DNA of 41,216 bases from Sulfuritalea sp. (GTDB taxonomy: Bacteria > Pseudomonadota > Gammaproteobacteria > Burkholderiales > Burkholderiaceae_C). Under the pieces are notes generated by a model. It did no database searches. It saw nothing but the letters and a program-made list of their open reading frames with translations, and was not told the DNA's origin. The position numbers and the translations under genes were made by a program. The stretch spans positions 1 through 41,216 of the forward strand of contig JAIPDD010000006.1 in assembly GCA_021737875.1 (NCBI GenBank), in the 5' to 3' direction. Positions 1 to 41,216 of the stretch are shown here, in pieces (the stretch's first letter is position 1; every line of letters starts with the position of its first letter).

Positions 1-1
1 G

Positions 2-289
2 CTCGCCGGTGTGATGGCTGCCATGTTGGTGGTGGCCGATCAGGTGATCGACAACTGGGCCGACGGCCATTTGCTCTTGGGCTGGGTGGCCTTGTGGAGC
101 GTGGTGTTTGCGGGGCTGGCGTTCTTTGCCCGCCCCTTGCGCAAAATCACCATGGCCTTGGCTGCCAGTGTGGACCGCCAAATGAAAGTGGCTGCCCAAA
201 TTCGCCGCGAAGAGCAAATGTGGGAATTCGCTAATCGCGACCCCCGCGTGATGGAGGAGCTACGCGCCGCAGTGGCGCGTTCTTCTTAA
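2..289 (+). CDS. small membrane protein, 5' end outside window (partial)
   Basis: The frame is open to the left edge of the window, so the true start may lie upstream; GTG (11) and ATG (14) are internal candidates. The visible 92 residues hold one clear hydrophobic helix (about residues 20-40, [19 protein letters not shown]), followed by a basic, then charged helical tail ([20 protein letters not shown]) and a C-terminus rich in Glu/Arg/Ala. This suggests an inner-membrane anchor with a cytoplasmic helical tail. I do not recognise the family and assign no function. It converges on pckG; the two stop codons overlap (287-289 and 286-288). Confidence 0.6.
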
Positions 290-2148
290 GCCGCCAGGCG
301 CTGTTCGAACTGCGCCTTGGTCTTTTCCAAGGCCGCAGGCAGATGGTACGCCAGTTGCCCAAACAGCTCGGTGTGCAGGGCAATCTCTTGCTTCCAGTCG
401 GCTTTGTTCAAGCTGGTCACGGTGGCAAACTCTGCCGGTGTAAACGCCAAGCCCTTCCACGTGATTTCTGCATACGTGGGGCTCACACCAAAGCCATTGT
501 CAACGCCCTTGGCTTTGCCTTCGAGGCGGTCAATCATCCACTTCAAGACGCGCATGTTCTCGCCGTAGCCCGGCCAAACGAATTTGCCGTCTTCGCCTTT
601 GCGAAACCAATTGACACAGTAAATCGCTGGCAACTTCGCGCCAGCTTGGGTGAGCTTGTCGCCCATATCTAACCAGTGTTGGAAATAATCGCTCACGTTG
701 TAGCCGGTAAAAGGCAGCATCGCAAAGGGGTCGCGGCGCACCACGCCTTGTTGACCGGCCGCAGCAGCTGTGGTCTCGGAGCCCATGGTGGCAGCCATGT
801 ACACGCCTTCAACCCAGTTGCGGGCTTCTGTGACCAAGGGCACGGTGGTTGAGCGGCGGCCACCAAAAATAAACGCGTCAATGGGCACGCCGTTGGCATC
901 GTCCCACGCGCTGTCTAGCGCAGGGTTGTTGCCCGCTGCCACCGTAAAGCGCGAGTTGGGGTGGGCGGCTTTGGCGCCGGTTTCTTTGGCGATAGCGGGT
1001 GTCCAGTCCTTGCCTTGCCAGTCGATCAAATGGGCGGGTAAAGCGCCGCTGTCTTTTTCCATGCCTTCCCACCACACGTCGCCGTCATCGGTGAGTGCCA
1101 CGTTGGTGAAAATCACGTTCTTATTCAGGCTGGCCATGCAATTGGGGTTGGTGTGGTAATTCGTTCCTGGGGCGACACCAAAATAACCCGCTTCGGGGTT
1201 GATCGCGTACATCTTGCCGTCCGCATGCGGCTTGATCCAGGCGATGTCATCGCCAATCGTCGTGACCTTCCAGCCTTCAAAGCCCTCGGGTGGAACCAGC
1301 ATTGAGAAATTGGTTTTACCGCATGCGCTGGGGAAGGCGGCGGCCACGTGGTATTTTTTTCCTTCGGGGCTGCTCACCCCTAAGATCAACATGTGTTCTG
1401 CAAGCCAGCCTTGGTCGCGGCCCATGGTGGAAGCAATGCGCAAGGCAAAGCATTTTTTTCCGAGCAAAGCGTTGCCACCGTAGCCCGACCCGTACGACCA
1501 AATTTCGCGGGTCTCTGGGTAGTGCACGATGTACTTGGTTGAATTGCAAGGCCACTTCACATCGGCCTGGTCGGCCGCCAAGGGGGCGCCCACCGAGTGC
1601 ATGCAAGGAACAAAAGCGCCGTCGGTACCGAGCACGTCATACACGGCCTTGCCCATGCGCGTCATGATGCGTTGGTTCACCGCGACATACGCGCTGTCAC
1701 TTAACTCAATTCCTATGTGGGCAATGTGGGAGCCCAAAGGTCCCATGGAGAAAGGCACCACGTACATGGTGCGCCCTTTCATGCAACCGTCAAACAAGGG
1801 CTTCAGAGTCGCCCGCATCTCTTGGGGCGCCATCCAGTTGTTGGTCGGGCCGGCGTTTTCTTTGCGCTCGCTGCAGATGAAGGTGCGGTCTTCGACGCGG
1901 GCTACGTCGGTGGGGTCTGAGCAGGCGAGAAAACTGTTGGGCCGTTTGGCGGGGTTGAGTTTTTTGAACGTTCCGGCATCTACCAGTTGCTGGCAAAGGC
2001 CTTGGTACTCTTCCTCGGAGCCATCGCACCAGTGAATGGCGGCAGGCTGGCACAAGGCGGCCATCTCGGCCACCCACGCGATCAGGCGGGCATGTTTGAC
2101 ATAGCTGGGCGCATTCAGGCTAAGCCCCTGCATGGTGGGTGAATTCAT
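286..2148 (-). CDS. pckG: phosphoenolpyruvate carboxykinase (GTP)
   Basis: Interconverts oxaloacetate + GTP and phosphoenolpyruvate + GDP + CO2 in the cytosol, the entry step of gluconeogenesis. At 620 residues it has the usual length of the GTP-dependent class. The kinase-1 P-loop PSACGKTN lies at residues 273-280 with the reactive Cys at 276, and the metal-binding Asp pair follows in TIGDDIAW (about 297-304). Further family landmarks are [12 protein letters not shown] (126-137) and [11 protein letters not shown] in the C-terminal third. The start is firm: AGGAG sits 7 nt before the ATG on the minus strand. It is a single gene with a 250-bp upstream region shared with the divergent DUF1338 gene, which carries two small inverted repeats. 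The ATP-type PckA is excluded by motif and length. Confidence 0.97.
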
Positions 2149-2322
2149 CGCTAACTCCTAAGTTTAAAAATCGTCTTTTCGCACGCCACCGATCCACGAT
2201 GGGTTGTGAAAACAAGATTTCCAAGCGCAAACTGTCAGAGTAAAGTCAGCTTTTAGACCCTTTGCGGGGGCTTGATTTTAGGAACTGGTTTCCAAGTTAC
2301 ATAGCGATTACAGCCAATAGAT

Positions 2323-2370
2323 ATGCAAAACTTGCATGAGGTTATGAGTTGACTTGATCTTGCGTGCAAG
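2323..2370. promoter_or_regulatory. pair of TTGC/GCAA inverted repeats, candidate operators
   Basis: Seen in the sequence: ATGCAA-AAC-TTGCAT (2323-2337, perfect 6-bp arms) and CTTGC-GT-GCAAG (2359-2370, perfect 5-bp arms), with centres about 34 bp apart, between the divergent pckG and DUF1338 genes. The shared TTGC/GCAA half-sites suggest two sites for one dimeric regulator. A TTGACT hexamer (2349-2354) lies between them but has no convincing -10 partner. The regulator is unknown. Confidence 0.4.
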
Positions 2371-2401
2371 CCAACTTGCTAGACTCAAAAAAAAGACCCC
2401 C

Positions 2402-3409
2402 ATGCCACCCATCCACACCTTAATCAGCGCCTGCGTAGGGGAAAGCGCCGCCCAAGCGCTTTTTTCACACATGGACATTCACCCTGCGCTGACCCAAGCC
2501 AGCAGTGGCGAGGTCAGCCGCGCGGTATTGGCGCAAGCGTTGAATATGGTTTTGTTTCATGGCTTGCTGGAGCGTGTGCCAGTCGGCAAAGCCTATGTGG
2601 AGTGCGAAATAGCGCAAAACCACCGAAAAATCGTGTTTGACCACGGTGCGCTCAGAACAGTGCACTGGCCCAGCGGGGACTTGCCGCAGGGCGAAGAGGC
2701 GCTGGTTCGGATTCTTCGCCCGCTCGGCTTTGCGATGGCTGCCACCTATCCCCTGCCCGCGCTCAAAATGACTGGCCGAGCGTACCGTCACCAAGACTTT
2801 CCCCAAGACATTGCGCAGTTTTTTGTCTCAGAGCTTCACCCAGAACGGTTTTCTCCCGCCTTCCAAGACGGGGTTACCCGCGTGTTGGCAAGCTCTAAAA
2901 ACCCCTTGGACGAAGACGCTGCAGCCGCTTTGTTGCAGGTAGAGCAAACCGGCACACTGCCTATGCAGCAGGCTCGTGAGGCGCTGCCAAAGTGGGCGGC
3001 TTGTTTTGACAAACACCATGCCGATGTGGCACTTAGCGATTACGAGTTGCTGCTGGCAGAGTCGGCAGAAATGGCTTGGATCGCCACAGAAGGCAATGCG
3101 TTTAACCACGCCACAGACCGGGTGGCGGATGTGCATCTCGCAGCCCAACAGCAGCGTCAATGCGGCCGGCCTATCAAAGACAAAGTCGAGGTTTCATCCA
3201 GTGGCCGGGTGCGCCAAACGGCCTTTGTCGCAGCCAGGGTGGAGCGAACAATGGCTACGCCGCTTGGCAGCGTTGTGCGCAGTGTTCCGGGTTCGTTTTT
3301 TGAGTTGATCAGCCGCGATGTTTTGCCGGCAGACGCCAATCTTTTAGATTTGGCCTTTGATGCGGGCAATGCCACTGGCATCTTTGGGATGACGCGGGCG
3401 AAAACCTAA
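2402..3409 (+). CDS. DUF1338 protein, 2-oxoadipate dioxygenase/decarboxylase (HglS) family
   Basis: A 335-residue protein when begun at the ATG at 2402; a TTG at 2354 would add 16 residues rich in Lys but without family character, and neither start has a good ribosome site. Family features seen: FDHGALR (79-85), which gives the His and the Arg four residues later (H81, R85) expected of the HglS active site; NHATDR (235-240) with the second metal His (H236); an EVSSSGRVRQTAF strand (263-275); and SFFELISR (298-305) with the likely metal Glu (E301). HglS-type enzymes are Fe(II) dioxygenases that turn 2-oxoadipate into 2-hydroxyglutarate with loss of CO2, a step of D-lysine catabolism. The substrate here is inferred from family only; no lysine genes are nearby. 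It is divergent from pckG. Confidence 0.75.
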   Translation: MPPIHTLISACVGESAAQALFSHMDIHPALTQASSGEVSRAVLAQALNMVLFHGLLERVPVGKAYVECEIAQNHRKIVFDHGALRTVHWPSGDLPQGEEALVRILRPLGFAMAATYPLPALKMTGRAYRHQDFPQDIAQFFVSELHPERFSPAFQDGVTRVLASSKNPLDEDAAAALLQVEQTGTLPMQQAREALPKWAACFDKHHADVALSDYELLLAESAEMAWIATEGNAFNHATDRVADVHLAAQQQRQCGRPIKDKVEVSSSGRVRQTAFVAARVERTMATPLGSVVRSVPGSFFELISRDVLPADANLLDLAFDAGNATGIFGMTRAKT

Positions 3410-3431
3410 GCCGGCATCAAAGCCTTTGCTT

Positions 3432-4046
3432 TTAGCGCTGGGCGAGCGCTTTCTTTACTTCAGCGATCAGTTTGGCGTTGTCAGGGGTGGTAAAGCTGGT
3501 GTAACTGTCAATGACCTTGCCATCGCGGCCGATCAAATACTTGTAAAAATTCCAGCGTGGCGTGGTGCCGCTGGCTTTGCTTAGGTCGGTAAACAAGGGG
3601 TTGGCAGACTTGCCCAGCACGGTCGATTTCTCGAACATCGGAAACTTCACGCCATAGGTGTTGAAGCAAAAATCAGCAATCTCTTTGCCTTTGCCGGGTT
3701 CTTGCTGACCGAAGTCGTTGGTTGGGAATCCCAAAACGACAAAACCTTTGGTGCCGTAGGTGGCGTTGAGTTTCTCTAAGCCTTCGTACTGCGGAGCAAA
3801 GCCGCATTGGCTGGCCGTATTGACCACCAATATCACTTTGCCGCTGTATTGGCAGAGGTTTTGGGGGGCATCGTCTTGCAGGCGATTGAAGGTTTTTTGC
3901 AATAAAACGGGGCAATTGCTCGCATCCTCCTGCGCCGGTGTTGCGGCTGCGGCAGGTGCGCAGAATGCGAGAGCGACACAAATACCCCAGACGGGAGCAA
4001 GCAAAACGCGAAAACGTAAGCCGTGCATGACAGAGCCAAATCCCAT
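3432..4046 (-). CDS. exported glutathione peroxidase family protein
   Basis: Thiol peroxidase of the glutathione-peroxidase fold (204 residues). The N-terminus is a signal peptide: a basic stretch (HGLRFR, 8-13), a hydrophobic core (14-29) and an Ala-rich cleavage region (PAAAA, 31-35), so the enzyme is expected in the periplasm. The catalytic Cys is C81 in NTASQCGFAPQYEGLE, the Gln partner is in FPTNDFGQQEP, and the Trp/Asn pair is in RWNFYKYLI. A Cys-Cys resolving mechanism with thioredoxin-like partners is possible (extra Cys at 45 and 65). The ATG at 4046 lies 4 nt after the stop codon of a 47-codon gene, which points to translational coupling; an in-frame ATG at 4028 would give a shorter, more usual signal peptide. 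A second, cytosolic paralogue is at 22069-22551. Confidence 0.88.
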   Translation of the reverse strand: MGFGSVMHGLRFRVLLAPVWGICVALAFCAPAAAATPAQEDASNCPVLLQKTFNRLQDDAPQNLCQYSGKVILVVNTASQCGFAPQYEGLEKLNATYGTKGFVVLGFPTNDFGQQEPGKGKEIADFCFNTYGVKFPMFEKSTVLGKSANPLFTDLSKASGTTPRWNFYKYLIGRDGKVIDSYTSFTTPDNAKLIAEVKKALAQR

Positions 4047-4050
4047 GGCC

Positions 4051-4194
4051 TTAGGCCATCGTCACAGCAATAAAGGCCAGCAAGAACATCAGTACAGCGC
4101 CAACAAGAGGCAAAACGATGGGCATCATCGGGACGATGTCTTCAACCACATCGGTGGTTTCGGTGTCGTGGTCGTGGGCGTGAGGAGCGGACAT
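4051..4194 (-). CDS. 47-residue putative membrane peptide with His/Asp-rich N-terminus
   Basis: An open frame too short for usual cut-offs: ATG at 4194, TAA at 4051-4053, 47 residues. The N-terminal 20 residues are hydrophilic and His/Asp/Glu-rich (MSAPHAHDHDTETTD, then VVEDIV); residues 22-46 are one strongly hydrophobic segment (MMPIVLPLVGAVLMFLLAFI). This is a plausible single-pass membrane protein whose acidic/His tail could bind metal. A weak AGAAAG lies 6 nt before the ATG. Its stop is 4 nt before the start of the periplasmic glutathione peroxidase, so the two probably share an mRNA. I know no family for it; the coding claim rests on the clean hydrophobic pattern and the tight spacing. 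Confidence 0.55.
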   Translation of the reverse strand: MSAPHAHDHDTETTDVVEDIVPMMPIVLPLVGAVLMFLLAFIAVTMA

Positions 4195-4376
4195 GGCGTA
4201 CTTTCTAGAGAAGACAAAAAGGGCAATGCCCGCATTTTAGCGACAGAGGGAAAAGTCCTTGAGACAGACGGGCCCAAAGCAGGGCGTCACTTTTCAAAAA
4301 AAGTGGCCCAACGTGTCAACCAAGCGTTGCGCTGGTGCGTGATAGATCCATGAAATCGATGGAAAACAAGGACACT

Positions 4377-4670
4377 ATGTCAAAAACACCTATTCAGATG
4401 CCTGAAAAGGGAAGCTACAAGTGGCAGCTGTTCAGTTATTGGTCGGATGAATACCGCCAAACCCGCGCCGAACACTCAGCCTACATCGCCCTCAATTTCG
4501 CTGGCGCCTTGGATGTCTGCCGCACCAAATTACAAAAACTTTTGCAACACCACCGCCAGTTTGCCGGCGATGCCAGCTGCGGTGCCAGCCACAACCGCGC
4601 CATCGCGCGCTTACAAAACACCTTGAGCGGCGCGGCCATGGCGTATGAAAGCAGCTTCAAGCCGCATTGA
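4377..4670 (+). CDS. hypothetical 97-residue protein
   Basis: The start at 4377 is chosen because AAGGA (4368-4372) lies 4 nt upstream; the frame is open further up to 4335 but without a ribosome site. The product is soluble, mostly helical and basic, with aromatic residues near the N-terminus (YKWQLFSYWSDEYRQTR) and a Cys/Lys/His-rich middle (CRTKLQKLLQHHRQF). There is no signal peptide or membrane segment. I do not recognise the family. It is a single gene between the glutathione peroxidase promoter region and the convergent recQ. Confidence 0.6.
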   Translation: MSKTPIQMPEKGSYKWQLFSYWSDEYRQTRAEHSAYIALNFAGALDVCRTKLQKLLQHHRQFAGDASCGASHNRAIARLQNTLSGAAMAYESSFKPH

Positions 4671-4689
4671 ATCGAGCGCTGCCCTCTTC

Positions 4690-4722
4690 AAAAACCCTTG
4701 GCTTACCACCCGAGGTTTTTTT
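4690..4722. terminator. weak bidirectional terminator between the 97-aa gene and recQ
   Basis: AAAAACC (4690-4696) pairs with GGTTTTT (4714-4720), with an inner TGG/CCA pairing and an internal loop. There is an A-run on the left and a T-run on the right, so the hairpin could stop transcription from either side. It sits exactly between two convergent genes. The stem is imperfect. Confidence 0.4.
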
Positions 4723-6562
4723 ACGCCACGGCAACGACGCGCAGCACCTCGTGGGCGTAGGCTTCTAATTTTTTCACCCCCATGCCACTGATGCCTTGCA
4801 GGTCTTGCAGGCTTTGGGGGGCGCGCTCGGCAATGGCAGCAAGCGTTGCGTCATGAAAAATAACGTAGGCCGGCAAGTTGTGTTCTTTTGCAATTTCCGC
4901 ACGCCAGGCTTTGAGATCCGCATACCGAAGCAAAGCCAAAGCGTCGAGTTCGATCGGGGCCTTGGGCTTGGTGCTTGCAGGCGCTTTGCCTTTGCGCGGG
5001 GCGGGCAGAGAGACAGATTCGCGCAGGCGCACCGCTATGTCGCCTTTCAAAACCGCACGCGATTTCTCGGTTAATACCAAGGTGTTGAAGGCCTGCACAT
5101 CCACCATGACCGCGCCCATCGCCAGCAGTTGGCGCAACACGCCGCGCAGTTGGATTTCGCTCAAGTCAGCACCTACACCAAAGGTACTCAAGGTGTCGTG
5201 GCCATGTTGTGCGACCTTATCGGTTTTCTTGCCGCGAACAATGTCCATCAGTTGGCCGGCGCCAAAACTGATGCCACTGAGTTTGTGGATTCTGTAAATG
5301 GTGGAAAGCAGCATTTGGGCGGCGGAACTGCCGTCCCACACCGCGGGCGGATGCAAGCAGTTATCGCAGTTGCCACAGGGCTGGCTTGCTTCTCCAAAGT
5401 AAGCCAACAGTCGGGTGCGGCGGCAGTCGGTGGCTTCTGCCAAACCGAGCAAGGCTTCGAGTTTTCCGCGCATCACCTGTTTGAAGGTTTCTTCCGCGGG
5501 GCTCTCGTCAATCATGCGGCGTTGGTTCACCACGTCTTGCAGGCCGTAGCACATCCATGCATTGGCAGGCAGTCCGTCACGCCCCGCGCGACCTGTTTCT
5601 TGGTAGTAGCCTTCGATGTTTTTAGGCATGTCCAGGTGCGCCACAAAACGCACGTCGGGCTTGTCAATGCCCATGCCAAAGGCAATGGTTGCCACCATCA
5701 CGATGCCCTCTTCCCGTAAAAAACGGTCTTGGTTGGATTGGCGTATGCGGCCATCCAGCCCGGCGTGGTAAGGCAGTGCGTTGATGCCTGCGTCTACCAG
5801 CGTTTGCGCAATATCTTCTACTTTTTTGCGTGATTGGCAATAGACAATGCCCGCATCGCCCGCATGTTCGCGCTCGATAAAACGCAGCAGCTGCGTGGTG
5901 CTGTCGCGCTTTTCAACAATCGTGTAGCGGATATTGGGCCGGTCAAAACTGCTGATAAAGGCACGGGCATCTTGGAGTTGCAAGCGCTCCAAAATATCGG
6001 CGCGGGTGAGGTCATCGGCTGTGGCGGTGAGCGCCATGCGCGGCACCCCTGGAAAGCGCTCATGCAACACACTCAAGGCGCGGTACTCGGGTCGGAAATC
6101 GTGGCCCCATTGGCTCACGCAGTGGGCTTCATCAATGGCGAACAAGCTCAACTGGCCGCGCTCAAATAAGGAGGCGAGTTGCGCTAAAAAGCGCGGCGTG
6201 GTGATGCGCTCCGGCGCGGCGTACAAAAGCGTAATATCCCCGCGCAGCAAAGACTGCTCCACTTGGTAGGACTCTTCGCCGCTCAGTGTCGAGTTCAAAA
6301 ACGCCGCACTCACACCGGCCTCATGCAGTGCCCCGACCTGGTCGTGCATCAAAGCAATCAATGGGGAGATCACGATGGTGATTCCCAGGCCTGCGCCTTG
6401 GCGGGCGATGGCGGGGATTTGGTAGCAGAGCGATTTGCCGCCGCCTGTGGGCATCAGCACCAAGGCGTCGCCGCCGCTGCCCACGTGTTCTACGATGGCT
6501 TGCTGGGGGCCGCGGAATTGTTCATAGCCAAAAACGTCGTGGAGGATGGAGAGGTAATTCAA
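4721..6562 (-). CDS. recQ: ATP-dependent DNA helicase RecQ
   Basis: A 3'-5' DNA helicase of the RecF recombination and fork-repair pathways (613 residues, full length). Seen: the N-terminal Q-like region FRGPQQ (16-21), Walker A MPTGGGKS (37-44), the DEAH box (144-147) in [20 protein letters not shown], motif [12 protein letters not shown] (321-330), the RecQ zinc site with Cys 380, 396, 399 and 402, a winged-helix RQC region, and a C-terminal HRDC domain (about 530-610, [16 protein letters not shown]). It follows comM by 24 bp on the same strand, so the two are probably co-transcribed. Confidence 0.96.
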
Positions 6563-6586
6563 GATGTCCTATTGTCGGGCTGTTTG

Positions 6587-8119
6587 CTAGGCGTCTTTGG
6601 AGGTGCGCCGGTATTGCATTGCTTCAGCGACGTGGGCCAGTGCGGTGGTGGGCGAGCCCGCCAGGTCGGCAATGGTGCGGGCAATTTTGAGGGTGCGGTG
6701 CGTGCCCCGCGCCGACCATGCCAATTGGGCCGCTGCATTTTTTAAAAACGTGGTCGCGGCCGGTTCCAAGTGCGCGTGGTGGTCAATGTCTGCGCCTTGC
6801 AGCGCTTGGTTGGCAAGGTTCTGGCGGGCCAACGCAAGCGAGCGCGCTTGGGTGCAACGCGCACGAATGGCCTGGGTAGTTTCACCGGGCAGGCTTTCAA
6901 GCAGCTCGTGGGCGGGGAGTGCGGGTACATCCACATGCAGATCAATGCGGTCCATCAAGGGCCCGCTGAGTTTGCCTTGGTAGCGACTGACTTGGTCGGG
7001 CGTGCAACGGCACGGTCGCGCGGCTCTGCTTGCGCCGAGGTAGCCGCAGGGGCAGGGGTTCATGGCGGCAATGAGTTGAAAGCGGGCGGGGAACTCTGCG
7101 CGGCGCGCAGCGCGGGCAATGGTGATGGTGCCGGTTTCTAGCGGTTCGCGCAGCGCCTCTAAAGCGGTGCGGGGGAACTCGGGCAACTCGTCTAAAAAGA
7201 GAACCCCGTGGTGGGCTAAAGATATTTCTCCCGGCCGAGGCGGTGAGCCCCCGCCGACCAACGCGACCGCGCTGGCGCTGTGGTGCGGGCTGCAGGTGGG
7301 GCGCTGGCCCCAACGCGCCAAATCAAAGCGTCCGCTCACGCTGCCAATCGCGGCGCTTTGCAAAGCCTCTTCGGTCGTCATCTCGGGCAGCAGCCCCGCA
7401 AAGCGCTGCGCCAACATCGACTTGCCCGAGCCAGGCGGCCCAGTGAGAAGCACGCTGTGTCCGCCCGCAGCAGCAATTTCCAAAGCCCGTTTGGCGGCCA
7501 ATTGCCCTTTGACATCCGCCATATCGGCTTGCGTTGGTGAAAAGCGCGGGGGCAAGGCGCTCACCCTTTGCCAACCTTCGTCATTCACATCATCGGCTGC
7601 GGCTGGCGCAAAGTGGCGCGCCACATCACGCAAATGCATTGCGCGGTACACCTGCGCACCAGGTACCAAGGCTGCTTCTTCGGCGCTGCCCGCAGGCAAG
7701 ACCAAGCGCGTTGCAACTTGGGCGGTGTGCAAAGCCAAGGCCATCGCCAACGCGCCGCGAACCGGCCGCAAAGCCCCTGACAAAGAAAGTTCCCCGGCGA
7801 ATTCGTAATCGGCAAGCCGTGCGCCATCAATCTGGCCACTGGCCGCCAAAATGCCCAAAGCAATGGGTAAATCAAAGCGACCGGAGTCTTTGGGTAAATC
7901 GGCCGGGGCCAAATTGACGGTGATGCGCTGGTTGTGGGGAAACGCCAGCCCCGCGTTTTGAATTGCGCAGCGCACGCGTTCGCGCGCTTCCTTGACCTCC
8001 ACATCGGCCAAGCCCACCAGCGTGAAGCTGGGCAGGCCGTTGGCCAGATGCACCTCCACAGTGACCTGCGCCGCCTCTAAGCCAAGCAAGGCCCGGCCTT
8101 GCACCAAAGATAAACCCAT
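6587..8119 (-). CDS. comM: YifB/ComM family Mg-chelatase-like AAA+ ATPase
   Basis: ComM is a hexameric branch-migration helicase that aids integration of transforming DNA; the YifB family is widespread also in non-competent bacteria. About 510 residues. The N-terminal Lon-like domain shows VEVHLANGLPSFTLVGLADVEVKEARERVR (in pieces) and NLAPADLPK. Walker A GPPGSGKS lies near residues 227-234, Walker B is LFLDELPEF, and a Cys-containing PCPCGYLG loop and a C-terminal helical domain (RTLKIARTIADL) follow. The start at 8119 (MGLSLVQGRAL) matches the family; an in-frame ATG at 8134 adds five residues. First gene of an apparent comM-recQ operon. The upstream region carries a CTGT-N8-ACAG element and the NtrC sites of glnK. 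Confidence 0.93.
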   Translation of the reverse strand: MGLSLVQGRALLGLEAAQVTVEVHLANGLPSFTLVGLADVEVKEARERVRCAIQNAGLAFPHNQRITVNLAPADLPKDSGRFDLPIALGILAASGQIDGARLADYEFAGELSLSGALRPVRGALAMALALHTAQVATRLVLPAGSAEEAALVPGAQVYRAMHLRDVARHFAPAAADDVNDEGWQRVSALPPRFSPTQADMADVKGQLAAKRALEIAAAGGHSVLLTGPPGSGKSMLAQRFAGLLPEMTTEEALQSAAIGSVSGRFDLARWGQRPTCSPHHSASAVALVGGGSPPRPGEISLAHHGVLFLDELPEFPRTALEALREPLETGTITIARAARRAEFPARFQLIAAMNPCPCGYLGASRAARPCRCTPDQVSRYQGKLSGPLMDRIDLHVDVPALPAHELLESLPGETTQAIRARCTQARSLALARQNLANQALQGADIDHHAHLEPAATTFLKNAAAQLAWSARGTHRTLKIARTIADLAGSPTTALAHVAEAMQYRRTSKDA

Positions 8120-8140
8120 GACATCAACTCCCATTGCAGT

Positions 8141-8186
8141 GCGCGGTTTGGGTGCGCTCCATCAGTAAAAAGCACCAAGGCGGTGC
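8141..8186. promoter_or_regulatory. tandem NtrC-type enhancer sites
   Basis: Compared with the NtrC consensus TGCACC-N5-GGTGCA: site 1 is TGCGCG-GTTTG-GGTGCG (8141-8157) and site 2 is GCACC-AAGGC-GGTGC (8172-8186, perfect 5-bp arms). The centres (8149 and 8179) are 30 bp apart, about three helical turns, as expected for cooperative NtrC dimers. They lie about 125-160 bp upstream of the predicted glnK start point. A further GGTGCA half-site is at 8247-8252. Confidence 0.75.
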
Positions 8187-8189
8187 GTA

Positions 8190-8205
8190 CTGTGGTTTTT
8201 TACAG
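8190..8205. promoter_or_regulatory. CTGT-N8-ACAG element, possible LexA box upstream of comM
   Basis: CTGT at 8190-8193 and ACAG at 8202-8205 with 8 nt between match the LexA pattern seen at umuD and radA. It lies about 70 bp upstream of the comM start, but unlike those two it is not followed by TATTAT on either strand and is not next to a start codon. It could be a real operator for comM-recQ or a chance match. Confidence 0.3.
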
Positions 8206-8280
8206 TGATGCTACTGCAATCGAGTGGGCTTGGCTAGACACACGGTGGTGCATTTATGAAAAAAAGTGCGATTTCTAGCT

Positions 8281-8296
8281 TGGCACGGCTTCTGCT
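8281..8296 (+). promoter_or_regulatory. sigma-54 promoter of glnK-amtB
   Basis: TGGCAC-GGCTT-CTGCT matches the sigma-54 consensus TGGCAC-N5-TTGCW at all but one core position; the GG (8282-8283) and GC (8294-8295) dinucleotides are 12 bp apart as required. Transcription would start near 8306, leaving a 78-nt leader before the glnK ATG at 8384. With the upstream NtrC sites this indicates induction by nitrogen limitation. Confidence 0.85.
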
Positions 8297-8374
8297 AAAC
8301 CAAAGCATCTCCCGACCCCGTGGAGAAGCAGCTCTGTTTGCGGGCGGATCTGCCATCAACTCTTTTGACGCTGA

Positions 8375-8722
<348 letters not shown>

Positions 8723-8750
8723 AGCTGCGGCACTGAAAAAAGGAATCATC

Positions 8751-10262
8751 ATGAAAAAACTACTGGTATCTCTGGCCCTGGGCTGGGGTCTTTTGACCGC
8801 AGGCACCTTTGCAATGGCCCAAGCCGAAGCGCCCGCCGCCGCGGCATCTGGAGCAAAAGCCGCCGCTCCTGCGCCTGCAGCAGCACCCGCCGCAGCGGCG
8901 GAAGCCGCGCCTGCCGCCGCTGCGCCTGTGCCCAACAAGGGCGACACCGCTTGGATGATGGTCTCCACCATCCTCGTGATACTGATGACCGTCCCCGGGT
9001 TGGCCCTTTTTTACGGCGGCTTGGTCCGAAGCAAGAACATGCTCTCGGTCCTCATGCAGGTCATGGTGACCTTCTCCTTGATTGTGGTGCTGTGGTTTAT
9101 CTACGGTTACAGCCTGGCCTTCACCGAAGGCGGCGCTTTCATAGGAGGTTGGGACCGCTTGTTTATGGCTGGCGTGTGGGACAACGCAGCTGGCACGTTT
9201 GCCAATGCGGCTACCTTTAGCAAAGGCGTTGTGATTCCCGAGATCGTGTTTGCTGCATTCCAAGCCACTTTCGCCGGTATCACTTGCGCCTTGATTGTGG
9301 GAGCGTTTGCCGAGCGCATGAAGTTCTCTGCCATGCTGGCCTTTATGGTCTTGTGGTTTACCTTTAGCTACGCGCCCATTGCACACATGGTGTGGTTCTG
9401 GATGGGCCCTGACGCTTACACCGGCAAAGAAGTGGTTGACGCGATGAACGCCAAAGCCGGTTACCTGTGGCAGACCGGCGCGCTGGATTTTGCCGGCGGC
9501 ACCGTGGTGCACATCAACGCAGCGGTGGCTGGTTTGGTCGGCGCCTTTATGTTGGGTAAGCGCATTGGTTACGGCAAAGAAGCCATGGCGCCTCACAGCC
9601 TGACATTGACCATGGTCGGCGCATCCCTGTTGTGGGTGGGCTGGTTTGGTTTCAACGCAGGCTCGGCTTTGGAAGCCAATGGTTTTGCTGCACTGGCTTT
9701 CATCAACACCTTTGGCGCAACGGCAGCGGCCGTGCTGGCGTGGTGTTTGGGTGAGGCGATGATGCGCGGAAAAGCATCCATGCTTGGCGCGGCCTCTGGC
9801 GCGGTGGCGGGCTTGGTGGCGATTACGCCCGCGGCAGGCAACGTCGGTATCGGCGGCGCTTTGGCCATTGGTTTCATCTCAGGCTTTGCCGGGCTGTGGG
9901 GCGTCAACGGCCTGAAGAAAATGCTAGGCGCAGATGACACCTTGGACGTCTTTGGCGTACACGGCGTGTGCGGAATTGTGGGCGCCTTGTTGACGGGCGT
10001 ATTCAACTCACCCAGTTTGGGCGGCCCTGGCTTTGTTGCAGACTGGGTGACTGCCACCGGCATCGCCGCTGGAGACTACTCCATCGCATCGCAAGTGTGG
10101 ATTCAAGCCAAAGCCGTGTTGACCACGGTGGTGTGGTCCGGCGTAGTCTCAATCATCGCGTTCAAGTTGGTGGATCTGACGATCGGCCTGCGTGTGAGCG
10201 AAGAAGACGAGCGCGAAGGTTTGGACATCACTTCGCACGGCGAGACTGCTTACAGCCGCTAA
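8751..10262 (+). CDS. amtB: ammonium transporter AmtB with Ala/Pro-rich N-terminal extension
   Basis: A trimeric ammonium channel of the inner membrane (503 residues). After a signal peptide (1-24, ending AMAQA) comes an Ala/Pro/Glu linker (about 25-61) with no family counterpart in short Amts, then eleven transmembrane segments. The conduction-pore twin His are H254 (GGTVVHINA) and H404 (GVHGVCGIV). The C-terminal tail GLRVSEEDEREGLDITSHGETAY is the form that binds GlnK. It is translated from AAGGAA 8 nt upstream and co-transcribed with glnK. A strong terminator follows. A second, shorter Amt without the linker is encoded at 39777. Confidence 0.95.
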   Translation: MKKLLVSLALGWGLLTAGTFAMAQAEAPAAAASGAKAAAPAPAAAPAAAAEAAPAAAAPVPNKGDTAWMMVSTILVILMTVPGLALFYGGLVRSKNMLSVLMQVMVTFSLIVVLWFIYGYSLAFTEGGAFIGGWDRLFMAGVWDNAAGTFANAATFSKGVVIPEIVFAAFQATFAGITCALIVGAFAERMKFSAMLAFMVLWFTFSYAPIAHMVWFWMGPDAYTGKEVVDAMNAKAGYLWQTGALDFAGGTVVHINAAVAGLVGAFMLGKRIGYGKEAMAPHSLTLTMVGASLLWVGWFGFNAGSALEANGFAALAFINTFGATAAAVLAWCLGEAMMRGKASMLGAASGAVAGLVAITPAAGNVGIGGALAIGFISGFAGLWGVNGLKKMLGADDTLDVFGVHGVCGIVGALLTGVFNSPSLGGPGFVADWVTATGIAAGDYSIASQVWIQAKAVLTTVVWSGVVSIIAFKLVDLTIGLRVSEEDEREGLDITSHGETAYSR

Positions 10263-10277
10263 GCTGTTTTTTGCCCA

Positions 10278-10316
10278 AGCCCCGCACAGCTTTGGTTGTG
10301 CGGGGCTTTTTCTTTT
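10278..10316 (+). terminator. Rho-independent terminator after amtB
   Basis: An 11-bp perfect stem, AGCCCCGCACA (10278-10288) with TGTGCGGGGCT (10297-10307), an 8-nt loop and a following T-rich run (TTTTTCTTTT). It closes the glnK-amtB operon. Confidence 0.93.
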
Positions 10317-10369
10317 CCCGCCACAATAGTGGCTTGACTCAACGCCGCCCTTTAACGCCATAGACCCGC

Positions 10370-11302
10370 ATGCCCACTTCCCCCTCTTGGACTCTTGTAG
10401 ATACAACGCCCTGCGAACTCGGCGAATCGCCGTTTTGGCATCCGCAGGAGCAGCGGCTGTACTGGGTGGATATTCCTGGCAAACAAATCTTGCGAACCAA
10501 CCACGGCGCAGTAGAGCGTTGGGATGTGCCTTCAGAACCCGGTTGTATTGCGCCCGCCTTGGGTGGCGGTTGGGTGATGGCTTTGCGCCATGGGGTATTT
10601 CGTGCGCGGCAATGGGGCGGTGCCTTGGAGCACATCGCCACGCTGCCCTATGACACAGCAACGGTGCGGGCCAATGATGGCAAGTGCGATGCTTTGGGGC
10701 GCTTTTGGGTGGGCACCATTGATGAGACCAAGAAGGCCCAGTCGGCGGCCTTATTTTGTGTGGATGCGCGCCATGCTGGCGCAGCGATTGTCCAAACCAT
10801 GGCCGACCAGGCCTTGACGGCCAATGGCTTGGCGTGGAGCCTTCGCGGCGACACGGTGTACTGGGCTGACACCCCCAAACACCTGGTTCACGCATGGGAT
10901 TTTGATGCGCAAAGCAACACCTTGAGTGCGCACCGAACCCACTTGCAGTTTACCCCCAAGCCCGCCGATTGGCGCTTTGCGGATACAAGCTACCAAGGTC
11001 GCCCAGACGGCGCGGCGGTAGACGCCCAAGGCAATTACTGGGTGGCCATGTTTGAAGGGGCGCGGGTGTGCCAGTTTGCGCCCGATGGCAGGCTGATGGC
11101 TGAAATCAAAACACCTGCCCAGTGCCCCACCATGCCTTGCTTTGGCGGCCCGGACCTCAAAACCTTGTTTATCACCACGGCCCGCCACGGCCGCAGTGAG
11201 GCCGAGTTGGCGCAGTACCCGAATTCAGGTTGCGTGTTTTCTCTGCCGGTGGAGGTGCCGGGGTTGGCGGTTCATTTCTTTGTCGATGGGGCCCAAAGCT
11301 GA
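10370..11302 (+). CDS. SMP-30/gluconolactonase/LRE family lactonase
   Basis: A six-bladed beta-propeller metal-dependent sugar lactonase, 310 residues, soluble, no signal peptide. Metal-site landmarks: Glu19 in CELGESPFWHP, the Asn/Asp region RANDGKCDALGRFWVGT, Asn in ALTANGLAWS, and Asp in GRPDGAAVDAQGNYWVA. Such enzymes open aldonolactones to aldonic acids in oxidative sugar catabolism; the substrate cannot be told from sequence. No clear ribosome site is seen before the ATG. It lies 103 bp upstream of glcE on the same strand, but no metabolic link to glycolate oxidase is evident. Confidence 0.9.
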   Translation: MPTSPSWTLVDTTPCELGESPFWHPQEQRLYWVDIPGKQILRTNHGAVERWDVPSEPGCIAPALGGGWVMALRHGVFRARQWGGALEHIATLPYDTATVRANDGKCDALGRFWVGTIDETKKAQSAALFCVDARHAGAAIVQTMADQALTANGLAWSLRGDTVYWADTPKHLVHAWDFDAQSNTLSAHRTHLQFTPKPADWRFADTSYQGRPDGAAVDAQGNYWVAMFEGARVCQFAPDGRLMAEIKTPAQCPTMPCFGGPDLKTLFITTARHGRSEAELAQYPNSGCVFSLPVEVPGLAVHFFVDGAQS

Positions 11303-11405
11303 GGTTTGGGCGAAGGCTTGGGCGAAGGATTAGCCAAGATTTCAACCAAAGAGCGTTCAAAAAATTCACGCGGTAGCAGCGGCCACAGCCCTTACCATTG
11401 GTCTG

Positions 11406-12632
11406 ATGCCATTTCCCCCTCCTGCGACTGAAAGCCCCTCTGACGCTGCAAGCACGCGCTTGGCTGAGCGCGTTCGCGCTGCCTTTCACCAGCCACTAGG
11501 CCAGCGCCCCTTGTTGCGGGTGCGTGGCGGGGGCAGCAAAGATTTTTATGGTTCCAACTTGGACGGCGAGGTCTTAAGCACCCAAGAACTTCAAGGCATC
11601 GTGTCGTATGAGCCTTCAGAGTTGGTCGTGACGGTTCGGGCGGGAACGCCCTTGGCGGAGTTAGAAGCGACCTTGCTTGAAAAAAACCAGTGTCTGCCGT
11701 TTGAGCCGCCCCACTTTGATGGGGGAACGCAAACGCAAACCACGTTGGGCGGCATGGTCGCAGCCGGGCTGAGCGGGCCAGCGCGGGCCACGGCCGGGGC
11801 GGTGAAAGATTTTGTTTTGGGCGCGCGGTTTATCAATGGACGGGGCGAACACCTCACCTTTGGCGGCCAGGTCATGAAAAACGTGGCGGGCTATGACGTG
11901 AGCCGCTTGCTTGCAGGCAGCTGGGGAACCTTGGGTGTGATCACCGAGGTGTCGCTCAAAGTCTTGGCCTTTGCGCCCAGTGAAGCGACCTTGGTGTGTG
12001 GCTTGCCACAAGACAAAGCCTTGGAGCTCTTACACCGCTGGGGCGGCCAGCCCCTGCCTTTGAATGCGAGTTGCTGGGTGCATGACGCGACCGCCAGCCC
12101 TCCCCGAGATTTCTTGTTTGTTCGTTTGCGCGGTGCAACCGCTGCGGTGCAGTCGGCCTTGGTTCGCATGCAGGTCGATGTGCAGGCGCAAAACGGCGAT
12201 GTGCTTGTGATGGACAACGCACGGGCCGGCCCCGATTGGGTGGCCTGCCGCGAACAACAGCTGCCGTTTTTTACCCAGGCGCCCACCCCCGAGGCTTGTC
12301 TTTGGCGCTTGTCGGTTCCACAAACTGCCGCGGTTTTGGCCTTGCCTGCATCGGTGCAGTCGGGCCCATTTATCGAATGGCACGGAGCCCAGCGCTGGCT
12401 TTGGGCTCCTGCCACAGCGGCTTTGGAACTTCACGCGCTGGCGCAGCGCGCCGGTGGCCACGCCACCTTGTTTCGCAGACCCCAGGGCGCTTTGGCGAGT
12501 GCGCCCGCACAGGCTGCAGTTTTTCCGGCGCTTGACGCGGTTCAGCAGCGCATTCAAACCGCCTTACAAGAACAATGCGATCCCCGTGGCGTGTTCAACA
12601 CCCGGCGTTTAAACCAAGCGTGGCCTTCGTAA
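11406..12632 (+). CDS. glcE: glycolate oxidase FAD-binding subunit GlcE
   Basis: Second flavin-binding subunit of the GlcDEF glycolate dehydrogenase, which oxidises glycolate to glyoxylate. 408 residues with a PCMH-type FAD domain: RVRGGGSKDFYG (38-49), GTPLAELEATL, the HFDGGTQTQTTLGGMVAAGLSGP region in pieces, and GQVMKNVAGYDVSRLLAGSWGTLGVITEVSLKV. The C-terminal FNTRR is usual for the family. It is followed 28 bp later by glcF. The catalytic GlcD, usually encoded immediately upstream, is not in the window. Confidence 0.93.
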   Translation: MPFPPPATESPSDAASTRLAERVRAAFHQPLGQRPLLRVRGGGSKDFYGSNLDGEVLSTQELQGIVSYEPSELVVTVRAGTPLAELEATLLEKNQCLPFEPPHFDGGTQTQTTLGGMVAAGLSGPARATAGAVKDFVLGARFINGRGEHLTFGGQVMKNVAGYDVSRLLAGSWGTLGVITEVSLKVLAFAPSEATLVCGLPQDKALELLHRWGGQPLPLNASCWVHDATASPPRDFLFVRLRGATAAVQSALVRMQVDVQAQNGDVLVMDNARAGPDWVACREQQLPFFTQAPTPEACLWRLSVPQTAAVLALPASVQSGPFIEWHGAQRWLWAPATAALELHALAQRAGGHATLFRRPQGALASAPAQAAVFPALDAVQQRIQTALQEQCDPRGVFNTRRLNQAWPS

Positions 12633-12660
12633 ACGCCTAGCCAAAGAATAAATTTTCTCC

Positions 12661-13896
12661 ATGCAATCCACCCTTTCACCCGAATACCAAAACAGCGCCG
12701 ATGGACTGGCAGCACAAGCCATTGTGCGCAACTGCGTGCACTGTGGTTTTTGCACCGCCACCTGCCCCACCTACCAGCTGCTCGGCGATGAGCTAGACAG
12801 CCCGCGGGGACGCATCTACCTGATCAAACAAGTCTTAGAAGGTGCCGAGCCCACGCGCAAAACCCAGCAACACCTGGACCGCTGCTTAACGTGCCGCAAT
12901 TGCGAGAGCACTTGTCCCAGCGGCGTGGAATACGGCCACCTCATTGACATTGGGCGCAAGCTGGTTGATGAAAAAGTCAAACGACCCGTGCTTGAAAAAA
13001 CGCTGCGCTGGGCGCTCAAAGAAGGGCTGCCTTCGCCCGTGTTTGGCGTGGCGATGAAGATGGGGCAAGCGGTGCGCGGCGTCTTGCCTGCAAGCCTGCG
13101 CTCCAAAGTGCCTGCGCGTCAAAACGCCGGACATCTGCCGACCCAAACCCATGCGCGCAAAGTACTGATGCTCGCGGGCTGTGTACAGCCTTCCATGGGC
13201 CCTAATATCAATAGCGCAACCATGCGTGTGCTTGACGCCTGTGGAATTCAAACCTTGGTTGCAGACAAAGCAGGGTGCTGTGGCGCGGTGAAGTTTCATT
13301 TGAACGACCACGAAGGTGGCAAAGACCATATGCGCACCAATATCGACGCCTGGTGGCCGCTGGTGAGTGCGGGCGACGTAGAGGCCATCGTGATGAACGC
13401 CTCCGGTTGTGGGGTGATGGTCAAAGACTATGGCCACGCGCTCAAAGACGATCCGGCCTATGCCGACAAAGCCCAGCGCATCAGCGCCTTGACCAAAGAC
13501 ATCAGTGAGTTGCTGCCGGACTTGGTTCCCTTGCTCAAACCGAAATTGCAAAGCGCTGCGGTTGAAGCGGCTGGCTTGCAAGCTTTTCACCCGCCTTGCA
13601 CCTTGCAGCACGGACAAAAATTGCGCGGCGGTGTGGAAGCACATTTACAGGCTCTGGGCTTTCAGGTGCGCGTTGCCACCAACGAGTCGCATTTGTGCTG
13701 TGGCTCAGCAGGCACGTACTCGGTTCTCAACCCCACGCTGGCCTACCAATTGCGCGACCGCAAACTCGGCCACCTGGGTGAACTTGCACCACAGGCCATT
13801 CTTTCGGCCAACATTGGTTGCATCACCCACCTCCAAAGCGGCTCGGATATTCCGGTGAAGCACTGGATCGAGCTTTTAGACGCAGCGCTTGCTTAG
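12661..13896 (+). CDS. glcF: glycolate oxidase iron-sulfur subunit GlcF
   Basis: Electron-transfer subunit of glycolate dehydrogenase, 411 residues. Two 4Fe-4S motifs are seen: Cys 25/28/31/35 (CVHCGFCTATCP) and Cys 75/78/81/85 (CLTCRNCESTCP). Two CCG domains follow, marked by AGCCGAVKFH and LCCGSAGTYS, with HPPCTLQHGQ between them. The protein likely passes electrons from GlcD/GlcE to the quinone pool at the membrane. No Shine-Dalgarno is visible in the 28-bp gap to glcE. The stop codon is buried in a 12-bp hairpin stem. Confidence 0.95.
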   Translation: MQSTLSPEYQNSADGLAAQAIVRNCVHCGFCTATCPTYQLLGDELDSPRGRIYLIKQVLEGAEPTRKTQQHLDRCLTCRNCESTCPSGVEYGHLIDIGRKLVDEKVKRPVLEKTLRWALKEGLPSPVFGVAMKMGQAVRGVLPASLRSKVPARQNAGHLPTQTHARKVLMLAGCVQPSMGPNINSATMRVLDACGIQTLVADKAGCCGAVKFHLNDHEGGKDHMRTNIDAWWPLVSAGDVEAIVMNASGCGVMVKDYGHALKDDPAYADKAQRISALTKDISELLPDLVPLLKPKLQSAAVEAAGLQAFHPPCTLQHGQKLRGGVEAHLQALGFQVRVATNESHLCCGSAGTYSVLNPTLAYQLRDRKLGHLGELAPQAILSANIGCITHLQSGSDIPVKHWIELLDAALA

Positions 13897-13912
13897 AGCA
13901 TCTAAGCAAGCG
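13886..13912. terminator. 12-bp perfect hairpin over the glcF stop codon
   Basis: CGCTTGCTTAGA (13886-13897) and TCTAAGCAAGCG (13901-13912) pair perfectly around a 3-nt loop; the TAG of glcF (13894-13896) is inside the left arm. No T-run follows on either strand, so it is not a standard intrinsic terminator. It may protect 3' ends of the two convergent mRNAs. Confidence 0.5.
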
Positions 13913-13928
13913 AAGTCCCGCTGGTTAT

Positions 13929-14405
13929 TTAGCTGCAGCTAACGCTGCCGCAGCCCGACATGGTCACATTTTTGATGGTGGAGGGGTCTGCCAAGGTCTC
14001 ACTTACGCTGTCAAATCCTACTGACTGCAGGTGGGCGGCTAAACCCGCGTCCATGCTGGCTGCGTGGCCAGGGAACCATTCGGCTAGCGCCTCGGCCATG
14101 CGCGTGATGATGCGCTTGTCGGTATCCATGTAGTGGGCCTCAACCGCACGCATGGTCTCCAAAATGGCGGCGTGGTGTTCGGCGTGGCAGTTGTCGGCTG
14201 AAAAGCCTGTGGCCAGCATCCAGCGTTCTTCTTGCGCAAAATGCGCCACCGTATGGTCTAAGAAATCGCGGTACAACGCCAGTTGCTGGTCTTCGGGCGT
14301 GGCCAACAGCTGGTTAATGCGTTCTATAAATTCGAGGTGGGTTTCGTCCATGCGGGCGTCGCCCGTGGAGAGTGTGTCGGTCCAAAGCATGGAGTTTGAG
14401 GTCAT
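13929..14405 (-). CDS. bacteriohemerythrin
   Basis: A non-haem di-iron O2-binding four-helix bundle, 158 residues from the ATG at 14405 (a TTG at 14435 would add ten residues). Iron ligands by family pattern: H23 (MDETHLEF), H51 or H55 and E59 (HTVAHFAQEER), H74 and H78 (CHAEHHAAI), and H114 and D119 (WFPGHAASMD). It is probably cytosolic and used in O2 binding, sensing or delivery. Unusual is a 30-residue C-terminal extension ending in SGCGSVSCS, with a Cys pair (C152, C157) that resembles a small metal or disulfide site. It converges on glcF. Confidence 0.9.
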   Translation of the reverse strand: MTSNSMLWTDTLSTGDARMDETHLEFIERINQLLATPEDQQLALYRDFLDHTVAHFAQEERWMLATGFSADNCHAEHHAAILETMRAVEAHYMDTDKRIITRMAEALAEWFPGHAASMDAGLAAHLQSVGFDSVSETLADPSTIKNVTMSGCGSVSCS

Positions 14406-14494
14406 AACAGTCGATAGCCTGATGCGCTCAGGCAAGGGTCAAAGCTTGGCGGATAGAAGTGAGAGAAATGGGATTATCGCGCCCCACAACCCCT

Positions 14495-15451
14495 TCAATT
14501 GGCCCGACGAATATCAGACGGGGCAGAGCCGTAGGAGTCTTTGAAACTTCTTGAAAAATGCGACTGGTTAACAAAGCCGCATTGGATTGCAATGTCAGCA
14601 ATAGGATTTCGGCTTTGCTTTAAAAGCTCGTGGGCGCGGGACAAACGCAGCTGTAGTGCAAACTGAGCCGGACTCATGGAGAGCTCGGTTTTAAACAAAC
14701 GCTCCAATTGACGCGAACTGACATGCACTTGGTGCGCAATAAATTCAGTAGACAAAGGAGAGCTCAAACTTCGCTCCATCATTAAAACTGCTTTTCGCAC
14801 CCGTTGGTCGGATGTGTTGGAGCCCAGCAAGGGCAAGGGTTGGGTGTTCTGTGACGAGAGAGACTCTTGTGCAATCAATATGCGCAAAGCTTTTTTGGCT
14901 TGGGCTTGGCCTCCGCGCGCACTGATTAAATGCGCTGCAAGATGCACCACGCTGGTTCCACCAGCGCAGGTGATGCGTTGGCGGTCAATGGTGAAAAGAT
15001 CAGCAGACGTGGTTCTAATCGTAGGAAAACGGCGTTTGAATTCAGAGACATGAAACCAACTGACACAGGCCTGATGCCCGCAAAGCAAGCCCAGTTGTGC
15101 CAAAACAAAACTACCTGTACAAATACCAATCAATGCAACGCCCATGGTCGCGCTATGGCGAATGTAATGTTGCAGTTCGGTGTGCAGCGGGGGAGAGTCA
15201 AGCAATCCGCCAACAACGACCAGAAAATCAATAGCCAGTGGGTCAGAGAGTTGGGTTGTTGGATGAATTTCAACGCCGCAGCTGGCTTGAATGGGCTGCA
15301 TGTCGTGGCTTAAAACGGTCCAACTGCAGTCAATAGGCCGACTGCGGTCGCCCTCGTCTGCAGCCAGACGCAACGTATCAACGAAAGCGGAAAAGGCTAA
15401 GAGAGTGAACTTCGGACTAAGAATAAATCCGATACGCAATGGGTGTTGCAT
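14495..15451 (-). CDS. GATase1-AraC (GlxA-type) transcriptional regulator, downstream copy
   Basis: 318 residues from the ATG at 15451 (MQHPLRIGFI); a GTG at 15493 would overlap the permease gene. The N-terminal half is a DJ-1/PfpI-like ligand domain (FVDTLRLAADEG, DFLVVVGGLLD, LIGICTGSFVLAQLGLL, CAGGTSVVHLAAHLI). The C-terminal half is a double-HTH AraC DNA-binding domain (HVSSRQLERLFKTEL, IADIAIQCGFVNQSHFSRSFKDSYG). Relatives in pseudomonads (GbdR, SouR, CdhR, CahR) sense small quaternary or N-methyl compounds. It is the last gene of the creatinase-ABC cluster, 13 bp after the permease, so it is likely co-expressed with it. Confidence 0.9.
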   Translation of the reverse strand: MQHPLRIGFILSPKFTLLAFSAFVDTLRLAADEGDRSRPIDCSWTVLSHDMQPIQASCGVEIHPTTQLSDPLAIDFLVVVGGLLDSPPLHTELQHYIRHSATMGVALIGICTGSFVLAQLGLLCGHQACVSWFHVSEFKRRFPTIRTTSADLFTIDRQRITCAGGTSVVHLAAHLISARGGQAQAKKALRILIAQESLSSQNTQPLPLLGSNTSDQRVRKAVLMMERSLSSPLSTEFIAHQVHVSSRQLERLFKTELSMSPAQFALQLRLSRAHELLKQSRNPIADIAIQCGFVNQSHFSRSFKDSYGSAPSDIRRAN

Positions 15452-15464
15452 GGGTTGGCACGCA

Positions 15465-16301
15465 TTACTCCGCGATACCGCGCAATGCGACACTTCGACG
15501 CCGCAGGAGTTCGAGGGTTAAAAGCAAAAAAATTGCAAAAATAATCAAAACAAATGCTGCGGCAAGAATGGTGGGAGAGAGCTGTTCACGAAGCCCAGTC
15601 CACATTTGGCGAGGCAGGGTTGTTTGTTCTGCACCCCCTAAAAACAGAACCACCACCACTTCATCGAAGGAGGTTGCAAATGCAAAAAGTGCCCCAGATA
15701 AAACCCCAGGCCACACCAAGGGAAGCATGATTTTGCGAAAGGCAAAAAATTGCGAGGCGCCAAGACTTCGGGCAGCACGGAGCAAATTCATATCAAACCC
15801 ACCCAAGGTCGCCGTCACAGTGATAACGACAAACGGCATTCCCAGTGCAGCGTGAACCAACACGATTCCAAGTAGGCTGTTGGCGATTCCAAGCTTAGAG
15901 AAAAAGAAGTAAGCACCCACAGCGAGTACGACGACGGGGACAATCATGGGCGAGACTAACACTGCCATGATCAACCGCTTGCCTGGTAGGTTTCGGTGAT
16001 TCAAACCAACGGCCGCAAGCGTTCCTAATGTGGTTGCAAGCAGTGTGGCAAGCGTAGCCGTCACCAAGCTATTTGAAATGGCGGAAAGCCAGACAGGGTT
16101 GGTGAACAATTCATGAAACCAACGCAGGCTGTAGGTGTGAATAGGGAAATGAAAATAGGGCTCGTTATTGAAAGCAAGCGGGATGACAACCAACACCGGC
16201 GCAACTAAAAAAAACAAGATGGCACCGCAGCCAATGAGGAGCAGCCAATGACGAAAACGCTGAAGCGCCGTGGTGTAAAGGGGCAGGTTTGAAATACTCA
16301 T
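15465..16301 (-). CDS. ABC transporter permease, PotC-like
   Basis: Inner-membrane permease of the polyamine/opine importer class, 278 residues with six predicted transmembrane segments. The EAA loop that docks on the ATPase is LLRAARSLGASQFFAFRKIMLPLVWPG (seen in parts, about residues 170-200), preceded by GMPFVVITVTATL. The start overlaps the stop of the upstream permease gene by ATGA (16298-16301), which means coupled translation. It forms one importer with the ATPase, binding protein and second permease encoded just upstream. The substrate is inferred from the linked creatinase to be creatine or a related guanidino compound. Confidence 0.9.
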   Translation of the reverse strand: MSISNLPLYTTALQRFRHWLLLIGCGAILFFLVAPVLVVIPLAFNNEPYFHFPIHTYSLRWFHELFTNPVWLSAISNSLVTATLATLLATTLGTLAAVGLNHRNLPGKRLIMAVLVSPMIVPVVVLAVGAYFFFSKLGIANSLLGIVLVHAALGMPFVVITVTATLGGFDMNLLRAARSLGASQFFAFRKIMLPLVWPGVLSGALFAFATSFDEVVVVLFLGGAEQTTLPRQMWTGLREQLSPTILAAAFVLIIFAIFLLLTLELLRRRSVALRGIAE

Positions 16302-17524
16302 CCTAGCCTCACGTTGCTAACGCCTACCAGCCGATCGTAGACCCAGTAGAGAAGCAAAACCGCGCCTAACAAAATGGCAGACAGTGCCGAGGCTAGCCCC
16401 CAGTTGAGGGAGCGGCCGATGTTGTCAGCAACAAAATAACTGATCATTTGGTCGGCTGCACCACCGACTAAAGCGGGGGTAATGTAGTAGCCAAGTGACA
16501 AAATAAACACAAGCAATGCGCCGGCGCTGATACCAGGCAAACACTGCGGTAAGTAGACGCGGAAAAATGCCGTCATGGGTTTTGCGCCCAAAGACCGCGC
16601 CGCACGAACGTAGGAGGGCGGGATTTGCCGCATTACAGAGTACATGGGCAAAATCGTGAAAGGCAAAAGAATGTGCGTCATCGCAACGATGACGCCAAAC
16701 CGATTAAACACAAGTGCAAGAGGCTCAGCAATCAATCCTAGCGCTTGAAGGGTTGAGTTAACCACACCCTCCTTTTGAAGCATCACCATCCAAGCGGTTG
16801 TTCGAACCAGCAAGGAGGTCCAAAAGGGAAGCAAGACCAAAATAAGCAACATATTGGCTTGCTTGTCTTGCATGTGCGCAAGCAAATAGGCCAAAGGAAA
16901 ACCTAGTAGCAAGCACATCAATGTGACCGTCAGTGCAACGCCTACGGTGCGCATAAATACGGTGACATGAATTCGCTGGCCTTCATCTTGGAGGCTAATC
17001 TCACCCGAACTTTGGCGCTGAAAATCAAGTGCAGATAGAAAAAATAGGGTGTGATTCTCGGAAGAAAGGTTGCGAATGATGCCCCACACCTTGGGTTGAC
17101 CCCAAGCGGGGTCTGCATTTTCGAAAAAGGGCTGCCAGGGTCCGCTGTCTTGGGCCGATACTTTGCGTGCAGCGCGCATAAAGATACTGCGTGTGCCGCT
17201 TTCTTCGAAGTTAAGTCGTGTTGCGATGGGGCTAATTTTCTCAGCCGCAACCGCTGCCTTCATGTCCTGTGCCAAGGCTTCAAATACGGGCTCTGGAGGA
17301 ATTTGAGTGCGTGGCCCATTCCATTTTTCTAGGGCTGAAACAGTCAGTGGCAATCCTTCTGGAACCACGGGGTCATGGAAGCTGTTGAGCAAGACGCTGC
17401 CAAGGGGCAGTAAAAAACTTAAGGCCACGAAAATGAACAAGGGTGCGATCAATAGATACGCTCTGAGTTGACCGCGCAGCTCAGCTCTGCGCAGACGGCG
17501 CTCCAAGTTCGGTTGCTCGTTCAT
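16298..17524 (-). CDS. ABC transporter permease, PotB-like, with large periplasmic loop
   Basis: About 408 residues from the ATG at 17524 (MNEQPNLERR); the frame runs on to 17557 inside the binding-protein gene. After transmembrane helix 1 (about 22-44) there is an unusually long hydrophilic segment (about 50-188) before helix 2 (RTVGVALTVTLMCLLLGFPL). The rest is a normal PotB-type core with the EAA loop YVRAARSLGAKPMTAFFRVYLPQCLPG in the C-terminal third. The loop should face the periplasm and could form a small docking domain for the binding protein. It overlaps the next permease by 4 bp. Confidence 0.9.
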   Translation of the reverse strand: MNEQPNLERRLRRAELRGQLRAYLLIAPLFIFVALSFLLPLGSVLLNSFHDPVVPEGLPLTVSALEKWNGPRTQIPPEPVFEALAQDMKAAVAAEKISPIATRLNFEESGTRSIFMRAARKVSAQDSGPWQPFFENADPAWGQPKVWGIIRNLSSENHTLFFLSALDFQRQSSGEISLQDEGQRIHVTVFMRTVGVALTVTLMCLLLGFPLAYLLAHMQDKQANMLLILVLLPFWTSLLVRTTAWMVMLQKEGVVNSTLQALGLIAEPLALVFNRFGVIVAMTHILLPFTILPMYSVMRQIPPSYVRAARSLGAKPMTAFFRVYLPQCLPGISAGALLVFILSLGYYITPALVGGAADQMISYFVADNIGRSLNWGLASALSAILLGAVLLLYWVYDRLVGVSNVRLG

Positions 17525-17541
17525 TTCCGTGCCAAGGTTTT

Positions 17542-18615
17542 TTATTTTGCCAACCAAGCAGAGAAGCGTTTGTTCAAGTCATCGCCATATTCAGACCAGA
17601 ACTGCGCGCTTGTGAGCATTTGACGCCCGCTGTGTCCGCCATTTGGAAGCCATGCCTTTGTTGCAGCAGGGATCTTGCCCAAAGAGGAGTTCCGTGCGGG
17701 TGCGTATGGAATCCACTTGGCCTGTTCCGTCAGCGCTGTCGTACTGGTTGCAAAACGAACAAAATCTTGCGCTGCAGCGAGGTTTTTTGTTCCTTTAACA
17801 ATGACAAATAAGTCTGGAACTTGAACTTGGCCATCCCAAACCAACGCAAAATCACGTTTGTCTTTGGCATTTGCATCAAAAATTCGACCGTGGTAAACGC
17901 TCGTCATCACTACTTCGCCAGAAGCGAGTAATTGTGGCGGTTGTGCCCCAGCAGTCCACCAAACCACGCTACTTTTGATCGTGTCGAGCTTTTTAAATGC
18001 GCGCTCTACACCAGCGGGAGTTGCCAGTACTTTGTAAATGTCGGCAGGTGCTACACCATCGGCCATCAACGCCCATTCCATGTTGACGCTAGGGTGCTTG
18101 CGCATGCCGCGTTTGCCTGGGAATTTGCTTGTATCGAAATAGTCGTTCAGACTTTTGGGACCATTGGCCCCAAGCTTTGCCTTGTCGTACGCGACTACGT
18201 TTGCGTAGTAAATATTAGCAACAGCACATGGCGTGACAAGTCCGGGGAGGAAGTCTTTCGTTGCAGGGGTTCCGTCGTCTCCTGCAGGAAGTTTGGAGGC
18301 GTCAATTTTCTCGAACAAACCTTCTTCGCATCCCTTGATGGCCTCAGCCAACTCGACGTCAACAACATCCCATTTCACATTGCCCGTTTTGACCTGGGCT
18401 GCAATTTCTGCAAGATCGCCGTTGTAGTCTTGGGAGAGAACTTTGATGCCAGATTTTGCAGTGAATGGCTTGTACATCGCCTCTTCTTGGCTTTTTGTGT
18501 AGGCGCCACCCCATGCGGTAACTGTGATGCTTTGGGCTTGAACAATAACAGGTAAGAGGGTCAGAGCTACTGCACTGGCAACCCCGGTGAGGTTAACGCG
18601 AATTTTGGTAAACAT
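17542..18615 (-). CDS. PotD-like periplasmic substrate-binding protein
   Basis: 357 residues with a signal peptide (1-27, ending IVQAQS). The mature part is a type-II binding protein of the spermidine/putrescine/opine class: ITVTAWGGAYTKSQEEA at its N-terminus, then WDVVDVELAEAIKGCEEGLFE, FPGKRGMRKHPSVNMEWALMADGV and VWWTAGAQPPQLLASGEVVMTSVYHGRI in family order. A good AGGAG precedes the ATG. It sits between the ATPase and permease genes. The ligand is not known; the linked creatinase suggests creatine. Confidence 0.9.
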   Translation of the reverse strand: MFTKIRVNLTGVASAVALTLLPVIVQAQSITVTAWGGAYTKSQEEAMYKPFTAKSGIKVLSQDYNGDLAEIAAQVKTGNVKWDVVDVELAEAIKGCEEGLFEKIDASKLPAGDDGTPATKDFLPGLVTPCAVANIYYANVVAYDKAKLGANGPKSLNDYFDTSKFPGKRGMRKHPSVNMEWALMADGVAPADIYKVLATPAGVERAFKKLDTIKSSVVWWTAGAQPPQLLASGEVVMTSVYHGRIFDANAKDKRDFALVWDGQVQVPDLFVIVKGTKNLAAAQDFVRFATSTTALTEQAKWIPYAPARNSSLGKIPAATKAWLPNGGHSGRQMLTSAQFWSEYGDDLNKRFSAWLAK

Positions 18616-18644
18616 ATTTGCTCCTATTTATTTAAAGTCAGCCC

Positions 18645-19730
18645 TCACACGCCGTCCAAAGCTCTGCAATCGGATGCATTCCAGCCAATGCTGGTGGTAC
18701 TTCCGGACAAGAGACTGAGGTCGCGTCCATCGTTGGGCAGCGTAACGATGAAATCTTCAAGTCCGCAGGCGTTCAAGCGCACACGGGCATATCGGCCAAG
18801 GTAGGTGACATCAATGACTTTGCCACTGACCACGGTATCAACCGCACCGTGGAGTGGGTTGAGTTGTACGCGTTCAGGGCGAATCGATAGCCGGGTCGAC
18901 TGCCCGGGCTTATGTACAGCAACGGCTTGGGCAAGAATGCGAGTTCCGTCTGCCAATGTGGCCTCACAGCTGGTTCCTGAAACAGAAGTCACTTGGGCTA
19001 AGAGGGTGTTGTTTTCCCCGATGAACTGCGCAACAAAAGCATTGGAGGGGCATTCATAAAGCTGTGTCGGTCTATCAATTTGCTGGATTTTTCCATGATG
19101 GAATACAGCAACGCGGTCCGACATGGCCAAGGCCTCTGTCTGATCGTGGGTGACATAAACAATCGTAATACCTAGCTCTTTGTGCAGCCGTTTGATTTCA
19201 TATTGCAACTGTTCACGAAGTTGCTTGTCCAGTGCAGAAAGTGGCTCATCCATCAAAACCAATTTGGGTTCAAACACCAGTGCTCTTGCCACAGCAACGC
19301 GCTGCTGTTGTCCACCCGACATTTGCGCGGGTCGTCTCGAATCAAACCCTTTGAGGCCGACTTTGTCTAAGGCTTTGGCAACCCTTGACTCGGCTTCGCT
19401 TCCTTTGATGCCGCGAACACTCAAGGGGAATGCCACGTTTTCAGCCACTGTCATATGGGGGAAAAGCGCGTAGCTTTGGAAAACCATGCCGATATTGCGT
19501 TGCTCTGGCGCAATTCGGTTGATGGGCTTTCCATCAAGAAAAATTTCCCCAGCGGTTGCCGTTTCAAATCCGGCCAACATCATGAGCGTCGTGGTCTTTC
19601 CTGACCCCGATGGCCCAAGCAGGGTTAAAAACTCACCTTGTGCGATATCGAGGTTGAGATCTTCTACGACAAGCACTTTGCCGTCATACGTTTTTTCAAC
19701 ATGCTCGAATCGTACAAATGGTTGACTCAT
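18645..19730 (-). CDS. ABC transporter ATP-binding protein, PotA-like
   Basis: Import ATPase of about 361 residues starting at MSQPFVRFEH (19730); a TTG at 19763 inside the creatinase end is the only longer option. Walker A GPSGSGKTT is at 39-47, the Q-loop in VFQSYALFPH, the signature MSGGQQQRVA at 137-146, Walker B LVLMDEP at 157-163, and the H-loop in VTHDQTEALAMSDR. A C-terminal TOBE domain (about 240-361) is typical of the polyamine/sugar (CUT/POPT) ATPases. It starts 27 bp after the creatinase stop in the same transcription unit. Confidence 0.92.
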   Translation of the reverse strand: MSQPFVRFEHVEKTYDGKVLVVEDLNLDIAQGEFLTLLGPSGSGKTTTLMMLAGFETATAGEIFLDGKPINRIAPEQRNIGMVFQSYALFPHMTVAENVAFPLSVRGIKGSEAESRVAKALDKVGLKGFDSRRPAQMSGGQQQRVAVARALVFEPKLVLMDEPLSALDKQLREQLQYEIKRLHKELGITIVYVTHDQTEALAMSDRVAVFHHGKIQQIDRPTQLYECPSNAFVAQFIGENNTLLAQVTSVSGTSCEATLADGTRILAQAVAVHKPGQSTRLSIRPERVQLNPLHGAVDTVVSGKVIDVTYLGRYARVRLNACGLEDFIVTLPNDGRDLSLLSGSTTSIGWNASDCRALDGV

Positions 19731-19756
19731 AGGGCTACTTTTGGTATCGCAATGAG

Positions 19757-20968
19757 TTAGCAAGCGATGATGTTGTGTTCTGGCCCATAGGGGAAGCCAG
19801 TGATGTTTTGATGGCCTTTGTCGGTCACCACCAAAATGTCGTGCTCACGGTAACCGCCAGATCCGGGCATGCCTTCGGGCAACATGATCATGGGTTCGAT
19901 GGATACGACCATGCCGGGTTCGAGCACGGTTTCGATATCTTCACGGAATTCCAAACCGGCTTCGCGCCCGTAGTAGTGCGACAAAACACCAAAGGAGTGT
20001 CCGTAACCAAAGGTGCGGTACTTCAGCAAGCCGTACTCTTCATAAATTTTGTTCAACTCATGCGCGACGTCGCAGCAGCGCACACCTGGCTTGACCAGCT
20101 TTTGACCTTCTTCGTGCACCCGAACATTCACTTCCCACAGTTTCAGGGATGCAGCATCAACCTCGCCAAAGAACAGCGTGCGTTCTAGGGCGGTGTAGTA
20201 GCCTGAAATCATAGAAAAACAATTCAGGCTCAAGATGTCACCCTTTTGAACCTTGCGGGTCGTAACAGGGTTGTGTGCGCCGTCGGTGTTGATGCCAGAC
20301 TGGAACCAAGTCCATGAGTCCATGAGCTCCGTGTGGGGGTAGCGTTTGGCAATTTCACGCACCATGGCCTGTGTCGATGCCAGGGCCACTTCGTGCTCTG
20401 GAACACCTTCGTGTACGGCAGCCACCAAGGCCGCCCCACCAACGTCGCAGACTTGGGCGCCGTTTTTGATGAATTCGATTTCCTCAGCGGACTTGATCAT
20501 GCGCAATTTCATGCAGTCAGCTGCGATGTTGGCGAACTCCACATTGGGGAGCACCGTCTTTATTTTTTCCATGCGTTCAAGTGGCATGTGGTCAAATTCC
20601 AAACCAACGCGTCCCTTATTCGGAACTTCTTGTGCGATCGCGCGGAAGTAGTTCCCGCTTTGCCAGTCGGTGTAAATCACGGCGCGATCACAAACGCCTT
20701 TGCGCCACGGTTGGCCGCCGTCAATATTTGCCGCAATGATGACGCTCTTGTTTTGGGTAACGACCAAGCTGTAAAAGCGGCCAAAAGAGCAGTAGAGAAA
20801 ATCGCTGTAATAGTTGATGTTGTGATAGCTTGTAAACACAACGGTATCTACCGATTTGCTTGCCATCATGGCTCTAAGCTTGGCGATCCGATTGGCATAT
20901 TCGCCGTCAGAAAAACTATGGCGAACGCGTTCACCGTTGTCGATATTTATAAGATTAGGCATTGCCAT
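19757..20968 (-). CDS. creA: creatinase (creatine amidinohydrolase)
   Basis: Hydrolyses creatine to sarcosine and urea (EC 3.5.3.3); 403 residues, a homodimeric pita-bread (M24) fold that works without metal. As I recall the Pseudomonas putida enzyme, its key residues fall at the same numbers here: F62 and R64 (SFGRF), H232 (AHNPVT, catalytic), Y258, E262 (ALERT), H324 (YGHSF), R335 (YYGRE), E358 (SIEPM) and H376 (YREHD). The long stretch around TSYHNINYYSDFLYCSFGR is also creatinase-specific, which separates it from prolidases and other M24 members. GGAG sits 7-8 nt before the ATG. It is the first enzyme gene of the cluster, directly downstream of one GATase1-AraC regulator and upstream of the ABC importer. 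No sarcosine oxidase, urease or creatininase is in the window. Confidence 0.95.
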   Translation of the reverse strand: MAMPNLINIDNGERVRHSFSDGEYANRIAKLRAMMASKSVDTVVFTSYHNINYYSDFLYCSFGRFYSLVVTQNKSVIIAANIDGGQPWRKGVCDRAVIYTDWQSGNYFRAIAQEVPNKGRVGLEFDHMPLERMEKIKTVLPNVEFANIAADCMKLRMIKSAEEIEFIKNGAQVCDVGGAALVAAVHEGVPEHEVALASTQAMVREIAKRYPHTELMDSWTWFQSGINTDGAHNPVTTRKVQKGDILSLNCFSMISGYYTALERTLFFGEVDAASLKLWEVNVRVHEEGQKLVKPGVRCCDVAHELNKIYEEYGLLKYRTFGYGHSFGVLSHYYGREAGLEFREDIETVLEPGMVVSIEPMIMLPEGMPGSGGYREHDILVVTDKGHQNITGFPYGPEHNIIAC

Positions 20969-21037
20969 ATTCAGTCTCCGTTTGCTGTTTACTAATGGGC
21001 AGAGTATTAGCGGTAGAGCTAAATAAGGGCTACTTAA

Positions 21038-22018
21038 TTACGACAGTAACCTTTCGTTAAATGCCAAGCCATGGGCGCGCTCTTTTCGGTCTTTTTGCGG
21101 CGATGCACCATAGCGCGGTGTGTACCGCGCGGTCAGATTGGAAGGAGACGCAAAGCCGGTTTCAGCTGCAATTTCTCTGATATTTTTATCGCTTCGGTGT
21201 ACCAAAATACGCGCATGCGAGAGCCGTATATCAAGATAAACACGCTCGGCTGATTTGGCAAACTTCTTCTTAAAAAGTCTTTGTAGGCTGCGCAAAGAAA
21301 CACCAGAAAACTGAGCCACTTCAGAAATCGTTAAGGGCTCAGAAATATTGGCTTCCATTAAACGAAGTGCTTCTACAGCGGTCGGGTGTGTCACGCGGCC
21401 TTGGTGAATGATCGAGACGGTTTGAATATCAGTCAAGCTGCGCCGCTCAACAATAAGCAAATTAGCAACCTCGTTGGCCAACGCCCGGTTACCTGGTGTT
21501 TGCGTGAGTAAATAGGTCATTAAATCCAAGGGTGCAACGCCACCGCTGCATGTGTAGCGGTCACGGTCGACTTCAAAAAAATGCTGCGTAACAATGACTT
21601 TCGGGAACTGTTGGGCGAGTGCCTCATGGTCTTCCCAGTGGATCGTGCTGCGGTAGCCATTGAGCAAACCTGCTTGAGCCATCAAGTACGCACCCGTGTC
21701 GATTCCGCCAAGAGGGATGCCATTGGATGCCGCTTTCTTTAACCATAAGGTGAGATTGCGAAAACCGCGCTTAGGGATAGGGTTGGGGCCGATGACAAAA
21801 ATTGCATCTAGTGCAGGCGCATGTGCAAGACTGTATTGCGTCATCACCTCAATTCCATCGCTGGATGCGACCAGTCCTCCATCTTCTGACAGGAGAACCG
21901 AGGTGTAGCTTGGCTTACCCAGAACATGGTTGGCTAGGCGCAATGGATCAACACATGCACTGAGCGCAATCAATGAAAAATTAGGAACGACAACAAATCC
22001 AAAAGTAAACGGATGCAT
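21038..22018 (-). CDS. GATase1-AraC (GlxA-type) transcriptional regulator next to creatinase
   Basis: 326 residues from the ATG at 22018. The N-terminal DJ-1/PfpI-like domain is marked by FGFVVVPNFSLIALSACVDPLRLAN, DAIFVIGPNP, LGGIDTGAYLMAQAGLL and CSGGVAPLDLMTYLL. The C-terminal AraC domain is marked by SEVAQFSGVSLRSLQRLFKKKF and IREIAAETGFASPSNLTARY. It lies 69 bp upstream of the creatinase gene on the same strand. By position it is the best candidate for the creatine-responsive activator, comparable to CahR of pseudomonads; that equivalence is inference. Confidence 0.9.
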   Translation of the reverse strand: MHPFTFGFVVVPNFSLIALSACVDPLRLANHVLGKPSYTSVLLSEDGGLVASSDGIEVMTQYSLAHAPALDAIFVIGPNPIPKRGFRNLTLWLKKAASNGIPLGGIDTGAYLMAQAGLLNGYRSTIHWEDHEALAQQFPKVIVTQHFFEVDRDRYTCSGGVAPLDLMTYLLTQTPGNRALANEVANLLIVERRSLTDIQTVSIIHQGRVTHPTAVEALRLMEANISEPLTISEVAQFSGVSLRSLQRLFKKKFAKSAERVYLDIRLSHARILVHRSDKNIREIAAETGFASPSNLTARYTPRYGASPQKDRKERAHGLAFNERLLS

Positions 22019-22068
22019 TGTCAATCGGCCCAGGCAAAGAAAAATTCCAAAACCAAGGGCGCAACGCG

Positions 22069-22551
22069 CTAGGCTAAAACAGCCTCAATGTCTTTGGTGA
22101 GCGTCTTGGGGGCATCCATGGAGCCGTAGCGCTTAACGACTTGGCCGTCTTTACCAACCAAAAATTTGGTGAAATTCCATTTGATGGCTTTGCTGCCCAA
22201 GATGCCGGGGGCTTCTTGGGTGAGCCATTGGTACAAGGGGTGGGCTTGCCCGCCATTGACATCAATTTTTTCCATCATGGAAAAACTCACACCGTAATTC
22301 TTTTGGCAAAACGCGCCAATCTCCGCGTTGCTTCCTTTGTCTTGTGCGCCAAACTGATTGCACGGAAAACCCAAGACCACCAAACCTTGCGCATGGTAGC
22401 GCTGGTGTAATGCTTCCAGGCCCGCAAACTGCGGCGTGAAGCCGCAGGCACTGGCGGTGTTGACGATCAGCAGGGCTTTGCCTTGCAGGTCTTTGAGGTG
22501 CACGGGATGGCCGTCAATAGATACGGCTTCAAAATCGTAGGCGGTGGTCAT
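22069..22551 (-). CDS. cytosolic glutathione peroxidase
   Basis: 160 residues without signal peptide, so cytosolic, unlike the exported paralogue at 3432-4046. Catalytic Cys36 is in NTASACGFTPQF, Gln in FPCNQFGAQD, Trp/Asn in IKWNFTKFLV. A third conserved Cys (GAFCQKNYG) fits the BtuE-type enzyme that uses thioredoxin. Reduces hydrogen and organic peroxides. The ATG overlaps the stop of the EamA gene (TGA at 22548-22550) by 4 bp, so the two are co-translated. Confidence 0.94.
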   Translation of the reverse strand: MTTAYDFEAVSIDGHPVHLKDLQGKALLIVNTASACGFTPQFAGLEALHQRYHAQGLVVLGFPCNQFGAQDKGSNAEIGAFCQKNYGVSFSMMEKIDVNGGQAHPLYQWLTQEAPGILGSKAIKWNFTKFLVGKDGQVVKRYGSMDAPKTLTKDIEAVLA

Positions 22552-23447
22552 AGGGGGTCTTTCGTGGCTGCGTTAGGGGAAGGCTGCGAGCTTAGCGTAG
22601 ACAGCAGCGCCGCAAACAATATCAAACCTCCACCCAAGGCTACCCGCATGCTGATCGTTCCTGCGCCTAGCAGCACGGAGGATACGCTGGCAAAGACCAC
22701 TTCACACAGCATGATGAGCGAGGTGGTGTTGGCCTGCAGGCGAGAAGCGCCGTACTGCAGCGCCAAATTGGCGACTGAAATCATCAAACTCAAACCCAGC
22801 ACCGCCACAACCCAGTCGCTTGCCACGCTCGGCAAAGCGCTGACCAAGCCTTGGTGCATTCCCAGCAACGCTGCCAAAGTGCACATGATTGCGCCGCCAC
22901 CAAACATCGCCACCGTCACCGCCGCCGGGGGCGGGCCGCTGAGTTTGCGCAGCATGATGTTGGTCAACGCAAAACTAAAGCCGCCCAAGAGCGCCAAGCC
23001 GTCGGCCATGCTCTCGGGCCAGGGCCATGGCGACTCGGGCGTTTTAAGAACAATCACCACGCCACACAAAGCCATCACCAAGCGACCCAAAGACTTCCAT
23101 GTGGGTTTTTCTCCAAGCAGCGGCCATGCTAGTAACACCACCCACGCGGGCATGAGGTAAAACAAGATCACGACCCGCACCACGTTGCCGATCGTGACCG
23201 CCCAGTTGAATCCCACATTGGTCATTCCTGCGGCGACCAAGAGCACCCACAGGCCAGGAAAAGCAATAAAGTTGCGCCAAATTTTGGGGTTGGCGGCGAA
23301 GATAAAAGACAGGGCCACCAGGTCGACCAGCACGGTGGCCCACAGGGGGTGAATGCCGTGGTCTTGCAGGTAGCGAAACGGCCACCACATCACGCCATAA
23401 CAAAAGGCATTGACCACCAATGCCAGTACGGCGAGTGCGTTTTTCAC
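22548..23447 (-). CDS. EamA/DMT superfamily transporter
   Basis: 299 residues with ten hydrophobic segments in two repeated halves (EamA domains about 5-140 and 155-285). Family landmarks: FCYGVMWWPFRYLQDHG at the N-terminus and LMISVANLALQYGASRLQANTTSLIMLCEVVFASVSSVLLG in the second half (in pieces). Probably an inner-membrane exporter of metabolites; the substrate is unknown. It follows lplT by 5 bp and overlaps the glutathione peroxidase gene by 4 bp. Confidence 0.9.
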   Translation of the reverse strand: MKNALAVLALVVNAFCYGVMWWPFRYLQDHGIHPLWATVLVDLVALSFIFAANPKIWRNFIAFPGLWVLLVAAGMTNVGFNWAVTIGNVVRVVILFYLMPAWVVLLAWPLLGEKPTWKSLGRLVMALCGVVIVLKTPESPWPWPESMADGLALLGGFSFALTNIMLRKLSGPPPAAVTVAMFGGGAIMCTLAALLGMHQGLVSALPSVASDWVVAVLGLSLMISVANLALQYGASRLQANTTSLIMLCEVVFASVSSVLLGAGTISMRVALGGGLILFAALLSTLSSQPSPNAATKDPL

Positions 23448-23452
23448 AGGGA

Positions 23453-24736
23453 TTAACCGTGCAGGTTGTCGTTGCGCGCGATGTCGAGCAGGTGTTCCAC
23501 CTCCGCACCATGTTCTCGGCAGTTGTAGCTGTGCCAGCGCTTAATCAGCCACATAAAGCCTGCAACCAAAATGCCAAAGACACTGATGGCACCAAAGGCG
23601 GAGAGCCCCATGCCGGTAGACAGGCTGTACAAGCCGCCCAACAACAAAATACAGGCTTGCTCGTTGAAATTTTGAACCGCAATAGAGCGCCCCGCGCCCA
23701 TCAAGTTGTGACCGCGGTGTTGTAGCAATGCGTTCATCGGCACCACCAAAAAGCCACCCAATCCGCCAAGCAAAATGAGGAAAGGTGCTGCCACCCACAC
23801 GTTGTCAATGAAGTTCAATAAGAGAACCAGTATTCCCATGCCAATGCCCAGCGGCATCACCAAAGTCGCATGCTCTAAGCGCATGCGCAAGGAGGCTGCG
23901 ACTGCGCCCACAGCGGTGCCAATGGCAACCACGCCCACCAAGGCCGAGGCCTGGGTCACGGTGTAGCCCAAGGCGGCCGAAGCCCAAGCCAAAACGATGT
24001 AACGTAAGTTTCCGCTCACCCCCCAAAACAGCGTGGTGGTGCTCAAAGAAATTTGCCCGAGCTTGTCTTTCCACAAACGCAAATTGCAATTCCAAAAGTC
24101 AGGCAGGAGGACGAAGAGGTTGCGCGGCAAGGGGCGCATGGCAACGCCAGTGTCAGGAATGCGGGTGTTAAACCATGCTGCCAAGAGGTACACCAAAATC
24201 AAAACGCTGATGGCGGCTTCGGGCGCGGTGTCGATCCCGGTCTCCAACAAAGGAAAGTCCAAGGACAACAAATACGGCGCGATATTGGGGCCCACCATTT
24301 GGCCGCCCAACAGAACGCCCAAAATAATCGAGGCAATGGTCAGCCCTTCAATCCAGCCGTTGGCCTTGACCAATTGAGAGGCCGGTAGTAACTCCGTCAA
24401 GATGCCGTACTTCGCTGGGGAGTAGGCTGCTGCGCCAAGACCAACAATGGCATAAGCCATCAAAGGGTGGCTGCCAAAAAGCATCATCAAACAGCCCACA
24501 ATTTTGATGGAGTTGCTCACCAGCATGACCCGCCCCTTGGGGTAGGCATCGGCAAACGCCCCGACAAACGGCGCCAAGATTACGTAGAACAAAGCAAACA
24601 TAGGAACCAAGGCGGCCTGTTGCCACTCGGGCGCATGTGAGCTTCTCAGCAATTGCACCGCGCCAACAAACAAGGCGTTGTCGGCCAGCGAGCTGAAGAA
24701 CTGCGCCGACATGATGGTAAAAAAGCCGCGTTTCAT
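23453..24736 (-). CDS. lplT: lysophospholipid transporter LplT (MFS)
   Basis: LplT flips lysophosphatidylethanolamine across the inner membrane for re-acylation. The 427-residue protein has about twelve hydrophobic helices and the family N-terminus MKRGFFTIMSAQFFSSLADNAL (given in part), then the motif GAFADAYPKGRVM and YSPAKYGILTELLP. The usual partner acyltransferase (aas) is not adjacent; instead the gene heads lplT-eamA-gpx. It is divergent from alr across a 65-bp gap. Confidence 0.88.
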   Translation of the reverse strand: MKRGFFTIMSAQFFSSLADNALFVGAVQLLRSSHAPEWQQAALVPMFALFYVILAPFVGAFADAYPKGRVMLVSNSIKIVGCLMMLFGSHPLMAYAIVGLGAAAYSPAKYGILTELLPASQLVKANGWIEGLTIASIILGVLLGGQMVGPNIAPYLLSLDFPLLETGIDTAPEAAISVLILVYLLAAWFNTRIPDTGVAMRPLPRNLFVLLPDFWNCNLRLWKDKLGQISLSTTTLFWGVSGNLRYIVLAWASAALGYTVTQASALVGVVAIGTAVGAVAASLRMRLEHATLVMPLGIGMGILVLLLNFIDNVWVAAPFLILLGGLGGFLVVPMNALLQHRGHNLMGAGRSIAVQNFNEQACILLLGGLYSLSTGMGLSAFGAISVFGILVAGFMWLIKRWHSYNCREHGAEVEHLLDIARNDNLHG

Positions 24737-24801
24737 GGATGGATTGTTGGGTTCCTAGGAGTGCAGGGGTTATAGCACGCCAGCAAGTGCCAAAATAGGC
24801 C

Positions 24802-25890
24802 ATGCCCCGTCCGATTCGCGCCACCATCCACACCCAGGCCTTGCGCCATAACCTGCAGGTCGTGCAGTCTGCTGTTCCCGATGCGCGGGTGTGGGCGGTT
24901 GTCAAAGCCAACGCCTATGGCCACGGGATTGAAAGGGTGTTTGAAGGGCTGCGTGGCGCCGATGGCTTTGCCTTGCTGGATTTGCAAGAAGCGCAACGCC
25001 TGAGAACCCTGGGTTGGCGTGGGCCTATTTTGTTGTTAGAAGGTGCTTTTGAGTTGCGCGACTTGGAGCTGTGTTCCCGTTTGGACTTGTGGCACACGGT
25101 GCATAGCGAAGCACAAATTGACATGCTTGCAGCCCACAAAACCAATGTGCCCCACCGTGTGTTCCTCAAAATGAATGTGGGCATGAACCGTTTGGGTTTT
25201 CGGCCTGAGCAGTACCGCTCGGCGTGGACGCGTTTGAATGCGCTGCCCCAGGTCGATGAGATTTCCCTGATGGCGCACTTTAGTGACGCCGATGGGCCGG
25301 TGGGCGTGGCTGTGCAAATGGAAACATTTCTTGCTGCAAGTGCAGAGCTTCCCGGCGAGCGCAGCTTGCACAACAGCGCGGCCGTCTTGCGCCACGGGCA
25401 GTTACCGGGGGACTGGGTTCGCGCAGGCATTGCCTTGTACGGCAGTTCGCCAGACCACCCTGAACACACGGGCGCACATTGGCAGCTGCAGCCCACCCTG
25501 AGTTTGAACGCCGACATCATTGGCACACAAGACTTAAAAGCGGGTGACACCGTCGGCTATGGCTCGACCTTTGTGGCACAAGCGGCCATGCGCATTGGCA
25601 TCGTGGCGTGCGGTTATGCCGACGGCTATCCGCGTATTTGCCCTACAGGTACACCAGTCTTGGTTGCGGGAACGCGCAGCCAAACGCTTGGGCGCGTCAG
25701 CATGGACATGCTGGCGGTGGACTTAACGCCCACGCCAGAAGCTGGCATCGGTGACGAAGTCACGCTGTGGGGCCGGGCGAAAACGGGAGCCGTTTTGCCG
25801 ATAGATGAGGTCGCAGCATGCGCGCAAACCGTGGGGTACGAGCTCATGTGCGCACTGGCACAGCGGGTGCCGGTGACCGTCGAGCCCTAA
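24802..25890 (+). CDS. alr: alanine racemase
   Basis: PLP enzyme that makes D-alanine for peptidoglycan (or, as DadX, degrades it); 362 residues. The PLP Lys is K35 in [10 protein letters not shown]; the second catalytic base Tyr lies in VGYGSTF; the phosphate-binding region is [13 protein letters not shown]-terminal beta domain starts near 240. A single-copy housekeeping Alr and a catabolic DadX cannot be separated here since no dadA is nearby. It lies 42 bp upstream of radA on the same strand, but radA has its own promoter in that gap. Confidence 0.95.
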
Positions 25891-25903
25891 AAACGCAAAT
25901 CAA

Positions 25904-25919
25904 CTGTATTTAAATACAG
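25904..25919 (+). promoter_or_regulatory. LexA box and abutting -10 of radA
   Basis: CTGTATTTAAATACAG is a perfect palindrome of the CTGT-N8-ACAG type, extended by one more pair (25903-25920). The -10-like TATTAT (25920-25925) begins at the base after ACAG, then 7 nt (CGGCCGT) lead to the radA ATG at 25933. There is no Shine-Dalgarno. This is the same layout as upstream of umuD. Confidence 0.85.
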
Positions 25920-25932
25920 TATTATCGGCCGT

Positions 25933-27300
25933 ATGGCAAAAGACAAAACCGTATTTACCTGCAGCGACTGTGGCGGAACCAGCCCCAAATGGCTGGGCAA
26001 GTGCCCGAGCTGCGGGGCATGGAACACGCTCATTGAATCGGTCGCCCACGCCGACTCCGCTGTAAAAAACCGTTTTGCCTCGCTTGCCAAAACGGCCGAG
26101 GTGGCGGTGTTGTCAGACATCCAAGCCAGCGATGTCGAGCGCACCCCCACCGGCCACGAAGAGCTTGACCGGGTTTTGGGCGGTGGCATTGTGGAAGGCG
26201 GCGTGGTTTTGATCGGCGGAGATCCCGGCATCGGAAAATCCACCCTGCTCTTGCAAGCGCTTGACGCACTGCAGCGCGCGGGCAAAAATACCTTGTACGT
26301 CACCGGCGAAGAAAGCGGCGCCCAAGTCGCTTTGCGCTCGCGCCGACTGGGTTTGGACCATTCGCAGGTTAAAGTGCTGGCAGAAATTCAATTAGAAAAA
26401 ATTCTCGCAACGCTCACGGAGCTTCGGCCCGACGTTGCAGTCATTGACTCCATCCAAACCGTTTATTCCGACCAGCTCACCTCCGCGCCGGGCTCGGTAG
26501 CGCAGGTGCGCGAGTGTGCGGCCCACCTGACCCGTGCGGCCAAGGCCAGCGGAGTCTGCATCGTGCTGGTAGGCCACGTGACCAAAGAAGGCGCTTTGGC
26601 GGGGCCGCGTGTGTTGGAGCACATGGTGGACACCGTCTTGTACTTTGAAGGCGATACGCACAGCCAGTTTCGTTTGGTTCGCGCCATCAAAAACCGCTTT
26701 GGTGCGGTCAATGAAATTGGGGTGTTTGCCATGACCGAGCGCGGGCTCAAAGGTGTCAGCAACCCCAGTGCGATTTTTTTGAGCCAACATGCCGAGCCTG
26801 TTCCAGGCAGTTGTGTGATGGTCACGCTCGAAGGCACCCGCCCGCTCTTGGTCGAAATTCAAGCCTTGGTTGACAGTGGAGGCCCGAGCCCACGGCGTTT
26901 GAGTGTGGGGCTGGACAAAGACCGCTTGGCGATGCTCTTGGCGGTATTGCACCGCCACGCTGGCGTGGCCTGTATGGACCAAGATGTGTTTATCAACGCG
27001 GTTGGTGGCGTGCGCATCGGTGAGCCTGCAGCAGACTTGGCGGTGATGCTGTCTATTACTTCGTCCTTGCGCGGCAAGCCATTGCCCAAAGGGTTTATTG
27101 CGTTTGGCGAAGTCGGCTTGGCGGGCGAGGTTCGCCCTGCCCCACGCGGCCAAGAGCGTTTGAAAGAAGCCGCCAAGTTGGGCTTCACGGTGGCCATTGT
27201 TCCAAAAGCCAATGCCCCTAAAAAACCCATCGACGGCATGGCGATTCACGCTGTAGAGCGCGTTGAACAAGCCATGGAGATTGTTCGCGGTCTGGGTTAA
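25933..27300 (+). CDS. radA: DNA repair protein RadA
   Basis: A RecA-related, DnaB-like hexameric helicase that processes recombination intermediates and extends D-loops; 455 residues. Seen: N-terminal zinc finger Cys 10/13/24/27, Walker A GGDPGIGKST (95-104), Walker B around VAVIDSIQT (168-176), the RadA-specific KNRFG motif (253-257), and a C-terminal Lon-like domain (about 280-455) ending with the KEAAKLGFTVAIVPKAN region. The predicted transcript begins at or within a base of the ATG, so it may be leaderless and SOS-induced; some expression by read-through from alr is also possible. Confidence 0.96.
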   Translation: MAKDKTVFTCSDCGGTSPKWLGKCPSCGAWNTLIESVAHADSAVKNRFASLAKTAEVAVLSDIQASDVERTPTGHEELDRVLGGGIVEGGVVLIGGDPGIGKSTLLLQALDALQRAGKNTLYVTGEESGAQVALRSRRLGLDHSQVKVLAEIQLEKILATLTELRPDVAVIDSIQTVYSDQLTSAPGSVAQVRECAAHLTRAAKASGVCIVLVGHVTKEGALAGPRVLEHMVDTVLYFEGDTHSQFRLVRAIKNRFGAVNEIGVFAMTERGLKGVSNPSAIFLSQHAEPVPGSCVMVTLEGTRPLLVEIQALVDSGGPSPRRLSVGLDKDRLAMLLAVLHRHAGVACMDQDVFINAVGGVRIGEPAADLAVMLSITSSLRGKPLPKGFIAFGEVGLAGEVRPAPRGQERLKEAAKLGFTVAIVPKANAPKKPIDGMAIHAVERVEQAMEIVRGLG

Positions 27301-27395
27301 CCGTTGAAAAACTGCTTTGCCAACTTTGGCTTAGCTTGTCATAACTTCACACAGCGTTAACTTGGCCCTGCCACCATCGTGCTGATGGAGGCTTT

Positions 27396-27812
27396 ATGCA
27401 ATCAATTCTCAAACGCCGTGTTCTGACCCGCTTTGCGGGCAGTGTATTGGCAGCTCTGTGCATCGCAGCGCCTGCGTATGCCATCACCCCTGCGGCGCAA
27501 TTGGCAGCCTTGGCTGCGCAGTCGGGTCAGGCCCCGCAAATCTCCAAAGGCCAAGCCTTTTTTAATAACAAGCACGGCGCGCAGTGGTCCTGCGCTTCCT
27601 GCCATACGTCAAACCCGGCGCAGGAAGGCAAACATGCCAAGACCGAAAAGCGCATCAGCCCCTTGGCCCCCGCGTTTAACCCGGACCGATTCACCGACAG
27701 CGCAAAAACCGAAAAGTGGTTTCGTCGCAACTGCAATGACGTAGTAGGTCGCGAATGCAGCGCCAGCGAAAAGGCCGATGTCTTGGCGTGGCTGATCAGT
27801 GTGAAACCTTAA
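27396..27812 (+). CDS. DUF1924 c-type cytochrome (SHP family)
   Basis: A 138-residue exported monohaem cytochrome c of the sphaeroides haem protein (SHP) type, known for binding O2 and NO at a high-spin haem. Signal peptide 1-29 (cleavage after PAYA); haem motif CASCH at 66-70; a C-terminal Cys pair (RRNCNDVVGREC) fits the disulfide known in SHP. GGAGG lies 5 nt before the ATG. It is first in an operon with a diheme cytochrome c and a cytochrome b561, the arrangement known for shp-dhc-cyb in Rhodobacter. Confidence 0.9.
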   Translation: MQSILKRRVLTRFAGSVLAALCIAAPAYAITPAAQLAALAAQSGQAPQISKGQAFFNNKHGAQWSCASCHTSNPAQEGKHAKTEKRISPLAPAFNPDRFTDSAKTEKWFRRNCNDVVGRECSASEKADVLAWLISVKP

Positions 27813-27830
27813 ATAGAGAAAGCGCAAGCC

Positions 27831-28295
27831 ATGCAAACCAAATACAAATTCATCGTCGCGTGTACCTTCGCGTTCGTTTCACTGGTGAGTTGGGCTGATT
27901 CACCGGTTAACAAAGTCCCGCCCTTGCCAGCTTACAAAGCAGAGTGTTCCGCCTGCCACGTGGCCTACCCTGTTGGGATGCTGCCTGCACCGGCTTGGAA
28001 AAATATCATGGGGGGCTTGCAAAAACACTATGGAACCGATGCCTCCTTGGACGCTGCAACGGTATTGCAAATCGGCAAATGGCTGGAAGCCCATGCAGGG
28101 ACTTACAAGCGCGTGAGCGAGGTCCCGCCAGAAAACCGCATCACCCAATCGGCGTGGTTCATTCGCAAGCACGATGAAGTAAGCCCCAGCGTATTTAAGC
28201 GGGCATCGGTGGGCGGCGCCGGCAATTGCGCTGCGTGCCACAGTGCTGCGGCAGACGGCAATTTCAGCGAACGCCAAATTCGCATTCCAAAATAA
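27831..28295 (+). CDS. diheme cytochrome c (DHC family)
   Basis: A 154-residue periplasmic cytochrome with a signal peptide (1-22) and two haem sites, CSACH (39-43) and CAACH (133-137). The family marker GMLPAPAWKNIMGGLQKHYGTDA follows the first haem (given in part). DHC proteins carry electrons from the membrane cytochrome b to SHP. It is 18 bp after the SHP gene and 17 bp before the cytochrome b gene. Confidence 0.9.
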   Translation: MQTKYKFIVACTFAFVSLVSWADSPVNKVPPLPAYKAECSACHVAYPVGMLPAPAWKNIMGGLQKHYGTDASLDAATVLQIGKWLEAHAGTYKRVSEVPPENRITQSAWFIRKHDEVSPSVFKRASVGGAGNCAACHSAAADGNFSERQIRIPK

Positions 28296-28312
28296 CAAGG
28301 AAAAGAAAACAC

Positions 28313-28936
28313 ATGGAAACGACATCGTCAATTCGCGTCTGGGATGCACCCACGCGTGTTTTTCACTGGCTCTTGGTTTTTTGTTTTGCGGGGGCTTATC
28401 TGACAGCAGAAAGTGAGCGCTGGAGTTTGGTGCACGTCACCTTGGGCTACACCCTGGGCGGGCTCATTGCCTTTCGCTTGCTTTGGGGCATGGTGGGAAC
28501 CCGTTACGCGCGCTTTAGCAGTTTCGTGCAAGGCCCCGCGGCTGTGCTGAAGTATGCAAAATCGATGGTCGCAGGAGCGCCAAAACATTTTGTGGGCCAC
28601 AACCCGGCAGGCGCGGTGGCCATCGTATTGCTCCTCGTGGCAGGCATTGCCATCGTCGCTACAGGCTATGCCACTTACAACGAAATCGGCGGAGAGTGGT
28701 TGTCGGAATTGCACGAAGCGTCCGCCAATGCCATGCTCATTCTGGTCGGTGTTCATATCGCCGGCGTGGTGGTGGCGAGTTGGCTTCACAAAGAAAATTT
28801 AGCCCGTGCTATGGTTACCGGATTCAAGCAAGGAAAAGCGGCGCAAGGCATCCACCGCGTGTGGGTCAGCGTTGCTGTGCTGTTACTAATGGCGGTCTTG
28901 GCCTATTGGTATCTGCAGTCGGCAGCTGCTGCTTAG
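28313..28936 (+). CDS. cytochrome b561 family membrane protein
   Basis: 207 residues from the ATG at 28313, preceded by AAGGAAAAG. A di-haem b membrane protein with four helices; likely haem ligands are H18 (RVFHWLL), the His of [10 protein letters not shown], and the His residues of [10 protein letters not shown] and [10 protein letters not shown]. It is expected to oxidise quinol and pass electrons to the diheme cytochrome and SHP. It ends tail to tail with the enolase-superfamily gene, sharing bases at the stop codons (28933-28936). Confidence 0.9.
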
Positions 28937-30042
28937 CGCTGTAACTCACTCATTTGGTAGTGCGCCGTTTGTAACCACGCGGGATTGACTTCAACGCCCC
29001 AGCCCGGATCGGCGGGGATGCGCACCTTGCCGTCCTGCACCGCAAAGGGGTCACCCAAAAACAGGTTTTGTTGCCAAGGGTAATAGTCAGACCCTTCGAT
29101 CGAAAACTCCAGGTACTTTCCTGCGTTGGGAATGGCGCCTAAGAGATGCATGGTGCAAATGGTGACCAAGGAGAGATTGGCGCTGTGCGGCGTACACGGC
29201 AAGCCGGCCCGCTCGGCCATGCGCGCCACTTCAAGGGTGCGCGTTAAGCCACCCATGTACATCACATCGGGTTGCACAATATCGACAACGCCCTGGTCCA
29301 TCATGCGTTGCCAGGTGGGCACGTCCCAGTCTTGCTCGCCACCGGTCACATCCAATTCCAGCGCCTGCGTCACTTGCTTGGTTTCTTCAAAATTCCAATA
29401 CGGGCAGGGTTCCTCAAAGTGGCTGATCCCTTCGTCTTGGAGTATTTTTCCGACGGCGATGGCGCGCGCCGGAGAAAACCCGCTGTTGGCATCCACCAGT
29501 TTGGCAACGCCTGGCCCCAGTGCACGGGCCACCACAGGAATCACCTCCTCGGTGCGCCCGGGCCACTCATCGACATCGCGCCCACATTCGGCCGCAACCC
29601 GCCACTTGAAAGCATCAAAGCCTTGCGTATCACGCAAGCGTACCAAGCGGTTTGCCTCATCCGCCGGGCTGATGTCACGCTTCATGGAGGAGGCGTAAGC
29701 CCGCAGTGGTTTTGCCCGACCGCCCAAAAGTTCGACGACGGGCTTGCGCTCAATTTTTCCGCGCAGGTCCCACAGCGCGGTATCCAAACCCGCCAGTGCG
29801 CGGCAACGGTAACTGCCCGGGTATTTGTGTTCGCGCTCTTGGATGGTTTGGAGTAGCGCGTTGATATCGAGTGCATCCGCACCCAAGGCCCAAGGCGCCA
29901 CCTGCCGGTGAAAAATCGTTGCGGTGATGTCCGCGTTGTAGGTGGAGGTTTGCCCCCAGCCTACTTGGCCGGCATCGGTGGTGAGCTTGACAAAGCCCAC
30001 AAATTCATTGGAGAAAGTTTCAAGCTTGGTTATTTTTGGCAT
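28933..30042 (-). CDS. mandelate racemase/muconate lactonizing (enolase superfamily) enzyme
   Basis: 369 residues from the ATG at 30042 ([10 protein letters not shown]); the open frame continues upstream through the GMC gene end and is not a credible extension. Metal ligands D184 (LVDANS), E210 (FEEP) and E236 (GGEQD) and the general-base residues K146 (AFKWR, Lys-x-Arg) and H286 (TPHSANLS) are seen. Such enzymes dehydrate or racemise sugar acids or other carboxylates; the substrate cannot be assigned. It follows the GMC oxidoreductase by 10 bp, so the two form an operon. Confidence 0.9.
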
Positions 30043-30052
30043 GGCAGTGGGT

Positions 30053-31669
30053 CTAAGTAGGGGCAAGAATAAAACGGGCCGCTTGGTGGCCCACCAGGAT
30101 GGCGGGCGCATTGGTGTTGGCCGAAGTAATGGTGGGGAAGATCGATGCGTCTGCAACACGCAGACCCTCTACGCCGTAGACCCGCAATTGCGCATCGACC
30201 ACGCCACCGCCAGCCAAGGGCCGCATCGCGCAGGTGCCGCAGGGGTGGTACACCGTCCCGCTGCGCTGGCGAAAATCGTCCTCGATGGATTGCAGGCTTG
30301 CGCTTGCCAAGTCAATGTCTTTGGGCGCGTCAATCAGGGCCTGCATGGCCGGTGTTTGTTGCAAACGGGCAATGAGCTGCGCGCCTGCTAAAACATCGGC
30401 AAGGTCACGCGGATCGCCGAGGTAGTTGGGCTCGATCTTCGGGGCTTCCAAAGGGTTGGAAGAACGAATGCGCACATGTCCTTGGCTGTGGGGCCTGCAA
30501 GGGTTGAATCCGAGAATAAAGCCAGGAAAAGAATCTGGGCGCAGCAAGGGGCGTTGATTGACAAACGATGCGGAATAACTGATCGGGCTGAAATAGAGTT
30601 GAACATTGGGCCGTGCCAAAGCGGCATCGGTGCGAACCATTCCGCCCATTTGGTTCACGCCAATACTCAAAGGCCCGCTGCGCGCAAAGAGGAACTGCAG
30701 ACCGGCCTGCATGCGCCCGGCCCACGAGCCCAAGACACCGTTGAGCGTGGGCACCTTGGAAGAAAAAGTGTAGTTTATGCCCAGGTGGTCTTGCAGTCCC
30801 GCGCCCACCGCGTCATTGGCAAAAACGATGGGGATGCCGTGTTCGCGTAGCAATGCAGCCGGGCCGATGCCAGAGAGTTGCAAAAGTTGGGGCGAGTTGA
30901 TGGCCCCGGCGGCCAATACGATTTCTTCAGAAGCATAGACCGTGGCGAGGGTGCTGTCCGGGCCGCTGCTGTACTGCACGCCAATGGCGCGTTGGTCTTT
31001 GAAAAGAATACGGTGCACCAAGGCGTGGCTTCGCAACGTTACGTTTTTTCGCGCCAAGGCCGGACGCAAAAAAACATCGGCACTGGAGCAACGCAAGCCG
31101 TTTTTGGTGGTGATGGGGTAGGCCCCCAAGCCCTCAGGCATTTCCCCATTGATGTCGCTTGAAAGAGGAAGCTGCAATTGACGCGCCGCATCACGAAAGT
31201 TATTTTTAAGGGGGTGGTACTGCGCTTCACGGTTGGAAACAAACAAGGCGCCGTTGCCGCGCGCAACGCCATCTGCGCCAACTTTGCGCTCAAAGCGCTC
31301 AAACACCGGCCGGACATCACGCCATGCCCAACCCGGGTTGCCCGCGCCATGCCAGTCGTCATAGTCGGTCGGCAACCCGCGGCAATAGACCATGGCGTTG
31401 ATCGAACTCGAGCCCCCCCACACTTTGCCGCGGGGCCAATAGGACGTGCGCTGCCCCAAGCCCGGAACGGGTTCTGTGGTGTATTTCCAATTCACCGCCG
31501 CGTTGTAAAACGACATGCCATAGCCAATGGGCGCTTTGATCCAAAACCGTTGGTCTGATCCACCAGCCTCTAAAACCAAGACGCGTTGGGTTCCGCTTTC
31601 ACTCAAGCGGTCCGCAAGAACGCAGCCGGCAGAGCCTGCGCCTACAACGATAAAGTCAAATGTATCCAA
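30053..31669 (-). CDS. GMC family FAD oxidoreductase (choline dehydrogenase-like)
   Basis: 538 residues. The N-terminal Rossmann motif GAGSAG (10-15) needs a start just upstream, and the only candidate is TTG at 31669. GMC signatures: [21 protein letters not shown] (about 79-99, in part), [17 protein letters not shown], and the C-terminal [10 protein letters not shown] with [16 protein letters not shown]. Catalytic His is in YHPCGT. The enzyme oxidises an alcohol; choline is possible but unproven. Genes: GMC then enolase-type enzyme, divergent from a GATase1-AraC regulator. Confidence 0.9.
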
Positions 31670-31803
31670 GGCTTGGCGTGTGTGAAATGGGCATTCGAAA
31701 TGCTATCACCGCCGTGCAGGAGGGGGCTGGCGAGAATGTGTGCAAAAGCGACGCTGCGTTGAAGGAATGCGCCGAAGGAAAAAAGGGGCCCATAATTTTG
31801 GCC

Positions 31804-32814
31804 ATGTCACCCCAAGAATCCGCCGTAACGCAAGACTTCCATTTTTTGGTGCTCCCCGAATTTTCCTATTTGGCCTTGATGTCAGCGATCGAGCCGTTGC
31901 GGGTTGCCAACCATTTTCGCCCCCATTCCTACCGCTGGAGCCTGCTGAGCTTGTATGGGCACGCGGTGACTGCAACCAATGGAATGGCCTTGCCGGTTCA
32001 GGGCGCGTTTGATTCAGCCAAAGACGTAAAAACCGTGTTGGTGTTGTCTGGCTTTAACACCCTCAATTACTTTAGCCCTGCACTGGGTCGCTGGTTGCGC
32101 GCATTGCAAGGCCAAGGCGTGACCTTGGGCGCCATCGATGGCGGCGCTTTCATTTTGGCGCAGGCCCGGGTCTTTGAAAAAATGCCCCAACATACGCCCG
32201 TCACGATGCATTGGGGTTCGCACTCGGCTTTCCAAGAGCGCTATCCCCGCATTGCGCTCAGTTCCGCTTTGTTTGAAATCAATGACGCATGCATTAGCTG
32301 TGCTGGTGGAATTTCTTGCATTGATCTGATGCTCGCGCTGATTGCGCAACAGCACGGCCGCGCACTCGCCACAGAAATTTCGGATTGGATTATTTTGGGA
32401 CGCATCCGAAACCAGGCGCAGAAGCAGCGCATGGAGGTGGCGCCGCGGCACAGCGTGTACAACGAAAAAACCATTCAGGCTATGGAGCTGATGCAAGCGC
32501 ACATCGAAGACATTGTTTCGATTGATGACCTGGCCAGACTGGTCGGAATCACGCGCAGACAATTGGAGCGCTTGTTTGAGAAATACTTAGACGCAACCCC
32601 CTCGGGTTTTTATATGCAGCTGCGGCTCGAGCGTGCCCGTGAACTGTTGCAGCAAACCGGCATGGGCGTGACCGCGGTCGCAGTGGCATGCGGATTTAGC
32701 TCGGCCTCGTATTTTTCACGCTCCTACCGCGCCCATTTTGATATCAGCCCCAAAGAGGACCGCGTGGAAGCGCCCGCAGTGCGCCGGCAAAAACCTCACA
32801 AGGTTTCGGTGTGA
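31804..32814 (+). CDS. GATase1-AraC (GlxA-type) transcriptional regulator, third copy
   Basis: 336 residues from the ATG at 31804; the frame is open to 31660 but family similarity starts at DFHFLVLPEFSYLALMSAIEPLRVANHF (in part). Ligand domain: VLVLSGFNT, GAIDGGAFILAQA, CAGGISCIDLMLALI. AraC domain: DDLARLVGITRRQLERLFEKYL and VTAVAVACGFSSASYFSRSYRAHF. It is divergent from the GMC/enolase-type operon, its likely target. Its 3' end overlaps the SDR gene by 19 bp on the other strand. Confidence 0.9.
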   Translation: MSPQESAVTQDFHFLVLPEFSYLALMSAIEPLRVANHFRPHSYRWSLLSLYGHAVTATNGMALPVQGAFDSAKDVKTVLVLSGFNTLNYFSPALGRWLRALQGQGVTLGAIDGGAFILAQARVFEKMPQHTPVTMHWGSHSAFQERYPRIALSSALFEINDACISCAGGISCIDLMLALIAQQHGRALATEISDWIILGRIRNQAQKQRMEVAPRHSVYNEKTIQAMELMQAHIEDIVSIDDLARLVGITRRQLERLFEKYLDATPSGFYMQLRLERARELLQQTGMGVTAVAVACGFSSASYFSRSYRAHFDISPKEDRVEAPAVRRQKPHKVSV

Positions 32815-33563
32815 CCATCCACAGCGAGTTCTTGGCCTGAGATTTTGGCACCAGCAGCCGAGGTGATAAACAAGACCAGCTGGGCAATGTCTTCGGGATC
32901 AATCAAAGTTTTCAGCGAAGACGCAGCCGTCATTTCTTGGCGAACGGCCGCTTCGCTGCGCTGGGTTTTCAGGGCTTCTGCTGCAATCACGCGGTCAATG
33001 CGCTCGCCTGCCACCGAGCCCGGGCAAATACAGTTCACCCGCACACCCGCAGGCCCAAGCTCTTGCGCCAAGGTGCGCGTCAACCCCCGCAGCGCCCACT
33101 TTGCGGCAGCGTAAGGCGAGCGCCTTGGAAAACCATACAAGCCCGCCGTAGAGGACATATTGACGATGGAGCCGCTGCCTTGGGCGCGCAAAAGGGGTGC
33201 GGCATAGTGCGCGCATAAAAAAGCCGAATCCAAATTCACGGCCAAACAGTGACGCCACTGCGCCAGTGTGATGTCTTGTACCTCGGCCGTCGGGCCTGCG
33301 ACACCTGCGTTGCAAACCACAATATCCAGTCCGCCAAGCGTGGCGGTGCCGACTTTGAAAAATGCAGCCACCTGCGCTTCGTCCGTGACATCACACACCA
33401 TGCCGGCCATCGACGGGTTGGCGCTCAGCGTGGACTCGAGCGCGTGGGCGTCTACGTCACCAATAAAAACCCGGGCCCCCGCTTGGACGAAAGCTTGCGC
33501 CATGACGCGCCCAATGCCCGCGGCAGCGGCGGTGATCAAAACGCGTTGGTTGTGGTGGCTCAT
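32796..33563 (-). CDS. short-chain dehydrogenase/reductase (SDR)
   Basis: 255 residues from the ATG at 33563 (MSHHNQRVLI). Classical SDR: nucleotide loop TAAAAGIG (11-18; the usual TG pair is TA here), Asp36 after the second strand (GDVDAH) favouring NAD, NNAG-like CNAGVAG (84-90), and the catalytic triad Ser137/138, Tyr151 and Lys155 (YAAAK). The C-terminus SGQELAVDGH is typical. The substrate is unknown; it may act with the neighbouring GMC enzyme but is on its own transcript. Confidence 0.92.
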   Translation of the reverse strand: MSHHNQRVLITAAAAGIGRVMAQAFVQAGARVFIGDVDAHALESTLSANPSMAGMVCDVTDEAQVAAFFKVGTATLGGLDIVVCNAGVAGPTAEVQDITLAQWRHCLAVNLDSAFLCAHYAAPLLRAQGSGSIVNMSSTAGLYGFPRRSPYAAAKWALRGLTRTLAQELGPAGVRVNCICPGSVAGERIDRVIAAEALKTQRSEAAVRQEMTAASSLKTLIDPEDIAQLVLFITSAAGAKISGQELAVDGHTETL

Positions 33564-33687
33564 AGGATGATGGAAGTTGCAGCAATGGGGTTGGTGAATG
33601 GCTCCCAATGTAGCGCGTAACGCTGGATTTTCAGCCAACGCAGACGACGGTTTTTTGAAGTCAGGCGACTCCTGCGAAAATCCACCT

Positions 33688-34110
33688 ATGCAAATGCCTT
33701 CATTCCAACAAGTTGCGCTTCCATTAGGGAGCCTGGCGCTGACCGTCTTCGCTTACCGACACTACGGTTGGCAGGGTGTAGCGCTTGCGGTGGGTGTGTT
33801 GGTGATGTGGCTCTTGCTGCATTTCACTCGCATGCTGCAAATTTTGCAGCGCGCAGCCAAACGACCCAAGGGCTATGTGGACAGCGCAGTGATGCTCAAC
33901 GCCAAACTGCGCCCCGGGGTGACACTTTTACACGTGGTGGCGATGACGCGTTCTTTGGGTATTTTGCAAAGCCCAAGCGACACACAGCCCGAAATTTTCA
34001 GTTGGACAGATGGCTCCGAGTCGGTGGTGCGCTGCGAGTTTAGGGGTGGAAAACTCCAAAGCTGGAGCTTGGAGCGCCCGCCCGAAGCCGAGTCCCCAAG
34101 CGCCCCGTAA
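33688..34110 (+). CDS. hypothetical membrane protein
   Basis: 140 residues from the ATG at 33688 (an ATG at 33694 is equally possible). Two hydrophobic segments (about 9-24 and 28-46) are followed by a basic stretch (RAAKRPKGY) and a soluble C-terminal part with AKLRPGVTLLHVVAMTRSLG and a beta-rich end. I do not recognise a named family. It lies 49 bp upstream of ilvE on the same strand. Confidence 0.7.
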   Translation: MQMPSFQQVALPLGSLALTVFAYRHYGWQGVALAVGVLVMWLLLHFTRMLQILQRAAKRPKGYVDSAVMLNAKLRPGVTLLHVVAMTRSLGILQSPSDTQPEIFSWTDGSESVVRCEFRGGKLQSWSLERPPEAESPSAP

Positions 34111-34159
34111 AATCACTGTTTCTGCAATTCCTGCTTATCCACTTAAAGGACTCTCTGCC

Positions 34160-35110
34160 ATGACCGCAATGCCTCCCTCCATGTCTGACCGCGACGGAAA
34201 AATCTGGATGGACGGCCAGATGGTGGAATGGCGCGACGCCAAGATTCATGTGCTCAGCCACACCCTGCATTACGGTTGTGGCGCGTTTGAAGGCGTACGT
34301 GCTTACAACACCGCCAAAGGAACCGCGATCTTTCGCCTGGCAGAGCATACCGAGCGCCTGTTCAATAGCGCCAAAATTTTGCGCATGAACATTCCATTTA
34401 CCAAAGAGCAAGTGCAAGAGGCGCAAAAAGCGGTGGTGCGTGAAAACAAACTCGAGAGCTGCTACTTGCGCCCGCTCACATGGATTGGGGATAAAAAATT
34501 GGGCGTCTCTCCCAAGGGCAACACGATTCATTTGATGGTGGCTGCCTGGGCGTGGGGCGCGTACCTCGGCGAAGAGGGAATGAAGCGCGGCATCCGCGTG
34601 AAAGTCTCCAGCTACACCCGCCACCATGTCAATATCACCATGACCCAGGCCAAGGCGGTCAGCAATTACACCAACTCTATTTTGGCCAATATGGAAGCCA
34701 CCGATGATGGCTATGACGAGGCCATGCTGCTCGACACCAATGGCTTTGTGTCCGAAGGCGCGGGCGAGAATTTGTTTGTGATCAAAGATGGGGTGGTGTA
34801 CACGCCGGACCTGTCGGCCGGCGCGCTCAACGGAATTACGCGCAATACCGTCATGCATATTTGCAAAGACTTGGGCCTGGAGTTGGTGCAAAAGCGCATC
34901 ACCCGCGACGAGGTGTATATCTGTGACGAGGCCTTCTTTACCGGAACAGCCGCAGAGGTGACGCCTATTCGTGAGCTGGACCGCATCGCCTTAGGCAAAG
35001 ACCACTATGTCGGTACCCGCGGCCCGATCACTGAAAAAATCCAAAGTGCGTTTTTTGACATTGTGAACGGCCGCAATCCTAAATATGCCCATTGGCTGAC
35101 CTTGGTTTAA
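34160..35110 (+). CDS. ilvE: branched-chain amino acid aminotransferase
   Basis: Class IV PLP aminotransferase, last step of Leu/Ile/Val synthesis; 316 residues. The start at 34160 has AAAGGA 9 nt upstream; the open frame before it lies inside the preceding gene. Seen: HTLHYGCGAFEGVRAY (34-49), the PLP Lys165 in QAKAVSNYTNS, EAMLLDTNGFVSEGAGENLF (in part), and the GTAAEVTPI phosphate-binding loop. It is followed 31 bp later by the zf-CHCC gene. Confidence 0.96.
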   Translation: MTAMPPSMSDRDGKIWMDGQMVEWRDAKIHVLSHTLHYGCGAFEGVRAYNTAKGTAIFRLAEHTERLFNSAKILRMNIPFTKEQVQEAQKAVVRENKLESCYLRPLTWIGDKKLGVSPKGNTIHLMVAAWAWGAYLGEEGMKRGIRVKVSSYTRHHVNITMTQAKAVSNYTNSILANMEATDDGYDEAMLLDTNGFVSEGAGENLFVIKDGVVYTPDLSAGALNGITRNTVMHICKDLGLELVQKRITRDEVYICDEAFFTGTAAEVTPIRELDRIALGKDHYVGTRGPITEKIQSAFFDIVNGRNPKYAHWLTLV

Positions 35111-35141
35111 AGCGGTACTGCAAACGCAAAAGAGAATCCTT

Positions 35142-35348
35142 ATGAGCAAATCTGTTGTCACTTTATTGGCCAAAGACCTGAACGCCCAAGGCGGGGTGTA
35201 CTGCCCCAGCCCTTTGGCGCACATGAAAATCTGGGACACCCATCCCAAGGTCTACCTGGATGTGGCACACAGCGGCGAGGCCCCGTGTCCTTACTGCGGC
35301 ACGCTCTATAAGCTCAAGGACGGCGAGCATTTCGACGGCCACCATTAA
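35142..35348 (+). CDS. zinc-finger domain protein (zf-CHCC, NDUFS6-like)
   Basis: 68 residues. The conserved Cys/His set is YCPSPLAHMKIWDTHP, then PCPYCGTLY, typical of the short bacterial zf-CHCC proteins related to the complex I subunit NDUFS6. Expected to bind zinc; its cellular role is not known. It ends HFDGHH. The downstream heptosyltransferase gene overlaps or abuts its stop codon. Confidence 0.9.
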   Translation: MSKSVVTLLAKDLNAQGGVYCPSPLAHMKIWDTHPKVYLDVAHSGEAPCPYCGTLYKLKDGEHFDGHH

Positions 35349-36357
35349 CACGCTGCTCATCGCGCCCCAATGGATTGGGGACGCGGTGATGACCGAGCCC
35401 CTGCTGCGCCGCCTTCATGCCCGTGGCGAACGCATCACCGTCGCAGCGCTGCCGTGGGTGGCGCCGGTGTACCGGGTGATGCCCCATGTCAGCGCCACCA
35501 TCGAACTGCCTTTTGCCCACGGGGGCTTGCAATGGTCGGCGCGCCGTGCCTTGGCGAAAACGTTGCGTGGTCAGTTTGACCGGGCCGTGGTGTGCCCTAA
35601 TTCATGGAAGAGTGCGCTTGTCCCTTGGTGGGCGGGCATCCCTCAACGCGTGGGTTATCTGGGCGAGGCGCGCTGGGCCCTGCTCACACAGCGTTTGCCC
35701 AACCCCAAGAAGCACGAGCGCCCTCCCATGGTCGCGTTTTACGCAGCGCTCAGTGGGGACGCTGCGGTATCACACGACAAGCCGATGTTGGTGCCCGATG
35801 GGGCTGCTGACAGTGCTGCGCTTTTGGCCTTGGGTTTGAAGCGCCAGGGCTACTGGGTGATGGCGCCTGGTGCAGAGTACGGCCCCGCCAAACGCTGGCC
35901 GGCAGAACACTTTGCTGCGCTGGCGCGTGCTATTTTCCAAAAGACAGGCCAGTCGGTGGTCTTGCTCGGATCCAACAAAGACAGCGCCGTGTGCGAAACC
36001 ATCCGCCGCTTGGCCAACGCCGACGCTCCTAATGCTTGCCGCGATCTGTCAGGAAAAACCCGTCTCGACCAAGCCTTCAGCGTCATTGGCAATGCCCGCG
36101 CCATGGTCAGCAATGACTCGGGCTTGATGCACATCGCAGCGGCCTTGGGCGTACCGCAGGTGGCCCTCTTTGGGTCGTCCAGTCCTTTGCACACGCCGCC
36201 TTTGAGCGACGCGGCGCAAACCATTTGGTTGAAAAACGCGCCGCACTACCTGCCCCCTTTGGACTGTGCCCCTTGCTTTGCCCGCGTATGTCCGCTCGGC
36301 CACACGCGGTGTTTGCAAGACATCACGCCTGCGATGGTGCTAGAGCGATTGTTCTAG
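35344..36357 (+). CDS. waaF: ADP-heptose:LPS heptosyltransferase II, apparent ATT start
   Basis: GT9 glycosyltransferase adding the second heptose to the LPS inner core at the cytosolic face of the membrane. Family similarity begins at once with NTLLIAPQWIGDAVMTEPLLRRL; later come PNSWKSALVPWWAGI, PGAEYGPAKRWP, and SNDSGLMHIAAALG. No ATG, GTG or TTG lies near that N-terminus. The ATT at 35344-35346 overlaps the TAA of the zf-CHCC gene (35346-35348) by one base and gives a normal-length protein of 337 residues. The alternatives are an ATT at 35329, 8 nt after AAGGA, or the ATG at 35260, which adds 28 unconserved-looking residues inside the upstream gene. Product call firm, start uncertain. Confidence 0.88.
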   Translation: MNTLLIAPQWIGDAVMTEPLLRRLHARGERITVAALPWVAPVYRVMPHVSATIELPFAHGGLQWSARRALAKTLRGQFDRAVVCPNSWKSALVPWWAGIPQRVGYLGEARWALLTQRLPNPKKHERPPMVAFYAALSGDAAVSHDKPMLVPDGAADSAALLALGLKRQGYWVMAPGAEYGPAKRWPAEHFAALARAIFQKTGQSVVLLGSNKDSAVCETIRRLANADAPNACRDLSGKTRLDQAFSVIGNARAMVSNDSGLMHIAAALGVPQVALFGSSSPLHTPPLSDAAQTIWLKNAPHYLPPLDCAPCFARVCPLGHTRCLQDITPAMVLERLF

Positions 36358-36369
36358 GGCGCGTGCGTG

Positions 36370-37668
36370 TTAGCCGACTTGCACTAGCGCTCCCCACTGC
36401 GTGGTGTAGTTCGGAGATTTTCTCTCTTGGCGCATCTGCCAGCCCGTGTGTCCGCCTTGCGTTGAGACCTTGACCGTGCCACGGCCATAGCGCGCGTTGA
36501 GCCCATCGAGCGCCGCCATCAAACGTGTGTCGGTTGCTGGGGCTGGTTCTAGCCAGTCAGCTTGGTACTGCCCTGCGGGCGTAATTTCACCCAACATGAT
36601 TCCCGCTTTTTTGTAGGCGTAGTCTGGCTTGAACAAACGCGACACCAGCACATCGGCCCACCGGCTCACCACCAAACTGTCGCTGGTGGGCTGAGGCAGC
36701 GGCACGGAAAGGGAAGGGTTGTACTGGGGCTGGTCTTTTCGAAAACGGTTGGTATGTAAAAACACATGAATCAAGGCGGCCTGTGAACCCTGCGCGCGCA
36801 ACTTGACGCAGGCATTGGCGACAAAGGTGCTCATCGCATCTTTGAGAACCGCAAGCTCGGTGACGGTGTGGCCAAAGGAGCGGCTGCACAGGATTTGCTT
36901 TTTGTCGGGAACCCGGTCTTGTAAATCCACACATGCAACCCCTTGCAACTCGCGTTGTGTTTTTTCAAGCACCACCCCAAACTCGGCACGCAAGGTGGGC
37001 GTGTGCGCGGTGCGCAGGTCTTGCACGGTGAAGATGCCGTGTTCACCTAAGCGGGCAGAAATTTTGCGACCGATGCCCCACACTTCGGCAACATCAATGT
37101 GGTGCAGTAACTTCGCCTGCTGTTCTTCGCTTAAATCGTTGTAGTTAAAAACGCCTTGCGAGCGCGGGTGCTTCTTGGCAATGTGGTTGGCCAACTTGGC
37201 CAGCGTCTTGGTCGGGCCCACGCCAACGCACACCGGAATCCCTGTCCACGCTATCACCCGTTCGCGCATCGCGTAACTCACGGCTTTGAGCGCGGGCGTT
37301 CCGGTCAGGTCCACAAAGCACTCATCAATCGAGTACACCTCGTTGCACGGTGAATAGGTCGACAGAATCGACATTACCCGGTTAGAGAGATCCGCGTACA
37401 AAGCGTAGTTCGAACTCAGGGCAAGAATGCCGTGTTCTTGTGCCAATGCTTTGCACTCAAACCAAGGCTGGCCCATGCGGATGCCCAAAGCCTTGGCCTC
37501 GTTGGAGCGCGAGACCACGCAACCATCGTTGTTAGAGAGCACAACCATCGGCGTGGTTCGAAGGTCTGGGCGAAAGACGCGCTCGCAGCTGACGTAGAAG
37601 TTGTTGCAGTCCACCAAGGCGATTTGCAAAGGCGCAGGCGTAGGCGGCAAGGCCGGGGACGCCGTCAT
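36370..37668 (-). CDS. umuC: DNA polymerase V catalytic subunit UmuC
   Basis: Y-family translesion polymerase, 432 residues. Catalytic acids: Asp19 in [17 protein letters not shown] and Asp-Glu in [12 protein letters not shown]. Also seen: [18 protein letters not shown], the helix-hairpin-helix region [19 protein letters not shown], and a little-finger domain. The gene overlaps the end of cho by ATGA (37665-37668), so translation is coupled. It is the last gene of umuD-cho-umuC under one LexA box. Confidence 0.96.
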
Positions 37669-38498
37669 TCCAAAACCGCCTCTACCTTCACCGTGCCCAA
37701 CAGGATCGGACGAACCAAAATTTTGTAGCTGTCGAGATCAAAGTCATGGGGCGTGTGCACGCCAAGGGCCTGCGTGTTGTTGGTTTGAGAGCACCGGGTG
37801 CCGAGGTAACACCAGTTGTTGATACGGTGTTTTTGTACCCAATCACCGTTGGCTTCAACCAAGTCCACCGCGCCCGCAAAGGGCCACACCTCGACTTGTG
37901 ATTCCAGGAGCGCCAAGCGCAGTCGTTCGTCGTGGCTGGCGCGGTCTTCTTGGCCTACGCACGCCCCTAAGCAGGTTTTGATTTGGAGGCCAAAGCAATC
38001 CCGTGCGGACGTTTTTTCTAAACCCAAGACAGACAAGCACAGCCGACGCTCTTGTGCCAGCGCTTTGAGTTGGGCTTGCGCCGCGTGGCGGGAGGAGAAC
38101 AAACCATAAAGCCCGTGCGTTGCGCCTAAGTTCACCGCTTTGCTGTCGACAATGTCAGGCACGGTGCCGCTGTCGGTCGGGCGCAAACGGATCGAGCACA
38201 AAGAACGTACGCGGCGCAGGCGTTGGTTAAACAAGGGGCTTTGCGCCTTGATCATCTGCGACTCCAGTAACAACGCGCCAATCTCGCCTGCCGTTTCAAC
38301 AAAGTCAATGCGCCGTGTTTGTGCGAGCATGCGGGCCTCTTCGGGCGTGCGAAGGTGGGTTAAGACGCGGCTGCGAATGTTGATGCTCTTGCCAATGTAC
38401 AAAGGCAACGTGCCTTCGCCTTGGAAGATATACACCCCCGGCGTGCGTGGCAGTGCTTCCAGGCTTTGGGCGTCGATCTGGTGCTCAGGCATGCTCAT
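37665..38498 (-). CDS. cho: Cho-type GIY-YIG excinuclease
   Basis: 277 residues. The N-terminal GIY-YIG nuclease domain shows [10 protein letters not shown] (19-28), [19 protein letters not shown] (31-49) and the catalytic Glu in [10 protein letters not shown] Cys-rich [19 protein letters not shown] region follows, as in E. coli Cho. Cho makes the 3' incision at bulky lesions in UvrAB-marked DNA. A UvrC reading is excluded by the short length and lack of a C-terminal nuclease and HhH domain. The gene sits 6 bp after umuD and overlaps umuC by 4 bp. Confidence 0.9.
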
Positions 38499-38504
38499 AC
38501 CGCA

Positions 38505-38954
38505 TCAGCACAGCTTGTGAATATTGTTGGTCACCACGCCCCACACCACAAAGTCATCTTCCTCTTTGATGAGTCGGGCCGGATAGATGGGGTTTTCTGC
38601 CACCAGTTTGACTACGCCGCCACGGCGGTACAGGCGCTTGACGGTGAATTCGTTGTTGAGCTGCGCCACCACAATATGGTTGTGCTTGGGGTCCATGCTG
38701 CGGTCGACCAAGAGCGCGTCGCCTTCGTAAATACCCACGCCAACCATCGAGTCGCCTTTGACGCGAAAGATGTAGGTCGCGTCTTTGTTGCGGATGAGTT
38801 GCTTGTTGAGATCAATGCGCTCTTGGGTGTGGTCGGCTGCCGGCGAGGGAAAGCCGGCGGGCATCAGCCAGCTGCAAACGTCCAGCCACAGCGGGCTGGA
38901 AAGGATAGGAATCAGTGCGGGGGCAGAATCTGTGGAAATTAACGGGGCTTGCAT
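38505..38954 (-). CDS. umuD: UmuD, self-cleaving subunit of DNA polymerase V
   Basis: 149 residues from the ATG at 38954. LexA/UmuD S24 peptidase fold: the cleavage site is Ala33-Gly34 in PAGFPSPAAD, the nucleophile Ser69 in GDSMVG and the base Lys106 in FTVKRL. These are E. coli UmuD positions 24/25, 60 and 97 shifted by nine. RecA filaments trigger cleavage to UmuD', which joins UmuC. No Shine-Dalgarno is present; the -10 box ends 8 nt before the ATG, so the mRNA is probably leaderless. Confidence 0.95.
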   Translation of the reverse strand: MQAPLISTDSAPALIPILSSPLWLDVCSWLMPAGFPSPAADHTQERIDLNKQLIRNKDATYIFRVKGDSMVGVGIYEGDALLVDRSMDPKHNHIVVAQLNNEFTVKRLYRRGGVVKLVAENPIYPARLIKEEDDFVVWGVVTNNIHKLC

Positions 38955-38961
38955 AGAAACT

Positions 38962-38991
38962 ATAATACTGTACAAATCAACAGTACTGCAA
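38962..38991 (-). promoter_or_regulatory. umuD promoter with LexA box in the spacer
   Basis: On the minus strand: -35 TTGCAG (38991-38986), 18-bp spacer, -10 TATTAT (38967-38962), then 7 nt (AGTTTCT) to the umuD ATG. The LexA box CTGT-N8-ACAG (38968-38983; palindrome extended to TACTGT/ACAGTA, 38966-38985) fills the spacer. On the plus strand a TATAAT (38961-38966) precedes the box and could serve the divergent SRAP gene, so one operator may control both. Confidence 0.85.
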
Positions 38992-38994
38992 GCC

Positions 38995-39645
38995 ATGTGC
39001 ACGAACTTCACAGCCACACGCAACGGCCCATGGGTTCAGGCCCACTTTGGCATCGACTTGCCGGAGCAAGACTATCCCGTAGAAGCTTATCCGGGTTTTC
39101 TCGCGCCCATCGTCGTGCAAAGCCACGCGAGCGCGCGCATGGCCAGTGGCTTGGCGCGGTTTGGGCTGATCCCTGCGTGGGCCAAGGACGACAAAATCAG
39201 CCGCCATACCTACAACGCACGCGCTGAAACCGTCTCCGAGAAACCAAGCTACCGCAGTGCGTGGCGGCAGCGCCGGTACGCCATCGCACTGGTCGATCAC
39301 TTCTTTGAACCCAATTACGCCAGCGGAAAAGCCCAGCGCTGGAAGATTGAACTCGCCTCTCAGGAGCCATTACCCCAGCCTTTTGGGATTGCCAGCCTCT
39401 GGGATACCTGGATCCACCCCGCAACAGGGGAACGGGTCACCAGCTTCACCATGCTCACCGTCAACGCCGATGCGCACCCGGTGATGCAGCAGTTCCACAA
39501 AGCGGAGGATGAGAAGCGAACCCCTGTGGTTTTGGCGCCAAACCAATACGCCCAGTGGCTAAGTGCCACACCCGAGGAAGCCATGCAAATGATGCACTGC
39601 CACGCCATGCCTGCGCTGCACAGCCAGGCCTGCCCCAAGCAGTAA
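38995..39645 (+). CDS. SRAP domain protein (YedK/HMCES family)
   Basis: 216 residues. Cys2 directly after the initiator Met (MCTNFTA) is the catalytic residue that cross-links to abasic sites in single-stranded DNA, which fixes the start at 38995. Other family marks: FGLIPAWAKDD, YNARAETVSEKPSYRSAW with Asn and Glu, a bulky-acidic strand FFEPNY, and the later His region FTMLTVNADAHPVM. It protects abasic sites at forks. It is divergent from umuD over a shared LexA box, fitting an SOS role. Confidence 0.92.
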   Translation: MCTNFTATRNGPWVQAHFGIDLPEQDYPVEAYPGFLAPIVVQSHASARMASGLARFGLIPAWAKDDKISRHTYNARAETVSEKPSYRSAWRQRRYAIALVDHFFEPNYASGKAQRWKIELASQEPLPQPFGIASLWDTWIHPATGERVTSFTMLTVNADAHPVMQQFHKAEDEKRTPVVLAPNQYAQWLSATPEEAMQMMHCHAMPALHSQACPKQ

Positions 39646-39689
39646 GTTGCGTTCAGCGCCGCGCACGCAGCGGCGACAACATCCCGTTT

Positions 39690-39705
39690 TGGCGCGAGAA
39701 TTGCT
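39690..39705 (+). promoter_or_regulatory. sigma-54 promoter of the second amt gene
   Basis: TGGCGC-GAGAA-TTGCT matches the sigma-54 consensus TGGCAC-N5-TTGCW; GG (39691-39692) and GC (39703-39704) are 12 bp apart. The predicted start near 39716 leaves a leader of about 60 nt. No clear NtrC site is seen in the preceding 150 bp. Confidence 0.75.
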
Positions 39706-39732
39706 TGGTTTCGGTGCATAAATAGGTAAAGC

Positions 39733-39755
39733 CCTTTATTTGCACCAAATAAAGG
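39733..39755 (+). other. perfect 10-bp hairpin in the leader of the second amt gene
   Basis: CCTTTATTTG (39733-39742) and CAAATAAAGG (39746-39755) pair around a CAC loop. It lies in the predicted 5' leader, about 10 nt before the AAGGAA ribosome site of the amt gene. It could be an operator or an mRNA element; there is no T-run to make it a terminator. Confidence 0.6.
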
Positions 39756-39776
39756 CAATTCACGAAGGAAATTCTC

Positions 39777-40979
39777 ATGGAAGCACTAAATCAGGGCGCG
39801 AATGCCTTGTTTATCTTGTTAGGCGCCGTCATGGTGCTGGCGATGCACGCAGGGTTCGCGTTTTTGGAGTTGGGAACGGTGCGCCGTAAAAACCAGGTCA
39901 ATGCCTTGGTGAAGATCTTGGCGGACTTCTCGGTTTCAACGGTGGTGTACTTTGGGGTGGGCTACAGCGTGGCCTACGGAACCCACTTCTTTGTTGGGGC
40001 CGAGCAGCTGGCCGCGCAAAGCGGTTACGCCTTGGTGAAGTTCTTTTTTTTATTGACGTTTGCCGCGGCCATTCCTGCGATTATTTCGGGCGGTATCGCC
40101 GAGCGGGCGAAGTTTTGGCCGCAGTTGGTTGCCACCGCCGTGATCGTGGGCGTGATTTATCCTTTTTTTGAGGGCATCGCTTGGAACCAGCACTTTGGGG
40201 TGCAGGCTTGGCTCAAGGCCCAAACAGGCCATGAGTTTCATGATTTTGCGGGCAGTGTCGTGGTGCACGCTGTGGGCGGTTGGATTGCGTTGGGCGCGGT
40301 GATTTTGCTCGGAGCGCGTAGCAACCGTTACCGCAAAGACGGCGCGGTGTCCGCCCATCCGCCCTCGAGCATTCCCTTTTTGGCGCTGGGCGCGTGGATT
40401 TTGACGGTGGGTTGGTTTGGTTTCAATGTGATGAGCGCACAAACCCTGGACAAAATTTCAGGCTTGGTGGCGGTGAATTCGCTGATGGCGATGGTGGGCG
40501 GAACCTTGGTGGCCCTTGTTTTAGGCAAAAACGACCCTGGCTTTTTACACAACGGCCCCTTGGCTGGCTTGGTGGCGGTGTGTGCGGGCTCTGACTTGAT
40601 GCACCCCATGGGCGCGTTGGTGGTGGGTGGCATAGCCGGTGCGATTTTTGTGGTGATGTTCACGCTCACACAAAACAAGTGGAAGATCGATGACGTATTG
40701 GGCGTGTGGCCTTTGCATGGCTTGTGCGGAACCTGGGGCGGCATTGCCGCAGGAATTTTTGGGTCCCAGGCCTTGGGTGGTTTGGGCGGCGTTTCGCTTT
40801 CGGCGCAAATTATGGGAACCGCTATGGGCGTGGCCTGGGCTTTGGCCAGCGGGTTTGCGGTGTATGGCTTGCTGAAAGTAACCATGGGTTTGCGCATGAG
40901 CCAAGAAGAAGAGTTCGATGGCGCCGATTTAAGCACCCACAAAATCAGCGCCTCGCCCGAACGCGAGTCCAATTGGTAA
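39777..40979 (+). CDS. second ammonium transporter (Amt)
   Basis: 400 residues, eleven hydrophobic segments, no signal peptide or Ala/Pro linker: TM1 begins within ten residues of the ATG. Pore His: H164 (SVVVHAVGG) and H314 (WPLHGLCG). Other Amt marks: SGGIAERAKFWP, GWFGFNVMS, the tail RMSQEEEFDGADLSTHKISASPE. The tail differs from that of AmtB at 8751, so control by GlnK may differ. AAGGAA is 7 nt before the start. It has its own sigma-54 promoter and no PII gene beside it. Confidence 0.94.
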   Translation: MEALNQGANALFILLGAVMVLAMHAGFAFLELGTVRRKNQVNALVKILADFSVSTVVYFGVGYSVAYGTHFFVGAEQLAAQSGYALVKFFFLLTFAAAIPAIISGGIAERAKFWPQLVATAVIVGVIYPFFEGIAWNQHFGVQAWLKAQTGHEFHDFAGSVVVHAVGGWIALGAVILLGARSNRYRKDGAVSAHPPSSIPFLALGAWILTVGWFGFNVMSAQTLDKISGLVAVNSLMAMVGGTLVALVLGKNDPGFLHNGPLAGLVAVCAGSDLMHPMGALVVGGIAGAIFVVMFTLTQNKWKIDDVLGVWPLHGLCGTWGGIAAGIFGSQALGGLGGVSLSAQIMGTAMGVAWALASGFAVYGLLKVTMGLRMSQEEEFDGADLSTHKISASPERESNW

Positions 40980-41065
40980 GCCGATTGCCTACTTTGTGGG
41001 CAGCACGATTAGCACAAAACAAACGGTTTTGATGGAATTTCGCGGGAATTGACGAAATAAATTGC

Positions 41066-41122
41066 TTGCCTTAGGGCAAAGTAGCGCATAATGATTTAGC
41101 TTTGCCTAAATTTAGGTAAAGC
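41066..41122. promoter_or_regulatory. two inverted repeats near the window end
   Basis: TTGCC-TTAG-GGCAA (41066-41079) and a near-perfect 24-bp palindrome (41099-41122, arms GCTTTGCCTAAA and TTTAGGTAAAGC, one mismatch). A CATAAT (41087-41092) lies between them. AGGTAAAGC (41114-41122) also occurs at 39724-39732, just before the hairpin of the second amt leader. These look like operators for a gene beyond the window. The 237 bases after the amt gene otherwise show nothing I can name. Confidence 0.35.
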
Positions 41123-41216
41123 AGGTTTGCGGTGTTTGGTCAGTTTCGCGTCTGCTCTAAGTCTTTAATGGTTTGTTGATTGCGGTTTTGGACTCCATCG
41201 CGTTTTGAGTTATTTT

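Follow-up and report, generated by a model that had tools for sequence, protein, structure and literature searches.

The creatinase gene block

The window, meaning the whole stretch of 41,216 nucleotides analyzed here, contains a co-directional block of seven ORFs, all on the minus strand, in the order regulator, creatinase, ATPase, binding protein, two permeases, and regulator. The block opens with a GATase1-AraC (GlxA-type) regulator (positions 21038 to 22024, likely start 22018) and a creatinase (creatine amidinohydrolase) of 403 aa (19757 to 20968). These are followed by a PotA-type importer ATPase (18645 to 19763, likely start 19730), a periplasmic binding protein of the GABA/opine type that is predicted to bind creatine (17542 to 18615), a permease with a PotB/PotH-like domain (16298 to 17557, likely start 17524), and a PotC-like permease (15465 to 16301). 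A second, patchily conserved GATase1-AraC regulator closes the block (14495 to 15493, likely start 15451). The permease genes overlap by 4 bp (16298-16301). The corrected starts of the ATPase, the first permease, and the downstream regulator are internal ATGs read from the frames; since they lie later, some overlaps of the listed ORFs are not real. The families found were DJ-1_PfpI and HTH_18 in both end regulators, Creatinase_N and Peptidase_M24 in the enzyme, ABC_tran and TOBE_2 in the ATPase, SBP_bac_8 in the binding protein, and BPD_transp_1 in both permeases. Coordinates and family matches thus bear out the seven co-directional genes described in the first-pass annotation. The ATPase also passes the TIGR01187 potA profile (362.7 bits, cutoff 355.6), and the PotB/PotH-like domain of the first permease begins at about residue 194, behind a long N-terminal part. 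The genes are probably cotranscribed, and the transporter presumably works as an importer. In the search for an operator shared by regulator and creatinase genes, an alignment of 14 intergenic stretches showed GGAG, an ATACT-like stretch, and little else.

By sequence, the enzyme is a canonical, full-length creatinase (EC 3.5.3.3), and creatine hydrolysis is its predicted reaction; creatinases are narrow for creatine. Its alignment with 1CHM, which we take to be the creatinase of P. putida, covers 399 residues (E 5e-183, 611.6 bits), while the best prolidase reaches only 81 bits. Residues F62, R64, H232, E262, R335, E358, and H376, presumably the creatinase active site, are invariant in 16/16 aligned creatinases, and the earlier description of an enzyme with all its active-site residues in place can stand. 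Furthermore, N249 and A260 oppose in the alignment two Asp residues of the prolidase 1PV9, assumed here to be metal ligands, so that the metal-site Asp pair of M24 peptidases appears lost, as expected of a creatinase. Ectoine hydrolase DoeA and the DMSP lyase DddP were discarded as identities for the enzyme, with scores far under their cutoffs. One scan of viral_contigs confirmed no viral copies of creatinase.

The upstream regulator, encoded beside the creatinase, scores 27.8 bits for DJ-1_PfpI (cutoff 26.6) and lies over the cutoff for HTH_18. A quick tree without bootstrap places it within a group of 51 rows (SH-aLRT 98) that come from creatinase loci of Pseudomonas, Thauera/Azoarcus, Caballeronia/Paraburkholderia, and Comamonadaceae. 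This regulator lineage recurs at creatinase genes as judged from sequence, which does not imply exclusivity, since the rows were drawn from creatinase or binding-protein loci. Of the 79 named creatinase loci, which derive from the 80 best among 593 confirmed stretches, 45 have a relative of this regulator within 9 kb. CahR is a creatine-responsive GATase1-AraC regulator of P. putida; we took the upstream regulator to be CahR-like, and it may likewise be induced by creatine. The first-pass annotation remarked on two paralogous regulators at the ends of one cluster. Both are present here, but the arrangement is not a fixed one, as the downstream regulator occurs in 7/12 loci of the block's group that hold permC (its own, L070, L077, L079, L089 in part, L091, and L229) and was not seen in the permC-holding loci L068, L071, L072, L076, and L087. 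Because the two proteins are only 32% identical, they are better described, on their sequences, as distant relatives than as products of a recent duplication; the downstream one also belongs to a separate group of the tree.

Linkage of importer and creatinase

Creatinase (E 1e-80) was present in 15/37 genomes of the genus and in 0/24 other genomes of the order in the same sample, and an orthologous binding protein (at least 67% identity; partial in G002) was also present in 15/37. Both occurred together in 13 genomes, creatinase alone in 2, the binding protein alone in 2, and neither in 20 (Fisher 2.6e-6, a value that overstates independence because the genomes are MAGs related to each other). 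In 14 of the 15 creatinase-bearing genomes, the creatinase is followed by at least a window-type ATPase, if not by further importer genes. As for the four odd genomes, another ABC system occupies the place of the importer in G026, the contig stops within the ATPase gene in G035 and starts at the binding protein in G006, and G016 is 75% complete with a contig of 3.9 kb. Paralogues of the binding protein (42 to 47% identical) in genus genomes show no creatinase linkage and belong to another clade.

The gene order that the first-pass annotation proposed to survey elsewhere is therefore conserved in the genus, and it recurs outside it. Across the phylum, 32/398 genomes carried creatinase, the one studied here included (E 1e-90), and a relative of the binding protein (E 1e-60) lay within 10 kb of it in 8 of the 31 others, where the number of hits and the size of the genomes would predict 0.19; the genomes compared are related and thus not fully independent. 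Among the same 79 named loci from the best 80 of 593 stretches, window-type importer parts lay within 9 kb in 13, 2 more held at least the ATPase, in 1 the ATPase stood after a different ABC system, an MHS-type MFS gene was present in 22, and in 37 the scoring for these three kinds of transporter found none within 9 kb.

In a tree of 69 binding proteins, in which groups were assigned once the topology was in view, the window clade comprises 19 rows (support 100/100), 3 of them without creatinase on their contig piece. Clade B comprises 10 rows (support 99/97) from Binatota, Myxococcota, SAR324, and Pseudomonadota, all in creatinase loci at distances of 0.3 kb to 9 kb, with L188 counted as linked through its larger locus, L057. 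These proteins are only 38 to 46% identical to that of the block. A single common origin of the two clades was rejected (p-AU 0.0001), in a test that is not clean given post hoc groups and long branches. Other linked proteins (L170, L178, L183, and two of L124) are placed elsewhere, and the linked state needs 9 changes on the tree, at least 8 of them forced by starred branches. Since the joint clade was rejected, the pairing most likely arose more than once. Beyond the window clade, the proteins of highest identity are G076, G337, G263, G290, and G334 (52 to 56%), and these are unlinked to creatinase. Creatinase was not detected in G076 and G290, and 10 proteins of L214 to L216, neighbors of the closest unlinked binding proteins, included no creatine-related family.

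Exchanges of the transporter were also found. In a genome of the same family (L047), an MHS/MFS gene follows the creatinase (TIGR00883, 409 bits, below the cutoff of 443 bits), and the ORF behind it matches only residues 122 to 278 of permC, at 60%. The ABC importer there seems to have given way to an MFS carrier, with a permease remnant left behind. A different ABC system, with a polyamine PotD-like binding protein only 22% identical to that of the block, follows the creatinase in L067/L086 (one contig) and in L092. In the latter, where the binding protein of this other system is encoded at 2428-3570, the genes that come next are a true creatininase (366 bits, cutoff 235), a 3' fragment of creatinase (92%), and an ATPase of the window type. 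Creatininase and creatinase are no more than 10 kb apart in 8/9 distinct loci with this other system, the ninth contig ending early, and in 0/36 rows with the window-type ABC and without the other one, L047 included; these counts include closely related rows and short contigs. Because of these frequencies, the comparison suggests that the other ABC system imports creatinine and the window-type system creatine.

Binding protein, probable ligand, and competing explanations

It is important to consider what the binding protein itself resembles. Its predicted model (pLDDT 91.5) has its nearest folds in SAR11 PotD with GABA (37% identical), AgtB, MotA, Atu4243 with GABA (35%), iGABASnFR (37 to 38%), and the unassigned Bradyrhizobium protein 4I1D, so that the nearest structures with a named ligand are GABA or opine binders (GABA as the ligand of SAR11 PotD, 8JV1, being taken from the structure title). 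Solved polyamine PotDs rank after them, at 16 to 19% identity, and the protein scores 20.2 bits against the polyamine PotD profile NF007048 (cutoff 582). Polyamine import was rejected by sequence and fold on these grounds, and the polyamine-only specificity that the first-pass annotation had named as a counter-case gives way to a resemblance to GABA/opine binders.

The iGABASnFR2 study lists W9, T13, F100, Y102, W202, R205, D228, and Y264 as its GABA site, with Y102 the engineered F102Y (PMC12999171). Mapped by hand from the Pf622/iGABASnFR2 site through a pairwise alignment, these positions correspond, in the same order, to W35, Y39, I135, Y137, Y241, R244, D268, and Y304. R244 is invariant across 57 aligned rows. 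D268 is conserved in 15/15 window-clade rows, 10/10 clade B rows, and 7/8 near relatives, and is replaced by N in L170, L178, and L183, which are creatinase linked and outside both clades. Y137 is not special to linked proteins, as it occurs in 10/24 rows outside groups A, B, and C; H242 marks the window clade, with N there in nearly all other rows. By its modeled fold and with its site Arg and Asp, the protein is of the GABA/opine type, and binding of GABA or opines is itself a prediction. By analogy, an Arg for a carboxylate and an Asp for a cation would suit creatine better than a polyamine, and creatine is the probable ligand.

The surrounding pathway was considered as well. The gene soxB, over its family cutoff in the genome studied here, is present in 9/9 creatinase genomes and 4/14 others among 23 genomes of the genus (p 0.0016), and two of those four (G006 and G016) carry the orthologous binding protein and no detected creatinase. 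In L164 (clade B), soxA and soxB over the cutoff and a soxG-like gene below it lie beside creatinase and importer, and soxA- and soxB-like genes share such a cluster in L051. Urease alpha was detected in 24/37 genomes of the genus, some as fragments, and was not found in the genome studied here, which is 82% complete. The equivalog creatininase TIGR04448 was found in 0/37 genus genomes and 1/61 genomes overall, partly incomplete MAGs. PF02633 was set aside as creatininase evidence, as it hits 24/37 genomes with and without creatinase, a set that differs from that of TIGR04448. Since no true creatininase was found in the 37 genus genomes, creatine is the likelier import than creatinine.

These results make it probable that the block is a creatine acquisition and hydrolysis operon with its own ABC importer, and the uptake and hydrolysis system that the first-pass annotation derived from linkage gains support from the wider linkage, from the GABA/opine type of the binding protein, from the co-occurrence of soxB with creatinase, and from the creatininase searches. 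The explanation that competes most directly is an importer for GABA, or for omega-amino acids in general, which stands beside creatinase by chance or takes creatine only as a side substrate. The nearest structures (SAR11 PotD-GABA, Atu4243-GABA, and iGABASnFR) speak for it, as does the GABA site, whose Trp, Arg, Asp, and Tyr are retained; moreover, the lack of linkage in the most similar binding proteins beyond the window clade and the N at position 268 in three linked proteins lower our confidence in creatine and raise it in GABA. We still regard it as unlikely, as the linkage is repeated in separate clades, binding protein and creatinase co-occur in the genus, the seven genes include no GABA catabolic gene, and the paralogues without creatinase linkage sit in another clade.

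An importer of sarcosine or another N-methyl glycine derivative (dimethylglycine or glycine betaine), linked to creatinase because all of these feed sarcosine oxidase, would fit the zwitterion-type site and the soxA and soxB genes that adjoin importer and creatinase in L164 and L051. This seems improbable, given that the genus loci had no soxA or soxB match within 10 kb at the cutoffs used (several contigs being short), and that a GABA-type site would space carboxylate and cation further apart than sarcosine does. Creatininase does occur in other creatinase clusters, which leaves a slight chance that the imported substrate is creatinine, or else a different guanidino acid such as guanidinoacetate. 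We rate this as very improbable because creatinine has no carboxylate for R244 and true creatininase was not found in the 37 genus genomes or the 36 window-type rows, some on short contigs.

Proposed mechanism and relation to known systems

Under the preferred reading of creatine acquisition and hydrolysis, the upstream CahR-like regulator would activate the genes in response to creatine. The periplasmic protein would bind creatine with its carboxylate held by R244 and its guanidinium end by D268 and the aromatic residues W35, Y39, Y137, Y241, and Y304, and the two permeases with the ATPase would import it. Creatinase would then split creatine into sarcosine and urea, and sarcosine oxidase, encoded elsewhere in the genome, would convert sarcosine to glycine. 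As a whole, the enzyme is ordinary by its sequence, and the importer is a credible prediction with solid comparative support. Creatine serves several bacteria as a nitrogen source, and a binding-protein-dependent importer, if confirmed, would explain its use at low concentrations. The iGABASnFR family would then also hold a creatine sensor protein, and ABC genes labeled spermidine/putrescine beside creatinase could be renamed. The repeated pairing makes the predicted creatine binding cheap to test with one purified protein. More tentatively, and with roughly even chances, PotD-fold ABC importers may have been turned to the uptake of creatine compounds repeatedly in bacteria, a GABA/opine-type one for creatine with creatinase and no creatininase, and an unrelated polyamine-PotD-like one for creatinine with a true creatininase; small-genome Comamonadaceae would then scavenge dilute creatine released by animals, the habitat and the source being guesses.

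Searches of open-license literature listed no characterized ABC importer for creatine. The first-pass annotation had said as much for bacteria, and to this an MFS candidate in print has to be added, i.e., CreT of Corynebacterium glutamicum. CreT is described as a candidate creatine transporter, and its authors point out that Roseobacter denitrificans lacks a CreT homologue and still uses creatine, so that other entry routes may exist (PMC8864220). CreT and the block share a transporter gene placed with creatine genes and the same supposed substrate; they differ in that CreT is a single MFS protein and the block encodes an ABC importer with a binding protein. None of its seven proteins belongs to the MFS family. 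Similarly, an MHS/MFS carrier adjoins creatinase in many Pseudomonas loci, whereas here an ABC system does.

The enzyme matches the solved creatinases 1CHM, 7YTO, and 1KP0 over its full length, and it resembles them in having N249 and A260 where M24 peptidases carry two Asp. The upstream regulator has the domain makeup of CahR, and the tree joins it to regulators encoded close to creatinase in Pseudomonas, Thauera, and Caballeronia; its likeness to CahR is a predicted one. With PotABCD and PotFGHI of E. coli, the importer shares ATPase and permease families, and it differs from them in its binding protein (20 bits against the 582-bit PotD cutoff). Animal carriers of creatine and GABA are close kin (SLC6). 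The fold of the binding protein is that of the GABA binders SAR11 PotD (8JV1), Atu4243 (4EQ7), and Pf622 (9D57) and of the opine binders MotA and AgtB, at 25 to 38% identity, and it has the site Arg and Asp in common with the GABA binders. On the other hand, T13, F100, F102, and W202 of Pf622 become Y39, I135, Y137, and Y241, and the protein is set apart from its GABA/opine relatives by the H242 of the window clade and by its linkage to creatinase.

A second ABC system beside creatinase

A polyamine-PotD-like binding protein marks a second ABC system beside creatinase, unrelated to the window-type importer predicted for creatine, and this system occurs together with creatinase and a true creatininase (a match to equivalog TIGR04448) in eight of nine distinct loci. 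Among the loci compared with the window, it was located at L092:2428-7215, L067:2739-5299 and L235:10319-17933, and creatinine is proposed as its candidate substrate. At L092:1127-8576, an apparent insertion of a creatinine-type module separates creatinase from its ABC importer; a 3' creatinase fragment remains there, followed by a window-type ATPase.

First permease and other creatinase relatives

The permease domain of the first permease (window 16298-17557) is preceded by about 190 residues, and this protein has near full-length matches in several linked relatives. Elsewhere in the same genome (contig C6, L002:16-2649), a second Creatinase_N protein adjoins an ORF labelled by eye as an MttB-like methyltransferase. 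In the plasmids collection (420 records), creatinase relatives at E 1e-90 occur often on plasmids of Klebsiella (264) and Acinetobacter (103).

Other carriers in creatinase loci

In a genome of the same family as the window (L047:6893-8952), creatinase is adjoined by an MHS-type MFS gene with a truncated PotC-like permease gene behind it, an apparent swap of the ABC importer for an MHS-type MFS carrier. Opp/Dpp-type ABC genes lie close to creatinase in two of the scanned loci (L060:12724-13677 and L064:5708-7243), and paired ATPase matches were found in several further loci of the phylum set. These Opp/Dpp-type genes and paired ATPases near creatinase are a possible further route of creatine uptake.
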